A stretch of 64,000 nucleotides of DNA from Xanthocytophaga agilis (GTDB lineage Bacteria; Bacteroidota; Bacteroidia; Cytophagales; 172606-1): assembly GCF_030068605.1 (NCBI RefSeq), contig NZ_JASJOU010000002.1, positions 186,001 through 250,000 of the forward strand. The letters are read 5' to 3'. How positions within the stretch are numbered: the first letter of the stretch is position 1; every line of letters begins with the position of its first letter. The notes beneath the pieces are model-generated. The model had not been told where the DNA came from, did no database searches, and saw only the letters and a list, made by a program, of their open reading frames with translations. Below, piece after piece: positions 1 through 64,000 of the stretch. Position numbers and translations under genes: made by a program.

Positions 1-138
1 CGAGTATGGCTCTATTTCTGGGACTTCTACTTTTTGAAATTGCTCATTTAAAAAATCAGCCATTGTATCGGTTTCGAAAAGCATGGCAAAGGCATTAGCC
101 TGGAGTTTGTCTGGAAAATTCACTGTTACTGTGTACAT
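1..138 (-). CDS. Partial hypothetical protein, N-terminal 46 residues
   Basis: The reverse strand is open from an ATG at 138 to the window edge, giving 46 residues that begin MYTVTVNFPD. The peptide is acidic and shows no recognised motif. It lies in the same orientation as the three genes upstream, so it probably belongs to the early-gene block of the prophage remnant. The C-terminus lies outside the window, so no function can be given. Confidence 0.5.
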   Translation of the reverse strand, partial: MYTVTVNFPDKLQANAFAMLFETDTMADFLNEQFQKVEVPEIEPYS

Positions 139-227
139 AACATAGGATTTTGAAATGGGTAATAAATATGTAATGAGTAAGCTGGTTTCAGAAGGACTTG
201 ATTTTGTATGGGCAAAAGGATTCCAGT

Positions 228-248
228 GCACTTAAAAAGTGCTTTTTT
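228..248 (+). terminator. Short hairpin followed by T run
   Basis: GCACTT and AAGTGC form a 6-bp stem with an AAA loop (228-242), followed by six T. It has the form of a plus-strand intrinsic terminator, although both flanking genes are on the minus strand, so its target is unclear. Confidence 0.3.
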
Positions 249-285
249 AAAGCTCAGAAGTTGTATGGGTAAAGGGAAGTAAGAG

Positions 286-663
286 TTATCCTTTAAAGAA
301 AGGTCCTAGATCTATAATCTCTAAAACTGTGAAGTTTGCAAGAGCATCCCAGCCTTTTAGAGCTTCCTTAGTTGTTTGCATGGTTAGTATTATAGTTCCG
401 GAAAAATTAACTACTTGTGATAGTAAAGGTGATAGCGGAATATCTTTGGATCTGAGAAACCGACAAAAAAGCGTTTTCAGAAGTGCATCTATATTTGGAA
501 CTCCATCAAATATCAGATAATCAGTTTCAGAGGTAATGATAATGTCTGATAGATCCTTACTCTCTACAAAAACACGTTTTTTAGCAAACTGGCTAAAATG
601 TTCTGCTACAGCTGTTTTTCCTGAACCTTGCTTGCCAATTATGAGAATTCTTTTTCCTTTCAT
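286..663 (-). CDS. Small P-loop NTPase-like protein
   Basis: The product is 125 residues with a Walker A motif GKQGSGKT at about residues 10-17 right after a hydrophobic first strand (RILIIG). A second strand-like segment ending in D (YLIFDG, about residues 49-54) could be the Walker B region. This is the minimal layout of a P-loop NTPase, half the usual length of a full ATPase. Its start overlaps the stop of the upstream gene by four bases (ATGA), so the two are translationally coupled. Position in the early block of a prophage suggests a role in phage or plasmid-like replication or recombination, but no family is recognised. Confidence 0.6.
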   Translation of the reverse strand: MKGKRILIIGKQGSGKTAVAEHFSQFAKKRVFVESKDLSDIIITSETDYLIFDGVPNIDALLKTLFCRFLRSKDIPLSPLLSQVVNFSGTIILTMQTTKEALKGWDALANFTVLEIIDLGPFFKG

Positions 664-1124
664 GATTTTACGAGAGTTCCAGCTAGTACTTCTGGAGATT
701 GAGTGTGCAGATAAATCAAAAGTCCATTTGTATCCCCTCCTATCTTTTTCCAGTTTTTGTAATCATTCTCACACGCCTCATAAAACTTTGGATTACATCC
801 ACTAACAGCCTTATAGAAGTATTTTTTAGCTCTTTGCTTGTGGATCTTATGTCCATCTGCTCTACTCCAAAAGTCTCCATCATATTTTACATGCCAGATC
901 TCCATAGAATAAAATCGCATATGACTACGATCCTTTGCCTTTCTTGTGAGCACGATCACTAACCTCTTATCTGTTTTCCGATTTAGGTATTCTTTAGCCC
1001 AACTCTTGAAAGTAGCCACTGTCTGACTGTACGAGTAATCTTTACCTGCTTCCTGTTCATCCAGGTAAACAGATATCTCTTGCCTTTCTCTGATTTCTTG
1101 TAGGGTTTGACCTAAGTTTTCCAT
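660..1124 (-). CDS. Hypothetical early prophage protein
   Basis: The product is 154 residues, basic and soluble, with no membrane segment or signal peptide. It contains several aromatic and charged stretches (for example MRFYSMEIWHVKYDG) but no family that I recognise. It is coupled by a four-base overlap to the P-loop gene downstream and is preceded by the 96-residue gene in the same orientation. The cluster lies divergent from a phage-type repressor, so expression from a repressor-controlled early promoter is likely. Function unknown. Confidence 0.55.
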   Translation of the reverse strand: MENLGQTLQEIRERQEISVYLDEQEAGKDYSYSQTVATFKSWAKEYLNRKTDKRLVIVLTRKAKDRSHMRFYSMEIWHVKYDGDFWSRADGHKIHKQRAKKYFYKAVSGCNPKFYEACENDYKNWKKIGGDTNGLLIYLHTQSPEVLAGTLVKS

Positions 1125-1179
1125 GGTTTTACTGGATTTAGTCTATGAAAAAATGAGATTCATCGAAATGCAGGATTAC

Positions 1180-1470
1180 TTATACAGTAGTTTTCTCATT
1201 GAGCGCTAATGACTCTGTATATTCTTTTGCTATCTGGTTAATGAGTTTAGCCAGATAGCGATTAAAGCGAATTCGCCTTTTCACTAGACTTACATACACT
1301 GTATTGATAGGCATTCCTGTTTCGGATTGGGTGTAACCTTCTTCAGCAGCACGAGAGATAACCATATTAGACCAGCCATTTGGTAGTTTAAGCTCTCCGT
1401 TTTCTATTGGAAGTAGCATTATCCGCAGATACTCTACATCAGATGCAAGTTCTAGATTTTGTGTAATCAT
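1180..1470 (-). CDS. Hypothetical protein, first gene of the early block
   Basis: The product is 96 residues. The middle (GWSNMVISRAAEEGYTQSET) has a helix-turn-helix-like spacing but no match I can name. It is the first gene downstream of the divergent repressor on the opposite strand, the place where cro-like or excisionase-like genes usually sit. That position, not the sequence, is the only hint of a regulatory job. Confidence 0.5.
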   Translation of the reverse strand: MITQNLELASDVEYLRIMLLPIENGELKLPNGWSNMVISRAAEEGYTQSETGMPINTVYVSLVKRRIRFNRYLAKLINQIAKEYTESLALNEKTTV

Positions 1471-1567
1471 AGATTTGTTTTATTATTGACCTATTGTTAT
1501 TATGTTGTTACAAAACTACTATCATTCCCAGGGAACGCAAACCAATTTAGAAGATATTTCTTACATA
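1471..1567. promoter_or_regulatory. Divergent control region between early genes and repressor
   Basis: Ninety-seven AT-rich bases separate the minus-strand early block from the repressor. Such a region normally carries both promoters and the repressor operators. The segment around 1480-1515 contains repeated TTATTATTG/TTGTTATTATG-like words, but I cannot define an exact operator by eye. Confidence 0.35.
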
Positions 1568-2389
1568 ATGCCAGAGTTCAAGAAAATAGATTTAAAAAGG
1601 CTTGACGTCGTTATTAAATCACTAAAAGACAGATTATTAATCAGAAGTCAGGCTCATTTCGCTGCTTTACTTGGCGTTAAAGATCAGTACATTACAGATT
1701 TAAAAAAGGGTAAAACTCCACAAAAGGAAGAATTTCTTACAAACCTATACGATACATTCCCCCAGATCAACAGAGACTTCTTGGAAACGGGTGCGGGAGA
1801 TCCATTGAATCCAATAGATATAATGACTTTCACTCATCCAGACAATGATCATTCTGTTAATGATAATCAGACAGAATACATTGTTTCTAAAAATGGAGAT
1901 AAAGAATCAGGAGTAGTTTATTATAAAGAATTGGATCTTGTAGATCTTGACAAGGTTAAAAGAATCAAGATTCCAGTAGTAGAAATAGAAGTAGCAGCTT
2001 CTTTCGTTCAAAATGTGAACGGACAATATAGTATTAATGATGTGGCCTTTAATAAAGAAACCATAGAAAGAATTCCTGGTATAAAATATACCAGCCTAAC
2101 CTTAGTATTTCAGATTCGTGGTGATAGCATGTATCCTAATTATCGGGAAAGAGAAAAAATTCTATGCACCTGGATAGATACTGATTGGTGGGATATAGTT
2201 AGAGATGTATGTGTAGTCAGTCTGAAAAATGGAAGCCTGATCTTAAAACGAGTTGTTGCCAGTGACAGAGAAAAAGGTACAATCGTACTTAAGTCAGATA
2301 ATGAATTGTATGGAGATATGACAGTAAATATTGATGAAATTCAAGGTATGTGGCGTATGGAATACTTTGTTCTTGCTTTTAAGCGCTAA
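1568..2389 (+). CDS. LexA/CI-like phage repressor with S24 peptidase domain
   Basis: The product is 273 residues from the ATG at 1568. An in-frame ATG at 1502 would add 22 residues unlike a DNA-binding head, so the internal start is preferred. An HTH of the repressor type lies at about residues 26-50 (SQAHFAALLGVKDQYITDL). The C-terminal half is an S24 (LexA-like) domain with a Ser in GDSM at residue 187 and a Lys in LILKR at residue 227, matching the usual Ser-Lys dyad and its spacing of about 40 residues. Such proteins hold prophages silent and are cleaved after DNA damage when stimulated by RecA. Divergence from the early block supports this role. Confidence 0.85.
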   Translation: MPEFKKIDLKRLDVVIKSLKDRLLIRSQAHFAALLGVKDQYITDLKKGKTPQKEEFLTNLYDTFPQINRDFLETGAGDPLNPIDIMTFTHPDNDHSVNDNQTEYIVSKNGDKESGVVYYKELDLVDLDKVKRIKIPVVEIEVAASFVQNVNGQYSINDVAFNKETIERIPGIKYTSLTLVFQIRGDSMYPNYREREKILCTWIDTDWWDIVRDVCVVSLKNGSLILKRVVASDREKGTIVLKSDNELYGDMTVNIDEIQGMWRMEYFVLAFKR

Positions 2390-2472
2390 ACTTTAATTAA
2401 AGTTTCGTGATTCTTTGTGCACTTTTTAAATATAAAATCATCTTCTATGCTTCAATTTTTTACACTCCAAAA

Positions 2473-2829
2473 ATGAAAAAGTGGATTTTAATTGTCGTTG
2501 CCGGATTAGTTATACTTGGCATCATTGGTAATTTCCTTCCTAAAACTAAAGAACAATCAGATCTGGCAAATCTCAAAGATTACCTAAATGATCATAACAC
2601 CAATCTTTGTGCCTTCTCTAAAGAACTAGATGAAAAAGCTCTGGAAATAAATCATGAGGCTGACGAAAAGTATGGAGAGATCCCACAAGGCCAGGATAAG
2701 TCCTATGAGAAAGTAAAATTTTCAGAAAAGAGGCAACTTGAAGAATTCCCAAAGCTTTGTAAGAAGTATGGAATGCCTGATAGTATTTCTTCCATAGTGA
2801 CTATTTACGCCCTGAAAGAGTGTAAGTAG
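2473..2829 (+). CDS. Small single-span membrane protein, unknown
   Basis: From the ATG at 2473 the product is 118 residues: a short basic N-terminus (MKKW), one hydrophobic segment at about residues 4-20 and a charged, helical remainder. The frame is open from 2407 with a GTG, but those extra residues are unlikely to be translated. A Cys near the end (LKECK) and two more (LCAF, KLCKKYG) could form disulfides if the tail is periplasmic. No family recognised. It sits between the repressor and the att-like region, a common position for lysogenic accessory genes. Confidence 0.5.
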   Translation: MKKWILIVVAGLVILGIIGNFLPKTKEQSDLANLKDYLNDHNTNLCAFSKELDEKALEINHEADEKYGEIPQGQDKSYEKVKFSEKRQLEEFPKLCKKYGMPDSISSIVTIYALKECK

Positions 2830-2907
2830 ATATCTGCTACACAAAACCTGCTACAACTTTTCATAGTTAAATACCTGATAATCAACTAAGACATTGGTAA
2901 ACAAAAA

Positions 2908-2926
2908 AATCTCGTCTTCGGCACTA
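2908..2926 (+). other. tRNA 3'-end-like fragment, candidate att core
   Basis: The stretch AATCTCGTCTTCGGCA looks like the end of a T-loop, a 5-nt T-stem half (CTCGT), a 7-nt acceptor half (CTTCGGC) and discriminator A, as in a leucine-type tRNA starting GCCGAAG. The upstream tRNA body is missing. A terminator follows within 10 nt and an integrase start within about 100 nt. This is how an attachment site left by a tRNA-targeting integrase looks. The tRNA identity is inferred from the acceptor half only. Confidence 0.4.
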
Positions 2927-2935
2927 GAAAAAAAC

Positions 2936-2965
2936 GCTTGTATTCGCAATACAGGCTTTTTTTTT
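2936..2965 (+). terminator. Intrinsic terminator downstream of tRNA-like fragment
   Basis: GCTTGTATT (2936-2944) pairs with AATACAGGC (2948-2956) with one wobble and a 3-nt loop, followed by nine T. Terminators of this form often follow Bacteroidota tRNA genes, which fits the preceding fragment. Confidence 0.7.
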
Positions 2966-2979
2966 GTCTTCTCAGCAAT

Positions 2980-3017
2980 TTGATACCAAAATTGATACCA
3001 AATTACCGTATACCAAA
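2980..3017 (+). repeat. Direct repeats upstream of integrase, possible arm sites
   Basis: TTGATACCAAA occurs at 2980-2990 and again at 2992-3002, 12 nt apart, and a shorter copy (ATACCAAA) ends at 3017. Short direct repeats beside an att site and an integrase gene are typical arm-type integrase binding sites. The function is inferred from position. Confidence 0.45.
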
Positions 3018-3029
3018 ACACTCGCACGT

Positions 3030-3158
3030 ATGGCTAAAAAGCCTGAATGGATGCCCAGTTTTGAACCGGTTTTGTATGATTACAAAGGTCGCTGGGATAA
3101 AAGATGGTTCATCAAATATCAGGTCTGGGATACAGATCTGAAAAAATTACTTCATTAG
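3030..3158 (+). pseudogene. Truncated phage integrase, N-terminus only
   Basis: From ATG 3030 the product reads MAKKPEWMPSFEPVLYDYKG and then WFIKYQVWDTDLKKL, the shape of the first strands of the SAM-like N-terminal region of Bacteroidota tyrosine recombinases (W.I.Y.V, normally followed by arginine-rich sequence). It stops at 3158 after 42 codons, while intact integrases are about 350-450 residues and carry the R-H-R-Y catalytic set, all of which is absent. The homologous part ends near 3146, where the reverse-strand tape-measure sequence begins, so the rest was removed by a deletion or rearrangement. Confidence 0.55.
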
Positions 3159-4134
3159 GATCAGTGTTAATCAAATCCTTAAAAGCCTGCTCAGTCATTC
3201 CCAGGTGTTGAGAAAATTTATCAGTAGACTTGGAGGCTGTTAATAAGATGTTTGATAACCCACCAGCTGAAATTTCGGCAGACAAACCCAATTCCTGAAA
3301 AGCAGCACCCAGACCCAACGTTTGCCCAATCTCAGGAGCCAAATTTCCAAGTTGTCCAATACGTGAAGCAAAGTCAGCCACCACAGGAGCTTTAGCAGAT
3401 CCGGTGGCTCCCAGTTCATTTAGCGCAGAACCTATTTTGTTAATAGCAGTACCCGCATCCAGATCTTTGGTTTCCTGAAACAAGGATTTCAGCGTTCCCA
3501 GTTTACCCGCTACTTCTTCAGCCCCGCCCGAAAATTCATCTCCCAGTGCAACCACTGCTTTATCCGTCGACTCTACAAACCCGTCCATCTCTTTTGCTGC
3601 AATACCTATCTGCCCTCCTACTTTGGCAATTTCCAACAGATCTAGTTGTGAGGTCCGGGTATCCAGATCACCAATCCGATCATTCAACGCCTGTACTTCA
3701 TCTGCTGTCATTCCTGTGCTTTTCCGTATGTCAGCAAAGGAATCAGAATAGGTTTTTGCCAGCTCGTAAGCTTCTTTACCGAAATTGATCACAGCCATGA
3801 CAGCCATTCCAATGGCAGCCACAATACCCCCGGCAATGATGCTACCCAATGAACTCCAGGAGGAACCGGAACTTTTAGTTACCTGTTCTGAAGTAACAGC
3901 TACATCTTTCGAGGCTTTATCCAATGCGTACACATCGTCCTTAACATCTTTGAGCCTTTGCCGTACAGATTTAAGTTCCTCACTCTTTTTAATAAATTCT
4001 TCTGTACCTTGTGGGAGTTTCTTTAGTTGTCCATTCAGGATTTTTACAGCAGACTCCATATCTTTAATAGAAGAATCTACTTTTTTACCCTAGACAATAA
4101 TTTCGACCTCACGGGTTTCTTTCGTGGTTGCCAT
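3112..4134 (-). pseudogene. Phage tail tape-measure protein, broken at both ends
   Basis: The frame starts at ATG 4134 (MATTKETREVEIIV), meets an in-frame TAG at 4092-4090, then continues open for more than 300 residues. The body has a coiled N-terminus (LKSVRQRLKDVKDDVY), a hydrophobic helix (IIAGGIVAAIGMAVMAVI) and the TMP core segments IRKSTGMTADEVQ and LGAAFQELGLSAEISAGGLS. This family winds inside the tail tube and sets its length, usually 700-1500 residues. The C-terminus is cut after INTDPNEVIF near 3143 and ends in vector-like nonsense from the integrase strand. A restart at ATG 4059 is possible but a functional tail protein is very unlikely. Confidence 0.8.
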
Positions 4135-4548
4135 TATAATTCGATGGTTACAGTGCTGGTGATTTGCTCTAAAACAGAGAGGGATTTATTGCCTGCATTC
4201 TCTTGCAGGATCTGAGCGAGAATGAAAGTCTCCTTTGCAATCGTCTTTGAATACCACTTTTTAGCCCTCCGGCTTTTTTGCGCTACCTCCTACCAACTTG
4301 GTTACTACGTTACTGCCAGATCCCAGCCGTTTGCCTTTCCCCACTCCCATATCAGAAAACTTGCCATACAACAGATATAACATGCGAATCTTCACACTAT
4401 CTCCCCCCGCTTCTGCCTGTACAAAAGCCTGAAAGGAACTGCTCAGGTTACCGGATTTTCTAACTTTGAGACGCTGTAATTCCGATCGGAATTTCTTACA
4501 AGTGACCGCTGCCCATTTGCGGGCAACCTGTTCGTTCGTTGCTGCCAT
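4134..4548 (-). pseudogene. Phage tail-assembly-type protein with frameshift
   Basis: From ATG 4548 (MAATNEQVARKW) the frame runs to a stop at 4261. The next reading frame then continues without a break with KWYSKTIAKETFILAQILQE and ends at TAA 4136-4134, overlapping the tape-measure ATG (TAATG). The two halves join in GGAGGGCTAAAAAG, best explained by a one-base gain. Overlap with the tape-measure start shows that this was the gene just upstream in the tail operon, as with small tail-completion or chaperone proteins. No exact family is recognised. Confidence 0.65.
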
Positions 4549-4633
4549 GATATAAATTTGGCAGAACAAAAGGGGGAATAAAAAGACGGAAGAATCCCAC
4601 AGAAAAGTTATTTTTGTCAGATAACCATACTCT

Positions 4634-5386
4634 ATGAAATTCTGTTTTTTACTAGCTATTCTATTTTTCTTGTTTACTTGTCGTCCTGCTGCTGAGAGAA
4701 AAAATGATCATTTGAATGATACCATAAGCAATAAGCCAGTAACTGCAGTGTATAAAGCGTCTGAATCTGAGACAATGCCAACTAATCCCCAGCCTGTTAT
4801 TGAAGCAAAAGCAAAAATTATCAAAGACACTATAACTATCAATACTGAGAAACTTGTTCTGTCTACAGATGTGAATGAGATATTCTATGGATTAACCACA
4901 CTAAGGGGAGATACAATTATAAAGTTTGAAGAATTCTATAATGATGCTATCTTTCCGGATATCAATGGGGATGGATACAAAGACATTGAAGTGGAGATTA
5001 TTTCTAATAATCCTGATTTTGAGACATATTTGTTTGATCCAAAACAAAGAAGGTTTCGTTATCTGGAAAATTGTGATTTAGCACTACAAAGAATAAAAGG
5101 GACTCACTATTACTATTCCTATAATGCTGCCGGATGTGCAGACTATAACTGGGAGAGTCATCTGTCTAAAATTGTTAATTATCAGTTGATTGTAATGGGA
5201 CACATAGAAGGAGATGCTTGTGAGCCAGATTCAACCAAGAACAAAATCAGTATCTATAAAGTACGAAAAGAAAAAGAAATGCTTTATAAATCACTCCCTT
5301 ATCAAAAGTATATCCCTAAGTTCGAAGCTAAGTGGGATTTTATTGATAGATATTGGAGAAAGAATTACCAACAGTTTGCATACTAA
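4634..5386 (+). CDS. Lipoprotein with FG-GAP-like segment
   Basis: The 250-residue product has a type II signal: basic start, hydrophobic run (FLLAILFFLF) and lipobox ending at Cys16 (FLFTC). A segment IFPDINGDGYKDIEVEI (about residues 112-128) has the D.N.DG..D calcium-loop pattern of FG-GAP repeats. The remaining region is beta-rich with no named family. It is transcribed against the phage remnants and is probably a host or moron gene anchored in the outer membrane or periplasm. Substrate and role unknown. Confidence 0.65.
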   Translation: MKFCFLLAILFFLFTCRPAAERKNDHLNDTISNKPVTAVYKASESETMPTNPQPVIEAKAKIIKDTITINTEKLVLSTDVNEIFYGLTTLRGDTIIKFEEFYNDAIFPDINGDGYKDIEVEIISNNPDFETYLFDPKQRRFRYLENCDLALQRIKGTHYYYSYNAAGCADYNWESHLSKIVNYQLIVMGHIEGDACEPDSTKNKISIYKVRKEKEMLYKSLPYQKYIPKFEAKWDFIDRYWRKNYQQFAY

Positions 5387-5400
5387 ACCCATTCTCTCCG

Positions 5401-6141
5401 TTAACAATAAACAATATATATATAAATTAACCCAATAAACATACCGACAGGAATGCAACTGTGGAAAAATATTTCGTCCCATGAGGCAGAGAGAGGTTGA
5501 AAATTTTCATCATATTCTTCGTATAGCTTGTGTACCTGAAGAATTTTATTGTATTGCGGGTTTTCTTCTTTGTACAGAATAACTACATCTTCCTCATAAA
5601 CAGGAAAATAACTCTTTTGTGTTGCATAGTAGAATTGCCTATTGAATGCGACAAACTGATACTGAACCTCATAATATTTATCTCCACCACTATCTGAGGT
5701 TTCAATTTGCTGATCGAATTTTCCAACAGCCAGATGGCCATATTGCATCAGATAGTTGTGTCTTTTACCCAACCAAAAACAAATAAACAATGCTCCAATG
5801 CCGAATAACAGCATAAACCAACTTATAAATATAGATTGCAGGTTGCCTGAACGAGTTCGCATTCCCAACACACAGGAACTAGCTGGATTACTCACCACAT
5901 ATTGTATTTTCAATGTATCGCCAATATGGGGTAGATTTCTCTTATTCTCCTCTTGAAAGGATACTCCTGTGAAACTTTGATTCTTGAATTGAAAACGATA
6001 ATAAAAAGCATAAGTTGGCAGTTCGCTTTTTACTTTCATATCAATTGTACGAATATCTGTTAGTGTGGCTTGAGTGTATTTATATTTGACACCAAACCGA
6101 TCAACTTCTGTGGGATTCAGTAAAGAAATATCCCAATCCAC
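5401..6141 (-). CDS. DUF3592-like membrane protein
   Basis: The 246-residue product has a soluble beta-rich N-terminal domain (about 1-100), a hydrophobic segment at about 105-124 (FISWFMLLFGIGALFICFWLG), a second beta-rich domain containing YYEVQYQFVAFNRQFYYAT, and a C-terminal hydrophobic segment. Paired domains with a Y.Y.V.G..Y pattern and a 'gDtl.IqYvvsNP' segment, each ahead of a membrane span, are the pattern of DUF3592. The function of that family is unknown. The gene is convergent with the lipoprotein gene, with only 14 bp between their stops. Confidence 0.5.
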   Translation of the reverse strand: MDWDISLLNPTEVDRFGVKYKYTQATLTDIRTIDMKVKSELPTYAFYYRFQFKNQSFTGVSFQEENKRNLPHIGDTLKIQYVVSNPASSCVLGMRTRSGNLQSIFISWFMLLFGIGALFICFWLGKRHNYLMQYGHLAVGKFDQQIETSDSGGDKYYEVQYQFVAFNRQFYYATQKSYFPVYEEDVVILYKEENPQYNKILQVHKLYEEYDENFQPLSASWDEIFFHSCIPVGMFIGLIYIYIVYC

Positions 6142-6341
6142 ATTTAAAAACCATTAACACTCCAAAACATATCCATCCCCATAGAAACAACTGCAATAAT
6201 GGATGACCTAACAAAAATAACAAGTGTACGAGAGAGAGGAACTTTGCGAGGGGGAGTGGATAACGTATAATGGCTAAGGTTCATAAAGGAGGCATAGTTG
6301 AATACCATTGTCAAGATACAAGGAAATCTTTACACAACTAC

Positions 6342-7520
6342 TCACACTGTAACTTTCCTTAAATCTATTTTAGCCTTACCAATTCCGTCCTTGGAAGAAA
6401 TCGACAAACTTATTTTCTCATAGAAATACTTCGAATGATCAATCATGATTTTCTGAGTAGGTGACAGGTTCAACAGATCAGCCATTGTCATAAGTACTGA
6501 CCGCTGAATGGTTCGTGTCTGATTCAGAAAAGCAATCCATTCTTTCCAGTTGTTTTCGTACAACCCCCACTGGCCTGCATAGTGTAGGCTTCTATCTGTG
6601 AAGGGTGAACCTGTATAGTTTTCATTCACAGCGGAACCCAATGGATAGGAATTACCCATAGAATCATTCTTTAACCCAGCGTATAAAAGCAGTCTGAGAG
6701 AGAATTTATTATTATCACCCGTACCTACAAAGTTACTACTCCCCTTCTGCTCTGTGGCTGGCACAAGCCAGCTCCTGCCCCCTTGTGGTACCCGAACCAT
6801 GTGAAGCGTAGATGCTGTAGTGGGTATCTGTTCCCCTCCTGCCCCAATCTTATACTCTGCCCAATCCGTATTCAGTGTCTTATTCAATTCATCTTCTGAC
6901 TCAACAGTCTGTTTCAGGGTAAACCCTGTTTTCTCCACCGTTTCTTCTGAATAGGCTCTTTCTGTCTGCTCTGTCCAGTCTATGTAGTCTGTGGCCTGAA
7001 TGCAATCTTTGTAGAGAATAATGTTGAGTACTTTATTCTTTACATCGAAATCATATGCCAAGCCAAACAGTTGCTGGATGGCTGTAAAGAATTCAGATAC
7101 CTTGATATCTGGCACATGCTTCTGATAGTTGAGTGTCCCATTCGGGGGAGCTCTCCCACCTGTATCCAAATGCAGCACATGCCCTACTATATTCGGGTGA
7201 TTGTCTGCTTGTCTGGCAAATACGCCCATTTCCTGTGTTCCGGGTGATCCGCAATAGGTTTCCTTCATAATGGGTCCCTGAATGGGAATCACCGCAATAG
7301 ATCCGGGTTCTGCCATATCAAGGGAGTCAAACCGTTTTGTCTGTCCATTGGAGGAAGAAATGGCATAGAATACAGGTTTTTCTTCTTCCTTTTCATCGTC
7401 ATCAAACCACGCCACAGGTAACCGGGCAGCCGTAGGAAGAAACGCTGCTGCATAGTTCATATCTATAAGCCACAGACCGCGACGAAGGGCAGAAATAAGT
7501 TTGAAATTGTTGCGTGCCAT
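6342..7520 (-). CDS. Chimeric phage protein: S49-type protease head fused to tail/baseplate-type C-terminus
   Basis: The 392-residue product begins like an S49 (SppA/ClpP-fold) prophage head protease: RRGLWLIDMNYAAAFLPTA, then SIAVIPIQGPIMKETYCGSPG and HVLHLDTGG at about residues 116-122. In the family the DTGGG loop is followed by the catalytic Ser helix, but here the sequence changes at RAPPNG (123-128). From there it reads QKHVPDIKVSEFFTAIQQLFG and DFDVKNKVLNIILY, like the hub or virion proteins of Bacteroidota phages. No catalytic Ser or Lys of S49 remains. The joint (near 7137-7160) contains the palindrome GGGAGAGCTCCC. I read it as an in-frame deletion fusion in a dying prophage, so it is probably non-functional. 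Confidence 0.6.
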   Translation of the reverse strand: MARNNFKLISALRRGLWLIDMNYAAAFLPTAARLPVAWFDDDEKEEEKPVFYAISSSNGQTKRFDSLDMAEPGSIAVIPIQGPIMKETYCGSPGTQEMGVFARQADNHPNIVGHVLHLDTGGRAPPNGTLNYQKHVPDIKVSEFFTAIQQLFGLAYDFDVKNKVLNIILYKDCIQATDYIDWTEQTERAYSEETVEKTGFTLKQTVESEDELNKTLNTDWAEYKIGAGGEQIPTTASTLHMVRVPQGGRSWLVPATEQKGSSNFVGTGDNNKFSLRLLLYAGLKNDSMGNSYPLGSAVNENYTGSPFTDRSLHYAGQWGLYENNWKEWIAFLNQTRTIQRSVLMTMADLLNLSPTQKIMIDHSKYFYEKISLSISSKDGIGKAKIDLRKVTV

Positions 7521-7605
7521 TTACATGGTGATTTATGTTTGGTTCAGGTATTGTCCCTGTTATAATCAGCAGTACAAAATTTCAGATTCGTAAGGGCATA
7601 AAAAA

Positions 7606-7626
7606 GACACATCCAGTGAGTGTGTC
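7606..7626. terminator. Weak hairpin between divergent genes
   Basis: GACACA (7606-7611) and TGTGTC (7621-7626) form a 6-bp stem with A-rich left and T-rich right flanks, a possible weak terminator or leftover of the phage region. Confidence 0.25.
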
Positions 7627-7717
7627 CTTTCAGTCTATCAAAACCTAACCTTTGTGTGTATATCTATATGAGAATCTCAATAAATGCGTTATGTTTGAAT
7701 TTTGAAAATGTTAATCT

Positions 7718-8773
7718 ATGGGTCGTATTTACTCTCTTGACTACCTTCGTGGCTTGGCAGCAACAATCGTAATGCTTGGGCATTACTATGCTTGGTTTTA
7801 CCATGGCATGGATTCTGAAGATTTATTGCAAAGACTGGTTACATACGCTGTTTCTATTTTTTATATTCTTTCTGGTATTACCCTTTATTTAGTCAACGCC
7901 AGAACATTTAATTTTGATCTGGAATCCTTTGTCACTTTTGGCATAAAACGGGTTACGCGAATATTTCCTTTATTGTACTTATGTATAGCTCTTACTATGC
8001 TTTTTTCCGGTTGGCCGCACTGGAAAAATATATTACTTAATCTCACAGGATTATTTGGCTTCACTCAATATACCGGAGGTATAGCTCATGCGTCTTGGAG
8101 TATTGGAATGGAAATAGTGTTTTATTTCACCTTCCCTGTCTTCTTCCTTCTATTAAGATGGAAACAGTATTGGTTATTTGCTCTTTTAGTAATTGTCAGT
8201 TTTGCAGTTGGTTATTACTATGCATTTATTTTGATCAATCCAAACATTCCGATTGAGGATCAATGGTCTAAAGTTTACATCAAGCCTGGCAACCATCTTT
8301 ATTTTTTCGCTGGTGGCATTGCATTAGGATACTTTAAAAAGAACTTCTTTTACCCGAATCAAACACTGCTCAACATAGGCATTGTTATTTGCCTGATTCT
8401 TTTTGCGATCTTTCCTACAGAGTCCAATCTATCAGACCACATATGGGGGTACAATAGACTTTTCTTTGCAATGCTTTCTTTTGCCCTGTGCTGGTGTTTC
8501 GCTGTATCCAACTGGCAGTTTCCAAATCTGATTCACAAAACCCTTCATTTTTTAGGTGAAAAAAGCTATTCTATTTACCTGCTTCATCCAATTGTTTATC
8601 ACTTCTATCATATATCCTATTTGTCTACTCCTATAAAATTTGGATTAAGCTTTGTATCGACGCTCTTTCTTTCTCATATCGTATATTCTTTAATTGAGTA
8701 TCCTGCAATGGCATGGGGTAAAGAAGTATGCAGGAAGCTGACTACTCCTTTACCCGTTGAATCACAATCCTAA
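7718..8773 (+). CDS. Acyltransferase 3 family integral membrane protein
   Basis: The 351-residue product has about ten hydrophobic spans. The opening RIYSLDYLRGLAATIVMLGH contains the R/D..RG.A...V...H signature of acyltransferase family 3 (OafA/NodX/WecH), with the catalytic-type His in the first span. The SWSIGMEIVFY segment (about residues 127-137) and a final RXXHP-like span (LLHPIVYH) also fit. These enzymes O-acetylate sugars of surface polysaccharides, using acyl-CoA. It lies between phage remnants, so it may be a serotype-converting cargo gene. That role is inferred from position. Confidence 0.85.
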   Translation: MGRIYSLDYLRGLAATIVMLGHYYAWFYHGMDSEDLLQRLVTYAVSIFYILSGITLYLVNARTFNFDLESFVTFGIKRVTRIFPLLYLCIALTMLFSGWPHWKNILLNLTGLFGFTQYTGGIAHASWSIGMEIVFYFTFPVFFLLLRWKQYWLFALLVIVSFAVGYYYAFILINPNIPIEDQWSKVYIKPGNHLYFFAGGIALGYFKKNFFYPNQTLLNIGIVICLILFAIFPTESNLSDHIWGYNRLFFAMLSFALCWCFAVSNWQFPNLIHKTLHFLGEKSYSIYLLHPIVYHFYHISYLSTPIKFGLSFVSTLFLSHIVYSLIEYPAMAWGKEVCRKLTTPLPVESQS

Positions 8774-10024
8774 TTCTGCAATAATGGTAGCTTGGTGATT
8801 GGTTGGCAGATTAAAATACACTAATTCACAACGCATTGAACTTGCATTGTTGGTAGAAGTGGGTCCTTTTTCATTGCTATAGGCTCCAATGCCTTCCAGT
8901 CCAGATGTGTGAATCACATTCATATAGCCTGATAACTCCCGTTCTGGCAGCATAGACATAATAAACCATCGTGTTTTTCCCGTAAAGGCAACCTTATTAT
9001 TTGTTTCCAGATCAGATAGTTTGCAGTAGAAAACCTTTAGTCTGCGTTGTACTCTATTGTTAAAATAGTAGGCAACTACTTTTTGACCATTAATCGTGGT
9101 TAATCGGATCATGGGAGGATGTGCAAAGTTGGTTGTTCCATCCAAGGAAAATAAGCCGTAGGCTGTTACTGTATTGGCTGTCTTATCCCACTTGAAAAGC
9201 CGATGCTGTCCTAAATTACTTTCATCACGTGAGACAATCCAGAAAATATTTGCAGAGCCTTCAATGATTGAACTTTCATTCACGTAGGTAGTATCCTGAT
9301 AAATTAGTTTATCAAATGCAAAACTTACCCCGTTATTCGTACTTTTTATGATATGTATAGCGTAAGAACTTTGTGTATCCAGCTTCCCATTTATTCCGTA
9401 TGCTATTCCATAAATGTTGCCATCTGAACCAACTATTGGATTTTCATAGTTTAACCAACGCACAAAATAGGCAGGAACCCCAGTAATAGCTGTTTTGGCA
9501 GACCATGTAACGCCATCGTCATCTGAATAACGTGAGTAAGCTCCCAGCTCCATACCGGCTCTACTAGTAGAACCCACAGTTTCAGTCCTGGAATACTCTG
9601 TATACAAAGCCACCAAACGACCAGTAGGAAGGTAAAGTCCGTATATACTTTTCTTATTAATATTGTCATCCCACAACTTTACTTCGTCAGAATAAGACAA
9701 ACCACCGTCTATTGAAGTACGCATGTACACATCACACGGCACACTGATTTCAAAATGAGACCGGGTATGTTGATAGAGAGCAACAACTTTTCCAGTGACC
9801 GGATTTTTCAGTACTGCATTGCCTAATATATAATCGTTTGTATCTGCGACTAATCGCACAGCAGGTTCGATATGTTTCTTAGCTATTGTATTAGGTGTCC
9901 ATGTTTTGGAGGCTTGCAACAATTGTCTATCACGGATAGAAAGTACATCCTGATAAATAACAATACGATGGATACCACCAATAAAAGGCAACACCCCATT
10001 ATACCGCTTACTATTTAGCTTCAT
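8762..10024 (-). CDS. BNR/sialidase-fold protein, probably truncated at the N-terminus
   Basis: The 420-residue product contains three Asp-box motifs: TSIDGGLSY (about 103-111), YSDDDGVTWS (166-175) and STNNGVSF (228-235), marking a six-bladed sialidase-like propeller. The first 40 residues (GGIHRIVIYQDVLSIRDRQ) read like the end of a LamG/concanavalin domain, so an upstream part may be missing. No signal peptide is present, which fits a virion appendage or tail-fibre domain binding surface glycans better than an exported host enzyme. The arginine triad cannot be confirmed by eye. The stop overlaps the convergent acyltransferase stop by 12 bp. Confidence 0.65.
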   Translation of the reverse strand: MKLNSKRYNGVLPFIGGIHRIVIYQDVLSIRDRQLLQASKTWTPNTIAKKHIEPAVRLVADTNDYILGNAVLKNPVTGKVVALYQHTRSHFEISVPCDVYMRTSIDGGLSYSDEVKLWDDNINKKSIYGLYLPTGRLVALYTEYSRTETVGSTSRAGMELGAYSRYSDDDGVTWSAKTAITGVPAYFVRWLNYENPIVGSDGNIYGIAYGINGKLDTQSSYAIHIIKSTNNGVSFAFDKLIYQDTTYVNESSIIEGSANIFWIVSRDESNLGQHRLFKWDKTANTVTAYGLFSLDGTTNFAHPPMIRLTTINGQKVVAYYFNNRVQRRLKVFYCKLSDLETNNKVAFTGKTRWFIMSMLPERELSGYMNVIHTSGLEGIGAYSNEKGPTSTNNASSMRCELVYFNLPTNHQATIIAELGL

Positions 10025-10087
10025 GCAGTATTAAAATTTGTGGTTTGAGTAAATTTTAATATTTTCAATAAGCGGAACTAGATTTTT

Positions 10088-10104
10088 TTTGTATAAAATA
10101 CAAA
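10088..10104. promoter_or_regulatory. Palindromic operator-like site before the XRE gene
   Basis: TTTGTAT (10088-10094) and ATACAAA (10098-10104) form a perfect 7-bp inverted repeat with a 3-nt spacer, about 27 nt upstream of the predicted start. It is a good candidate for autoregulatory binding by the HTH protein. Confidence 0.4.
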
Positions 10105-10130
10105 TAAATTCAAGTAAAATACACAAGACA

Positions 10131-10526
10131 TTGAACTACAATAAAATAAAAGATATAGCTGCACAAAAAAATATGCCCATCTCCGCACTCTGTAAAGAAA
10201 TAGGAATGACAGAAAGTGGATTCTATATGGCAGTAAAGAATAAGTCTTTTAAGGTTCGGACTATTGAGGATATAGCAAACATACTAGGTGTTAGCCCGGT
10301 GATTTTTTTTAATGAATCTGGAGACTCAACCAATATCAATCAAGCATCTGGCTTGAATACAGGAACAATGAACCAGAATGTAAGAGTAGGCAATTTGAGT
10401 GATTGCCAGAAGGAGCTGGAGCGGGCTTATGACAAAATCACTTCATTGGAACAAAGACTAAACGATAAAGAGGAAATGATCAAGAGCAAGGATGAAGTAA
10501 TTGCTTTGTTACGTGAAAAACGCTGA
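10131..10526 (+). CDS. XRE-like HTH regulator with C-terminal coiled coil
   Basis: No ATG is found near the 5' end. The TTG at 10131 begins NYNKIKDIAAQKNM, the usual opening of this Bacteroidota regulator type, so it is chosen over the TTG at 10089. The HTH covers about residues 3-58 (ISALCKEIGMTESGFYMAVK). A polar linker rich in Asn and Gly (INQASGLNTGTMNQN) and a coiled coil (CQKELERAYDKITSLEQRL..KEEMIKSKDEVIALL) follow. The coil suggests dimerisation. It may act on the nearby palindrome. Similar proteins occur in prophages and other elements, but also as free regulators. Confidence 0.8.
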   Translation: MNYNKIKDIAAQKNMPISALCKEIGMTESGFYMAVKNKSFKVRTIEDIANILGVSPVIFFNESGDSTNINQASGLNTGTMNQNVRVGNLSDCQKELERAYDKITSLEQRLNDKEEMIKSKDEVIALLREKR

Positions 10527-10607
10527 GACACACTCATTGAAGAATACCTTATAAACAATTGCTCTTTCTATAGCTATTCTATTAGCATATTTTTTAGTAC
10601 CCCTTCT

Positions 10608-11129
10608 ATGCAAAATCTGTACAAATCCAGCCTGAAAGCCCTGTTTTTAGTTACTTTATTTATCCTGATTTCCTGTAAAAATGATGGAGTAGATAAGAAT
10701 TCGACTATCCATGTAACCGGGTCAATCTATAAACCTTATATCTATGATAGATTTGTTCAAGCGCCTCTCCTTACTACTTGGGTAAATGGAAAAGTAAATA
10801 CGCTTTCTGGAGATACAACTCTTTCTGTTGCTAATTCAATATATGTTTCTGGAAACGATGTTTATATCGCAGGAACGGAAACAACTGGTCTAGCCAATAT
10901 AAATAATGGATATATTAGAGCAGCTAAATACTGGAAAAATGGAACAGCAATAAATTTGGATGGAAGCCCGTATTATTCTGAGGCAAAATCTATCTATGTC
11001 TCTGGTAATGATGTTTATGTAGCAGGGTATAAAGATATAGAAAACGCTCCTAATGGGATCTATTGGAAGAACGGTGTAGAAGTGGCACTGCCGTTTTATA
11101 ATGCAACTTCCATTTTTGTGACTAAATAA
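10608..11129 (+). CDS. Lipoprotein with WKNG repeats
   Basis: The 173-residue product has a type II signal with lipobox ending at Cys22 (ILISC). After it come repeats of about 50 residues, each with SIYVSGNDVYIAG-like and KYWKNG-like strands: SIYVSGNDVYIAG, AAKYWKNGT, SIYVSGNDVYVAGY, GIYWKNGVEVAL, SIFVTK. The pattern is that of a small beta-propeller. Full propellers of this type have six or more blades, so this one with two to three may be truncated or may assemble as an oligomer. A broken paralogue lies 1.3 kb downstream. Function unknown, probably outer-surface exposed. Confidence 0.65.
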   Translation: MQNLYKSSLKALFLVTLFILISCKNDGVDKNSTIHVTGSIYKPYIYDRFVQAPLLTTWVNGKVNTLSGDTTLSVANSIYVSGNDVYIAGTETTGLANINNGYIRAAKYWKNGTAINLDGSPYYSEAKSIYVSGNDVYVAGYKDIENAPNGIYWKNGVEVALPFYNATSIFVTK

Positions 11130-11186
11130 GTATCCAGACAACAAGTACAAGTTGACTCAAGAATTTTCACTAAAGAGAATTCAACT

Positions 11187-11576
11187 ATGTCAGAAATAAG
11201 AGCTTGTAAAAAATGCACCATCGAGATGTCAGAATCTGAGGAAAGTTCTTTCTGCAACACATGTAAATGTGCAACTTGGTTTGAGCAATTATCCGGTGAG
11301 CAGCAAGCCGAAGTTGATTCACTAATCTTCACCAATCAGAACCTGAAAGCCATTGTATTAACGAAAGACACTTTACAAATCGGATTACGTAATGCTGTAG
11401 ATCTTTTAGATTGGCGATTTAATGTATTGAAAGAATCAAGCAGAGACAAATTTGAAATTGATCCAGATACCTACTGTAAAGGGCTGGAAGGTGGTCTATC
11501 CGAAGATGATGGCACTGATTCTCCAACAATCATCTATTCCAAAAGTGGAAGACGCTCCATTACACTAAACCTATAA
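11187..11576 (+). CDS. Small zinc-ribbon-like protein, unknown
   Basis: The 129-residue product opens with ACKKC and a second pair FCNTCKC at about residues 22-28, forming a CxxC...CxxC knuckle likely to bind zinc. The rest is acidic and helical with no recognised family. It has no signal peptide. It lies in a group of short unrelated genes on the plus strand. Function unknown. Confidence 0.5.
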   Translation: MSEIRACKKCTIEMSESEESSFCNTCKCATWFEQLSGEQQAEVDSLIFTNQNLKAIVLTKDTLQIGLRNAVDLLDWRFNVLKESSRDKFEIDPDTYCKGLEGGLSEDDGTDSPTIIYSKSGRRSITLNL

Positions 11577-11633
11577 ACAGCTATATCCATCTTCACCTAT
11601 AATCATTTCAAGCCTTCAATCTCCACCCCCACA

Positions 11634-12287
11634 ATGAAACAGGAACTTAAGTGGATTTTGTACGTCTTTGCTGGTCTTACAGTCATAGGTTACCTGCTTG
11701 TTAAATCATCAAAGCCTAAGACAGCAAAATTTTATACTGATACTAACGAAATAACTTATTATAGATCACCTGCGGATTTTTATGAAGATACTATTCACAC
11801 ACCCACAAGACCCAACAAAGAAATCCTGCAAAGGGGAATTGATGCCTTAAAAAAACCAATGAATTTAGCCAGGTACAAAACCAGTAAAGATAGTATACTG
11901 ATGGAAGTGGATCTATTTGACTATTGGGACATAAGAATAACAGATGGAGAACTCAGTGATGACCCAGAAGAACAGAAATTGGCATTAGTATTAAGGTCTA
12001 AATTACTACCACTCCGACTTAAAGAATTCCCTTTAATGCGTAAAGCATGGGTTGACCTACTCAATCAAAAACTTCGGAAGCAAGGTATTGAAGCAAGTAT
12101 CCGAGGCAAAGATACTCGTACCATTCGATTTGTTGGAGCACTCCTTCACTATAGTTATGATGAGGAGGACCTATACGATTCGCTTGAATACGCAATGCAG
12201 TCGCTACGATTTAACAACTATGAATATTTATGGTATGAATCTCAGAAAGATTACCTCCATTATCAAACGAAAACTTCTCCAGATTAG
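11634..12287 (+). CDS. Membrane-anchored protein, unknown
   Basis: The 217-residue product has one N-terminal membrane span (WILYVFAGLTVIGYLLV, about residues 6-22) and a soluble tail with a charged helical region. The segment ALVLRSKLLPLRLKEFPLMRKAWVDLLNQKL suggests a helix bundle. No family recognised. The orientation is the same as its neighbours, with 57 bp upstream, so it could be co-transcribed with the zinc-ribbon gene. Function unknown. Confidence 0.55.
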   Translation: MKQELKWILYVFAGLTVIGYLLVKSSKPKTAKFYTDTNEITYYRSPADFYEDTIHTPTRPNKEILQRGIDALKKPMNLARYKTSKDSILMEVDLFDYWDIRITDGELSDDPEEQKLALVLRSKLLPLRLKEFPLMRKAWVDLLNQKLRKQGIEASIRGKDTRTIRFVGALLHYSYDEEDLYDSLEYAMQSLRFNNYEYLWYESQKDYLHYQTKTSPD

Positions 12288-12367
12288 CTTTCTTTAGAGA
12301 GTAGAATATCCTATTCCATCAATCTTTAATTAATGTCTTTGTGTAGCAGTAACATGTAATCATTTCT

Positions 12368-12965
12368 ATGTTCAAGATTTTACATCCACCCATCAAACCA
12401 TTGGTTCTATACCTAGCCATTAGCTGCATTATCTTAAGCTTTACCTCATTCAAACCCAAAACAGAGCCTGATGTGTATGTGGTAGGCTCAGAAGATAGAA
12501 GTGCTGTGTATTGGAAAAACGGAATAAAAACAATCTTAGCAACAGGACCTGTGGATGCGACAGCCACTAATATCTATGTTGCGGGAAAGGATGTATATAT
12601 AACTGGGTACACACGAGATACTACGGGTTACGGGACTGCAAAATGGAAAGGCTGTTACTCTTACTGATGGCACTTATGATGCTAGAGGAGCCTCAATACT
12701 GATACACAACAAAGATGTCTATGTTTGTGGAGACGAGAATGGAATAGCTAAATACTGGAAAAATGGCAAACCTGTTACTATCAAAGATGCTAAACCTTCC
12801 TCTAGCGCCTCCTCACTCTTTATTGAAGGTAAAGATGTATATGTAGCTGGAATAGATGATAGTGGCCCTAAACAAGTAGCTAAATACTGGAAGAATGGAG
12901 TGGAAACACAACTCACTGATGGAAAATCAGATATTATGGTGTATTCAACCTTAATTGTCAAATAA
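12368..12965 (+). pseudogene. WKNG-repeat protein, frameshifted paralogue
   Basis: The frame from ATG 12368 has a hydrophobic exported start and repeats (PDVYVVGSEDRSAVYWKNG, NIYVAGKDVYITGY) and stops at 12667. The repeats then continue in another frame to TAA 12963-12965 (VTLTDGTYDARGAS, KDVYVCGDENGIAKYWKNG, KDVYVAGIDDSG, QVAKYWKNGV). At the break the text reads TGGAAAGGCTGTTAC where a repeat unit WKNGKAVT would be expected, so a deletion of about eight bases explains it. Restored, it would be a propeller-like protein of about 200 residues, a paralogue of the lipoprotein upstream. Confidence 0.7.
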
Positions 12966-13043
12966 CGAATTTAAACAAGTGTCCTCTCCATAAAGGCGCC
13001 ACTTGCTTGTCTTTTTCATACCAATAAATACCATACAATTCTT

Positions 13044-13196
13044 ATGAAAGTCAAAAACCGTAAATCAAAAAACAAACTCCAACCCATCACAATAGAACGC
13101 AATCCAGACTCTGTATATGCTCACATCCGGAAAGCTCTTACTAATAGCACATACCGAAGGGAAAAAGACAAGGTAGAAGAGTTTTCTCTGGATTAA
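13044..13196 (+). CDS. Small basic protein of 50 residues
   Basis: An ATG frame of 51 codons starts KVKNRKSKNKLQPITIER, is strongly basic at its N-terminus, and ends KVEEFSLD. It is followed within 8 nt by a strong terminator, which argues that it is the last gene of a transcript. Basic charge suggests nucleic-acid binding, but nothing is recognised. Confidence 0.45.
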   Translation: MKVKNRKSKNKLQPITIERNPDSVYAHIRKALTNSTYRREKDKVEEFSLD

Positions 13197-13203
13197 TAAA
13201 GCG

Positions 13204-13236
13204 AAAGGCTACCTTATCCAGGTAGCCTTTCTTTAT
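13204..13236 (+). terminator. Intrinsic terminator
   Basis: AAAGGCTACCT (13204-13214) pairs perfectly with AGGTAGCCTTT (13220-13230) over a TATCC loop. A CTTTAT tail follows. It separates the small basic gene from the LRR gene set. Confidence 0.85.
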
Positions 13237-13261
13237 AGGTTTATCTCATACAAGTTTTATT

Positions 13262-14251
13262 ATGTCAGAAGTAAAAAGCGAAAAAGAGAATGTAATGCGG
13301 CTGCTGTACTCCGGCCAAATGGAGAGTATCGAATTAGGATTACAAATCAGCAAGTCACTAAAGATTAACTTGAGAGATGTTAAACAGGATATGGAAATCT
13401 TGTTTAAGTGGATTGGGAAGTACAAGAACATTTCTTTTAAAGAAAAGCTTTTCAAGTCCCTTACAATCAAAAATATTGACGCCTCGAATAACAGATTAAC
13501 GGATGTTCCATCTCAGATCAAGTACCTGACCAATTTGGAAACATTAAATCTGAATACTAATAGTATTACGTCCCTGCCTCAGGAGCTGTATACACTCACT
13601 AAACTGAATGATCTCAACTTAGGTAGTAATCATTTGACTTCCATTGATCCAGCAATTGGAAATCTGCATAACCTCATTCGTTTAACTCTTGAGGATAATC
13701 ACTTAGAAATATTACCACCAGAGATTGGTAATTTGACACAACTTACTGAACTTTATCTCAGTACCAATAAATTCACTCATATCCCCCATCAAATCGGAAA
13801 CCTCACTCAACTTGACTTCCTGGATCTGACTGTTAATGAGCTTCAATCAATACCTGCTGAAATTGGCAAACTGACCAACTTAGCTAATCTACATTTAGGA
13901 ACTAATCAAATAAAATCTATACCTATAGAAATATTCAATCTGACTAATCTTATTGAATTTTCTATTGATCATAATCCAATAGGTGAACTACCACCTGAGA
14001 TCAGCAATCTGACCAAACTAATAGGTTTAGTTCTGCGAAATAGTGAGTTAACCTCACTTCCTTCACAAATTGGAATAATGAAAAAACTTGGAGTTCTATC
14101 TTTAGAGAGCAATCAACTTACACACTTACCTTCAGAAATTAGCAATCTTACAAATCTTAGACACTTGTATCTAAAGAATAACAGAATCATAGCTGAAGAA
14201 AGAAAGAAGATCAAATCCTGGTTACCCAATTGTGAGATTAATTTTGAGTAA
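13262..14251 (+). CDS. Leucine-rich-repeat protein, LRR paralogue 1
   Basis: The 329-residue product starts with a helical module of about 55 residues (VMRLLYSGQMESIELGLQIS), then about eleven 23-residue LRRs of the type TNLETLNLNTNSITSLPQEL (about residues 66-310), then a C-terminal cap ERKKIKSWLPNCEINFE. No signal peptide or membrane span, so it is cytosolic unless exported by another route. It is first of three tandem paralogues with 5- and 11-nt gaps. LRR solenoids bind proteins. Target unknown. The repeats are of the SDS22-like 23-residue class, not the bacterial effector class. Confidence 0.85.
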   Translation: MSEVKSEKENVMRLLYSGQMESIELGLQISKSLKINLRDVKQDMEILFKWIGKYKNISFKEKLFKSLTIKNIDASNNRLTDVPSQIKYLTNLETLNLNTNSITSLPQELYTLTKLNDLNLGSNHLTSIDPAIGNLHNLIRLTLEDNHLEILPPEIGNLTQLTELYLSTNKFTHIPHQIGNLTQLDFLDLTVNELQSIPAEIGKLTNLANLHLGTNQIKSIPIEIFNLTNLIEFSIDHNPIGELPPEISNLTKLIGLVLRNSELTSLPSQIGIMKKLGVLSLESNQLTHLPSEISNLTNLRHLYLKNNRIIAEERKKIKSWLPNCEINFE

Positions 14252-14256
14252 ACACC

Positions 14257-15441
14257 ATGTCAGAAATAAATAGTGAAAAAGAGAATGTAATGCGGCTGTT
14301 ACTCTCCGGCCAGTTGGAAAATATTGAACTGGGCTTAACGCTGGCCGATTCTCTACAAGTTGATTTAACCGAGTTCAAAAACGATATTGAGTTTATCTTT
14401 GACTGGCTTGTTCGTGGTGATCGTTTCGCTGACTGGGATGATCCTGACCCAACCATTGCTATAGAGGATAGAATTATGCCTAAAAATGAGGTTCCTTTTC
14501 CGAAAAAGCTTAGGACAGTAACCCTAACAAAGGAAATTCGCTTAGAAAAGCGCAATCTAACATGTATTCCTACTCAGATTAAGTGTCTGGTGAATCTGGA
14601 AAAGCTTAACTTATATGAAAATCAACTCACCGAATTACCTATTGAAATTACTACACTACAATATCTTAGAGAACTCAGTCTGTATAATAATCAGTTTTCA
14701 GTATTTCCTGCTGAAATCTGCAAAATGACTCAACTCATTAAGTTAAACCTGGATGATAACCAAATAACCTCAATACCAGCAGAGATTGCTAATATAACCA
14801 ATTTGGAGTCATTGTCTCTCAGCAATAACCAAATAGGATCAATACCACCAGAGATTGCCAACCTCACTAATTTGACAGACTTATCGCTAGGCAATAACAA
14901 GTTAACCTGTTGGCCATCTCAAATCAATACAATGACTCACTTAACAGACATAAAATTATATTCAAATCCACTACAAAGTATTCCTGCTGAAATTGGAAAT
15001 TTTCCTCAACTGTTTACTTTATCATTAACTGGTACAAACCTTACCTCGCTACCTTCTGAAATAGAAAAATTAACCAACCTTACATACTTATTTTTATCTA
15101 ATAATCAATTGCAATCATTGCCTTTAGTGAGTAAGAGCATTATATATCTGGATCTAAGTAGTAATCAATTTAGATCTATTCCAGATCACATTTTTGAGCT
15201 TACTAAACTGGAAACCCTCGATTTAACCAACAATCAACTGGAATCTATCTCCGAAAAAATTGGTAATCTAACTATGCTTGATGAGCTTTTTTTACGTAAT
15301 AACCAATTACGATCTTTACCTTCTCAAATAACCAAATTAACCAAGTTAGAAGTGTTCTCAGTAAGGAGAAATCCCTTTTCTGAGGAAGAATATAAATGGA
15401 TCAGCGATTGGGGTTTTAACAATGTAGGGGATTTCTATTAA
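14257..15441 (+). CDS. Leucine-rich-repeat protein, LRR paralogue 2
   Basis: The 394-residue product has the shared helical opening (VMRLLLSGQLENIELGLTLA), then an insert of about 40 residues rich in Asp and Pro (DWDDPDPTIAIEDR), then about twelve to thirteen 23-residue LRRs. One repeat (LQSLPLVSKSIIYLDL) is short by two to three residues. The C-terminal cap differs from the paralogues (EEYKWISDWGFNNVGDF), as if the NCEIxFE ending was lost by drift. The gene starts 5 nt after the previous stop, so it is translated from the same message. Confidence 0.85.
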   Translation: MSEINSEKENVMRLLLSGQLENIELGLTLADSLQVDLTEFKNDIEFIFDWLVRGDRFADWDDPDPTIAIEDRIMPKNEVPFPKKLRTVTLTKEIRLEKRNLTCIPTQIKCLVNLEKLNLYENQLTELPIEITTLQYLRELSLYNNQFSVFPAEICKMTQLIKLNLDDNQITSIPAEIANITNLESLSLSNNQIGSIPPEIANLTNLTDLSLGNNKLTCWPSQINTMTHLTDIKLYSNPLQSIPAEIGNFPQLFTLSLTGTNLTSLPSEIEKLTNLTYLFLSNNQLQSLPLVSKSIIYLDLSSNQFRSIPDHIFELTKLETLDLTNNQLESISEKIGNLTMLDELFLRNNQLRSLPSQITKLTKLEVFSVRRNPFSEEEYKWISDWGFNNVGDFY

Positions 15442-15452
15442 AGCAACAAAGT

Positions 15453-15956
15453 ATGTCAGAAGCCAATAGCGAAAAAGAGAATATAATGCGACTACTGCTC
15501 TCTGGACAGGAAGAAAGTATACAGTTGGGATTAATTATTGCCGAATCTTTACAACTTGAGAGGGAGATCAAGCAAGATATTGATATTGCTTTAAACTGGT
15601 TTACACGACAAATGCACTCTTCCATACAGGGAAAGCTAAAAGCTATACATAAAGTAAAAAATGTAAACTTGTCGGGTCAAGACTTGACATCGATACCTTG
15701 TCAGATTCAATATGTGATAAATCTGCAATCTCTGGATTTATCAAACAATCAACTGGTTCGACTACCTCCTAAAATCACTAATTGTACCAACCTTACAATT
15801 TTAAATTTGACAGGAAATCCACTCCTATTTTTACCCCCTGGAATGAATGAGCTTACGAAGCTGGTCAAGTTAAGTTTTGTAGGCACTAGGATAGCGGCCC
15901 CTGAAAGAGAGCGTATCCGATCTGCATTGCCGAATTGCGAAACTATATTTGAATAA
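15453..15956 (+). CDS. Leucine-rich-repeat protein, short LRR paralogue 3
   Basis: The 167-residue product has the shared helical opening (IMRLLLSGQEESIQLGLIIA) and only about four LRRs before the shared cap (ERERIRSALPNCETIFE). Beginning and end are both intact, so repeats were lost from the middle, as expected of unequal recombination within the array. It starts 11 nt after paralogue 2. A hairpin terminator follows at 16007-16027. Confidence 0.8.
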   Translation: MSEANSEKENIMRLLLSGQEESIQLGLIIAESLQLEREIKQDIDIALNWFTRQMHSSIQGKLKAIHKVKNVNLSGQDLTSIPCQIQYVINLQSLDLSNNQLVRLPPKITNCTNLTILNLTGNPLLFLPPGMNELTKLVKLSFVGTRIAAPERERIRSALPNCETIFE

Positions 15957-16006
15957 TGCCTTCAGCAAAACAATGAATTTGTATAACACCAGTTAGCCAA
16001 AAGAAA

Positions 16007-16027
16007 AGCCATCGGATTACGATGGCT
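16007..16027. terminator. Hairpin terminator between convergent genes
   Basis: AGCCATCG (16007-16014) pairs with CGATGGCT (16020-16027) over a 5-nt loop, preceded on the left by AAAAGAAA, giving a U run for the minus-strand transcript. It ends the LRR transcript or the DUF805 gene. Confidence 0.55.
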
Positions 16028-16051
16028 CAATACTGGTTACAAAGTAAGTAT

Positions 16052-16384
16052 TTATGCTGTATAATCGACATTGGGATTAAACTCACCTACACCTTTTGGA
16101 TTTGCACCATACTCATTAGTACCATATGTGCCATCAGCAAATAAAAGGAACAAGCCATAGAATGGGATAAGTATGAAAAAACCTGAATTACCTAGGTCAT
16201 GGCATCTTTTAACAGATTGAGCAAGGAGTATCCAAATAGCTGGAATAAGTAGAATTAAAACTATTCCACCTGCAGCTTCACTAAGGCCTCCAATAAGTGC
16301 ACAACCCAACAGGACTAAAATCCGGGTAAGTCCATACTCAAGCCTTCGAATACGGCCTTCGAATGAGAAAATATTTTGAAACAT
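16052..16384 (-). CDS. DUF805 family membrane protein
   Basis: The 110-residue product matches the DUF805 layout: FSFEGRIRRLEYG at the start, two to three hydrophobic segments, KRCHDLGNSGFF in the middle and ADGTYGTNEYGANPKG at the end. DUF805 proteins are inner-membrane proteins of unknown function, widespread in bacteria. The length is normal. It is convergent with the LRR genes. Confidence 0.9.
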   Translation of the reverse strand: MFQNIFSFEGRIRRLEYGLTRILVLLGCALIGGLSEAAGGIVLILLIPAIWILLAQSVKRCHDLGNSGFFILIPFYGLFLLFADGTYGTNEYGANPKGVGEFNPNVDYTA

Positions 16385-17004
16385 AGTGCTTGAGTTTATA
16401 GTAGTTTATATAGAATTACCCGTATATACTATAAACGTTGAGACTGTAACACAGCTATTGAGGCACATTATGTAAGAAAAAACCTATCAATGAAGTTATC
16501 TCGCAAAATATTTTCCCTTTAAAGTATCTGAATCCCACTTGTAACAGTTACTTCTATTTATACTTTTATTATCTATACATCCTATCTCTGCTCGAATAGA
16601 TTTGTCCATTTTCCATTTGTTATGAATACTATGGAGAAATAAGGCAAGATCTAATTTTCACTATTCAATGTATAATTCGCCAGATCAAAAGGAAAACAAC
16701 AACGGAGAAATACAGTAAGCCATTTATGACAGGTATTATTATTGTACATTGTACAAATATTGATAACGAAGGAATCTCTATTGAATCCATTTACCATTAA
16801 AACTTAGCTTCTTTTGTATGAAACTATTCTAAAAACTAAATAAGACATTGTTCCATAAAGAGAATAACTATCAACACATCTGGAGTTAAAACAAAATCTA
16901 TTCAGTTAAAATCAAGCTATAAACAATAAACAAGTTGCTAAATACAGAATTCAACATTTATTGTTTTTGTCCTATGTATTATTCTAGTCATTTTATTATT
17001 TGTT
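16385..17004. other. 620-bp intergenic stretch
   Basis: AT-rich, with short frames only and no hairpin or recognised RNA. It presumably holds the promoters of the DUF805 gene and the gene at 17005. Confidence 0.4.
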
Positions 17005-17619
17005 ATGGACTTTATTTCCAATACTCTGTATGCAGGCTTACGAACCGGAAACTTTGTTGAATCCGGCATTAGTGATAGCAACTTTAAACAATATGCGAAA
17101 GTAATTTCTTCTAAACCCGGTCAGATAGAAACACATCCTGATTATCAACTAGAAACTTATTCTGAGCAGGGGGAGAAAAAACATATCTGGAGGAATAAAC
17201 AGGAAATACAGGGAATACCTTTGAACAGGCAAATTCTGGAGGCAACAAATTTTAAGATTTTAAATGAGAATTATGTAAATAGCCTGAGGGAAGAGTGTCA
17301 GGGATTTAATATTATCAGTGAAGTTTGGGACAAACTATCCACGTCTCAAAACAGCCTTGTCACAATTTTTAAAATAGAATTTACACTAAATGGGACACAC
17401 TATCCATCAAGATATGTATCATTAAAAGAACCTGTCTCTGTAATGACTAATAACCGATACAAAGACTTGTTTGGTGGATGGGATGCACAAAAATTCATGG
17501 ATAACACATTTGATATTGGGGAAATTCATGTACTTCAAAACCTATATTTCCACTTAACAAAAGAAGAACTTGACACAATCAGGCTAGAAGAAGAGAACTT
17601 TTATCTTCAGCCTACATAA
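17005..17619 (+). CDS. Hypothetical protein of 204 residues
   Basis: A soluble, mixed alpha/beta product with no signal peptide, membrane span or known motif. It contains a basic stretch around YKDLFGGWDAQKFMDNTF. It stands alone between two long AT-rich non-coding stretches, so it is probably monocistronic. Function unknown. Confidence 0.5.
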   Translation: MDFISNTLYAGLRTGNFVESGISDSNFKQYAKVISSKPGQIETHPDYQLETYSEQGEKKHIWRNKQEIQGIPLNRQILEATNFKILNENYVNSLREECQGFNIISEVWDKLSTSQNSLVTIFKIEFTLNGTHYPSRYVSLKEPVSVMTNNRYKDLFGGWDAQKFMDNTFDIGEIHVLQNLYFHLTKEELDTIRLEEENFYLQPT

Positions 17620-17683
17620 AGAGGTTGTATAGTATATATAAAAAGGAAAGTTGATGCAGCCATTCTATTAGAGCATAACTATA

Positions 17684-17866
17684 TTAGCTATGAAACTTAT
17701 CACAACCTGAACAAAACCTGAATTTTACATCTGAAGGATCATAACTAATCTGACCACATAACAAACATTGAATTCCTTCTGTTTTTCTGTCAGGAGCCAA
17801 TATAAATTGATAAGAGAGAGACGTTTGCTGGCATATCTTTTCATAAATGATCTTTTCGGTTTCCAT
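17684..17866 (-). CDS. Small zinc-ribbon protein (CxxC-SxxPxDVxxxxC-xxC type)
   Basis: The 60-residue product has a CLLCGQISYDPSDVKFRFCS ribbon ending GCDKFH. A motif with CxxCG.xS.nP.DV..kyC..C..FH occurs as a short stand-alone protein or domain in many bacteria, where its role is unknown. The match of the whole pattern argues that this is a real gene despite its length. Four cysteines are placed to bind one zinc ion. Confidence 0.65.
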   Translation of the reverse strand: METEKIIYEKICQQTSLSYQFILAPDRKTEGIQCLLCGQISYDPSDVKFRFCSGCDKFHS

Positions 17867-18473
17867 GAATTCAGTTCTTTGAATAATTTTTCCAAAACTG
17901 CTTGTGGCTTGTAAATAGTGAGCTGGTATACGACAAATAGTACCCTTGCCGGAATATGCAGACTAATCTGGCATTGAAGAAAATACTATTTGATAGTTGG
18001 ATCAATTTATTTGATAGCTAGCTGGAGGATCGGAGCAAGTCCGCTTTGTGTAAAGTGATTATGCAATAATAATACCTCAGCAATCTGTAAGCCATTTCAT
18101 ATGTATGCAAATGTAAAAGTATCCTGACCATAGCCTTCAGTATTAGTATTTGAGAATGATTATACTTTAACAAGCGAAGTATGACTGTGTAATCTTAACA
18201 TAGGCAGTAGTAGAAAAATTTCCCCACAATTTTATGAGGCCATTCTCATAATACTCAGATTGGTTTATTGTAATAGATATATATGTAGTACTTTTTTATC
18301 GGACTTAACTCATACTATATGCATCTCAAAATGAACCTAGTTTAACCTTATAAACCAGGGAGCTTTAAGGCAATTTACATATGAAGGGATACAGGTGATA
18401 AAGCACAGGCATTGTTTTTGTATTTTTACTACTTATTAATTAAATGTTTGGAAAAAATTCTTTGTTACCCCAG

Positions 18474-18515
18474 GCAGGCATGTTACTTTGTAGCATGCCT
18501 GCTTTATTATTGAAC
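18474..18515 (+). terminator. Terminator-like hairpin, copy 1
   Basis: A 13-bp stem with one wobble: GCAGGCATGTTAC (18474-18486) pairs with GTAGCATGCCTGC (18490-18502) over a 3-nt loop. A T-rich tail follows (TTTATTATT). Near-identical to the hairpin at 18689. Confidence 0.6.
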
Positions 18516-18688
18516 TGTTATCATAAAGTTTGTCTCTGTTATATCTCTGTTAAGACTTGTTTTCTGGGTTTCTCATTCCCCTCTCTTTGCTTAAATTTAA
18601 AACCTTATCTATCATCATATAAGCTGGCGCAAACATACTGCTATGCAGTTTGTCTGCATTCCCTCACGATCACTTTGTAATTTTACCG

Positions 18689-18725
18689 GCAGGCATGTTA
18701 CCTTGTAACATGCCTGCTTTTATTT
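18689..18725 (+). terminator. Terminator-like hairpin, copy 2
   Basis: A perfect 13-bp stem: GCAGGCATGTTAC (18689-18701) and GTAACATGCCTGC (18705-18717), 3-nt loop, then TTTTATTTT. It differs from copy 1 at only two bases within 29 nt, and lies 215 bp from it. Confidence 0.65.
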
Positions 18726-18792
18726 TGGTAAAGGGCAACAACTTTGTACATACTTTTAAATTTAAAACGATTGGAAATAATAGCAAATGTTT

Positions 18793-19938
18793 ATGTCAGA
18801 AGCAAGCAATGAAAAAACAAATGTGCTGCGTTTACTACAATCAGGACAACTGGGAAATATTGAACTGGGGCTGGCTCTAACAGAGTCCCTACTAATTGAT
18901 ATTGAGGAATTTAAAAATGATATTGAGCTTCTATTTGAATGGCTTGCACCAGAAAGAAGGTTTCTAGCTCCAAAAGAGTTCTCTTTTGCAGAAAAACTCC
19001 AGAAAATTACTACCGCAACAGAAGTCTATCTGGATAAATGCAATCTGACCTTTATTCCGATGCAGATTAAGTATATGACAAAACTGGAAACACTAAAAAT
19101 ATTTAACAATCACATTACTGCCTTACCTATCGAAATTACTTCATTAGAAAACCTCATTGAACTGTATCTGGATAATAACGAGTTAACCACCTTCCCTCTT
19201 GAAATCTGTAAGATGACCCAACTGGTTGATATAAGTCTGAGCTACAATCAAATAGATTCGCTTCCTGTAGAGATTTCAAACCTGGTTAATTTAAGACGAT
19301 TACACTTAGAGAGTAATGAACTAACCTCCTGGCCATCACAAATCAACACTCTGACTCAATTGCAGGGGCTAAATTTAGTGGCTAACCGATTAAAATTTAT
19401 TCCTTCTGAAATTGGAGAGTTGATCCAGTTGCAACACTTATCTCTTGACAATAATAGACTCAAATCCATTCCGTTGGAAATTGGAAACTGTATGCAGTTG
19501 GAATACTTGTCTTTATCTTCTAATCGTCTTAGCAGTATACCCTCAACGATTGGTAATCTTACCAATCTGGATAGTCTCAACATCAGTAGAAATCCATTAA
19601 AATCTCTACCACAGGAAATTGGGAATCTTAAACAGCTAAGTGCATTACAAATAGAGGAAACAAAACTACAACAACTTCCTGAAACAATCGGGAACCTTTC
19701 AAAACTACAGGATTTACTTATACAGCTGGGTCAGTTAAAGACACTTCCCGCTGAAACAGGTAACCTTATCAATCTTAAACGATTGGATTTAAACTATAAT
19801 TTTTTACAAGGATTGCCAGGCGAAATAAATAGACTGAAAAATCTGGAATTGTTAAGTTTACTGGATAATCCTATTACAGATTCAGAGAAAGAAAAAATTA
19901 GCTCATGGCTACCCAATTGTGATATTAGATTTGAATAA
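18793..19938 (+). CDS. Leucine-rich-repeat protein, LRR paralogue 4
   Basis: The 381-residue product (ATG at 18793, two codons into a longer frame) has the same helical opening as the array at 13262 (LRLLQSGQLGNIELGLALT), a short insert, about twelve 23-residue LRRs and the shared cap EKEKISSWLPNCDIRFE. Paralogue 2 is its closest visible relative (shared GDRF/ERRF-like insert and WPSQINT repeat). It lies 2.8 kb from the tandem set and is not co-transcribed with it. Role as for the other three: protein binding, target unknown. Confidence 0.85.
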   Translation: MSEASNEKTNVLRLLQSGQLGNIELGLALTESLLIDIEEFKNDIELLFEWLAPERRFLAPKEFSFAEKLQKITTATEVYLDKCNLTFIPMQIKYMTKLETLKIFNNHITALPIEITSLENLIELYLDNNELTTFPLEICKMTQLVDISLSYNQIDSLPVEISNLVNLRRLHLESNELTSWPSQINTLTQLQGLNLVANRLKFIPSEIGELIQLQHLSLDNNRLKSIPLEIGNCMQLEYLSLSSNRLSSIPSTIGNLTNLDSLNISRNPLKSLPQEIGNLKQLSALQIEETKLQQLPETIGNLSKLQDLLIQLGQLKTLPAETGNLINLKRLDLNYNFLQGLPGEINRLKNLELLSLLDNPITDSEKEKISSWLPNCDIRFE

Positions 19939-20253
19939 CGGCATTAAATAGATTACCATTCGTTTTATGTTAAAGATACACAATGAACAATTTATTAAAG
20001 TTTCTTCCTCAAAATGGAGTATTTATAAGTTCAAATTTATACTTTTAATCCCGATCTATCTCCAACCAGCAAATTACTATTCGTATTTATCCTCCTGCTA
20101 GTCTACTTTTTTGGAGATAACATTTCATTCCATATTCACGTTAAAAAATACTCTTCACTGGTTCTTTCCTATTGTCTGCAATCAGTGATCTGGTTTTTCA
20201 TCCATTTACCTTTTTCCAGGAATCTATATAAAAGCGTATATTCAATAGTTGAT
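19939..20253. other. 315-bp intergenic stretch
   Basis: No gene with a start codon. An open stretch in frame with the next gene (LLFVFILLLVYFFG) looks like a hydrophobic segment but has an in-frame stop upstream and no initiator, so it is probably chance. Confidence 0.35.
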
Positions 20254-21162
20254 ATGGCAAACAAGCTTTATTTCTTTCTCATTTGCATAGGTATCATCAT
20301 GTATAGTTGTACAGACAATACATCAACAAAACATACCACCACTGCAGAACCCAAAACTGATTTTGCTATCATACAATTACCACAAACCTGGAAACAGGTT
20401 CCTGATACGGGAAGGGTAGCAGACTCTGTTCTGGTTAGTCATTTCCATTTACAACCAGATACAACCGGCTCAGATCCGGAATGGAAAATAATTGGCAAGA
20501 TCTCTAATCCAAAATGGTATGGGTTATTATACACATATCACGATATTGATGCATCAGAACTACGTCTGGCTACATACTCACTTTCAGATAGTTTGCTAAG
20601 TGATATTGCTCTGATTCAGGATAAGGTAGTAGGTATTCTCACAATGGGTACTTTTTCTGCCATCATAGATCAGAAATATGCCATTAGTATCAATGAACGA
20701 TTAAAAAGTATGGCTTCTGAAACAGACTCTACTATTATTTCGGATGAACAAACCGAGAAAAAATTTCAAGTTGTAGACAATGGCTTGATAAAACTTATTA
20801 CAAATACATCTGCTAATAATGTCACAGAAGCAGCCACACATCCGGAAGAGGAACAGGAAGGTGCCTTCTATCAGGAATACCACTATGAGTCAACAAGCAC
20901 TTCGGATATATTTATTTATACAGTTATGGGGCAGGAAAAAGAGAAACACTACTATTTTGAGAATAAAGAAGGAGAACAACACAACCTAGATTTTATGGGA
21001 GCGACCAAAAACAAGCCTGACAATTATGAATTCAAATTAGATGGAAAGAAAGTATCTGCCCAATTTGAAGAATATACTCAGGATGGAGAGCTTTCTATTC
21101 CTCAACGCATTGTGTTTGCTTATTCATCAGGTCAAAAGCAAGTATTTACACTGACCCAATAA
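20254..21162 (+). CDS. Lipoprotein of unknown function
   Basis: From ATG 20254 the 302-residue product has a lipoprotein signal ending at a Cys (IIMYSC). An open frame begins upstream but the signal peptide points to this start. The body is Thr/Ser-rich and beta-like, with an acidic central stretch EAATHPEEEQEGAF. No family recognised. The stop lies inside the terminator stem at 21150-21176. Confidence 0.65.
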   Translation: MANKLYFFLICIGIIMYSCTDNTSTKHTTTAEPKTDFAIIQLPQTWKQVPDTGRVADSVLVSHFHLQPDTTGSDPEWKIIGKISNPKWYGLLYTYHDIDASELRLATYSLSDSLLSDIALIQDKVVGILTMGTFSAIIDQKYAISINERLKSMASETDSTIISDEQTEKKFQVVDNGLIKLITNTSANNVTEAATHPEEEQEGAFYQEYHYESTSTSDIFIYTVMGQEKEKHYYFENKEGEQHNLDFMGATKNKPDNYEFKLDGKKVSAQFEEYTQDGELSIPQRIVFAYSSGQKQVFTLTQ

Positions 21163-21176
21163 ATTATTGGGTCAGT
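21150..21176. terminator. Bidirectional terminator
   Basis: ACTGACCCAAT (21150-21160) and ATTGGGTCAGT (21166-21176) form an 11-bp stem with a 5-nt loop between the convergent lipoprotein and ABC transporter genes. Confidence 0.75.
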
Positions 21177-21186
21177 CAATCAATAA

Positions 21187-22989
21187 TTATATTTTACTCT
21201 CACGTTCTACATGATGTGTTTTTTCATGCTGTAATATACTTTTGTATTGCATCCGGTAAAGCTGAGCATAGTAGCCATCCAGTAACAACAATTCTTCGTG
21301 GGTTCCCTGTTCTTTGATTTCACCTCTATCTAATACAATAATCTTAGTAGCATTCTGAATGGTACTTAATCTATGTGCAATTACAATAGAGGTACGTCCC
21401 TGCATAAGTGTTTGAATTGCATCTCCTATCATCTCTTCAGTCTCACTATCGACAGAAGAGGTTGCTTCATCCAAAACAATAATTTTAGGATCATATACCA
21501 ATGCTCTTACAAACGAGATTAACTGACGCTGCCCTACGGAAAGAGTAGCACCTCTTTCCATTACATTATATTGATATCCTCCAGGTAGTTTCTCAATAAA
21601 AGAATGAGCACCTACCAGTTTTGCAGCATTCATAACCTGCTCCAACGAAATAGCAGGGTTCCCCAATGTGATATTATTCAGAATAGAATCTGAAAATAAA
21701 AACACATCCTGAAGTACTACACTGATTTGACTGCGTAATGCGCTTAATTCATATTCTTTGAGATCTATTCCATCTACCAATATTTTGCCACTATTGATAT
21801 CATAAAATCGGCTCAACAGATTAATAACTGATGATTTTCCAGCCCCAGTAGCACCTACCAACGCAACCGTCTGTCCTTTCTTTACCTCAAATGAAATACC
21901 TTTCAATACATAATTCTCATCATTATATGCAAACCAGACATTATCAAATACTACATTTCCGTCAATGGAATTTGGCGTAATATTACCCTGGTTAGGAATG
22001 TACTCTTCACTATCCAATAATTTCACAATACGCTCTGTACTCACGATCCCCATCTGTAATGTATTGAATCGATCTGCGATCATACGTAAAGGACGAAAAA
22101 ACATTGAGATATACATGATAAAGGCAATCAATGTCCCCAATGTGATATGTTCAGCCAACACTCCTTTAGCACCGTACCATACTAATAATCCAGTACAGCC
22201 TGCAGCAATTACCTCTGCAACAGGAAAATACACAGAATAATACAATACCGATTTAAGGTTTGCCCGACGATGTTCCCTGTTTATCTCTTCAAACTTCTTA
22301 TACTCAGTTGCTTCACTGTTAAAGATCTGCAAAATACTCATCCCTGTAATATGTTCCTGCACAAATGAATTCAGATTGGCAACAGCTGTACGAACTTCAT
22401 TAAATGATTCTTTGATTTTTTCCTTGAACACATAGGTCCCCAGAAACATAAAAGGCAATATGGACAAACTCACCAAGGTCAAACGCCATTCGGTATAGAA
22501 CATAATAGCCAAAATACCTACTATTTGAAGCAAGTCCCCAGCAATGGCAGCAATACCTTCACTAAAAACATCCGCCAGTGTTTCTATATCCGATATAGTA
22601 CGGGTCACTAATCTGCCAATAGGTGTGTTATCGTAGAATTTAAGTCGTAAGTCGAGCAAGTGTCGGTATAACTTAATACGTATATCCCGGATAATATTTT
22701 GTCCTAACCACCCAGAAAGATAGGTATTACAATATTGGAGAATGGCTTGACTAAACAATAGCGCAACCATAAGTAATACCATCTGAGTGAGTCCCTGATA
22801 ATCCATACGTAGTATATAGTGGTCTATCGTATACTGAATCAACAAAGGCATTACAGGCCCTATGGCAGCCAGTAACAGAATTAAAATAACAAGTATGATA
22901 AAGTACCCCATATATGGCTTCATAAAACCATACAAACGACGCAGAATCACCATGTCAAAAATTTTACCGCTTTTCTCTTCTAGCTGCAT
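21187..22989 (-). CDS. ABC exporter, fused membrane and ATPase domains (MsbA/MDR type)
   Basis: The 600-residue product has six membrane spans in the first 320 residues and an ATPase domain after them. Motifs seen: Walker A GATGAGKSS (about 380-388), signature LSVGQRQL (about 485), Walker B IIVLDEATSS (about 500) and H-loop AHRLST (about 538). This is the half-transporter layout (dimer) of MsbA/BmrA-type exporters of lipids, peptides or drugs. The substrate cannot be told from sequence alone. 53 bp upstream, in the same orientation, is truA, a common arrangement in Bacteroidota, so an operon truA-ABC is likely. Confidence 0.9.
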   Translation of the reverse strand: MQLEEKSGKIFDMVILRRLYGFMKPYMGYFIILVILILLLAAIGPVMPLLIQYTIDHYILRMDYQGLTQMVLLMVALLFSQAILQYCNTYLSGWLGQNIIRDIRIKLYRHLLDLRLKFYDNTPIGRLVTRTISDIETLADVFSEGIAAIAGDLLQIVGILAIMFYTEWRLTLVSLSILPFMFLGTYVFKEKIKESFNEVRTAVANLNSFVQEHITGMSILQIFNSEATEYKKFEEINREHRRANLKSVLYYSVYFPVAEVIAAGCTGLLVWYGAKGVLAEHITLGTLIAFIMYISMFFRPLRMIADRFNTLQMGIVSTERIVKLLDSEEYIPNQGNITPNSIDGNVVFDNVWFAYNDENYVLKGISFEVKKGQTVALVGATGAGKSSVINLLSRFYDINSGKILVDGIDLKEYELSALRSQISVVLQDVFLFSDSILNNITLGNPAISLEQVMNAAKLVGAHSFIEKLPGGYQYNVMERGATLSVGQRQLISFVRALVYDPKIIVLDEATSSVDSETEEMIGDAIQTLMQGRTSIVIAHRLSTIQNATKIIVLDRGEIKEQGTHEELLLLDGYYAQLYRMQYKSILQHEKTHHVERESKI

Positions 22990-23042
22990 TAGTAAAAAAT
23001 ATTAGTATTTATCAAACATGTTTACTCGAAGTAATTATTCTA

Positions 23043-23795
23043 TCACTTATTTCTTTTCAATTCAAAGGGATACTCTACTCTTGTTAGAAAAAGGCCTTCC
23101 GGAGGAACCGCCCGCCCAGCCTTTTGACGATCCTGTCCTTGTATAACTTTTTCAAAATCTTCAATGTTCATTTTTCCCTCACCCACTTCCAGCAATGTTC
23201 CAACAATAGCCCGGACCATGCCTCTTAAAAAACGATTAGCGGATATATGAAATACCAGATAATCATTTTCATATATCCAGAATGCCTTTGTAATAGTACA
23301 CCTAAAGTTATTTACATCCGTCTTGACTTTACTAAAACATTCAAAATCTGTATAGCGAAGTAAAAGTTGTGCCGCTTCATTCATTTGAGCTATATCAGGA
23401 GTACCTCTGTAGCGGTAACACATTTTTGGTAGAAAAGGGTTCTTTTGATGTGAAATCCTGTATTCATAACTTCGGCTAAAAGCATCAAAACGTGCATGGG
23501 CAGTTGGTTCAACCAGATAAATATCTATAACAGAGATATCAGCTGGTAGCAATGCATTTAAAGAATGAACAACAGAACGTTTCAAAAGATCTGCCTTACA
23601 GTCTAAATGTACAAACTGCTGTGTTGCATGTACACCTGCATCTGTTCGCCCACTTCCTAACGTTTCTACAGATTCTTTCAGTAGGATTGCCAAAGCTTTG
23701 TTTAATTCAGCCTGTACAGTATTGGCATTTGCCTGTACCTGCCAGCCATGATAATTTGTCCCATTATAAGCTACTTCCAGAAAATATCTTTTCAC
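23043..23795 (-). CDS. truA: tRNA pseudouridine(38-40) synthase
   Basis: The 250-residue product has the TruA signature GSGRTDAGVHA with catalytic Asp at residue 52, preceded by YNGTNYHGWQ. The middle (FDAFSRSYEYRI) and the C-terminal RFLRGMVRAIVGTLLEVG are conserved in the family. The enzyme modifies U38, U39 and U40 of the anticodon stem of many tRNAs. Length is normal. It lies directly upstream of the ABC exporter gene. Confidence 0.97.
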   Translation of the reverse strand: MKRYFLEVAYNGTNYHGWQVQANANTVQAELNKALAILLKESVETLGSGRTDAGVHATQQFVHLDCKADLLKRSVVHSLNALLPADISVIDIYLVEPTAHARFDAFSRSYEYRISHQKNPFLPKMCYRYRGTPDIAQMNEAAQLLLRYTDFECFSKVKTDVNNFRCTITKAFWIYENDYLVFHISANRFLRGMVRAIVGTLLEVGEGKMNIEDFEKVIQGQDRQKAGRAVPPEGLFLTRVEYPFELKRNK

Positions 23796-24360
23796 TCCGA
23801 TTCTTGAAATTTCAGTTCAAACAAACAACAAAAATACACACCAAAAGCCTAATTGCGAAATTCACTAATTTGAAAGTGGAAATTTACTTATATACCTAAA
23901 AAATGTAAAACATAACCTTTTTACTTATTTGTATATTTACTACATATATAATATATGATTTATTGTCTATTTAATCCATCTTTTGTCCGAAACTGAACAA
24001 AGCAGTCTCAAAACCGGACGTAATCTCGAAAAAAGCACAAGCTCACAAAACATCAAGACGCTGAAAATCAACAAAATAAGCCTTATACAATTTTATGGCA
24101 CGAATATGGAAACTTATTTTTCAGAAAGAAATGCAGAAAAAATTTTCAGGAAAAGACAAGTTAATTTATAAGCCACTCAACCTATATTTAGAGCCGTTTA
24201 TATAAAAAACTTTCGCATTCCTGTAAATCAAAAAAAATGATGCAACTTTTGCCTCGCTGATGCATCTTATAGTCATTAATACTTATTTTGCGAGCAATAC
24301 ATCACTTATTAGACAATAATAAGTGTGCACTACAACTATAACATTTATCTACAACTAACA
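23796..24360. other. 565-bp intergenic stretch
   Basis: AT-rich and without a credible gene. Presumably contains divergent promoters for truA and the exported protein gene. The -7-like TTATTTTG at 24283-24290 is one base off the Bacteroidota consensus. Confidence 0.35.
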
Positions 24361-24774
24361 ATGAAAACTATGAAAACCTTTCTGAAAAGAGGAAAAGGTA
24401 TCCTCGTTGGCTTAACGCTAACAACCGTAATCGCAGTAAGTGGTTACGCTCAAACTATGGCAAGTGGAAATAAATCAGAAACACTTGCTGCTCCCAAAGC
24501 ACTCGAAGCTGTAGTGTACCAAATTCCAGAAACAACCAAATTCAAAGTACATTTTCTTAACAATTCAGGCAGAAAGGTCACAGTTCAACTACGTGATGCT
24601 CAAAACCAGTTGGTTTATTCAGAGGTGGTTTCTGGAAAGAATTATATACGTAAGTTTGATCTGAATAACCTGATTGATGGAGCCTACCGTTTTGAAATAT
24701 CAAATGGCAATCAGTATATCGTAAAAGAGGTTGCCTTACAAACAGTTAGTGCACGTAGTGTACAGGTAGAATAA
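24361..24774 (+). CDS. Exported small beta-sandwich protein
   Basis: From ATG 24361 the 137-residue product has a signal peptide (ILVGLTLTTVIAVSGYAQT) cleaved after about residue 25. The mature part (FKVHFLNNSGRKVTVQLRDA, YVVK-like strands) looks like a short Ig-like fold of the type found at the ends of type 9 secretion substrates or small DUF3244-like proteins. Function unknown. A strong terminator follows at 24782-24814. Confidence 0.6.
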   Translation: MKTMKTFLKRGKGILVGLTLTTVIAVSGYAQTMASGNKSETLAAPKALEAVVYQIPETTKFKVHFLNNSGRKVTVQLRDAQNQLVYSEVVSGKNYIRKFDLNNLIDGAYRFEISNGNQYIVKEVALQTVSARSVQVE

Positions 24775-24781
24775 TTTCCAC

Positions 24782-24814
24782 AAAACTCTTCCAATTAATC
24801 ATTGGAAGAGTTTT
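24782..24814 (+). terminator. Intrinsic terminator
   Basis: AAAACTCTTCCAAT (24782-24795) pairs perfectly with ATTGGAAGAGTTTT (24801-24814), loop TAATC, followed by more T. Clear terminator. Confidence 0.9.
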
Positions 24815-24975
24815 TTACTATATACAGATACTAATTCAGATACATTTACAGTTATTCTTTATATAAGCAATCAACTGTACAGCTAGAAACACGGGAAGAC
24901 TTTGGATCATAACAAACTGAAAGCAAAAAATAAAAGCAAATCATTCCAAAAACTTTTTTAATCCCAACTTTGCTT

Positions 24976-25455
24976 ATGGAAAATTTAACTAAACTAGATA
25001 AGATTGACTACAGACTACTTAATCTCTTACAAAACAACGCAAAAGTTACGAATGCCTATTTGTCTCAACAAATTGGATTATCACAGGCTGCTATCTTTGA
25101 AAGGGTAAAAAGGTTGGAAAACGATGGCTATATTAAAAATTACTATGCACAAATTGATGGACCGAAAGCAGGTTTAGGAGCTACTTTTTTTGTGCAGATC
25201 TCTCTAACGAATAATAGCCGAAAGTCGATGGATTCATTCTTACAGAAAATTGATGAACTGGATGAAGTGATAGAATGTCACAATATTACAGGATCATCAA
25301 ACTTTTTATTAAAGATTGTAACAAAAGATCTACATTCATTCCAAGATCTGGTTATGGGCGAAATGAGTAAATTGGAAGAAATTGGCAGTTTGGAATCTAT
25401 GATTGTTCTTTCTGTAATGAAAGACAGCAAGACAGTACCTATCCCTCTTAACTAA
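24976..25455 (+). CDS. Lrp/AsnC family transcription regulator
   Basis: From ATG 24976 the 159-residue product has an N-terminal HTH (DYRLLNLLQNNAKVTNAYLS then QIGLSQAAIFERVKRLE, about residues 8-50) and a C-terminal RAM domain (MDSFLQKIDELDEVIECHNI, GSSNFLLKIVTKDL). Lrp/AsnC proteins form octamers and bind amino acids through the RAM domain, controlling amino-acid transport and metabolism. It is a lone gene. The ligand and targets cannot be read from the sequence. Confidence 0.95.
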   Translation: MENLTKLDKIDYRLLNLLQNNAKVTNAYLSQQIGLSQAAIFERVKRLENDGYIKNYYAQIDGPKAGLGATFFVQISLTNNSRKSMDSFLQKIDELDEVIECHNITGSSNFLLKIVTKDLHSFQDLVMGEMSKLEEIGSLESMIVLSVMKDSKTVPIPLN

Positions 25456-25461
25456 TTCTAT

Positions 25462-25518
25462 AAATACAATAGGGCTGGATTTTATATAACAAGTATAAAA
25501 TCCAGCCCTATTGTATTT
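25462..25518. terminator. Strong bidirectional terminator
   Basis: A perfect 25-bp inverted repeat: arm 25462-25486, 7-nt loop, arm 25494-25518. The right arm overlaps the stop codon of the convergent gene (25517-25519). It ends both the lrp-like gene and the gene at 25517. Confidence 0.85.
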
Positions 25519-25777
25519 ATTTATCTGCATCTATCGATTTAGGAGCATTTCCATCTGCATAAAAATATCCCTTATCAAATGTTTTCCCTGAATATGCTTC
25601 TCCTTTCAGGATACTTATAACCATCCATACTACTAAAAAAGGAGATATCAGATAGGCAGTCCCTATTATCCATGAAGGAATACCTATATGTGGACTCACT
25701 GTATATAAAATAAGATATACCGTAACGCATACTATCGAAAATTTGTAGTTCTGGTGCATAGTCTTTTGATTATTCAC
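25517..25777 (-). CDS. Small two-span membrane protein
   Basis: The 86-residue product (start at 25777, alternatively at 25759, where MHQNYKFS begins) has two hydrophobic spans (IVCVTVYLILYTVSP and GTAYLISPFLVVWMVISIL) and a C-terminal acidic tail with SGKTFDKGYFY. The YSGKTF..YFYED-type ending is common in small Bacteroidota membrane proteins. Function unknown. Confidence 0.6.
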   Translation of the reverse strand: MNNQKTMHQNYKFSIVCVTVYLILYTVSPHIGIPSWIIGTAYLISPFLVVWMVISILKGEAYSGKTFDKGYFYADGNAPKSIDADK

Positions 25778-25835
25778 TTAAGTTCTTTACATACACTTAA
25801 CCGACTGCTATCTTTGTAAATAATGTTCAAAATAT

Positions 25836-26447
25836 CTATGCCTGCCAGAGGTCGAGTAAATTTATAAATTCCTGTTGGATTAACTGTGCCTTATCATTAG
25901 CATACCAGGCATGTACTTTCTCATACATTTGTTCCTGAGTCATAGTGCCTGGATTGTATTTAAAATCCATAACAAACTTCTGAACTTCTACCGGACGAGG
26001 CCCCCAGGTGCCTAGCTCTTCCAGGGTATCTTTTTTCAAAGCAATAAGTTTAGGGATTGAACGGCTTGTACCTGTCAGATAAGCATCCATAATTAGGGGA
26101 TTTTCATCCCGAAGTACTATTCGTAAGGAAATAGTGGGATTTATAGAAGCCATTTTTGCGATAGCAGGAATATTTTGCGCAGCATCCCCACACCATGCTT
26201 CTGTCACAACAACCCAGATCATAGGTGTTTTACAATTTTGTAACTTAGTTATAAGGTCATGTCTTAAAACAATTGTCTTATCCCACTTACGCATCCGTTG
26301 TCGGTTCAATTCTGTATATTTCACCAGTCCTTCTGACTGATTGGGACCAGTGGTTTTATGCTCCGATAACAATTTATCAATGAGATCTTTATATTGTTCA
26401 TACGACATGGCATGATCAATATCCTGTTGAAAAATAACCTGTTGCAT
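25836..26447 (-). CDS. Thioredoxin-fold family protein with single active-site cysteine
   Basis: The 203-residue product has VTEAWCGDAAQNIP at about residues 81-94, the place of the CxxC redox site in thioredoxins, but the second Cys is replaced by Ala (CGDA). This variant defines a Bacteroidota thioredoxin-like family. The fold strands (IWVVVTEAWCGDA; SLRIVLRDEN; PKLIALKK) are conserved. With one Cys it cannot form the normal disulfide cycle, so a monothiol or binding role is more likely. The function is not known. The product is cytosolic. Confidence 0.8.
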   Translation of the reverse strand: MQQVIFQQDIDHAMSYEQYKDLIDKLLSEHKTTGPNQSEGLVKYTELNRQRMRKWDKTIVLRHDLITKLQNCKTPMIWVVVTEAWCGDAAQNIPAIAKMASINPTISLRIVLRDENPLIMDAYLTGTSRSIPKLIALKKDTLEELGTWGPRPVEVQKFVMDFKYNPGTMTQEQMYEKVHAWYANDKAQLIQQEFINLLDLWQA

Positions 26448-26621
26448 GTTTCTTGTTATAACTATATTGTCCCAATCAAACTTTTATTCTACTCACAAAA
26501 GTTCCATAATCCTGTAAAGCAACATCAGCAATGCTTCTTAAGAAAGAAGGACACTCAAATAGCATTATGTTACATAAATATGGGATAGTAATCCATGAAG
26601 GATGGAAAAAGGGGAACGTTT

Positions 26622-26653
26622 TTTGTCTGCCATAAATTCTTCCTCTATTTTTG
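26622..26653 (+). promoter_or_regulatory. Bacteroidota-type promoter for the sigma-factor gene
   Basis: TTTG at 26622-26625 and TATTTTTG at 26646-26653, separated by 20 nt, fit exactly the Bacteroidota housekeeping promoter form (-33 TTTG, 19-21 nt, -7 TAnnTTTG). The start site would be near 26660, giving a leader of about 40 nt before the ATG at 26701. Confidence 0.65.
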
Positions 26654-26700
26654 TGAAATCGGGGTTACCAAATCCCCTCTATGCCATTAACCATTGAACT

Positions 26701-27282
26701 ATGTCAGACGAAAATATAATAGCACGCATCCGGCAAGGTGATGAATCAAAATTGATGGCTATTTATCGAGCATACCGAAACGATTTCATTTTTTGGGCAA
26801 TGCGTCATTTCTCTTGTAATGAAGAAATTGCCAAAGATGTTTTTCAGGTTGCGATAACTATCTTTTATGAGAACATTATGTCGGGTAAACTTTCCAAGCT
26901 GAGCAGCTCTGTTAAAACCTATCTTTTTGCTATTGGAAAAAACAAATTACATGAAAATCAGGTAGCCAGAGAACGGGACCTGAAAATTCAGCAGTTTGAA
27001 CAAGATAAAATAAAAGATGGTTTTCAGTTAGAGAATATTGAAGGTGAGACTTCAGAAGAGAAAGAAGGGATGTACAAAATGCTGGAAAAAGCGTTAGTGG
27101 AATTGGGCGAGCCTTGTCGCACTGTACTGGAGATGTATTATTATCAGGATTTAAGTATTGAGGAACTGGCTACTAAAATGGATTACAAAAGCACAGATTC
27201 TGCCAAGACACAAAAGTACAAATGTTTAACCCGATTAAAGAAAATCTTTCAGGAGTCTGTTCCTGGCATTAAAAATATATAG
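26701..27282 (+). CDS. ECF-type RNA polymerase sigma factor
   Basis: The 193-residue product has region 2 (about residues 18-88: LMAIYRAYRNDFIFWAMRHF; CNEEIAKDVFQVAITIFYEN) and region 4 (about residues 130-180: ELGEPCRTVLEMYYYQDLSI; EELATKMDYKS), the length and two-domain form of ECF sigma factors. These bind core RNA polymerase and direct it to alternative promoters, usually under control of an anti-sigma factor. The next gene, 144 bp downstream on the same strand, has the layout of a Bacteroidota anti-sigma-like TPR protein. Confidence 0.9.
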   Translation: MSDENIIARIRQGDESKLMAIYRAYRNDFIFWAMRHFSCNEEIAKDVFQVAITIFYENIMSGKLSKLSSSVKTYLFAIGKNKLHENQVARERDLKIQQFEQDKIKDGFQLENIEGETSEEKEGMYKMLEKALVELGEPCRTVLEMYYYQDLSIEELATKMDYKSTDSAKTQKYKCLTRLKKIFQESVPGIKNI

Positions 27283-27426
27283 GATCTTAGAATGATACAA
27301 GTATACTCTTTACCTACTATATAGATTGGAATACACCTCTTAAAGAAGTTGTTTAAAGTAAAATATTTTCTCAGCTATCCGATTAGTCCAAACACTTTGG
27401 AATAAAAATTGCAAACACTATACATT

Positions 27427-28161
27427 ATGGAAAATACAGAATTAATCGAACGGTACTTTGAAGGCAAACTAAGTCCTCACGAGAGAAAGGAATTCGAAAC
27501 TCGGGTAGCTCAGGAAACTTCCTTTTCAGAAGAGGTTGCTTTACAAAGAACGATACGCGAAGGTTTACGCGCTGTTGGACGTGGACGGATGCTATCTAAA
27601 CTGGAAGAAGTTGAAAGTAACATGTCAGCCTATCATCCTCCTACTCAGGTTATTCGATTTGATGAACGTACACGTCAACGCTTTTACTGGGCAGCAGCAG
27701 CAGCTATCGTGTTACTGATACCTGTATATCTCCTGTTGAAAGCGAATGTCTCTCATGATGCACTTTTTGCACGCTATTTCACTCCATATGAAAATACGGC
27801 AACTCAATCTGCCAACCAGGATCCTTTAAATCATGCTCTACAGCTATATCGTGCCAAAAACTATGCACAGGCATTAGGCATACTGGAAACACTGGAAGAT
27901 AAAGGAAACGCATCTGACTCAGCCTTGTTTTACAAAGCGAATGTACATATGCAACTGGAACAGCCCACTGAAGCCATTACAACACTAAAACAGATCTCCT
28001 CTACATCTACATTTTATGATGAGGCACAGTGGTATCTTGCATTAGCTTACTTCCAGAATAAAGAAACGAACAAAGCAAAGGAACTATTGACAAATATTGC
28101 TCAAACACCTGCACATCCTTATCATCAACAAGCACAGGAGTTGTCAAAAGAGTTGAAGTAA
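27427..28161 (+). CDS. Putative anti-sigma factor with C-terminal TPR repeats
   Basis: From ATG 27427 the 244-residue product has an N-terminal cytosolic helical part (IERYFEGKLSPHERKEFETR), which resembles the anti-sigma start found after ECF sigma genes in Bacteroidota, then a membrane span at about residues 90-107 (WAAAAAIVLLIPVYLLL) and an exterior TPR-like part (ALQLYRAKNYAQALGILE; AQWYLALAYFQNKETNKAKE). This fits a membrane anti-sigma that senses a periplasmic signal by TPR contacts. Context is the preceding sigma gene. No proteolysis motif is seen. Confidence 0.7.
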   Translation: MENTELIERYFEGKLSPHERKEFETRVAQETSFSEEVALQRTIREGLRAVGRGRMLSKLEEVESNMSAYHPPTQVIRFDERTRQRFYWAAAAAIVLLIPVYLLLKANVSHDALFARYFTPYENTATQSANQDPLNHALQLYRAKNYAQALGILETLEDKGNASDSALFYKANVHMQLEQPTEAITTLKQISSTSTFYDEAQWYLALAYFQNKETNKAKELLTNIAQTPAHPYHQQAQELSKELK

Positions 28162-28174
28162 TTCGCTATAAGTG

Positions 28175-28214
28175 GTTCCGGATCGACATATTCTCAGCTA
28201 TCTCAATCCGGAAC
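28175..28214 (+). terminator. Hairpin terminator
   Basis: GTTCCGGAT (28175-28183) pairs with ATCCGGAAC (28206-28214), with a 22-nt loop, followed by TTATTAT. It lies between the convergent TPR gene and K+ channel gene. Confidence 0.45.
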
Positions 28215-28217
28215 TTA

Positions 28218-29216
28218 TTATAAGACTCCTATTTTTTTACTTACATCTCTGATTTGCTCCAGTGCTCCCATTAGAATCAAACGATCACCAGTATGTAACT
28301 GAACAGCCGGAGCAGGATTGAGTATATAATCTCCAGCTATTGTTTTTACTCCCAATACTGTAGCACCAGTAGTACGCCAGGCATCCAAATCAACCAAGCT
28401 GACATTTTTATCCACAATCAGTTCAGCAATCTGAAAGTTATCACTCATCTGTGTACTTAGTAAGTCGATAAATTCTTTTACGTCTGGCATTAGAGTGAGC
28501 ATAGCCATATGCGCCCCTCCTATTGTATCAGGCATAATCACATTGTTAGCACCAGCAATCTTCAGTTTGCGAACACTGGTATAATCTGAAGCACGACTAA
28601 TAATGGTAATCTTTCTATTGAGATCGCGTGCCGTTAATACTACAAATACATTATCTGCATCGTTAGGCATAGCACAAATCAATGAACGAGCACGATCTAT
28701 TCCTGCTTCCAGCAATATTTCATCTTTGGTAGCATCTGCTATCATTCTGTGTGTTAAAGGAAAGTCTGCATTCTCAAATTTGTCCGCGTTCATCTCAACG
28801 ACCACAAATGGAATTTTATTTCTGTATAAAACAGAGGCAGCCTCTCTTCCATTACGTCCAAATCCACAGACAATTACATGATCTCTAATCTCATTAAGGG
28901 CTTCTTTCATTTTAAAGGCTTTGTAAGACTGAATAAACTCCCCATCAAACACAAAACGACTCACTACTGTGATAAAATAGGTAAAAATGCTGATGTTAAA
29001 CAATATCAGAAAGATAGTAAAGACCCTTCCTGTAGATGATAAAGGATGCACCTCTGTAAATCCAACTGTCGATACGGTAATAGATGTCATATAAAGAGCA
29101 TCTAACCATGAATAATTTTCTATCACCACATATCCAACTACACCTGACAAGATAGATCCTGCAAAAAGTAGTAGAGGAATATAAATCTTAGAGATAACGT
29201 ATAGATAAGACCGCAT
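28218..29216 (-). CDS. Potassium channel with RCK (TrkA-N/TrkA-C) domain
   Basis: From ATG 29216 the 332-residue product has two membrane spans with the pore loop between them (SITVSTVGFTEVHPLS, about residues 45-60), then a Rossmann RCK domain (DHVIVCGFGRNGREAA) and a TrkA-C domain near the C-terminus (YILNPAPAVQLHTGDRLILM). The filter reads TVGFTE where canonical K+ channels have TVGYGD/E. This change is common in related bacterial sequences but alters ion preference in principle. The product is an inner-membrane ion channel gated by a ligand bound to the RCK ring. Confidence 0.9.
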   Translation of the reverse strand: MRSYLYVISKIYIPLLLFAGSILSGVVGYVVIENYSWLDALYMTSITVSTVGFTEVHPLSSTGRVFTIFLILFNISIFTYFITVVSRFVFDGEFIQSYKAFKMKEALNEIRDHVIVCGFGRNGREAASVLYRNKIPFVVVEMNADKFENADFPLTHRMIADATKDEILLEAGIDRARSLICAMPNDADNVFVVLTARDLNRKITIISRASDYTSVRKLKIAGANNVIMPDTIGGAHMAMLTLMPDVKEFIDLLSTQMSDNFQIAELIVDKNVSLVDLDAWRTTGATVLGVKTIAGDYILNPAPAVQLHTGDRLILMGALEQIRDVSKKIGVL

Positions 29217-29271
29217 GTAAATTGAGTAACAGAGTACAAGACACAACTTACAAAATTTTGTTATTACTAAT

Positions 29272-29338
29272 AACTCATAAACTAAGAGGCAACTTTACAA
29301 ATGATGTATTTGTAAAGTTGCCTCTTAGTTTATGAGTT
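29272..29338. terminator. Very long perfect hairpin after the TonB receptor gene
   Basis: A perfect 31-bp inverted repeat: arm 29272-29302, 5-nt loop (GATGT), arm 29308-29338. It lies 11 bp beyond the stop of the receptor gene (29349) on the minus strand and 56 bp upstream of the channel start. A stem of this length is longer than usual terminators. Function as terminator is likely. Confidence 0.7.
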
Positions 29339-29348
29339 TTATATTTTC

Positions 29349-31712
29349 TTAGAACTTAAGATTTAAAGATAAGAGAAAATTAGTTCCTGCTTGTGGGTAA
29401 TAATAATTTTCGGTAGTAAATGTACCTTCAGAGATATAGCTGAATGTATATCCGTTGGATTCATACAGGTAATTGAAAAGATTGTTTACCAATAAATTGA
29501 GTCCAATTTCCTTCACAAACTTTGGTTTAATCATATAGTTGACCCGAATATCGTTTACAAAAAAACTATTTAGTTTACGATTATTGCTGGAGGTATTATC
29601 CAGATATTGCTTTCCTACATATTTAGATAACCAGCTTACTTCCAGGCCAGCCAGAGGTTTATAGGATAAAGTTCCGGCAGCAATAATATTTGGAGAAAAT
29701 GAAATATCTGTCTCTTTATACTTCTTCACCTCCTGTATCTGTGTATCGTAGTTATCAATATACTCCTGGTAGTTACGAATCTTGTTTTTACTGAACGTTG
29801 CATTAGCACCTAGCGTCCATTTTGACGAAAGTTTCACATTTCCTTCTACTTCAACTCCCATACGATAACTTCGTGCAATATTGGTTCGGGTATATGCACC
29901 TACATCGTTAATTTGCCCGGTAAGTACCAGTTGATTTTTATAATTCATCAGATAATAATTGGCAGATAGAAGATAGCTCTTATTTTGTTTTCGAAATCCT
30001 ACCTCCAGATTCTGTAAGCTTTCAGGCTTAGGGCGACTATCTGGAGTAGACTGAACAAAATCATCCCGGGTAGGTTCCCGATGGCCGACACTATAGGAAG
30101 CATAAGCACTGTTTTCATCAGAAAACAGATAGGTAATACCTACTTTGGGATTAAAGAAGTTATAGGTAGCAGATTGCTCTATATTACGCAGATTATGGTC
30201 AAAGCCAAGAAATGAGTAAGCAATATATCGATATTGTAAATCCAAAAAGGCATTAAACTTGTCTGAAAAATCATAATTCCCCTTTGCATAGAAATTGATA
30301 TCTCCTTTACTGGCATCATCATTATAATATCGTTGTCTGATTTCACTGGTACTGGCAAATCTTGCCCATATTATCTCCCCATAATGTTCACCAGTATAAT
30401 TATTTGCTCCGCCACCCAATATTGCAGAGAATCGTTTTAATGTATTATAACTGACAGACCAAACCAGACCATAAAAATCATTATTTAACCAACGCCTCCG
30501 AATTAAATCCGTTGCCGTAATCACAGAATCTCCAATACTAATAGAAGGAAGATTATAGGAACTCAAGCTCTCTCCTGGTTTATATTCTTCATAGTAGCCT
30601 TCTCCATGTGTATAATGTAGTGCTAGGTTAGCATTCCAATTACGATTAAACTCATGTGTCAGGAAGAGCTGATAATGATCTTGCTGGTAATTATCAGTCT
30701 GATTATCATACGTATAGGCATTATATGTACGATCCGTCTTCAGAAGATATTCAGGTACACCATTCCATGCCTGATAGGTCACTTCTTTACCAGAAAAGAC
30801 ATTGAACTTAATCATAGTGCCACCAGCATAATATCCACCCGATAAAAAGAAGGATTTCAGATTGCTGGACGCTCTGTCTACATACCCATCTGAACTGATT
30901 TTTGATAGCCGTCCGTCAAAAGTCCATTTCCCATTTATCAGGCCTGTACCTACCCGGGCAGTATGTTTCCAGGTGTTAAAAGATCCATAGGCATTGTTGA
31001 TTTCGGCATAATGTTTTTCATTCAGCTGATTTGTCTGCACATTCACACTTGCGCCAAAAGAAGCAGCACCATTTGTTGATGTACCAACACCCCGTTGAAT
31101 CTGAATATTGTCAACAGACGAAGCAAAATCGGGCATATTTACCCAATACACTCCATGTGATTCCGCATCATTAAGAGGAATACCATTGACAGTGACATTA
31201 ATACGCGTAGGATCACTTCCCCGAATGCGAATACCTGTATATCCTACTCCTGCACCTGCATCAGAACTAACGACAACAGAAGGAGTTTGATTTAATAGAA
31301 ATGGAAGGTCTTGTCCAAGATTCTGTTTGGCGAGTGTCGCTTTGTCCACAGAAGTAAAAGTAGTGCCTGATTTCTGCGAAGCTCTTGTTGCAGCAACTAC
31401 GATTTCGTCTGCTATGTATTCCATCTTTTTCAAATCGATATCCAGTATCTGATCTGAAGTTAAGTCGATTTCCCTACTTAATTTTTCATATCCGATAAAG
31501 CTGATTATCACTACATACTTTCCAGAAGGGAGATTACGCAAATAATATCTGCCATCAGTCATTGAGAGAGAGCCTTTAAAAGTATTTTGCAGACTTACCG
31601 TAGCGCCTGGCAATGGCTGTCCTGCAGAGGTTACTTTACCCGAAATAGTGTATTGTGCCCATGACAAAGATGCTAGCATCATTGCCATAAAAAGAAGAGT
31701 AAATTTCTTCAT
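29349..31712 (-). CDS. TonB-dependent outer-membrane receptor, thiamine-regulated
   Basis: From ATG 31712 the 787-residue product has a signal peptide (KKFTLLFMAMMLASLSWAQ), a CarboxypepD_reg-like domain (about residues 20-105: GKVTSAGQPLPGATVSLQN), a plug domain (about 110-230: PSVVVSSDAGAGVGYTGIRI; QIQRGVGTSTNGAASFGASV) and a 22-strand barrel to the terminal aromatic F (LLSLNLKF). Upstream the frame is open to 31922 but that part overlaps a TPP riboswitch, which fixes the start. Riboswitch control indicates a receptor for thiamine or its precursors. This family has been linked to thiamine by comparative genomics in Bacteroidota. Confidence 0.92.
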   Translation of the reverse strand: MKKFTLLFMAMMLASLSWAQYTISGKVTSAGQPLPGATVSLQNTFKGSLSMTDGRYYLRNLPSGKYVVIISFIGYEKLSREIDLTSDQILDIDLKKMEYIADEIVVAATRASQKSGTTFTSVDKATLAKQNLGQDLPFLLNQTPSVVVSSDAGAGVGYTGIRIRGSDPTRINVTVNGIPLNDAESHGVYWVNMPDFASSVDNIQIQRGVGTSTNGAASFGASVNVQTNQLNEKHYAEINNAYGSFNTWKHTARVGTGLINGKWTFDGRLSKISSDGYVDRASSNLKSFFLSGGYYAGGTMIKFNVFSGKEVTYQAWNGVPEYLLKTDRTYNAYTYDNQTDNYQQDHYQLFLTHEFNRNWNANLALHYTHGEGYYEEYKPGESLSSYNLPSISIGDSVITATDLIRRRWLNNDFYGLVWSVSYNTLKRFSAILGGGANNYTGEHYGEIIWARFASTSEIRQRYYNDDASKGDINFYAKGNYDFSDKFNAFLDLQYRYIAYSFLGFDHNLRNIEQSATYNFFNPKVGITYLFSDENSAYASYSVGHREPTRDDFVQSTPDSRPKPESLQNLEVGFRKQNKSYLLSANYYLMNYKNQLVLTGQINDVGAYTRTNIARSYRMGVEVEGNVKLSSKWTLGANATFSKNKIRNYQEYIDNYDTQIQEVKKYKETDISFSPNIIAAGTLSYKPLAGLEVSWLSKYVGKQYLDNTSSNNRKLNSFFVNDIRVNYMIKPKFVKEIGLNLLVNNLFNYLYESNGYTFSYISEGTFTTENYYYPQAGTNFLLSLNLKF

Positions 31713-31753
31713 GAATGCAATTGAAGTTTTGCAGGATAAAACATAAGGTATGC

Positions 31754-31853
31754 CAGGGGCTGACAAGCCTTCTTTTGTCTTTTCCTTCGTCGGTACTAAC
31801 CGAATCAGGTTCAAGGGTATGATCTCAGCCCGTAATAATAAGGCACCCCTAAG
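31754..31853 (-). ncRNA. TPP riboswitch (THI element)
   Basis: On the minus strand the segment reads AGGGGTGCC, then GGGCTGAGATCATACCC, TTGAACCTGAT, TTAGTACCGACGAAGG and closes with CAGCCCCT pairing with the first AGGGG. These are the conserved P1, P2-P3 and P4-P5 elements of the TPP riboswitch, including the invariant CTGAGA and ACCTGAT. It ends 42 nt before the ATG at 31712, so it acts in cis on the TonB receptor gene by folding over the ribosome site or terminating transcription when TPP is abundant. Confidence 0.95.
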
Positions 31854-31924
31854 ACCAATTATTCTTACATTATAATTGTATTCTCTTAGTATGATAGGTT
31901 CTCTAAAAAATAAAGAGAACACTG

Positions 31925-31932
31925 CAAAGGTA
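31925..31932 (-). promoter_or_regulatory. -7-like element upstream of the riboswitch
   Basis: On the minus strand TACCTTTG fits TAnnTTTG exactly, about 70 nt upstream of the riboswitch start. No matching -33 TTTG at the right spacing was seen, so this is a weak promoter call. Confidence 0.3.
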
Positions 31933-32456
31933 TAAAATTTATGTATGTGTTTGACTAATCTTCTAAAAAACTTACCTGCAGTTCTTTTGATGTTAGCATA
32001 AAATTAATTTCTGATCACCTATAATACATATACAACAAACTGGTAATCAAAAGCATCTAAAAGACATAAATTTCAAAAAATGGGATAAAATTACTCTACA
32101 AACCTTATTCTTTATTTATTAAACGAGCTTCATTGTGCCAATGCACGAACATTTATACTTAAAAACATAAAAATGATTTTTAAATACATAAATGAAAAAT
32201 AGGAATAATTGTAACTCCAAAATTCGCACTATTTTTCATTACTTATTTATAAATACAGCAACTGCTAATTTTAATATCCAGTTGTCTTTTTTTATTCTAT
32301 TATTGCATCCATCTATATATACTTTCTTTAAAAAGAATCTATTACATTGTTCATTATCTGCCCTCTATGATTATTAAATAGTCAATAAAGACATTATTTT
32401 TGTTTGATCATTTATAAATTAGTTATACTACATATAAAAATTCCTTCTTAAAGATC
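31933..32456. other. 520-bp AT-rich intergenic stretch
   Basis: Divergent spacer between the receptor gene and the STAS-like gene. No RNA or gene seen. Short frames appear to be chance. Confidence 0.35.
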
Positions 32457-32861
32457 ATGGAAAAGATATCTTATTACAAGGCCCCCCACGTAGAAGTGGT
32501 GTACAATCCAACACATCAAACTGTTGAGTATAAATGGATTGGTTTCGTTAACGATGCAAAAGCCAAAGAAGGTATGCAAAAAATAACAGAAGCGATCATT
32601 AAATACAAAGCGCCTTTTATGATAGCTGATCTGATCGAGTTTAAAGGTGGCTTGCCTGAAACAGCTCAGTATGTCAACGACATTTGGAGTGAAGATCTTA
32701 AGAAAGCAGGTTTACAGAAAATCGCATTAAATTTGCCTGAAAGCATTTTCGGAGAAATCACGAATAAGAAAGCCTTGGGAGAAAAGTTTGTTTCTCTGCA
32801 TACTGTAGAAAAATTCGCAGCATCTTTTGAGCAAGCTTATCAATGGTTTAAAAGCAAATAA
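32457..32861 (+). CDS. STAS/SpoIIAA-like protein A
   Basis: The 134-residue product has the alternating strand and helix pattern of the SpoIIAA/STAS-like (lipid-binding Sec14-related in some annotations) fold: VEVVYNPTHQTVEYKWIGFV, then helix KEGMQKITEAIIKYKAPFMI and terminal helix FEQAYQWFK. A second protein with the same pattern lies 3.3 kb away (36167-36568). Both have no membrane span and no catalytic motif. In Bacteroidota, genes of this family often stand alone, and their function is unknown. Confidence 0.7.
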   Translation: MEKISYYKAPHVEVVYNPTHQTVEYKWIGFVNDAKAKEGMQKITEAIIKYKAPFMIADLIEFKGGLPETAQYVNDIWSEDLKKAGLQKIALNLPESIFGEITNKKALGEKFVSLHTVEKFAASFEQAYQWFKSK

Positions 32862-32864
32862 AAG

Positions 32865-32900
32865 AAAGAATCCCACTGCACACAAACAGTGGGATTCTTT
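32865..32900. terminator. Bidirectional terminator
   Basis: AAAGAATCCCACTG (32865-32878) and CAGTGGGATTCTTT (32887-32900) form a perfect 14-bp stem with an 8-nt loop between convergent genes. Confidence 0.85.
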
Positions 32901-32905
32901 TTAAC

Positions 32906-33577
32906 TTAATTATTGAAATATTTGATAATCAACTGGCATTTCTCACAATCCTGAATGTCGGCAAATACAGGTGTATCCTCAAATAAAAAATCTTTGTATT
33001 CAACAATATCAAGTGGTTGGTAACCAAAGCGATTTACATACACATGCTGAGAGATTGGTCCTGTTGCTTCTCCAATTGCACCTTTAAAGTTTTTTGACTG
33101 TGCAAGTTTTTCCGCTTCCAGAGTAAGTTCATCAATAATCCCTTTTCCAGCAAATTCTTTTCGTACCCCTCCCATAAATAAATGGTATAATTCTCCCTGC
33201 TCTACAACATTCTGGCTTTTAAATTTATTGGTCAGCTCTTCCAGTAATCCAAAGATTGGGAAGAACTTTTCTGAGATTGTCTCAATCCCTTCAGGAAGTT
33301 CAGTGATAAAATCTTCACAAACCAAACATCCAATAACTTCTCCAGATACACTGTCCTTTGCAACAACAGACAATCCATCTGTTACAGCTTTATTTACAAA
33401 CAACTTTGCAAAATGATCAAATTCCTTTTTGGAAATACCAAGTAACTTAGTCATAGGTTCTCCATAAGTAAAAGTAGAAGCAATGCAGTCTACAGCACCT
33501 TCCACATCATCTTTAGTAAGTACACTGAAAGTAATTGTTCCTTGTGCAGGTGCAGATGAATAAACAGCGTTTAGCAT
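32906..33577 (-). CDS. GNAT acetyltransferase resembling arylalkylamine N-acetyltransferases
   Basis: The 223-residue product has GNAT strands: SVVAKDSVSGEVIGCLVCED, then GVRKEFAGKGIIDEL as the acetyl-CoA loop (motif A, Q/RxxGxG/A type), and a final motif VNRFGYQPLDIVEYKDF. The opening FTYGEPMTKLLGISKKEFDH resembles the EPL.../EP-type start of insect AANATs (dopamine N-acetyltransferases), which is unusual in bacterial GNATs. The gene lies 47 bp downstream of an aromatic-amino-acid-type decarboxylase in the same orientation, so it likely acetylates the amine that enzyme makes. Substrate inferred from context. Confidence 0.75.
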   Translation of the reverse strand: MLNAVYSSAPAQGTITFSVLTKDDVEGAVDCIASTFTYGEPMTKLLGISKKEFDHFAKLFVNKAVTDGLSVVAKDSVSGEVIGCLVCEDFITELPEGIETISEKFFPIFGLLEELTNKFKSQNVVEQGELYHLFMGGVRKEFAGKGIIDELTLEAEKLAQSKNFKGAIGEATGPISQHVYVNRFGYQPLDIVEYKDFLFEDTPVFADIQDCEKCQLIIKYFNN

Positions 33578-33624
33578 AAATTAGATAAAGGGTTTTGAGA
33601 TTATAGGATGAATTATAACTAGGT

Positions 33625-35160
33625 TTAACTATTTTGCTTTTGCATATATTTATACTCGATATTTACCATAGCAGCAGTAGTATCTTCTGCCACTACTTGT
33701 TTTACCATTAGTGTGTTATACACTTCCTTCGCTATCATCTGAATACGGGTAACTGTTTCGAGTATATCATCTTCAGATGTACGAGGATTAATGGTACACA
33801 TACGCATCACCAGCTTTCCGTTAAGTCTTGTAGTTGGGGTTAATGCAAACTTATCATCTGCAACAGCCAGAGCTATAGCATCATTTAGTTCTTCAATCAT
33901 CTTCTCATCAAGAGAAGCTGGCGCATACCGAAAAGTCACAATACCAAGCCTGGCATCACTCATAACCTGCCATCCCTCCCTCTCTTCCCACAAATCCTGT
34001 ACATACTTTGCTAGTTTGATACCACGATCAATAGCAGAGCTAAAGTTCTCCAGACCAAATATTTTGATAGACATCCATAGTTTGAGTGCTCTGTCACATC
34101 GGGTAAGCTGAAGACCTTTTCCATAAAAATTAACATCATTCATGGATTCTTCAAGATTACGCATATAATCAGCAGTCATATCGAAAGTTTCTGCCAGCCA
34201 TCTATCTTCTTTCACTAACAAGCACCCCACTTCATAAGGTTGGAAAAACCATTTGTGAGGATCTACAGTGAGCGAGTGAGCATACTGTATACCATTCAGC
34301 ATTTCTTTTGCTTCTTTACTCAAAGCAGCAGCAGCTCCGTAGGCACCATCAACATGCAACCACATATCTTCCTGCTCACAGATAGCATAAATTTCCATTA
34401 ATGAATCAATTGCTCCGGTATTGGTTGTGCCAGCATTTGCAATTATACAGAATGGACGTAGTCCGGCAGCTTTATCTGTTTCTATCTGTTGTCTCAGATA
34501 TTCTACATCCATACAATAATCTGCGCCAACCGGAATCTTTCGAATCTGGTCAGTTGCAAATCCCAGGATATAGGCAGCACGTTCATTAGACCAGTGCGCC
34601 TGGTCTGAGAAATATAACACAGCATTCTCAATCTTATCTTTCAGCTTAATCTTTCTGGCAACAGTAAGTCCACTGAGATTTGCAATAGATCCCCCTCCCA
34701 CCATAATACCGCCTGCTTTTTTGGGAAAACCAATTATCTCCTTAAGCCAATCAATGACAATGATTTCTATTTGAGTGGGTCCGGAAGAGAGCATCCATGC
34801 CCCAGTAGTAATATTGAATCCTGTGGCCAGCAAATCAGCCATAACACTTACAAAATTGCTGGGACCTGGTACCCATCCAAAAAGACGTGGATGGTTCATA
34901 TGCATAATATGGCTAAAAATATCCCATATCGCTTGTTCGAATACATCTTCCCACTTTGCTCCTTTTTGAGGTGCGGGCTCCCGCAATAAGGCCTCCATTT
35001 GCTGACGGCCTACCATATTTACAACAGGCTTGTCCTTAAGAACTACAGAGTGCTCGATAATGGTATCAATAACCTTATAACCAAATCTGCGCATCTCTTC
35101 CTGAGATAGCTGTAATTGTGCATAGTCAGATAATTGCAAACTGTTTTTAGAATCAAACAT
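33625..35160 (-). CDS. Group II PLP-dependent amino-acid decarboxylase (aromatic type)
   Basis: The 511-residue product is a pyridoxal-phosphate decarboxylase of the AADC/TyrDC/TDC family: HPRLFGWVPGPSNFVSVMAD near the start, GGGSIANLSGLTVARK for PLP phosphate binding, DMWLHVDGAYGAAAALS with the ring-nitrogen Asp, and Lys303 in VDPHKWFF as the PLP Schiff base. Such enzymes make tryptamine, tyramine, phenethylamine or DOPA amines. The exact amine cannot be told, since the selecting residues of this family are not identifiable by eye. It has its own 1-kb upstream region and is followed by the GNAT gene. Confidence 0.9.
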   Translation of the reverse strand: MFDSKNSLQLSDYAQLQLSQEEMRRFGYKVIDTIIEHSVVLKDKPVVNMVGRQQMEALLREPAPQKGAKWEDVFEQAIWDIFSHIMHMNHPRLFGWVPGPSNFVSVMADLLATGFNITTGAWMLSSGPTQIEIIVIDWLKEIIGFPKKAGGIMVGGGSIANLSGLTVARKIKLKDKIENAVLYFSDQAHWSNERAAYILGFATDQIRKIPVGADYCMDVEYLRQQIETDKAAGLRPFCIIANAGTTNTGAIDSLMEIYAICEQEDMWLHVDGAYGAAAALSKEAKEMLNGIQYAHSLTVDPHKWFFQPYEVGCLLVKEDRWLAETFDMTADYMRNLEESMNDVNFYGKGLQLTRCDRALKLWMSIKIFGLENFSSAIDRGIKLAKYVQDLWEEREGWQVMSDARLGIVTFRYAPASLDEKMIEELNDAIALAVADDKFALTPTTRLNGKLVMRMCTINPRTSEDDILETVTRIQMIAKEVYNTLMVKQVVAEDTTAAMVNIEYKYMQKQNS

Positions 35161-36115
35161 AATGTGGAGATAATTCAGAAATAAGTAATGATTAATTGGG
35201 TATATGATTAAATAGGCTTGGTTATAATTAAGGGTATTAAGACTAACAGTACATTAGAATCGCTTTTCTGAAGATTATCTACTTAGCATAAACCGTTCTC
35301 ATCCAATGGTATCTGACACACAAATACTTAGACATTGGTTAAAATACAATTAAAAAATAAAAATAATACAAAACACTTTTATGTATCGCTCTAAACAACT
35401 ACATATCACAATATGTATATTTTTTCCATAATATACTAAAAAAGAATAGTATAAATTACAATTTTCACAAAAAAAAGATACATATTTTCAATATATACAT
35501 AAAAGTTATATTAAATTTACAAATAACGTATTCTTACTCACATAGATAACGAAGAGAGCATACAAGAAAAAGACAATTATTAATTAGCGGATTTACTGTT
35601 GTAAGTTGGATAGGTCGTACTAGAATCTATAGCAAAAGGGAATTGTATGCTATCTGAAAATCAAAAGAGTTTGGATTGGTGTATTTTTGATCTGTTGAAA
35701 ACAAATTAACAGGTAAATAATAATTAATCGTTCAGATTATTAAGTTTAGAGTAGACAATCTTTCAGCAAATGAGTAAAGATCTGAACATTGTAATTTCCG
35801 AGGAGTACACCATATATGCAAGAAGGATCTAGAAAACATTGAGATTTGAATCAAGAATAAACTATTCCATTTTTTCTAAAGTTACTCTTTTCTTACACAA
35901 ATGCCAAAACTATACACAGGGATTTATTACTATATACACATTTTACAGAGATGTATCTATAATAAATCTCTTTATTTAAAAGATATCTGTTTCATTTTCA
36001 CATAGTTTAGATTGGATTTATCTGAAAGGAAGAACTTACTTGTTTTCATATTTATTTTACTGAACCCAGATCATCATAGGTTTAATACAATAATCTCATG
36101 AAACTTTATAAATGC
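35161..36115. other. Roughly 1-kb intergenic stretch
   Basis: Very AT-rich with no credible gene. It should hold the promoter of the decarboxylase gene. No repeat or RNA recognised. Confidence 0.35.
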
Positions 36116-36147
36116 AATACCTTGAGGGTTAAGAGTCACAAGGTATT
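36116..36147 (-). terminator. Hairpin terminator of the STAS-like gene B
   Basis: AATACCTTG (36116-36124) and CAAGGTATT (36139-36147) form a 9-bp stem downstream of the minus-strand STAS-like gene. Confidence 0.6.
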
Positions 36148-36166
36148 ATATTTATTTTATCTATAG

Positions 36167-36568
36167 TTAACTTACAGAATTTATCCACTTTTTAGCTAGT
36201 TCCATACTAGCAAAATGTTTTACCAACTCATTTTCTTCTACCTTTTCTTTTGTCTGGGTTGAAAAATTCTTTACCGACATCTGTGCAAATGCGTTCTCAG
36301 ATAGAACAAAGGCCATTCTCTTTAGTCCATTCTGTATTAATTCAGGCATAACAGAGGCTGCATACTCAGTGTCCTCTCGTCGTACAATAGAAAGCTGAGA
36401 TGTATCTGAAATGATTGCTCTTACATTTTTCTCTCTGGATATATCAACAGTTTTGTCGATAGCATTTCTAAAATTCTCACTACTTATAAAGCCTAACCAT
36501 GTTTGTATAAGTGTTTCACTGGCAGCATCATAATCAATATTAACAAATTTCTCTTCCAGAATTTTCAT
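36167..36568 (-). CDS. STAS/SpoIIAA-like protein B
   Basis: The 133-residue product shares the size and strand-helix order of the protein at 32457 (YDAASETLIQTWLGFISSEN; VRAIISDTSQLSIV; terminal helix ELAKKWIN). Pairwise identity looks low, so the two are distant family members. It carries no recognised phospho-Ser site. The gene lies between the decarboxylase operon and the GRAS-like gene, each with its own terminator, and no operon link is visible. Confidence 0.65.
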   Translation of the reverse strand: MKILEEKFVNIDYDAASETLIQTWLGFISSENFRNAIDKTVDISREKNVRAIISDTSQLSIVRREDTEYAASVMPELIQNGLKRMAFVLSENAFAQMSVKNFSTQTKEKVEENELVKHFASMELAKKWINSVS

Positions 36569-36748
36569 ATTTACTTATGAAGTTTTAGTAATAAATAGTT
36601 ACAGGCTAAAATACAAAAATGAAAAAGTGACATCCCTTCTTCAAAGAAATCTTGCAAATTTCCTTACAATGAAAGTCTTTTCACGTTTTAACTATTTTTA
36701 TTTCTCTAAGGTTTTATCTATATAGAAAATATGTCCTTCCCAGAAACA

Positions 36749-36786
36749 AAAATTGCGCAATAATTAACTAATTATTGCGCAATTTT
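36749..36786 (-). terminator. Terminator of the GRAS-like gene
   Basis: A perfect 18-bp inverted repeat (36749-36766 and 36769-36786) with only two bases between the arms, located 16 bp beyond the stop of the minus-strand gene at 36803. Confidence 0.8.
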
Positions 36787-36802
36787 CGGGCGAATTACTT
36801 AT

Positions 36803-38002
36803 TTATTTATTAAAAAATTCAGAATTAGATATAGAAACCAGGTACTTATTTGCCTTCTTTTCAAATAAATCTGTTAAAACCACTTCCAGAGGCTCTGCCA
36901 TAATTACAGAAATAACATCCTGGTCCTTATACCTAATACTCCAAAAATCATAATAACTGTCATGTATTTCTATACTGCCATGTATTTCTATACTGCAATA
37001 GTTATCAAAATACAGATTTAAATCTTTTTTAGTAGCAATAAAACCAACCTCCTGCAATAAGGCTAACCATTGGCCAACAGCATAATGTTTTTCAACCCGA
37101 TCACTTTCATGAACACCCAGTATATCATCAACTTCTCTGCTAAAAAATAGTTTTAGAGCATTCTTTTCTTCATCTGCCAATGGTAATTCATCAATGGCCT
37201 CAAATATTAAACTAAATAAATGAAGACAATTTTTAAATCGCTGATAGTAGTTGGGTTCATAGTGATCGACATTGGGCTCTGACAACACAATAGCTCTTAC
37301 AGATATATCCCTTAAATTCTGAAACACCTTAATTCTATCTCGATTAGATTTAATATGATGCAATGCAAATGATGCATTCACAACAATATTATCACCTAAT
37401 CCGGATAGTACTGCAGACCAATCCTGCAAAGACATGTTCTCAGAAAAATCATTTTTCAGAATATAGTTAACTTCAAAAGGAACATCTTTGGCTATCTCTT
37501 CAAAGTTTTGTTTTGCGGCTTCCAATGCTTCAGCAAATGGTTCTATAGCAACAATAGTTATTTTCTGTAGCTGACGTAGAGGTTCGTTTCCCAATCGACG
37601 TACTATTTCCCTGGCTTGATATCCTGTTCCTGCACCAATATCAACTAACACAGCCTCTTTCCAACCTCTAAGCCGCTCACAGATAAGAGTGTTAGCTAAC
37701 TGCTGGGTCATACTAATCATTGGAAACTTTTTAATCAAAAGCTCAAACAATTGAATCTGAGGTATTTCAAATTTCTTAGTATAGATATGTTCATATTTGT
37801 CTGTACTATCTTTGGTGAATTGTTTCATGGCTCGTGCGAATACAAAATCCAACATAGTATTCTCTGCATCAATATTTTTCCAGCTTTCCTGCTCGATCTG
37901 ATGGATAGGCTCCATAATCTCTTCATATACATAGTGAGGAAAACAACGCGCTAACCGGGTTAGCTTCTCTGTATTTGCTGTCAGAAATTTGTTCGTAAAC
38001 AT
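36803..38002 (-). CDS. Bacterial GRAS-domain protein (Rossmann methyltransferase fold)
   Basis: The 399-residue product shows the order of plant GRAS motifs: leucine-rich region and KKFPMISMTQQLANTLICER (about 91-110), VHIID-type strand VLVDIGAGTGYQAREI (118-133), then ITIVAIEP (148-154), VVNASFALHHI (207-217), PFYRE-like PNYYQRFKNCLHLFSLIFEA (250-269), GVHESDRVEKHYAVGQWLAL with QEVGF (297-321, the G..R.ER.E...QW...AGF signature) and a SAW-like end. Bacterial GRAS proteins were predicted to be small-molecule methyltransferases with an SAM-binding GxGxG, which GAGTG here supports. It likely methylates a small molecule. Target unknown. Confidence 0.8.
   Translation of the reverse strand: MFTNKFLTANTEKLTRLARCFPHYVYEEIMEPIHQIEQESWKNIDAENTMLDFVFARAMKQFTKDSTDKYEHIYTKKFEIPQIQLFELLIKKFPMISMTQQLANTLICERLRGWKEAVLVDIGAGTGYQAREIVRRLGNEPLRQLQKITIVAIEPFAEALEAAKQNFEEIAKDVPFEVNYILKNDFSENMSLQDWSAVLSGLGDNIVVNASFALHHIKSNRDRIKVFQNLRDISVRAIVLSEPNVDHYEPNYYQRFKNCLHLFSLIFEAIDELPLADEEKNALKLFFSREVDDILGVHESDRVEKHYAVGQWLALLQEVGFIATKKDLNLYFDNYCSIEIHGSIEIHDSYYDFWSIRYKDQDVISVIMAEPLEVVLTDLFEKKANKYLVSISNSEFFNK
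36961..36996 (-). repeat. Tandem 18-bp duplication within the GRAS-like gene
   Basis: CATGTATTTCTATACTGC is repeated twice without gap (36961-36978, 36979-36996), giving a six-residue duplication SIEIHG/SIEIHD near residues 337-348. It keeps the frame and lies in a loop before the SAW-like region. Confidence 0.8.
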
Positions 38003-38203
38003 AGGTTATTCGTAAATTAGTTGTGGGTAATGATGATATATCAAAAATATCAAAAATGTTATTTTCCACAAGTAATCTCCTTACCGCCTATAAAATATAG
38101 TTTACAAGCCTTATATTATTCATTCATCCCAACAGTACCTCCTTTTTTAAGCGCATGCAATGATTCAATCTACAGACTCAGAAAATATTCTATGGTCTAT
38201 TTA

Positions 38204-38758
38204 CTATAACTTTAACTCTTCTATATACTCCAATGCATGTATAAAACGGTCTTCCATATTTCCTGACAGTAGAAAGAAAGGCAATCCACGAGATTCTAAC
38301 TCTTTTTGAAAAAGAGCATGCATCTCTTCTCTATCATTTGGACGATCTCTTATCCCATCAGGAATCCAGGGTAGATCGATATTCATAAACAGATACAAGT
38401 CTGCATAGCAACCAGGAATGGTTTCTACTATCCAATCAGGACATTTGCCGTAATAGGCTTCACTATATACTTTGGTTTCCAAAATATCGGTATCACAGAT
38501 TAAAAGCTTTTTTGTTTGAGATAGATAATATTGTTCCAGTTTAATTTGTCCTTTGGCAATAGGTGTTACATCACGATAAGTGAGTAAACGATTGTGTTTT
38601 TCCTGATAGATCCGTGCATACTCGGGAGTCCATATTGTATGAAAATGTGAAGCTAGCTGTTCAGCGAGTGTAGTCTTGCCTGTGGATTCTGAACCAAACA
38701 GTGTAATTTTTATCTTTGGATGATGTGATCTGGAAAAATTCATGTAATTAACATTCAT
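38204..38758 (-). CDS. NadR-like nicotinamide riboside kinase/P-loop ATPase
   Basis: The 184-residue product has a P-loop GSESTGKTTLAEQLA near the N-terminus and the sequence WTPEYARIYQEKH, a pattern of the NadR kinase domain (EYAR...). LICDTDILETKVYSEAYYG and IRDRPNDREEMH are also NadR-like. Full NadR has an NMN adenylyltransferase domain before this one; here only the kinase domain exists, as in many Bacteroidota. The likely reaction is phosphorylation of nicotinamide riboside to NMN. The start could be at 38743. Confidence 0.75.
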   Translation of the reverse strand: MNVNYMNFSRSHHPKIKITLFGSESTGKTTLAEQLASHFHTIWTPEYARIYQEKHNRLLTYRDVTPIAKGQIKLEQYYLSQTKKLLICDTDILETKVYSEAYYGKCPDWIVETIPGCYADLYLFMNIDLPWIPDGIRDRPNDREEMHALFQKELESRGLPFFLLSGNMEDRFIHALEYIEELKL

Positions 38759-38768
38759 ACATAAAAAA

Positions 38769-38798
38769 ATAACAACCCTTTTGAAAAAGAGTTGTTAT
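38769..38798 (-). terminator. Hairpin between the exported-protein genes and NadR-like gene
   Basis: ATAACAAC (38769-38776) and GTTGTTAT (38791-38798) with a longer, imperfect stem of CCCTTTT/AAAAAGA, lying upstream of the gene at 38828 in the plus direction and downstream of it on the minus strand. Confidence 0.55.
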
Positions 38799-38827
38799 CC
38801 AATAAGCTGTATAGTGTAGCAATACTT

Positions 38828-39721
38828 TTAACTAACTTTTATCAGGAAAAGATCCTGTTTGCCATCTTTCTTTGCTTTTTTATCTACAACAGGTTGAAAA
38901 CCTCTGATTTCCTGCCCCCCTCTGCTAAACTTCACAAAATACCCTATGACTTTTTTCTTTACTACTAATTTATTGCCATCCAGCTTAATGTCTTTAGGAT
39001 TATTTGATTGCACACGCCATCCATATCCCATCCATTCTTTAGCTATCAATGTAATGTTATCCCATTCAAACAGCCATGCAGTTTCCCGCCCACCTCTCTC
39101 TGAAGTCTTCCACTGATACTCTCCTGCATATTCAGCTGGTAATCTTTCATCTTTTTCAAGACCGGATTTTGGCAGCTTATCAATATCCAGTCCGGTAAAA
39201 TCAGAAGAGGGCAATACTATTGTTTCCTGCTTTCCATCTAATTTTGTAACAGTTGTTTTTGATTCATCCCCGGATACAGAGGCCTCCCTTGTATCATTGG
39301 ATTTAGTCTCAGGCTCTTTCTTTGGTTTCTTTTCCTTTTTCTCTTTTTTTTCAGGCTCTGTAGTTGCTATTGGCTCTGCAGGCCCTTCTTTTCCTGTTTC
39401 TGGTTTTGTTACAGGTTCTACAGTTGTACTTTTAGGGTCCATTGTTGTGTTTTTTACAACAGGGGCAGCAACAGATTCATCTGCATCCATCACATCAATG
39501 TATCCACTGGAATATACAATACTTGATACTTCACTGGTAGGAATAGAAAAGGTAGCCCCATTAGGTGAGGAAAACTTTTTGTATTGAATCTCATTTTTAG
39601 AGATCTCCACTACAAGAGCATCAATTACTGATTTATCTTTTTTCTGAATTTTATCCGGAGCCTTCTGTGCAATAGCCCAATGACTGATAAATAGTAATAA
39701 AACAAAAAGAAGGTTTTTCAT
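38828..39721 (-). CDS. Exported protein with N-terminal small beta domain and Pro/Lys-rich linker
   Basis: From ATG 39721 the 297-residue product has a signal peptide (NLLFVLLLFISHWAIAQ). After it comes a beta-domain (KKDKSVIDALVVEISKNEIQ and IPTSEVSSIVYSSGYIDV) also found in the exported protein at 43884, then a low-complexity linker rich in Lys, Glu, Pro and Thr (about residues 95-160), and a C-terminal domain (EYAGEYQWKTSERGG; WLFEWDNITLIAKEWMGYGW). Function unknown, probably periplasmic or outer-membrane attached. Last gene of a run of four exported-protein genes on this strand. Confidence 0.6.
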   Translation of the reverse strand: MKNLLFVLLLFISHWAIAQKAPDKIQKKDKSVIDALVVEISKNEIQYKKFSSPNGATFSIPTSEVSSIVYSSGYIDVMDADESVAAPVVKNTTMDPKSTTVEPVTKPETGKEGPAEPIATTEPEKKEKKEKKPKKEPETKSNDTREASVSGDESKTTVTKLDGKQETIVLPSSDFTGLDIDKLPKSGLEKDERLPAEYAGEYQWKTSERGGRETAWLFEWDNITLIAKEWMGYGWRVQSNNPKDIKLDGNKLVVKKKVIGYFVKFSRGGQEIRGFQPVVDKKAKKDGKQDLFLIKVS

Positions 39722-39887
39722 TTTTGAATTGTTTTGTTTGTAGGCTAAAATCAAATTCCATACCATTTCACAAAATACATCCAAAAATGAATTCAGGTGA
39801 AATCGAATTTATTGATTTTAGAGTGTTTGTTTGGTATAATGAATGTATATGAATAAGTACAAATCTCATCAGTAGTACAGAAAGATA

Positions 39888-42806
39888 CTACTTTAAATAA
39901 TTCTTTTTTAGTGATTCATATTTTTTACGGTAATCTTTATTATCCCGTAAATTTTTCAGATATCGTTCTTCATCCTGCTTTACCTGGTCTTTATTCATCT
40001 TTCCAGTCTTAAAGGAAGTCTCTAACCAGGCCAGTGCATTTTCCCATTGATTCTGCTTTGCATAGGTACAAGCCATACCATATTGTGCCTGTGCATATGG
40101 ATTCTCGATTTTTAACGCATTTTCAAACTGCTTTAAGGCTTCTGTAGCATTACTCAGATTAAGATACACAAAACCCAGCTCAGAATAAAAATGTGCATCA
40201 GCTGATTCAGGATATTTTTTCATAAAAGCCTGCATATCCTGTAATGCCTCATTGTATTTATTCTGATGAGCGTACACTATTCCTCTTGTAAAGATAGCAT
40301 CTTTCGCTACAGCCTGAGTATCTGCTTTGATTACAGTATTAAGATCACCTAAAGCTTCATTCATTTTCCCCAACTCCATATATGAAACGGCTCTGTCTCT
40401 ATAAGCCAGATAATTCTTATTATTTCGTTTGATAGCATCATCAAAATCACTGATTGCTTTTTTATGATCTCCCTGCTGCTGATAGATCAACCCACGATAA
40501 CGATACGCATCTGCATAATTATCTGCATAATCCAGTCCTTTTTTCACATCTTCCAGTCCTGCATTGCTTTCTCCTGACAGATACCGGACATACCCCAACA
40601 TACTATATAATTCTGCCAATTGTGTTTTAAATGATAACACATTTGCTTTAGCTTCATTCTTTTTGTCTTTCTGGGCTTGTGATAACAAAGGTAGTGTCAG
40701 ATTGATAGCTTTTGTTAAGTCTGCTTTAGCCTCTGTATATTTTTTTATATGAGTGTAAGCAAAGCCTCTTCCCTTTAGTCCATCTATATAGGTCGGCTCC
40801 AGCTCTACAGCTGTACTAAAGTCTTCTAGTGCATCTGCAGAGTTACCTAATTGAATACGAGCCATACCTCTGGCATAATAGGCTTCTTTGTAGCGTTCAT
40901 TCACCTGTAAGGCCTGAGTATACTGCTCAATTGCCTTTTTATAGTTCCCTTGCCTTTCCCATAGCTGTCCCTGCATAAACCATGCTGCCGCATATTTAGG
41001 TCGGATAGCCACTGCATTGCCCAATGCTTTCTGCGCTTTTAACCAGTCATTCTGTTTCATGGCAAGAGTGCCCTCATCATAAAACTTCATAGCTTTAGCC
41101 TGAATATTTACAACTAATGCAGATTCCAGACCTAACGCTTCTGCTTTATTAAAATCAGCTGCCGCTTCTTTAAGCTTGCTAACTTCCATCCACAACATTC
41201 CCCGCTGATAATAAGCCTTTGCAAATTCAGGTTCTACCCGAATTGATTTTTCAAGATTTTCTTTTGCTGCCGTAAAATCTTTTATCTTAATCAATACCAA
41301 TGCTTTCTGGTAAGGATATAAACCTCTTTTAGGTGCTAATGCAATGGCTTTGTCATAATCTTCCAGAGCCCCTTTAATATTATTAACCTTCTCTTTTAAT
41401 TCTGCTTTTTTGGCATGATAAGCAGGATTAAGAGGGTCAATGGCTTTGGTAATAATATCATAATCAGCAATAGCCGATACTACATCATTGCGACGTGTTT
41501 CATTCAAATCAGCCCGAGCCAGACGAGCCTCCAGATAATTCTGATCAAGGGCAATAGCTTCATTAAAATCTTCTATAGCTTTTTCAGCTGCTTTCTTCTC
41601 ATTTGCCTGCAAATAGCTCTTGCCTCTTAACAAATATAACTCCGGATAGTTGTTTATCGCTTTTTGTTTCTTTTTCTGTTTTATCAGGTCGTCTGTCTGT
41701 TCTATTACATCTTTATATTTCTTTGCTTCAAACTGAGTCTTTAATCCTGATATCTCCTGTACGAAATTAGACAACCGTTTAATCTCCGGATCCAGTGTAC
41801 TTAACATTTCAGGCTTTGCATTCAGAGCCTTTCGGTAATATTCTATAGAGGATTCATAATCCCGAAAATTTTTCGCAATATCACCTTTCTTTTTTAACTC
41901 ATCATATGAGAAATAAGTAGCAATAATCCGGTTTACTTCATTTATACGGATCTTGGGATAAGTCCGAAAAGGGTATACTTCTGCTGCTGCCAGATAAGCA
42001 TCTTTAGCAGCCAAGTAATCTTCTGTTGAGAAAGCCAGATCGGCCCGTTGGATTGCCTGAAGGTATTCACTTTCCCGTTCTTTCTTATCAGCCTCTTCCC
42101 GTTCGCGCATGTATTTGGACACAGCCTCTTCTATGTCCTTCTGAGAAGCTACCCCACCGGTATTCCCACTAGCTCCGGTTTCCTCTGAAGGCCCGGCTAA
42201 CAAGGCCACATCATTTTCATGCCCTTCCAAAGGAGAATTGGGATCATAAAAGCTAATTCCTACAATTTTTGCTTTCCATCTGCTACCAGCTTTCTCTGCA
42301 CGGATCTGAGCTATTCTTTTGACAGGAGAATACCCAGCTCCTGACTTTTTATATTTGCTTCCAAAATGACTTTCAAAATAGACTTTAACATAAATAAAAT
42401 CCTTCTTCTTCACATTGGACACCTTAATATCTGAAAATGTGATAGAAGCATCTATGGTTTTTTCGTAAAAAACATCCAGTGTATTCAGATACTTCTCTGC
42501 ACTTAAATCCTTCGTATTACCTAATTTATAAGCAGGGTCTATATCATCTTCAAGAACTACATCTTTATTGTAGAAGATTTGATTCTTGGAAGAAGAATAA
42601 CTATTCGTAATTACATCTTTTAACTCATTAGGGGGAAGATCTGCAAATGTCACAAAGTTTAACAAATCCTGTAATTCGACAATGGCATTCTTTGCCTGAT
42701 AGCTAATCTCAGCACCTTCCTTTACTGTAAGCTCCTGGGCAAACGCAGCTATACAAAAAAAAGAAAGAATACTGTATGAAAAGAGAAACTGGCGTATTTT
42801 GTACAT
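39888..42806 (-). CDS. Large exported tetratricopeptide-repeat protein
   Basis: The 972-residue product begins with a signal peptide (FLFSYSILSFFCIAAFAQE). A beta-rich N-terminal part (about 25-200) precedes many TPR units (for example AAAWFMQGQLWERQGNYKKA; EAYYARGMARIQLGNSADAL; ADAYRYRGLIYQQQGDHKKA), at least fifteen 34-residue repeats. It is a periplasmic scaffold for protein-protein contacts. The gene lies 50 bp after the stop of the gene upstream (42857), so they are co-transcribed. Partners unknown, perhaps the neighbouring exported proteins. Confidence 0.85.
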   Translation of the reverse strand: MYKIRQFLFSYSILSFFCIAAFAQELTVKEGAEISYQAKNAIVELQDLLNFVTFADLPPNELKDVITNSYSSSKNQIFYNKDVVLEDDIDPAYKLGNTKDLSAEKYLNTLDVFYEKTIDASITFSDIKVSNVKKKDFIYVKVYFESHFGSKYKKSGAGYSPVKRIAQIRAEKAGSRWKAKIVGISFYDPNSPLEGHENDVALLAGPSEETGASGNTGGVASQKDIEEAVSKYMREREEADKKERESEYLQAIQRADLAFSTEDYLAAKDAYLAAAEVYPFRTYPKIRINEVNRIIATYFSYDELKKKGDIAKNFRDYESSIEYYRKALNAKPEMLSTLDPEIKRLSNFVQEISGLKTQFEAKKYKDVIEQTDDLIKQKKKQKAINNYPELYLLRGKSYLQANEKKAAEKAIEDFNEAIALDQNYLEARLARADLNETRRNDVVSAIADYDIITKAIDPLNPAYHAKKAELKEKVNNIKGALEDYDKAIALAPKRGLYPYQKALVLIKIKDFTAAKENLEKSIRVEPEFAKAYYQRGMLWMEVSKLKEAAADFNKAEALGLESALVVNIQAKAMKFYDEGTLAMKQNDWLKAQKALGNAVAIRPKYAAAWFMQGQLWERQGNYKKAIEQYTQALQVNERYKEAYYARGMARIQLGNSADALEDFSTAVELEPTYIDGLKGRGFAYTHIKKYTEAKADLTKAINLTLPLLSQAQKDKKNEAKANVLSFKTQLAELYSMLGYVRYLSGESNAGLEDVKKGLDYADNYADAYRYRGLIYQQQGDHKKAISDFDDAIKRNNKNYLAYRDRAVSYMELGKMNEALGDLNTVIKADTQAVAKDAIFTRGIVYAHQNKYNEALQDMQAFMKKYPESADAHFYSELGFVYLNLSNATEALKQFENALKIENPYAQAQYGMACTYAKQNQWENALAWLETSFKTGKMNKDQVKQDEERYLKNLRDNKDYRKKYESLKKNYLK

Positions 42807-42856
42807 GACATTTCAGGTTGGGAATGTGTGTAAGCTCATAAAATCATCTCTAAAAT

Positions 42857-43699
42857 CTACCGATATGAGGTCTGAAACTGGCACATCTCATCTGGTAAAT
42901 TCAACTTTTCATGTGCATATTTCTGTTTGGCACTTACAGTAACAGGAAGTAATTTACTCAGTAACCATCCAGAGTTACGTGTTTGCCTGCTAAAGCGATT
43001 GACAGTAAATATCCACCCGTCTATCTGTAAAAAATGGTAAGTAATTTTATTTACTTGCTTAATAACAAGCTGATTATGCTGGGCTTCATATAGAAATACT
43101 GATAATACTTCATCCTGATAGTGATTTGGAAGATAATTCCGGATGTTTTTCTTATCTGTAGTCAGCAAATCTATATTCATAAAGTCGGTTGCATGACTCA
43201 AAGGATTCAGTCCTGTAGTAGTGTCTTTTCGAATAGGTAGTCGCAGAAAATCTGCAATGGCACTTACTACAATCCATTTTGACATGCCATTCTTCTCACG
43301 CTGAATTTTCAGAATCAGTGTAATCGTGCTTGGCTTTCCTTTATAAGACGCAGCACAGTTTACTTCAGCATACCAGTTGGCGTCAAAGAAATTCAAATAG
43401 ACAGGGTCCTCTGTATTACTTACCTGGCCAATAAATTGAAGAATCTCCGCTTTCTTCCAACTTGTGTCAGAAGCATTGAAAAGACCTTTAATCATTTGCT
43501 CACGTTTAAACTGTGCAGTTGTGTCCTTCTTTTTGACATATTGCTTAATCAAGGTATTTTCCTTGTTGTTAAAACGTTCTATAAATTCATCTATTTGTTT
43601 AACCTGATAGGCAAAATTAGCAGTGACTTCGTCTTGAAATATTTGCGAGAAAACAGGATGAAAAGCAAAAAAGGCCAGCAACCAAACGAGAACTTTCAT
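42857..43699 (-). CDS. Exported protein of unknown function
   Basis: The 280-residue product has a signal peptide (VLVWLLAFFAFHPVFSQ). The mature part is alpha/beta with WYAEVNCAASYKGKPSTITL and WIVVSAIADFLRLP segments. The repeated pattern 'strand, charged loop, strand' without catalytic motif is all that can be seen. It lies between two other exported-protein genes and directly before the TPR gene, so it probably acts with them in the envelope. Confidence 0.55.
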   Translation of the reverse strand: MKVLVWLLAFFAFHPVFSQIFQDEVTANFAYQVKQIDEFIERFNNKENTLIKQYVKKKDTTAQFKREQMIKGLFNASDTSWKKAEILQFIGQVSNTEDPVYLNFFDANWYAEVNCAASYKGKPSTITLILKIQREKNGMSKWIVVSAIADFLRLPIRKDTTTGLNPLSHATDFMNIDLLTTDKKNIRNYLPNHYQDEVLSVFLYEAQHNQLVIKQVNKITYHFLQIDGWIFTVNRFSRQTRNSGWLLSKLLPVTVSAKQKYAHEKLNLPDEMCQFQTSYR

Positions 43700-43883
43700 T
43701 GAAAGAAATATTAATTTACTACTATGATTATAGTATAATGATGATGTAGATTTGCTTCATATTAATTAGTGTAAATTAAAGGTGAGAAGTAATCGCATTT
43801 TTCGATTAGTTTGCAATAAACTTAGTATACAGTCAGTTAGTGCAAAGATTTTATCATCTGTACACTAACCTGTGCATCAATTT

Positions 43884-45032
43884 TTACAGTTTACGTGTTT
43901 CTTCTATACCTACATCGGCCAAAAACACATCCCATAATTTCTTTGTTTCTCCGTCTACAGCCTTTTCATATAATTTCAAGATCACTGTCACATTTCGTTG
44001 CGTCACATCACCGTATACCACTTTCCCATCTACTAACCCTTTAAATGTCTGCACAAATGATACAACTCCGTAGTAGTTTCCATCAGGTCCCTTACGAAAA
44101 TCAGTCGCGTAGCTGATATCAGCATAAGAAACTTCTACTTCCTGATAGTCTGCACCTACCAGTTTCAAACGACGCAGGTAATCTCTGATCTTATATTTAT
44201 TCTTGATACCTGTATTTACATTGGATACTTCTACTCTGGCATCCTCATTTACAAATAGAGTTACTGCAAGTCCAATAGTAGAGTTAGCCTTTTCTGCAGG
44301 AGTCTTTGGATCAACGATAGTTGCCAGATAAGTGCCTAGTTCATCTACTTTGATAAGTGCCTTATTCCGGAATTTCTCAAATTCTTCAGGTCCGCCAGGA
44401 AAAGCTACGGCATCATCTGAGGCATTGGAAGCATTTTTATTACCAGTATTGGCGTTGGCATCTGTTTTTAATGTATTATCAACTCCCGTGATCTGGTCAG
44501 TCTGTGTTTTAGTAGCTTTCAGACTTGCAGCAGCAGCAGCAGGATCTGCTATCAGTTCATGACGACCATCTTTATACAAAATAACAGCAATTTTGCTTTT
44601 AGGTAGTTTCTGTTCTTTAGGCTTTTTATCATCAGCTTTCTTAAACTTTACCTCTTTGTCATTTAGCGATAGTTCAATTACGGCAATAACCTGATTGTCT
44701 AGTGTAATAATCAGATCATTCTGTTTATTGGCAGGTGTATTCATAAATCCGGCAGCCTGTGCATTATCTCCATTCAATGGATATACTACATAATTACCAG
44801 TACTACTAAATGCCATTAAAACATCTCCAGCATCCATAGAATAGGCAGGGCCAGGATTCTGAGGAATCTTATATTTTATTTTTTGAGGATTAATCTCAAT
44901 GATTTTACAATCTACCTTCTTTCCATTATTCTGGTAAACAATATCCTGAGCCACGGTCGGCAATACAGATACAAGCAAACTTGCAAATACAAGACTATAT
45001 TTGCGCAAAGTGGTAAACATATTTAAGTTCAT
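43884..45032 (-). CDS. Exported protein with duplicated small beta domain
   Basis: From ATG 45032 (another Met at 45020) the product is 382 residues with a signal peptide (YSLVFASLLVSVLPTVAQ). It carries two copies of a small beta domain, DIVYQNNGKKVDCKIIEINP and NDLIITLDNQVIAVIELSLN, each ending in a strand like VILYKDG. One copy is also in the protein at 38828. An Ala/Asn/Thr-rich linker and a C-terminal domain (YADISYATDFRKGPDGNYYG) follow. The set suggests an envelope complex. Function unknown. First of the four genes on this strand. Confidence 0.6.
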   Translation of the reverse strand: MNLNMFTTLRKYSLVFASLLVSVLPTVAQDIVYQNNGKKVDCKIIEINPQKIKYKIPQNPGPAYSMDAGDVLMAFSSTGNYVVYPLNGDNAQAAGFMNTPANKQNDLIITLDNQVIAVIELSLNDKEVKFKKADDKKPKEQKLPKSKIAVILYKDGRHELIADPAAAAASLKATKTQTDQITGVDNTLKTDANANTGNKNASNASDDAVAFPGGPEEFEKFRNKALIKVDELGTYLATIVDPKTPAEKANSTIGLAVTLFVNEDARVEVSNVNTGIKNKYKIRDYLRRLKLVGADYQEVEVSYADISYATDFRKGPDGNYYGVVSFVQTFKGLVDGKVVYGDVTQRNVTVILKLYEKAVDGETKKLWDVFLADVGIEETRKL

Positions 45033-45424
45033 TTGGTTTGGATAAAGATTCTGCATATAAGATTTAAATACCAACCCTTATGGTATCACCTCTCAGGTGT
45101 TTTACCAGAAAATTAAAGATAAAGTTGCAATAGGTATAAAGAACCTATCAATTTAGATACCAAACTCCGTATTTCTTTTATTAATCAGCTTCACCGAGGA
45201 TTTGTAAACGAAATGATGTCTTTTTTTACATACATTTCAGGCTGAAAGTTGGCGATTTTCCAGTAGAAAAACAATTTTACAGGCTGACTAATAGCATATT
45301 AAAGCCAATACATAAATTTATTAATTACTTAAAATCTTACATAGACCGATTCACTATAAGATACCCTATAAAACAAAAGGCTGGAGATACTCTCCAGCCT
45401 TCTATTTTTAATCGAGCTTTATTT
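45033..45424. other. Intergenic stretch with ferritin terminator
   Basis: About 390 bp, no gene. It contains the upstream region of the exported-protein operon and the terminator at 45377-45401. Confidence 0.4.
45377..45401 (-). terminator. Terminator of the ferritin gene
   Basis: AAGGCTGGAGA (45377-45387) pairs with TCTCCAGCCTT (45391-45401) over a 3-nt loop, followed on the minus strand by TTTGTTTTAT. It lies 24 bp from the ferritin stop. Confidence 0.85.
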
Positions 45425-45952
45425 TTATTCGTTTCCGTAAGAAACAGAAGGAATAGCTTTATCGATTTCCCAACGTCCTGTACCTTCTTCACCAATTACC
45501 TCAAACAGTTCTAGACAACGACGAGCTACATATTCCTCTTCACGTTGCTCTTTATGGAACCAATTTAGGAATTCCACAGTAACATGATCTTTCTCTTTAT
45601 AGCACTTATCTGCAATATTATTGATAGCCTGAGTTGTCTTTACTTCAAGTTCCAATGCAGTTTCGAATACCTCTCTGAAAGATTCAAACTCCTGAGGAAT
45701 ACCATCTACACTAGGAGATACGGCTGTTCCGCCCATATCACTCACATATTTGAAGAAGCGCAACATATGCTCACGCTCATCTTCAGCCTGCTTGTAGAAA
45801 TGGTCTGCACTGTAGTCAAAACCATTCCGATCACACCAGGAAGCCATAGCTAAATATACAGAGGAATTATAAGCTTCCATTTTGATCTGGTTGTTTAGCA
45901 ACGCCTCTACTTCCGTGCCAAGCAAACTTCTTAAACGCATTAAGTCTTTCAT
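45425..45952 (-). CDS. Ferritin (non-haem iron storage)
   Basis: The 175-residue product matches bacterial ferritin FtnA: LNNQIKMEAYNSSVYLAMAS with the first iron-binding Glu, EDEREHMLRFFKYVSDMGG with E..H, and a later helix with EFLNWFHKEQREEEY. These are the ferroxidase residues of a four-helix bundle. It should form a 24-subunit cage storing iron. Length is normal. A Bacteroidota-type promoter fits upstream at 45999-46030. Confidence 0.95.
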   Translation of the reverse strand: MKDLMRLRSLLGTEVEALLNNQIKMEAYNSSVYLAMASWCDRNGFDYSADHFYKQAEDEREHMLRFFKYVSDMGGTAVSPSVDGIPQEFESFREVFETALELEVKTTQAINNIADKCYKEKDHVTVEFLNWFHKEQREEEYVARRCLELFEVIGEEGTGRWEIDKAIPSVSYGNE

Positions 45953-45998
45953 ATATATCTATTTTTTAGTCGATTCGAAATATTTTTTTTCGATATCC

Positions 45999-46030
45999 CA
46001 AAGTTCCGTCGTTCTATGCGAACCTCCAAA
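45999..46030 (-). promoter_or_regulatory. Candidate promoter for ferritin
   Basis: On the minus strand TTTG (46030-46027) is followed by 20 nt and then GAACTTTG (46006-45999). The spacing is right and seven of eight -7 bases fit (first base G instead of T). Confidence 0.4.
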
Positions 46031-46079
46031 TAATGAGGGGCTTTTTTGAGAAATTTATAAATAATCTGAATAGAAACAA

Positions 46080-46110
46080 AAAACGCACCCTGTTACACAG
46101 AATGCGTTTT
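46080..46110 (-). terminator. Terminator of the gene at 46152
   Basis: AAAACGCA (46080-46087) and TGCGTTTT (46103-46110) form an 8-bp stem with T-rich sequence on the minus strand beyond, downstream of the 127-residue gene. Confidence 0.55.
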
Positions 46111-46151
46111 TAGAAGAAAAAGTTTATATAACTACTCAGAAATAGAATGCG

Positions 46152-46535
46152 TTAAGCATACACAGGAATACTGTATATTCTTTCCTGAATGATACTATTC
46201 AATTCAAACATAACGAATGCCCCGGCAAGCAACTCACGGAAGTTGATAATCTCTCCCAACGTCAATACATAACAATGTTCACACGCACACAATGATATGA
46301 TTTCTACATCAGTGGTCCGGGAGGTATCTGTAGCCATTTCAGCAAGATTAATGCTAAAAACAGCACTTTTTAACCGTTGCAGACAGCGTATATCAAAACG
46401 AGCAATCTTGTTTGCAAACTCAACCAACAAAGACTTTTCAATATCTGACTGATAAATACAACCTGACTTTGTACGAAAAACTTCCTGATACGATTCAGTA
46501 ATGGCGGGGGCAACTTTCTTACACATTCGACTCAT
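46152..46535 (-). CDS. Hypothetical protein of 127 residues
   Basis: The product is mostly helical with cysteines spread through it (CLQRLKSAVF; LCACEHCYVL). The LCACEHC cluster may bind metal, but only three Cys are near. A second Met at position 4 may be the start. No signal peptide or family recognised. It lies between the ferritin gene and the gamma-carbonic anhydrase gene, divergent from the latter. Function unknown. Confidence 0.5.
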   Translation of the reverse strand: MSRMCKKVAPAITESYQEVFRTKSGCIYQSDIEKSLLVEFANKIARFDIRCLQRLKSAVFSINLAEMATDTSRTTDVEIISLCACEHCYVLTLGEIINFRELLAGAFVMFELNSIIQERIYSIPVYA

Positions 46536-46724
46536 TAAGGATTAAGTGCAGTAAAGGTATAGCTTATTTAGACTTAATCCAAACAAAAATCAGTAATAAA
46601 TTACATGATATAAATCAGTTTTTCTAAAAGGGCAAATTCTGTTAAAAAAACAGATATCCGTTGGCTATTATGTGAGAATATGTAATTTTCGCCACACAAT
46701 TAGAATCTATACTGATTTTCATAT

Positions 46725-47237
46725 ATGTCATTTATTTTACCTGTACGAGGCATTATGCCTCAGTTTGGACAAGAATGTTTCATAGCTCCCAACGCTACAG
46801 TTGTTGGAGAAGTAACTATGGGAGACTATTGCAGCCTCTGGTTTAACGCTGTTGTAAGAGGGGATGTTAACTCTATTACCATTGGACATCATACCAACAT
46901 TCAGGATGGTGCTGTGATCCATTGTACTTACCAGAAACATAAAACTGTTATTGGCAACTATGTTTCTATCGCACACAATGCCATTGTTCATGGCTGTACT
47001 ATTGAAGATGAAGTACTGGTTGGTATGGGAGCCGTTGTGATGGATGGAGCCATTGTCAAGAAAAATGCCATTGTAGCTGCAGGAGCTATTGTATTACAAA
47101 ATACAGTGATTGAAGAAGGTTGTATTTATGGCGGAAATCCAGCGAAGTTTATCAAAAAAGTAAGTCCGGAACAGGCAGAGGTTTTCCTTCGCACTGCAAA
47201 TAACTATGTTATGTATAAAGATTGGTTTAAAGAATAA
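46725..47237 (+). CDS. Gamma-class carbonic anhydrase family protein
   Basis: The 170-residue product is a left-handed beta-helix of hexapeptide repeats (GAVIHCTYQ; YVSIAHNAIVHGCTI; VLVGMGAVVMDGAIV) with three His that match the zinc ligands of gamma carbonic anhydrases (H in GAVIH, H in IAHN, H in IVHG). The C-terminal helix (SPEQAEVFLRTANNYVMYKD) is the usual end. Members include real carbonic anhydrases and PaaY/CaiE-like proteins. Activity cannot be certain without test. It is single. Confidence 0.9.
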   Translation: MSFILPVRGIMPQFGQECFIAPNATVVGEVTMGDYCSLWFNAVVRGDVNSITIGHHTNIQDGAVIHCTYQKHKTVIGNYVSIAHNAIVHGCTIEDEVLVGMGAVVMDGAIVKKNAIVAAGAIVLQNTVIEEGCIYGGNPAKFIKKVSPEQAEVFLRTANNYVMYKDWFKE

Positions 47238-47734
47238 GAGACTCTTCAAAAAGCTTTGATCCTTTTCTTTATTTACGCTTTTTTGCTATGAAATTGTATA
47301 TGCTGTGATTATTTTCTCTATATACAGTTCAATTAAAGCTCTTGTGCTAAAATAGGAAGAAAGAAAAAGTTGAATAGAATTAAGTTCAAGCCCAAATGGA
47401 CACATCCTTCAACGTAAAAAGTTTCCACATAAAAGTCGAAAGAACCTCTTCTTTTCAGCCAACCTGTTTTGAACTCAGCACAAAAAATTTTCTGTGCTGA
47501 GTTCATGATATATTTTCCATATGTCACTCTACAAAACCACACAAATTATATTCTACATTCCAAATCCCTAAAAATATCTCAACATAACTCCCTAAAAGAC
47601 AACGCATTATCTCAACACCAACACTTTCCATAAAAAAAAGTCATTTTTTTTTATGGAAAAAGGCTACTGCTTACACCAATAGATCAGCAGCGCGTTGCAA
47701 TAGTTTGTTCATTCACTTTAACCATCCATTGATC
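47238..47734. other. 497-bp intergenic stretch before tonB
   Basis: No gene. A 15-bp inverted repeat (47625-47639 and 47645-47659) TTTCCATAAAAAAAA/TTTTTTTTATGGAAA lies about 75 bp before the tonB start, maybe a terminator or a control site. Confidence 0.35.
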
Positions 47735-48562
47735 ATGGAAAAAGCAAACACTATTGCCCTTTCACTCAATGATATCATATTTGAGAACCGTAACAAAAGT
47801 TATGGTGCCTATCAGTTACGTTCTATCTATGAACGCTATCTGCAACGTGCTACGTTTCTTGGAGTAGTAGCCTTCTCTATTGTACTGGCAATTTTATGGA
47901 ATATGTTTAAGCAAGTACCTGAAGATAGTACAACGTCAGAAACAAAGGATGGTCAAATAGAACTAAAAAGGATTGAAGATATTATACTACCTCCTCCTCC
48001 AGTAGTACCTCCACCTGTAGTACAACAGCAACAACAAGTACAAACTATTGATTTTCGGGAAATGCAAGTAGTACAGGAAGAAGAAGCAACACCAAGTGCA
48101 GAAATTACCCGTAATGAGGATATTAAAGATATTGAGATTTCTAATGAAACAAAGGATGGTCCTCCTCCAACTGAAGATCTGATGGTAGATCCTAACACCT
48201 CAACCAATAGTATTGTAGGAGGCCTGGTAGACAATCCTGAGAACATAATTTTTACAGCAGTTGAACAAATGCCTGAGTTTCCAGGTGGAAGAGAAGAAAT
48301 GAACAGATTTCTTTCTAAAAACCTTCGCTTCCCAGCTTCTGCACAACAAAAAGGAGTTTCAGGGGTTGTGTACATAAGCTTTGTAGTGAGTAATACGGGC
48401 GCTGTGTCAGATATTAAAGTATTGAAAGGCATTGATGAAGCTTGTGATAAAGAAGCAGTGCGTGTAGTAGAGAAAATGCCAAACTGGAAGCCTGGCCGTC
48501 AGAATGGTCGCAATGTAACAGTACGTTACTCATTGCCATTACGTTTTGCAATCACTCAATAA
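47735..48562 (+). CDS. tonB: Energy transducer TonB
   Basis: From ATG 47735 the 275-residue product has the Bacteroidota TonB start ALSLNDIIFENRNKSYGAYQ, one membrane span (FLGVVAFSIVLAILWNMF, about residues 41-58), a Pro-rich periplasmic stretch (ILPPPPVVPPPVVQQQQQ) and a TonB C-terminal domain (about residues 185-275: FPASAQQKGVSGVVYISFVV; CDKEAVRVVEKMPNWKPG). The protein passes proton-gradient energy to TonB-dependent receptors such as the one at 29349. No ExbB/ExbD genes adjoin it. Confidence 0.95.
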   Translation: MEKANTIALSLNDIIFENRNKSYGAYQLRSIYERYLQRATFLGVVAFSIVLAILWNMFKQVPEDSTTSETKDGQIELKRIEDIILPPPPVVPPPVVQQQQQVQTIDFREMQVVQEEEATPSAEITRNEDIKDIEISNETKDGPPPTEDLMVDPNTSTNSIVGGLVDNPENIIFTAVEQMPEFPGGREEMNRFLSKNLRFPASAQQKGVSGVVYISFVVSNTGAVSDIKVLKGIDEACDKEAVRVVEKMPNWKPGRQNGRNVTVRYSLPLRFAITQ

Positions 48563-48629
48563 CAGACAACATTGTTTATTCTATAAGAATCTTCCAATGT
48601 AAAGTGAAGAGGAGTTTATTGGTTACGTA

Positions 48630-48662
48630 CAAAAGCCCGCTGGTTCTACCTACGGGCTTTTG
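48630..48662 (+). terminator. Terminator of tonB
   Basis: CAAAAGCCCG (48630-48639) pairs with CGGGCTTTTG (48653-48662) over a 13-nt loop, followed by TTTTGATAA. Confidence 0.85.
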
Positions 48663-48731
48663 TTTTGATAAGAATAACTCTAGCTTTGTCAGTATCAATA
48701 ACTTTTTTGTACTTCATTTTCTTACCATATC

Positions 48732-49859
48732 ATGAAATTCGCAACCAAAGCTATTCACGCTGGGGTGGAGCCCGATCCAACCACAGGCGCTATCATGACT
48801 CCTATTTATCAGACATCCACCTATGTGCAGGAAGCACCTGGCAAACACAAAGGATATGAATATGCCCGCACCCAGAACCCAACCCGTAATGCGTTACAGG
48901 CAGCACTGGCAGCACTGGAAAATGGCAAACATGGATTATGCTATGCATCTGGCCTGGCGTCCATAGATGCCATCCTAAAGCTTTTTAAGCCAGGTGATGA
49001 AATCATTGCCACGAATGACTTGTATGGCGGTACTTATCGGATCTTTACAAAGATTTACAGCAACTTTGGCCTGAAGTTTCATTTTGTACCTATGCAGGAT
49101 ATGGCTTCTGTTGAAAAATACATCAACGCCAATACCAAGATGCTCTGGCTGGAAACTCCTACCAATCCGCTCATGCGTCTTATTGACATACAGGCAGCTG
49201 GTACATTGGCAAAGAAACACAATGTCCTGTTAGCTGTTGACAATACTTTTGCCACACCTTATCTTCAACTGCCATTGGAGATGGGGGCTGATATTGTGAT
49301 GCACTCAGTAACCAAATACCTGGGGGGGCACTCTGATACGGTAATGGGAGCGTTGATTGTCAATGATGATGAACTGGCTCAGCGACTGGCCTTTATCCAG
49401 AATGCCAGTGGAGCAGTACCAGGTCCTCAGGATTGCTTTCTGGTATTACGCGGGCTAAAAACGCTACATGTACGGATGCAACGTCATTGTGAAAACGGAC
49501 GGGCTGTAGCTGAATATCTTGCCAAACATACGAAGGTAGATACAGTTAATTATCCTGGATTTTCTACCCATCCTGCCAAGAGTCAGATGCGTGATTTTGG
49601 GGGAATGGTTTCTTTTACATTAAAAGGAGATGATTGGGATGAAGCTTTACAGGTTATGTCCAGCTTCCATGTGTTCTCATTAGGCGAGTCATTAGGAGGT
49701 GTAGAAAGTCTTGTTACACACCCGGCATCCATGACACATGCGAGCATTCCCAAAGAAGAACGTCTGCAATCTGGATTAAAAGATACGCTTATCCGCTTAA
49801 GTGTTGGGATTGAAGATATAGACGATCTTATCGCTGATTTGCAACAGGCAATCGGGTAA
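48732..49859 (+). CDS. Cystathionine gamma-synthase/gamma-lyase family PLP enzyme
   Basis: The 375-residue product is a Cys/Met-metabolism PLP enzyme: AIHAGVEPDPTTGAIMTPIY at the start, YARTQNPTRNALQAALAALE with GLASIDAILKLF, LAVDNTFATPYLQLPLE, and Lys195 in HSVTKYLGGHSD as PLP Schiff base. The closing motif SVGIEDIDDLIADLQQA is usual. Members are cystathionine gamma-synthase (methionine pathway), gamma-lyase (reverse transsulfuration) and O-acetylhomoserine sulfhydrylase, which cannot be separated safely by eye. It is a single gene between two terminators. Confidence 0.9.
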   Translation: MKFATKAIHAGVEPDPTTGAIMTPIYQTSTYVQEAPGKHKGYEYARTQNPTRNALQAALAALENGKHGLCYASGLASIDAILKLFKPGDEIIATNDLYGGTYRIFTKIYSNFGLKFHFVPMQDMASVEKYINANTKMLWLETPTNPLMRLIDIQAAGTLAKKHNVLLAVDNTFATPYLQLPLEMGADIVMHSVTKYLGGHSDTVMGALIVNDDELAQRLAFIQNASGAVPGPQDCFLVLRGLKTLHVRMQRHCENGRAVAEYLAKHTKVDTVNYPGFSTHPAKSQMRDFGGMVSFTLKGDDWDEALQVMSSFHVFSLGESLGGVESLVTHPASMTHASIPKEERLQSGLKDTLIRLSVGIEDIDDLIADLQQAIG

Positions 49860-49866
49860 TGTGGTC

Positions 49867-49903
49867 AGATCCTTTCTGTAACTTCGTACTACAGAAAGGA
49901 TCT
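49867..49903. terminator. Bidirectional terminator
   Basis: AGATCCTTTCTGTA (49867-49880) and TACAGAAAGGATCT (49890-49903) form a perfect 14-bp stem with a 9-nt loop between convergent genes. Confidence 0.85.
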
Positions 49904-49926
49904 ACCTCAATAAAGAACCAATAAAT

Positions 49927-50313
49927 CTAAGCTGATTTTATAGAATACATAGTTCTACCTGTACGCATATGCATGTAAAAATATGTTTGCATCAAAGTCT
50001 GAAAGTCTTCCAGACAACGAATTATTAATACAAGGTTATTTCTCTCCCGCAGGTAGCTTAATTTACATTTTTCTAATGGAAATATAATCTCTCCAGGTTC
50101 TTTAAAATGGAAGATAACACTCTTCCAGGGTCCTACAGACATATCGATCTGTGATATCAGAAATTCATCTTGTGCAACGGGTGCTTCCTCTTCTAAGACC
50201 TCTTCAAACATCTTTTTAACACGTTCGTAAGATACCTGAAATAAATCAGGAAGATTTTCTTTCATCCATGCCTCACATTGAATACGAAGCCAATGAGAAT
50301 ATAACTCTTTCAT
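49927..50313 (-). CDS. Hypothetical protein of 128 residues
   Basis: A soluble, acidic product with helical start (ENLPDLFQVSYERVKKMFEE) and beta-type end (YLRERNNLVLIIRCLEDFQT). No signal peptide, motif or family recognised. It is alone between the CGS-type gene and the M14 peptidase gene. Function unknown. Confidence 0.5.
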   Translation of the reverse strand: MKELYSHWLRIQCEAWMKENLPDLFQVSYERVKKMFEEVLEEEAPVAQDEFLISQIDMSVGPWKSVIFHFKEPGEIIFPLEKCKLSYLRERNNLVLIIRCLEDFQTLMQTYFYMHMRTGRTMYSIKSA

Positions 50314-50528
50314 AGGGAGTTATGTTAAAGTTTAGAGAATGTATAGACTTTCAAAACAGTGGTTACGAAAGATAGCAACTTCATATATCAAATTTAGTAT
50401 TTTTTCGACAAAAAATATAAATTCTTCGACTAAAAAATTACGCGTGTAACAAGCCCCATTCGTCAGAATGAAAAATTATAATTTTGAGTAAACCACACAT
50501 CTTTCCTAAGAAATCTTAACTTGCCAGC

Positions 50529-51980
50529 ATGATTTCCAAAAAGCCTTATCTGACGTTCTCAGTGGTATTTTTACTATGGATTGGTAAGGATGAATCTATT
50601 TATAGTCTACAAAAAAGCATGCAATTATCAAATTTTTATCAGCAATTATTTGACAGTTATTCCAGGTATTGTGAATCTGAAATCAAATATCGGCGCTTCA
50701 AACATAAGGATCTGGTTGTATTACTTGATAAGTTCGAGAAAAATAACATCTTAAGTAATAGTATTACAGGAAAATCCTATCAAAAACGGGATATTTACCT
50801 TCTTAAAGCTGGTACTGGAAAGATCAAGATACTGCTCTGGTCGCAGATGCATGGAGATGAAGCAACAGCCACTATGGCCTTGCTGGACATATTTAATTTC
50901 CTGACAGCCAATGATGAACTGAATGCTTTCCGGGAAAAAATTTTGTCAGAAACTACATTATACTTTGTTCCTATGTTAAATCCCGATGGGGCCGAACCAT
51001 TTGAACGTCGTACAGCGCAATGCATTGATATGAACAGAGATGCTTTGCAATTGCAAACTCCCGAAGCCAAACTACTGAAGCAGCTCCAACACGATCTCAA
51101 ACCGGATTTTGGTTTCAATTTGCATGATCAAAATACGCATTATACAGCAGGTGCCACCCGCAATCCAGCAACCATTACATTCTTAGCACCACCTATAGAT
51201 GCTCAAAATACAATAAATGATGTTCGCAAAAGAGCCATTCAATTAATTGTTCAGCTGAATCAGCATATACAAACCTTTATTCCTAATCAGGTAGGGCGCT
51301 GGTCAGATGAATATGAGCCTCGTGCATTTGGTGAGAATATGCAAAAATGGGGAACCAGCACTATTTTAGTAGAGTCAGGAGGCTATCCGAACGATCCTGA
51401 AAAACAGTTTATCCGTAAACTCAATTTTATAGTATTACTGGATGCATTTTATCAGATAGCCACACAAAGCTATCAGAATGAAAAACTGGAACCTTACACA
51501 GCTATTCCTCCCAATGAAAAAAGGCTATTCGACCTGTTGATTAAAAATGTGAAGGTAAAGGACAGTATAGTAGACATTGGTATTATTCATAATGAGACTA
51601 CAGTAGGTTCTTCGTTTTATTATAACGGTCAAATTTATGATTGGGGAGATCTGTCTGTATTTTATGGGTATGAAGAGTTAGATGGGCAAAAGCTTCAGGT
51701 AAAGGAAGGAAAACTGTATCCTCAAAAACTATCAGTAATAGACGATGTAGCCAGATTGCCTATAGCTGAATTACTACAGCAAGGGTATCTGGCAGTACAA
51801 ATTGATCAGATTACACCTGAACAACGGACTACACATACATTGCCTATACATATTATTTCAGCTAAAGATGATTTCAGCTCCAAAATAGGCGAAGGTAAAG
51901 AAGCAAATTTTTTCCTGACAGAAAACGGAAAGATTCGCTATGCAGTCGTTAATGGCTTTTTACATAAAGTTGAGCCCTGA
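50529..51980 (+). CDS. M14-family zinc carboxypeptidase-like protein
   Basis: The product is 483 residues. The ATG at 50529 gives a stretch of about 30 residues that is not a clear signal peptide; ATG 50619 (MQLSNFYQQLFDS) is also a likely start. The M14 zinc site is visible: HGDEATATMALLDIF (H..E) and later LHDQN (third His, about residue 198), with PDGAEPFERRTAQCIDMNRD in between. A 'WGTSTILVESGGYP' segment carries the catalytic Glu. The substrate is unknown. Similar bacterial M14 enzymes act on murein peptides or N-acylated amino acids. The terminator follows at once. Confidence 0.85.
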   Translation: MISKKPYLTFSVVFLLWIGKDESIYSLQKSMQLSNFYQQLFDSYSRYCESEIKYRRFKHKDLVVLLDKFEKNNILSNSITGKSYQKRDIYLLKAGTGKIKILLWSQMHGDEATATMALLDIFNFLTANDELNAFREKILSETTLYFVPMLNPDGAEPFERRTAQCIDMNRDALQLQTPEAKLLKQLQHDLKPDFGFNLHDQNTHYTAGATRNPATITFLAPPIDAQNTINDVRKRAIQLIVQLNQHIQTFIPNQVGRWSDEYEPRAFGENMQKWGTSTILVESGGYPNDPEKQFIRKLNFIVLLDAFYQIATQSYQNEKLEPYTAIPPNEKRLFDLLIKNVKVKDSIVDIGIIHNETTVGSSFYYNGQIYDWGDLSVFYGYEELDGQKLQVKEGKLYPQKLSVIDDVARLPIAELLQQGYLAVQIDQITPEQRTTHTLPIHIISAKDDFSSKIGEGKEANFFLTENGKIRYAVVNGFLHKVEP

Positions 51981-52007
51981 TTTCCAGTATTGAAGCTACA
52001 ATCAGGG
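51975..52007 (+). terminator. Terminator of the M14 gene
   Basis: CCCTGATT (51975-51982) and AATCAGGG (52000-52007) form an 8-bp stem with a 17-nt loop, followed by TTATTATTC. The left arm overlaps the stop codon. Confidence 0.6.
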
Positions 52008-52041
52008 TTATTATTCATTCTTTTATTCATTAGTTTAGAAA

Positions 52042-53277
52042 ATGGCATTAAACTACGTCTGGATCGCCTTTTTTCTTATTGCATTTCTTGTTGCACTCTT
52101 TAAGCTTATTTTTCTGGGCGATACCCAGATCTTTAAGCTCATCATTGATGGCACATTTGATACAGCTAAAATTGCCATCATGGATATTGCACTCCCTCTG
52201 GCTGGCATTATGACGTTTTTTTTGGGAATTCTGAATATAGGTGAGAAAGCGGGAGCTATTCAGTTTCTTTCGCGTATTATTGGTCCTTTCTTCAATCGTC
52301 TATTTCCTGAAGTACCCAAAGACCATCCGGCCAGCGGACATATGATGATCAATTTCTCAGCTAATATGCTGGGACTGGATAACGCTGCGACTCCCTTTGG
52401 ACTACGTTCGATGAAAAGCCTTCAGGAACTGAATCCAGAAAAAGAAATAGCCTCCAATGCTCAGATTATGTTTCTGGTACTACATACGGCAGGTCCGGTA
52501 CTGATCCCTCTCAGCATTATGGCTCAACGCACATTATTAGGTGCTGCCAACCCTTCCGATGTTTTTATCCCATGTCTGATTGGTACCTATATCACCACGC
52601 TTATAGGAATGATCGTAGTTGCTATCTGGCAAAAGATCAATCTGTTACATCCTGTGATGCTGGCATGGATAGTTGGATTTACAGGAATTATAGCACTATT
52701 ACTCTGGTATCTGTCAGGTTTGGATAAAACCCAACTGGAAGTGTTTTCACAGGTAGCAGGTCCGTTACTTCTGTTTGTGATTATGGTGGCCTTTATTCTG
52801 GGAGGCATACGTAAAAAGATAAATGTATTCGATGCCTTTATCGAAGGAGCCAAAAACGGATTTGAAGATTCCTTAAAGATCCTCCCCTATCTTATAGGTA
52901 TGTTGGTAGCAATCAGCATATTCCGCAATTCCGGCTCTCTGGCATACGTTGTTGATGGTATAGGCCATTTGCTTGCGATGACGGGTGTCAATACAGACTT
53001 TGTACCCGCCTTACCTGTTGCTATCATGAAACCCTTTAGTGGAAGTGGCGCACGTGGCCTGATGATAGATGTAATGAAAACCTATGGAGCAGACTCTTTT
53101 CCTGGACGGGTAGCCTGTATCTTCAACGGCTCAGCAGATACCACGTTTTATATTATTGCCTTGTATTTTGGGTCTGTAGGGATCAAAAAAGTACGCTATG
53201 CAATTGTAGCTGGTATTATTGCAGATATTGTGGGTGTCATTGCCGGTATATTTCTGGGGTATCTGTTCTTCCACTAA
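52042..53277 (+). CDS. Fused SpmA-SpmB nucleoside-recognition-domain membrane protein
   Basis: The 411-residue product has two repeats of a nucleoside-recognition (Gate) domain of membrane spans. The first has ANMLGLDNAATPFGLRSMKS and the second has AIMKPFSGSGARGLMIDVMK and ACIFNGSADTTFYIIALYFG. SpmA and SpmB of Bacillus work in spore maturation; in Gram-negatives the fused form has an unknown transport or regulatory role. Six to eight hydrophobic spans are visible. It is a single gene. Confidence 0.9.
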   Translation: MALNYVWIAFFLIAFLVALFKLIFLGDTQIFKLIIDGTFDTAKIAIMDIALPLAGIMTFFLGILNIGEKAGAIQFLSRIIGPFFNRLFPEVPKDHPASGHMMINFSANMLGLDNAATPFGLRSMKSLQELNPEKEIASNAQIMFLVLHTAGPVLIPLSIMAQRTLLGAANPSDVFIPCLIGTYITTLIGMIVVAIWQKINLLHPVMLAWIVGFTGIIALLLWYLSGLDKTQLEVFSQVAGPLLLFVIMVAFILGGIRKKINVFDAFIEGAKNGFEDSLKILPYLIGMLVAISIFRNSGSLAYVVDGIGHLLAMTGVNTDFVPALPVAIMKPFSGSGARGLMIDVMKTYGADSFPGRVACIFNGSADTTFYIIALYFGSVGIKKVRYAIVAGIIADIVGVIAGIFLGYLFFH

Positions 53278-53846
53278 CAATCAGCATGAATCAACCCGAA
53301 TATAAGGCAATGATTTTCTTTGGAGAAGTCGTATTGCATGTGCATAGTTTGTTGCATACTATTTTTTGTGCAGGCAAAACAAATTCACTGATCCGTGGAC
53401 AGATTGCCTGTTGAAAATAGCAGTTTTGCGCGTCAGAATAACTCCAATCATTTTTTAATTTACGCATAACTCACAGCAGATTTTATTTTTGACCAGAACT
53501 TTGATCATGTTGACTATTGCGTATAGTTCACCGCACTATCATTAGGCTGCAGTAGATAATGCACAGGTCAATAATATTGAACAAGGGAAATCAGAATAGA
53601 TAATACCAGTGCCTAAGACATATTCTGAGGCAAAAATTGTATTTTCTTTATATTATGCGATTTAGTTTTTAGCTTTTTCTGGTTCATCTACTGAACTAAA
53701 AGCTGAACTAGAGAAACACTACTTTTTTAGCTCATTCCTGGTTCATCACCCTTACAACAAAATCAATATAACAAACTAAAATACAACGACTTACTTCAAA
53801 TTTCCCAGTTCAACCTTTGGCTTGTTTTGGTTGACGTACTATTTTT

Positions 53847-53908
53847 CTATTCATTGGTTCACTGGTTCACTCTCCTATAGGAGAGTGAACCAGTGAACCA
53901 ATGAATAG
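53847..53908. repeat. 62-bp perfect palindrome with no spacer
   Basis: A 31-nt arm (53847-53877, ending TCTCCTA) is the exact complement in reverse of the next 31 nt (53878-53908), with no bases in between. Each arm contains two GGTTCACT (or AGTGAACC) units. It can form a cruciform. No coding region is affected. Similar GGTTCA words occur nearby (53690-53760). Confidence 0.95.
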
Positions 53909-54077
53909 AGTAGAGTAAATTAACAAGATAACTAGTAGCTATTTTCCATTGATACAAGTATATCTTATGTCAGTTATCAGTTGCTGTATCTTGCTTTTAT
54001 CTAAGCTGTTTTATTCTATACCATAAACTGGGTTACTAAATACTATAGAAGAGAGTAAGAGGTTCTCTAAAAACAAA

Positions 54078-54103
54078 GCCTACACTCTTTAGGAAGTGCA
54101 GGC
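54078..54103 (-). terminator. Terminator of the GH5-like gene
   Basis: GCCTACACT (54078-54086) and AGTGCAGGC (54095-54103) pair with one mismatch and, on the minus strand, T-rich sequence follows (TTTGTTTTTAG). It lies 69 bp beyond the stop of the gene at 54172. Confidence 0.6.
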
Positions 54104-54171
54104 GTTGTTACTTCTTTGATAACAAGATAAATTTACCTCTTTGAAGATATGATAAATCTATAATCTGTAAA

Positions 54172-55275
54172 TCATTTTCCTGCTTTGGTAAATTTCCGGA
54201 TTGTTTCTACCTCCTGTTGCTGATAGGGTGTACCATCCGGACGGAATATATCATGAAACCATAGTTTTGGCTCTTCCCCACCAGGTAATGGTTCATCCCA
54301 TGCATAGATAGTATTCGTTTTTCCTTTTACCAGTCCCCAGTTAATAGCCCCTACCTTGTATTTGTCAAATATAGGCAGACATCCTTCGAAAGTGCTTTTA
54401 TGTTTACGAGCCATGTATTCTGTACAAATCAACGGTCTTTTGTAAGTAGCTTGTAAGTCTTTGATTTGCGCCTCAAGTTTTTCAGGTGTTACATAATTAT
54501 GGAAAGTAATGATATCCGAACTATTCAGCATTACTTCATTACTCATAGGATGGTCATGCCACCAGCCTGCTGTCAGTGGTTGAGAAGGATTGACAGCTCT
54601 GGCCCATTCAAAGGATTTCTTCAGCAATGGTACTACTGCATCCATATAGCCAGAATTGGATGGCTCATTAAACAGATCCCATACTAACACACGCGAATCA
54701 TTAGCAAAAGCGCTGATAATTCCTTTTGTATAATCTTCCAGTTTACCCCAGGTGCGTGAGTCAAACAACATTTGTGTGCCAGGGCAACGCAACCATCCGG
54801 AATTGTGAACGCCGGTTTTAGGTTCAGGTTGCTTGCCAGCTTTTGGGTTGTCATTCCAACAGGAGTCAAACAACACAAACATAATTTTGATATGATGCTT
54901 ATCTGCAATCGTCAGAAACTCATTGATGCGTTTCAGAAAACCTTCTTTATCTGTATCATAGGGAATGTTATGTAAAAATACCCGCATGATATTCATGCCT
55001 AAACTTTCTGCCAGACCTAGCTCTCTATCTATAGTCTGAGGATCAAAGGTATCTGCCTGCCACATTTCCAGTTCATTAACCGCTGTAGATGGAATAAAAT
55101 TGGCCCCAACTAAAAATGGCTGTTTAGCATACCAGGCATTGGCCTTCTCAATAGTCCAGCGACCTGCCTGTACGGGTTGACTGGTCCGGGGTTGCCTGGG
55201 TGACTTTGTTTGTGCTACCCCAACAAAAACGGATGCATTCAAACACAGCAAAAAAAGTAATACTATCTTTTTCAT
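54172..55275 (-). CDS. Glycoside hydrolase family 5-like enzyme, exported
   Basis: The 367-residue product has a signal peptide (IVLLFLLCLNASVFVGVAQ). A TIM-barrel pattern follows with MRVFLHNIPYDTDKEGFLKR, acid/base Glu204 in DLFNEP and nucleophile-like Glu286 in LICTEYMAR. WFHDIFRPDGTPYQQ closes the barrel. The spacing of the two Glu and the NEP motif are typical of clan GH-A, GH5 in particular. Substrate not defined, likely plant polysaccharide. The next gene upstream, in the same orientation, is GH127; 53 bp separate them. Confidence 0.8.
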   Translation of the reverse strand: MKKIVLLFLLCLNASVFVGVAQTKSPRQPRTSQPVQAGRWTIEKANAWYAKQPFLVGANFIPSTAVNELEMWQADTFDPQTIDRELGLAESLGMNIMRVFLHNIPYDTDKEGFLKRINEFLTIADKHHIKIMFVLFDSCWNDNPKAGKQPEPKTGVHNSGWLRCPGTQMLFDSRTWGKLEDYTKGIISAFANDSRVLVWDLFNEPSNSGYMDAVVPLLKKSFEWARAVNPSQPLTAGWWHDHPMSNEVMLNSSDIITFHNYVTPEKLEAQIKDLQATYKRPLICTEYMARKHKSTFEGCLPIFDKYKVGAINWGLVKGKTNTIYAWDEPLPGGEEPKLWFHDIFRPDGTPYQQQEVETIRKFTKAGK

Positions 55276-55328
55276 AAGAATGAATAGAGGGAAAACGTAT
55301 AATTGAGATTAGGTGTACTTATTCATTA

Positions 55329-57368
55329 TCAGGGCACTACAGGAAAAGCCACAATACGTACTTTGGTACATCCATAAGGAATCAATGTGATCTTTTCTGT
55401 CTTGTTTTCTACTTTTCCTTTGTAAATCCCAGACCTTTCCGTTACAGGTGAAGGGGCTACATCATTGACAATCTTCCAGTCTGGAATCTTTTTGGCATCT
55501 ACAGTAATTTCAATAGGTGCATTAGTCAGATTCCAGATAAACTGATCCGATACAGGCTTCACCTTTTTTATTGATACAGACTGAACAGGTTCGGCAACAG
55601 TCTTTGCCACTATTCCATAGTTCCAGTCACCTACAGGAAAGACATTAAAATAATCGCCTTCTTCTTTCTGACTTTCTTTCTCCCATCGTTCACCCAGCTT
55701 TAATGCATAGACCAATGGTCCATATTCCAAAGCCCGGGTGTTACGTCCCCAGGTTGAGAACTGGGCCTGCATAGGTAACTCCAGGGTTAATTTATCCTTG
55801 TCTTTCCATGTATGGTCAATAGTTATTACCTGTCCTCCTTTTTCTGTACGTAGTTTTTGTCCATTCAACAAGATAGTTGCTTCCTTACACCAGGAAGGAA
55901 TGCGTAGTTGCAAAGGAAAGCTAACTTCTTTCTTTGTAGAGAATGCAAATTGAATAGACTCTTCAAAAGGAAAGGTTGTTGTTTCAGTAATGGTAACTTC
56001 CTGTTGAGTCTTCCCTACTTTAGCGACAATCTGATTAGGACCATATTCCAATGCAGCCAACCCTTTATCAGGAGTACCATACCACATATGGGCAACAAAC
56101 TTTGTCCACCCCTGATGCATATTTGCCAGACAACAGGTATAACCACTACGCATACCGTAGACATTGTTCATTTCCCGATCAAAGGGTAAGGAAAAGTTAA
56201 ATACTCCACGTTTTACCTGTACCTGATTGGCAATCTGAAAGTATTGTTTGGCATTGTAGTCATCTGTTGTCTGGGTAGGCAGCGCATTGAATGTCATTCG
56301 TTCCAATGCATCCATATAGTGGATATCTCCCGTAATTCCGATAATCTCTTCCAGTGAAAACATCGATTCTACAATAGCACAAAGTTCTGTTCCCTGTACC
56401 GGATCATTTCCATGTAAATCTTCATCAGCCGAAAAAATACCCATAGGTAAACCATGCAAAGTCATCAGGTCATGAAAGCCTGTGCTTAAACCTGACAGAT
56501 ATTTTTTATCGCCGGTACGCTGATAAGTTATAGCGGGCGACTTTATGGCCATTCCCACATTGACACCATGACGACTCATCCAGTTTTCATTATCCTGATA
56601 AGCAGCAGCGCGGATGACCCAATCCCGGTTTGTCAGCCAGGTATTCCACTCAAATGACTGCGACTCAATCAGTGCAGCCAACTCCAGTAGAGAGGCTTCC
56701 TTCGTAATACTATACAGCCATTGGGCAATCATAGCATTGTCAATGCCACGGGAAGCAGACCAGTCAGTCCATTTTCCAATAGGACATTTTTTGAGTGACT
56801 GCAACTGATAGTTAAAGAAATGGCTCATAAACGGAATCACCCGTTTATCTTGTGTAGCTGTATAATACTGTTTCAATACTTTCAGCATCACCATTTTAGG
56901 CCACCAATCTTCACCCAACTGACAGGAGTCAACAGTTATGGTAGCTCCTTTCTCCCGCTCTGCTTTCGTGATAGGACCAAAATATCCGGAAGGGCGTTGA
57001 TGAGTTAGCGTCCATTCAATGTATCGGTTCACTTTATTCTTTAAAACCGGATCATTAAGCAGGTAGGCAAGTGGTACTGCCCCATCCAGCCAGTAAGGAG
57101 TTTCTTCCCAGCCATCTCCTTTTCCTCCCAGCCAACCATTGTCATCTTTGATCTTTCCATATACTTCATCCAGATGTCCGGTTGTTCCATCCCGCATAAT
57201 CTGAAGCTGATGCAGCAACCAACCTTTGGGTTTAACAGATCCAAGCGGCAACTCTGTATAGATAGGAGATTGTATGGTTTGTGCTTTCAGAAAAGACGAA
57301 TGCCCAGAAAAAACAAGTACTATTGATAGAAAAAATAAGAAAATAGTGTAGCGCAGATAGGTATTCAT
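55329..57368 (-). CDS. GH127-type (DUF1680) beta-L-arabinofuranosidase, exported
   Basis: The 679-residue product has a signal anchor (TIFLFFLSIVLVFSGHSSFL). An alpha/alpha barrel follows. The GH127 zinc-thiolate site is visible: E.C in GTELCAIVESM and the pair CC in SGYTCCLANMHQG, which in HypBA1 hold the zinc and the catalytic Cys. These enzymes cleave beta-L-arabinofuranose from hydroxyproline-linked or other arabinosides. Related GH146 also fits. It is first in a minus-strand operon with the GH5-like gene, divergent from a sugar-acid operon. Confidence 0.88.
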   Translation of the reverse strand: MNTYLRYTIFLFFLSIVLVFSGHSSFLKAQTIQSPIYTELPLGSVKPKGWLLHQLQIMRDGTTGHLDEVYGKIKDDNGWLGGKGDGWEETPYWLDGAVPLAYLLNDPVLKNKVNRYIEWTLTHQRPSGYFGPITKAEREKGATITVDSCQLGEDWWPKMVMLKVLKQYYTATQDKRVIPFMSHFFNYQLQSLKKCPIGKWTDWSASRGIDNAMIAQWLYSITKEASLLELAALIESQSFEWNTWLTNRDWVIRAAAYQDNENWMSRHGVNVGMAIKSPAITYQRTGDKKYLSGLSTGFHDLMTLHGLPMGIFSADEDLHGNDPVQGTELCAIVESMFSLEEIIGITGDIHYMDALERMTFNALPTQTTDDYNAKQYFQIANQVQVKRGVFNFSLPFDREMNNVYGMRSGYTCCLANMHQGWTKFVAHMWYGTPDKGLAALEYGPNQIVAKVGKTQQEVTITETTTFPFEESIQFAFSTKKEVSFPLQLRIPSWCKEATILLNGQKLRTEKGGQVITIDHTWKDKDKLTLELPMQAQFSTWGRNTRALEYGPLVYALKLGERWEKESQKEEGDYFNVFPVGDWNYGIVAKTVAEPVQSVSIKKVKPVSDQFIWNLTNAPIEITVDAKKIPDWKIVNDVAPSPVTERSGIYKGKVENKTEKITLIPYGCTKVRIVAFPVVP

Positions 57369-57675
57369 GAATGAACGGGTAGTAAATCCTGATTAAATTC
57401 AACCCAATAAACCAAAAATACTATATTTATCCTATGAAAAATTTCATCAGTCCAAAGAAAGACATGAGTTATTGATAACTATCCTGGAGGAGTTTTGGAG
57501 AAACAACCGGGTTACAGCACCCAGAACTATTCCATCTGTCTGTAAGTTTTAATTATATAAATCTCTGATTTACTCTTGTTGACAGTTGGTTTATACCTAA
57601 GGTTTTTACTTTCTTTGGGGTATTAATTCATAAGTATTCCTTTAGACAAAGACAGTTATCTTATTCTGAAAATAT
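57369..57675. other. 307-bp divergent promoter region
   Basis: Separates the hydrolase operon from the sugar-acid operon. No operator recognised; a shared regulator could bind here. Confidence 0.35.
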
Positions 57676-59325
57676 ATGCGACACCTCCTGAAAGTTCATC
57701 CATCGGACAATGTCATTGTAGCACTGACTGACTTATCCAAAGGGCAAACGCTGACATACGAAGGCGAGACCTACATCTTGCAAGATAACATACAGCAAAA
57801 GCACAAGTTTGTCACTGAGGATCTGAATACCGGAGATCCTGTCATTATGTATGGTGTATTGGTAGGCAAAGCCATGCATCCGATTCCAAAAGGAGGGTTA
57901 ATCCATACACAAAACCTCAAACATGCTGCTGCAGATTACTCTGGAAAGCAGAAAGACTATACATGGACTCCTCCGGATGTTTCCAAATGGAATGACAGAA
58001 CATTTATGGGATATCATCGTTCAGATGGACGGGTAGGCACTGCTAATTACTGGTTATTTGTGCCTACTGTATTCTGTGAAAATAGGAACCTGGAAGTAAT
58101 AAAAGAGGCATTGAATAAGGAGTTGGGTTATGGTCAGAGTGAAAAATACAAGAATTACACCCGTCAACTGATATCCATGTATGAATCAGGACAGTCGCCA
58201 GATACTATGTTATCAGCTGACTTGTCTTTGCAGGAAGAAATGTTTCATACCAAACGCCTGTTTCCAAATATCGACGGCATCAAATTTCTGACTCACCAGG
58301 GTGGCTGTGGAGGTACACGACAGGATTCTGCTGTATTGAGTAAGTTACTAGCCTCCTATGCAGATCATCCAAATGTAGCGGGAGTTACAGTATTAAGTCT
58401 AGGTTGTCAGCACTTGCAGATGGATGACTTCAAACAGGAAATATTTCAGCGTAACTCCAAATTTGATAAACCTCTTTTGATGTTTGAACAACAAAAGAGT
58501 CAATCGGAAGAAAGTCTGATTTCAGAAGCGATCAAGCAAACTTTTGTACACTTAGTTAAGGCCAATACACAACAACGCCAGCCGGCTCCTTTAAGCAAAA
58601 TGGTATTGGGTGTAAAATGTGGTGGTTCTGATGGTTTTTCGGGTATATCAGCCAACCCCGCAGTTGGTTATGCAGCTGACTTGCTGGTAGGTTTGGGTGG
58701 CACTGTATTACTGGCTGAGTTTCCAGAGCTCTGCGGTGTAGAGCAGGAGCTTGCCGACAGATGCATCAACAAAGAGATTGCGGCGAAGTTTGTTCACCTG
58801 ATGAAATCCTATAATGCACAGGCAGAATCTGTAGGTTCAGGCTTCCATGCCAACCCTTCACCCGGCAACATTCGGGATGGCCTGATTACAGATGCTATCA
58901 AGTCAGCAGGCGCAGCGAAAAAAGGAGGCACTGCTCCTATTGTAGATGTGCTCGACTATACAGAACCAGCTACCAAGCCGGGTCTGAATCTGGTATGTAC
59001 CCCTGGTAATGATGTAGAAGCAACTACAGGAAAAACAGCATCAGGCTCTACCCTGATTTTATTTACAACGGGTCTGGGTACTCCGACAGGTAATCCGGTA
59101 TGCCCTGTTATCAAGGTAGCCACAAACAGTGATCTGGCTCGTCGCATGGCTGACATTATTGATATTGATACTGGCGATATTATTACAGGACAAACCACCA
59201 TTGAGCAAAAAGGGGAAGAGATTCTGGAATATTGTATTCGTGCGGCCAGCGGTCTGGAAAAGATCAAATCTGTAGAACTGGGACAAGATGACTTCATTCC
59301 ATGGAAACGTGGGGTAAGTCTGTAA
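57676..59325 (+). CDS. UxaA-family (altronate/sugar-acid) dehydratase
   Basis: The 549-residue product has an N-terminal SAF domain (about 1-90, IVALTDLSKGQTLTYEGE) and a UxaA domain with HRSDGRVGTANYWLFVPTVF, THQGGCGGTRQDS (Cys ligand of metal), GVKCGGSDGFSGISANPAVG, LAEFPELCGVE and GLGTPTGNPVCPVIKVATNS. In E. coli altronate dehydratase is UxaA; Bacteroidota members act on various hexonates or 6-deoxyhexonates. The downstream SDR fits a 2-keto-3-deoxy sugar-acid pathway. Confidence 0.88.
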   Translation: MRHLLKVHPSDNVIVALTDLSKGQTLTYEGETYILQDNIQQKHKFVTEDLNTGDPVIMYGVLVGKAMHPIPKGGLIHTQNLKHAAADYSGKQKDYTWTPPDVSKWNDRTFMGYHRSDGRVGTANYWLFVPTVFCENRNLEVIKEALNKELGYGQSEKYKNYTRQLISMYESGQSPDTMLSADLSLQEEMFHTKRLFPNIDGIKFLTHQGGCGGTRQDSAVLSKLLASYADHPNVAGVTVLSLGCQHLQMDDFKQEIFQRNSKFDKPLLMFEQQKSQSEESLISEAIKQTFVHLVKANTQQRQPAPLSKMVLGVKCGGSDGFSGISANPAVGYAADLLVGLGGTVLLAEFPELCGVEQELADRCINKEIAAKFVHLMKSYNAQAESVGSGFHANPSPGNIRDGLITDAIKSAGAAKKGGTAPIVDVLDYTEPATKPGLNLVCTPGNDVEATTGKTASGSTLILFTTGLGTPTGNPVCPVIKVATNSDLARRMADIIDIDTGDIITGQTTIEQKGEEILEYCIRAASGLEKIKSVELGQDDFIPWKRGVSL

Positions 59326-59391
59326 ACGTAAAAAATTGAGACTCTTTTATAATTAATACAACCTATTACTCATTCTGTTTTTATTCGTTTC

Positions 59392-60153
59392 ATGTTTTCT
59401 CTTACTCATAAAACAGCTGTCATCACAGGCGGAGGCAGTGGCATTGGGCAGGCAATAGCCCGTTTATTTGCCAAACAAGGTGCCGAAGTTATTATTCTGG
59501 ATCTGAATGAAACAGGTGCCAGCCAAACTGTAACTGATATTCTCAGAGAAGGTGGCAAAGCTGTATTTTACCGTTGTGATGTATCAGATCAGTCTGAAGT
59601 AAAGAAAGTGCTTGATCTGGCATCCAAAGTAGATATTCTGGTTAATAGTGCCGGCGTCTCTCATGTCGGAAAGCTTGAAAACACCTCTGAAGCAGATTTT
59701 GACCGCATTTTCAGGGTAAATGTAAAGGGCGTCTATAATTGTATGTCTGTTGCAGTTGAAAAAATGAAAAAGCAAGGAGGAGGCGTCATCCTGAATCTCG
59801 CGTCAGTTGCTTCTTCAGTAGGTATACCGGATCGGTTTGCCTATTCAATGAGTAAAGGAGCGGTGCTAACAATGACTCTCTCTGTAGCAAGAGATTACAT
59901 TGATCAGAAGATACGTTGTAACTGCATTTCACCAGGACGTGTACACACACCGTTTGTGGATGACTTCCTGAAAAAGAATTATGCAGGGCAGGAAAAGGAG
60001 ATGTTCGAAAAACTGGCAAAGACTCAACCTATAGGCCGAATGGGTACACCAGAAGAGATGGCAACCCTGGCATTGTATCTCTGTTCAGATGAAGCTGGAT
60101 TTGTAACAGGTGCAGATTATTCCATAGATGGAGGATTTGTTTCTCTTAAATAA
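59392..60153 (+). CDS. SDR-family dehydrogenase, likely 2-keto-3-deoxy sugar-acid type
   Basis: The 253-residue product is a classical SDR: TGGGSGIGQAIARLF for NAD(P), Asp at the end of strand 2 (LDLN, favouring NAD), NSAG, a catalytic Ser in LASVASS and YSMSK with Tyr and Lys. The end of the protein (GRVHTPFVDDFLKKNYAG, EKEMFEKLAKTQPIGRMG, DEAGFVTGADYSIDGGF) resembles 2-keto-3-deoxy-L-fuconate dehydrogenase. The gene follows the dehydratase with 66 bp between, so both act in one oxidative sugar-acid pathway. Substrate is inferred. Confidence 0.85.
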   Translation: MFSLTHKTAVITGGGSGIGQAIARLFAKQGAEVIILDLNETGASQTVTDILREGGKAVFYRCDVSDQSEVKKVLDLASKVDILVNSAGVSHVGKLENTSEADFDRIFRVNVKGVYNCMSVAVEKMKKQGGGVILNLASVASSVGIPDRFAYSMSKGAVLTMTLSVARDYIDQKIRCNCISPGRVHTPFVDDFLKKNYAGQEKEMFEKLAKTQPIGRMGTPEEMATLALYLCSDEAGFVTGADYSIDGGFVSLK

Positions 60154-60222
60154 AGAACTGGTTTAAACTGCTTTTATATTTACATAAGTCATTCCAAATT
60201 TTGGATGGGAATCTGATTATAA

Positions 60223-60261
60223 AATCAGCGCTTATGCTTCCGAAAAGTATAAGCGCTGATT
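60223..60261 (+). terminator. Terminator of the sugar-acid operon
   Basis: AATCAGCGCTTAT (60223-60235) pairs perfectly with ATAAGCGCTGATT (60249-60261) over a 13-nt loop, followed by TAGTTTTTC. Confidence 0.8.
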
Positions 60262-60320
60262 AGTTTTTCAGAAATTTCTCTTCCCTCGTCTTCTCAAATT
60301 CCCTTACCTCACTCTACTTG

Positions 60321-60540
60321 TGGCATCCTACTTTTTTGCTTGTCCAAAAAAGTAGGCAAAAAAAGACCCTTTTCTCTGATCCTCCTGCCCGCAAGGCCCA
60401 AAGCCAACCTCGCGGCGGAAAGAAGGCCAACGCACCTACACTACCTTTCGCGATCAAAGGAATCTACCCTCTCTTTGTGGCTGGACTTATTAATACTGCT
60501 TTTTCTAAAATTTGGGCTGAATCAGGTTTCTGCTATTAGG
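60321..60540. repeat. Intergenic repeat-like element with hairpin
   Basis: CCTACTTTTTTG (60327-60338) and CAAAAAAGTAGG (60345-60356) form a perfect 12-bp stem. A stretch follows that is less AT-rich than the rest (CCTCCTGCCCGCAAGGCCCA; CGCGGCGGAAAGAAGG). Its base use is unlike the flanking DNA. Elements of this form (CTTTTTTG...CCAAAAAAGTAG, GC-rich tail) are often dispersed in intergenic DNA of Bacteroidota. Only one copy is in this window. An ORF across it is judged spurious. Confidence 0.45.
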
Positions 60541-60546
60541 GTTATT

Positions 60547-60864
60547 TTATTCCAGATCATCCAGAAATTGCTGGTAAGCTCCTTTTAATTCTCTGTTTGC
60601 ATTTCGGTTGCCAGCAGCTTCACTTACTTCGATTCCTTTCTTAAAGGTGTTCTCTGCCTCTTCATTGCGTCCTAAGTCTGCATATAATTTAGCGGCATGG
60701 TAGTAGGTGCCTACATAATCCGGATGCTCTGTCAGGAGCTTTTCATAATACGTCAGAGCCTTCTGCACATCAGATTTCAGGTATTCGGTTGCTATGGCAT
60801 ATAAAGTAAAAGGATCATTGGGATCTTCCTTCAGAAAATCAAATAGTTGCTCAAGTCTGTTCAT
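60547..60864 (-). CDS. Short TPR protein
   Basis: From ATG 60864 the 105-residue product has two to three TPR units (DPFTLYAIATEYLKSDVQKA; VGTYYHAAKLYADLGRNEEA) with a charged C-terminal helix (ANRELKGAYQQFLDDLE). Frames go on upstream to 60969 but no natural start there. Small TPR proteins of this type are common in Bacteroidota. Function unknown. It is divergent from etfB. Confidence 0.75.
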   Translation of the reverse strand: MNRLEQLFDFLKEDPNDPFTLYAIATEYLKSDVQKALTYYEKLLTEHPDYVGTYYHAAKLYADLGRNEEAENTFKKGIEVSEAAGNRNANRELKGAYQQFLDDLE

Positions 60865-61157
60865 TGTATAAATAAAATTAATCATCTGCTTTCGCTTATG
60901 GCTCAAAGTAAGGCTTCTTTGAATGGCAAAACAAATTCCTACTTTAGTTTGTATTCCGCTCACAACCAACCACTTTACAATTCAACATACAAATATCACA
61001 CTCTGTAACACATTTTTGTATTTTTCGGTTGATCTTTATGACTCTTCACATGAAGATTCTTTTATATTTGCACTGTTACGTTACAGAACAATGAATGGTA
61101 TTCAGGAATCGTTCTGTAGGTATTTCAATTTTTACTAAATAACCATTTTTATTGCTT

Positions 61158-61895
61158 ATGAAAATCTTAGTCTGTATTACTCATGTTCCCGACACGACAA
61201 CTAAAATTGCCTTTACTGATAATAATACCAAATTAAATAAGGCTGGAGTACAGTTTATTACAGGTCCCTATGATGATTATGCATTATCTCGTGCTATTGA
61301 ATTGAAGGAAGCTCAAGGAGGAACCGTAACAGTTCTGAATGTAGGAGAAGCCGATACAGAACCAACAATTCGCAAAGCACTGGCAGTAGGAGCTGATGAC
61401 GCTATCCGCATCAATGCAGAGCCAACAGATGCTTATTTTGTTGCAGAACAGATTGCCAATATAGCCCGTCAAAATAGCTACGATCTGATTCTGATGGGTA
61501 GAGAATCCATCGACTTCAATGGTGGTCAGGTTCATGGTATTGTGGGCGAGATGCTGGGTATTCCATCTGTTTCACCTGTAATGAAACTGGATATTGAAGG
61601 TACTACAGCCAAGATGGCACGTGAGATTGAAGGTGGAAAAGAATATGTGGAAGTATCTCTCCCACTGGTGGCTGGCTGTCAGGAGCCTATTGCGGAATGG
61701 AAAATACCTAATATGCGTGGTATTATGTCGGCCCGCACAAAACCTCTTCAGGTTATAGAACCATCTTCTAAAGACACACTTACTCAAGTTGCCGAGTTTC
61801 AGTTGCCTGCTCCTAAAGGTGCGGTTAAAATGATACCAGCTGAAAATGCAGAACAACTAATTTCTCTACTAAAAAATGAAGCGAAAGTAATATAA
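61158..61895 (+). CDS. etfB: Electron transfer flavoprotein, beta subunit
   Basis: From ATG 61158 the 245-residue product starts KILVCITHVPDT, as in EtfB. It continues KAGVQFITGPYDDYALSRAI, DLILMGRESIDFNGGQVHGI (the AMP/adenine-binding loop) and IMSARTKPLQVIEP near the end. EtfB pairs with EtfA to pass electrons from acyl-CoA dehydrogenases to the quinone pool. The etfA gene is 555 bp downstream with a small gene between. A -7-like element TATATTTG lies at 61063-61070. Confidence 0.95.
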   Translation: MKILVCITHVPDTTTKIAFTDNNTKLNKAGVQFITGPYDDYALSRAIELKEAQGGTVTVLNVGEADTEPTIRKALAVGADDAIRINAEPTDAYFVAEQIANIARQNSYDLILMGRESIDFNGGQVHGIVGEMLGIPSVSPVMKLDIEGTTAKMAREIEGGKEYVEVSLPLVAGCQEPIAEWKIPNMRGIMSARTKPLQVIEPSSKDTLTQVAEFQLPAPKGAVKMIPAENAEQLISLLKNEAKVI

Positions 61896-61968
61896 GGCCC
61901 GACTTTTGCTTTGAACTGACTATGCAATTAATTTTAAATTAACACTCAAATTTTATCTAAACTACACT

Positions 61969-62349
61969 ATGAAAAAGTTAATCATTCTTGCATCATTTGT
62001 TATTCTTGCTTTCACTCAACACTCATTTTCTCAAGCCCCTGTTGTTCCGAAATATGAATACATGCAGGTAACAACCATTGAGTCTCTGGTTGCCGGAGGT
62101 ATGGGTCGTTCACGGATGATTTCCACAGATCCAAATGGAAAACTACAGGAACTTCCCTTAGAAAATTTCTTTAGCCTGGGTGGTATCAATTTTTCGAATG
62201 TTCGAAATAATGACAAAGTCATTACAGATAAGATCAATGAACTATCTGATCAAGGCTGGGAAGTAGCCCAGGTATCTACCGGAGCGACAGATGATTCCGG
62301 AAAAGGGATCTTCATTACCCGTTATCTGATGAGAAGGCCGAAGAAGTAA
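61969..62349 (+). CDS. Small exported protein between etfB and etfA
   Basis: The 126-residue product has a signal peptide (LIILASFVILAFTQHSFSQ). The mature part has YEYMQVTTIESLV and DKINELSDQGWEVAQVSTG, a pattern similar to DUF4177 (Y.y..v......l..lg..GWelv). The insertion of a secreted protein between two flavoprotein subunits is unusual. Function unknown. The gaps to etfB and etfA are 73 and 101 bp, so it may be on the same transcript. Confidence 0.65.
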   Translation: MKKLIILASFVILAFTQHSFSQAPVVPKYEYMQVTTIESLVAGGMGRSRMISTDPNGKLQELPLENFFSLGGINFSNVRNNDKVITDKINELSDQGWEVAQVSTGATDDSGKGIFITRYLMRRPKK

Positions 62350-62450
62350 AACAAGATATCAAAACAAGAATGTATCATTTCTTAAACACCAGACAGGTGA
62401 AACACACGTTTCTGGTATTCTCAAGTTGAATCTATTATTAAAATTCTGAT

Positions 62451-63416
62451 ATGTCTGTTCTTGTTTTTATAGAAACTGCTGAAGGCGCAGTTAAAAAATC
62501 AGCCTTGGAAGCCACAGGATATGCGGCAGAAATAGCAAAAAAAACAGGTAGCACTACCATAGCTATTGTCATTGGAACAATTGATGCAGGCGAACTGGAT
62601 AGTGTAGGAAAGTCGGGAGCCAATAAAATTCTGCATGCTACAGATGATCGCTTGAATGTACCAAGTAGTCAGTCATATGCCACTGTGATAGCACAGGCTG
62701 CAGAAAAAGAAAATGCTGAAGTTGTAGTTCTGGCCAAATCAGCATTAACAGATGCTATTGGTGCAAGACTGGCAGCTAAATTAAAGGCGGGCCTTGCTTC
62801 TAATGTTACAGAACTACCAGACCTGAGCAATGGGTTTAAAGTGAAACGCAGCATTTACACCGGAAAGGCTTTTGCAGTAACCGAAATGAAATCTGCCAAA
62901 AAGATTCTGACCATTAAGAAAAATGTGTTTACACCAGAAGAAACAGGCAGTGTAGCTCCCATTGAAGCGTTTACACCTACTTTATCTGAGGCAGAGTTTG
63001 CTATTAAAGTCACAGGCGAAGAGAAAGCTTCAGGAGAAATCTCTCTGACTGAAGCAGATATCGTTGTATCCGGAGGCCGTGGTCTGAAAGGTCCGGAAAA
63101 CTGGGGGATCATTGAAGAGCTGGCACATGCATTACATGCAGCAACCGGATGTTCTAAACCTGTATCAGATTTAGGATGGAGGCCACATCACGAACACGTA
63201 GGACAAACTGGGATCAAGGTAAGCCCGAACCTGTATATAGCAGTAGGTATTTCCGGAGCCATTCAGCACCTGGCAGGCGTCAATTCCTCTAAGGTGATTG
63301 TAGTTATAAACAAAGATCCGGAAGCACCATTCTTCAAAGCAGCTGATTATGGCATTGTGGGGGATGCATTTGATGTACTTCCCCGCCTGACTAAAGCAGT
63401 GCAGGCTGCCAAATAA
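62451..63416 (+). CDS. etfA: Electron transfer flavoprotein, alpha subunit
   Basis: The 321-residue product has the EtfA start (VLVFIETAEGAVKKSALEAT) and the C-terminal FAD domain: GGRGLKGPENWGIIEELAHA, then GCSKPVSDLGWRPHHEHVGQ, TGIKVSPNLYIAVGISGAIQ and HLAGVNSSKVIVVINKDPEA. It forms the FAD-holding half of the heterodimer with EtfB. A clear terminator follows. Confidence 0.96.
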   Translation: MSVLVFIETAEGAVKKSALEATGYAAEIAKKTGSTTIAIVIGTIDAGELDSVGKSGANKILHATDDRLNVPSSQSYATVIAQAAEKENAEVVVLAKSALTDAIGARLAAKLKAGLASNVTELPDLSNGFKVKRSIYTGKAFAVTEMKSAKKILTIKKNVFTPEETGSVAPIEAFTPTLSEAEFAIKVTGEEKASGEISLTEADIVVSGGRGLKGPENWGIIEELAHALHAATGCSKPVSDLGWRPHHEHVGQTGIKVSPNLYIAVGISGAIQHLAGVNSSKVIVVINKDPEAPFFKAADYGIVGDAFDVLPRLTKAVQAAK

Positions 63417-63433
63417 ATCTGCTCTTATTTAGT

Positions 63434-63494
63434 AAACCTCTGACATTTTGCTCATTCATGGAATGAGAGTAAACTTGTCAGAGGTTTTTTTATT
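63434..63494 (+). terminator. Terminator of the etf genes
   Basis: AAACCTCTGACA (63434-63445) pairs with TGTCAGAGGTTT (63476-63487), followed by TTTTTATTTC. The loop of 30 nt contains a smaller hairpin (CTCATTC/GAATGAG). Confidence 0.85.
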
Positions 63495-63636
63495 TCAGAA
63501 AAGAGCTATACATTTCTGATTCAACACATAAAATTATGGGAATGATCTGGTGATTAATTTTTGTTATCCATAAAATATTATAAAATTGCAACCGGAAATC
63601 CGATATCTGACTATTGCTATAAATTAACGTACGAAC

Positions 63637-64000
63637 GTGGATAAAATTAAATTAGAAATATTAGGACTATCTTCCAGTCAATCACAGTCAGGGTCTTTTG
63701 CATTGGTGTTAGGTGAAGAACGTGGCAACCGCCGTTTACCAATTATTATTGGCATGTTTGAGGCTCAGGCTATTGCTATTGAAATTGAGAAAATTGTTCC
63801 CAACCGGCCTATGACTCATGATTTGTTTAAGTCATTTGCACAATCCTTTAAATTTTCTATTCTGGAGATTGTGATATCTGACTTGCGCGAAGGAGTATTC
63901 TATGCAAAGATTGTGTGTACAGATGGAGTAAAGATGATAGATATTGATGCTCGGCCATCAGATGCCATTGCTATTGGGCTAAGATTTGGAGTGCCTATCT
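63637..64000 (+). CDS. Bifunctional nuclease family protein (DUF151), partial
   Basis: The frame opens with a GTG at 63637 (no ATG upstream) and runs to the window edge, 121 codons. It reads KIKLEILGLSSSQSQSGSFA, LGEERGNRRLPIIIGMFEAQ, AIAIEIEKIVPNRPMTHDLF, ILEIVISDLREGVFYAKIVC and IDIDARPSDAIAIGLRFGVP. This is the BFN (DUF151) domain, known from a plant nuclease and Thermotoga. In bacteria a UvrBC-like motif often follows at the C-terminus, which is outside the window. Confidence 0.9.
   Translation, partial: MDKIKLEILGLSSSQSQSGSFALVLGEERGNRRLPIIIGMFEAQAIAIEIEKIVPNRPMTHDLFKSFAQSFKFSILEIVISDLREGVFYAKIVCTDGVKMIDIDARPSDAIAIGLRFGVPI

Follow-up and report, generated by a model that had tools for sequence, protein, structure and literature searches.

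A GRAS-domain protein of Xanthocytophaga agilis, a predicted methyltransferase, and the aminotransferase neighbour of its Bacteroidota relatives

Plant GRAS proteins run the gibberellin response and root patterning, and they are held to act without methyl transfer. Bacterial GRAS proteins were reportedly predicted by Zhang, Iyer and Aravind in 2012 to be small-molecule methylases built on a Rossmann methyltransferase core. Elsewhere, alpha-keto acid C-methyltransferases of the SgvM/MppJ type work with aminotransferases, and MarI/MarG and MppJ/MppQ are separate methyltransferase/aminotransferase pairs for beta-methyl amino acids. Transfer of a methylase gene from bacteria is the origin proposed for plant GRAS proteins in two published accounts (PMC6232258; PMC9942845).

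The gene analysed here lies in a stretch of 64,000 nucleotides of Xanthocytophaga agilis (contig NZ_JASJOU010000002.1, positions 186,001 to 250,000; hereafter the window), whose features are collected in Table 1. The encoded protein is itself a further example of the already known bacterial GRAS methylases, and the added element is the recurrent link between Bacteroidota GRAS genes and an aminotransferase gene. No report of a GRAS/aminotransferase cassette or of a STAS neighbour was found among the papers listed by literature searches, though the 2012 paper may mention them. With an aminotransferase as recurrent partner, the candidate substrates would be confined to keto or amino acids, and a test with two genes in a laboratory strain would become feasible. 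Such a partner would also hint at the type of ligand that the plant pocket originally accommodated.

Table 1 Features of the window discussed in the text (positions are those of the window; residues are those of the GRAS protein)
Feature	Position	Strand	Remarks
GRAS-domain protein, 399 aa	36803..38002	(-)	Predicted class I SAM-dependent methyltransferase; Pfam GRAS, fold, AlphaFold model
SAM-binding motif I, DIGAGTG, residues 121-127	37622..37642	(-)	G123, G125 and G127 in 67/67
End of strand 2, VAIEP, residues 151-155	37538..37552	(-)	Residue 154: E in 61/67, D in 6/67
LHH, residues 214-216, after strand 4	37355..37363	(-)	H215 in 66/67, H216 in 67/67
FFSRE, residues 286-290, PFYRE-like motif	37133..37147	(-)	F286, F287, R289 and E290 in 67/67, partly through selection, as the same stretch served as scan pattern
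RVEKH, residues 302-306	37085..37099	(-)	R302 and E304 in 67/67; aligns with plant DRVERHE
Stem-loop, 18 bp, with T-rich tail	36748..36787	(-)	Terminator-like; just past the GRAS stop
STAS-fold (RsbS/SpoIIAA-like) protein, 133 aa	36167..36568	(-)	Family C4, recurrent GRAS neighbour; fold match
PLP decarboxylase	33625-35160		Pyridoxal_deC match
GNAT	32906-33577		Weak match

Family membership, fold and SAM site

The Pfam GRAS model (PF03514) matches the window ORF with an E-value of 1.1e-30 and 107.2 bits, well over its cut-off of 27, the alignment covering residues 12-325 of the protein and positions 3-328 of the 374 in the profile. General methyltransferase models reach 27.5 bits at most, all under their cut-offs; this score belongs to the runner-up, Methyltransf_12, which has a cut-off of 30. 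No NCBIfam model passes its cut-off (top score 24.5 bits, 219 needed). A PF03514 search found this to be the single GRAS gene of its genome, and gave no match in 14 control genomes. When a profile of 67 bacterial GRAS proteins was searched against the PDB, all 15 distinct sequences with E <= 0.001 were plant GRAS proteins. The AlphaFold model (pLDDT 90.1, pTM 0.89) has the GRAS fold with its helical cap: plant GRAS structures hold ranks 1-12 in Foldseek, and eight plant GRAS entries align in VIA-align with Z scores of 34.5-37.6 over 340-357 residues, that is across the whole domain, while CysG, BelI, SgvM, EgtD and other methyltransferases follow from Z 18.8 downward. Among these followers, keto-acid and amino-acid methyltransferases tie with many other class I enzymes at Z of about 17-19, so that fold similarity singles out no substrate.

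The assignment to the GRAS family made in the first-pass annotation is thus borne out by the Pfam score, the PDB profile matches and the fold, and no better match to an ordinary class I methyltransferase family was seen, GRAS being best by both sequence and fold. The annotation had also credited the protein with all plant GRAS landmarks. This holds for the motifs it quoted, all of which are present in the translation (VDIGAGTG at 120-127, VVNASFALHH at 207-216, PNYYQRF...FSLIFE at 250-268 and GVHESDRVEKH...QW...QEVGF at 296-321), the VHIID-like strand reading VLVDIG with GxGxG intact. It holds less well for the SAW end, since the HMM alignment stops at profile position 328 of 374 and leaves the last 46 positions unaligned, whereas the structure alignment reaches model residue 373. 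The part of the domain that would carry leucine heptad repeats I and II is covered by the profile alignment. The gene also contains an 18-bp in-frame tandem repeat (SIEIHG/SIEIHD, window positions 36959-36994), which is missing in X. flavus.

Residue conservation was examined in an alignment of 67 sequences, comprising the window protein and those of 66 of 80 loci (14 were left out). GxGxG and, where strand 2 ends, an acidic residue are both found in 67 of 67, which supports well, as far as sequence goes, the earlier prediction of a SAM-dependent small-molecule methyltransferase. The acidic group at residue 154 is expected to hold the SAM ribose; its equivalent in two aligned plant DELLA proteins is a glycine. 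Because the glycines and the acid are kept in the bacterial proteins and lost in these two, bacterial GRAS proteins should bind SAM, and the two DELLA proteins may have no SAM binding, which fits what was reportedly predicted in 2012. E242 and R255 are likewise invariant in 67 of 67, together with H216, R302 and E304, and H247 is kept in 65. The LHH motif is a possible catalytic, metal or substrate contact.

Relatives were collected by scanning genome contigs with the FF.RE stretch as pattern and keeping the best 80 of 93 matches. Among these best 80, the closest named relative is Xanthocytophaga flavus YF14B1 (95% identity) and Bacteroidota predominate, the others coming from cyanobacteria, Paenibacillus, Cohnella, Ectobacillus, Nannocystis and other Myxococcota, relatives of Vampirovibrio, and from MAGs, one of Methanoperedens and a few of proteobacteria. 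GRAS genes are rare: counting the window's own genome each time, they were found in 7 of 59 relatives' genomes, 4 of 395 in a phylum sample and 8 of 395 in a class sample (7 above the cut-off). The same-genus genome G002 (72% complete) gave no GRAS match, and a search of viral contigs gave no relative. In the Methanoperedens MAG (L071, 3088-8945), GRAS is preceded by genes for a flavin oxidoreductase, a histidine kinase-like protein and an ABC-2 transporter, with gaps of 3-8 bp; if the MAG is not misbinned, this is a rare archaeal GRAS. In a GRAS tree built by a quick method, with 12 loci left out and two plant rows, the window protein is sister (support 99) to a set of 11 rows, 7 of which have the aminotransferase described below and 4 of which are from Runella.

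Neighbouring genes across GRAS loci

The gene neighbourhood was compared over 84 GRAS loci (the window, the 80 scan loci, L010, L014 and L016), of which L093 and L094 were dropped because their gene models contained no GRAS, leaving 82. In 35 of the 82, a gene for a HisC-like PLP aminotransferase, family C1, lies downstream of GRAS and shares its strand, at position +1 in 34 of them and at +3 in one; near-copies (window/L018, Nannocystis) are kept in these counts, and the aminotransferase of L016 is outside the 35. The gap to GRAS is below 100 bp in 31 of the 35, and 7 overlap, although overlaps depend on the starts chosen, the gene models being a simple choice of ORFs. All 35 loci are from Bacteroidota, where another 23 of the 58 have no C1, and neither C1 nor the STAS-fold family C4 is found in the 24 loci from other phyla. 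Six GRAS loci originating from the class sample were also tested. They provide no independent check, as the DNA of four was included before; the remaining two are a locus that has GRAS without C1 in the flank available and a fragment.

The two C1 proteins scanned with Pfam are class I/II PLP aminotransferases (126 and 140 bits). A role in histidine biosynthesis was considered and is unlikely. Three C1 genes score 240.0, 218.7 and 240.0 bits against TIGR01141 (hisC), below its cut-off of 276.55. A hisC match over the cut-off is present in 9 of 14 genomes with C1 and absent from 5, and the 7 of those 9 genes that were placed in a tree all fall within the HisC group. Furthermore, hisD, looked for in 7 of the 14 genomes, is present in 5 and missing in G264 and G523, the only two of the seven that also have no hisC above the cut-off. 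In the aminotransferase tree, which included four duplicate rows, the Bacteroidota C1 sequences group together with a support of 89 (below the starred level), apart from the canonical Bacteroidota HisC sequences, which group with 100; the C1 group is split in two, as in the GRAS tree. Distances between GRAS proteins correlate with those between their C1 neighbours (rho 0.864 for 26 loci, of 28 aminotransferases, 0 of 2000 permutations reaching this value; 0.685 within 19), which could be expected from vertical inheritance alone too. No C1-clade gene was found among nine matches in the window's own genome: the top four comprise HisC itself, a tandem pair of HisC-like paralogues and one more paralogue of that type, and the rest score 69 bits or less.

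Other arrangements were also observed. In five Runella loci (L019, 5463-10064; L020; L024; L028; L081), the aminotransferase after GRAS is replaced by a phosphotriesterase-family hydrolase, encoded 9-15 bp downstream of GRAS in the four Runella of the window's sister set, and a 3-hydroxyacyl-CoA dehydrogenase/enoyl-CoA hydratase fusion lies upstream of GRAS, directly so in four of the five. A conserved operon outside the Bacteroidota was looked for and rejected: the neighbours scanned there vary by locus (ABC-2 transporter, 2-hydroxyacid dehydrogenase, aldolase, Mur ligase and some proteins without a family), with the exception of the partner-switching genes of Nannocystis. In the latter (L084, 2637-7161), the genes are closely spaced and GRAS comes first. 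Next are a 177-aa protein with no assigned family, whose gene overlaps by 4 bp, a SpoIIE phosphatase (102.9 bits), HATPase/slr1658-like and STAS_2/slr1659-like proteins (both below the cut-off) and a nucleotide cyclase (133.6 bits).

The second recurrent neighbour, C4, is a protein of about 130 aa that adjoins GRAS in 20 of the 82 loci, the window included, and on the same strand in 17. All C4 loci are from Bacteroidota, and five of them also have C1. The model of the window's C4 protein (pLDDT 90.6) matches RsbS with Z 13.6 (rmsd 2.4, 115 residues aligned) and SpoIIAA with Z 12.7, while a Pfam scan of C4 proteins gave no family above the cut-off and no STAS hit for the window's protein. Of the nine C4-type matches in the window's genome, the GRAS-adjacent gene scores highest, with 166 bits, and the remainder reach 51-120 bits; both this gene and the second match, at window position 32457, were in the search profile. 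The second match is a diverged STAS-like gene (32457-32861) on the opposite strand, about 20% identical to the first; its distance is 3.3 kb to that gene and 3.9 kb to GRAS.

Proposed role and alternative readings

We give a probability of about 0.5 to the reading that the window protein is an active GRAS-fold class I SAM methyltransferase, that its clade works with an aminotransferase on a keto or amino acid, and that the STAS-fold protein is a regulator. The substrate is read as a keto or amino acid because the clade is so often linked with an aminotransferase. GRAS and the C1 aminotransferase would share a compound, either an alpha-keto acid or its amino acid, with GRAS methylating the compound and the aminotransferase moving the amino group, much like the MarI/MarG and MppJ/MppQ pairs, and the adjacent STAS-fold protein would answer to the same compound or pathway. 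The window's genome yielded no gene of the C1 clade, so that there either a general transaminase would take this part or the product would be a different one.

Some of the same observations would also suit a ligand-binding regulator. With SAM or a small molecule as its ligand, GRAS would then control the neighbouring STAS protein or two-component genes and transfer no methyl group, as is held for plant GRAS proteins. The STAS-fold neighbour in 20 of 82 loci and the Nannocystis set headed by GRAS are in agreement with this, as is the frequency of two-component genes, which is 44 of 451 within three genes of GRAS and 31 of 544 farther away (odds ratio 1.8, p = 0.02, uncorrected for relatedness, such genes coming in pairs). 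This overall enrichment is weak, and it is not seen at the positions adjoining GRAS, where such genes number 11 of 159, no commoner than in that background. The SAM motif and LHH are, however, complete in nearly every row, and the aminotransferase link is commoner than the STAS link (35 against 20 of 82), so a regulator of this kind seems unlikely. It is decidedly improbable that GRAS is a protein methyltransferase modifying the STAS-fold neighbour or a kinase: while STAS adjacency occurs in three separate parts of the GRAS tree (the window, Rhodocytophaga/Cyclobacteriaceae and Marinilabiliaceae), 30 of the 35 C1-bearing loci have no STAS neighbour, and small-molecule enzymes account for many of the best fold matches outside GRAS.

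The first-pass annotation had further suggested that the methylated compound might be made nearby. GRAS would then methylate the product of the PLP decarboxylase and the GNAT encoded in the window, the steps following one another in a melatonin-like way. Genes for all three enzyme types are indeed grouped inside 5.1 kb of a single strand in both Xanthocytophaga loci, and the Pyridoxal_deC match reaches 251 bits, but that of the GNAT is weak (14.5 bits, under the cut-off of 20.7). Moreover, the hairpin, the STAS-like gene and a gap of 1006 bp come between GRAS and these two genes. The hairpin (-23.3 kcal/mol, z -5.17; none of 200 shuffles reached so low an energy) is not among the elements listed by a consensus terminator scan; because it is strong and follows the GRAS stop, the GRAS and STAS genes are probably separate transcripts in the window. 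Only two of the 82 loci, both from Xanthocytophaga, have the decarboxylase and GNAT families no more than four genes away from GRAS, and in Rhodocytophaga G006 the GNAT relative and GRAS are on different contigs. With the hairpin, the gap, the pairing confined to one genus and the contig split all against it, the idea of a compound made nearby is not supported, and a local pathway of this kind has very little chance of being correct.

A separate observation concerns genome G189 (L008, 1483-2607 and 422-1486; also L016), whose GRAS reaches 237.7 bits with PF03514, roughly double the other scores in the phylum sample, and which alone has a PF03514 match among the 114 genomes of its order. This GRAS groups with plant DELLA proteins against 71 other rows (support 98, in a quick tree with two plant rows only), and is a candidate for the nearest bacterial relative of plant GRAS. 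Directly upstream, with a 4-bp overlap, is a HisC-like gene; the locus has 70% GC. The HisC-like gene passes TIGR01141 at 290.7 bits, a second hisC being present elsewhere in the genome, and it does not group with C1, although it sits on a long branch and its placement is unsure. This pairing is possibly independent of the one with C1. A wider idea, which we regard as doubtful, is that the GRAS fold began in a methyltransferase/PLP aminotransferase cassette whose product was a methylated amino-acid-type signal sensed by STAS or two-component neighbours, and that the plant pocket is made for the like. As G189, nearest to the plants in this quick tree, sits in such a pair, an inherited plant ligand pocket would suit such a compound.

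Comparison with described methyltransferases and plant GRAS proteins

The window protein resembles the bacterial GRAS methylases reportedly predicted in 2012 in its GRAS sequence, its Rossmann core and its SAM motif. Outside the family, the O-methyltransferases CysG and BelI are the top fold match (Z 18.8), and no sequence match to them was found at E <= 1. Their metal motif is His-His-Asp (PMC11408123), and it may be set against the LHH of the window protein. SgvM shares the class I core (Z 18.2), but the match is limited to the methyltransferase domain, about 200 of 336 residues, and its Z score is tied with those of other enzymes. A paper on SgvM describes a metal bound by H244 and H296, with the ketoacid alpha-ketoleucine directly on the metal (PMC10502145). 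H215, H216 and H247, conserved in the window family, may be set against H244 and H296 of SgvM, and the comparison with SgvM, CysG and BelI is a lead only.

Plant GRAS proteins (RGA, DELLA protein 1, SCL3, SCL7, SCR and SHR) are alike over the whole domain in fold, although the identity to the window protein in structure alignments is only 14-18%. Unlike the plant DELLA/SCL regulators, the window protein has no long N-terminal region, its GRAS match starting at residue 12 of 399, and the two aligned DELLA chains differ from it in having neither GxGxG nor the acidic residue. Both sides share counterparts of the RVEKH..W and FF.RE stretches of the window protein.
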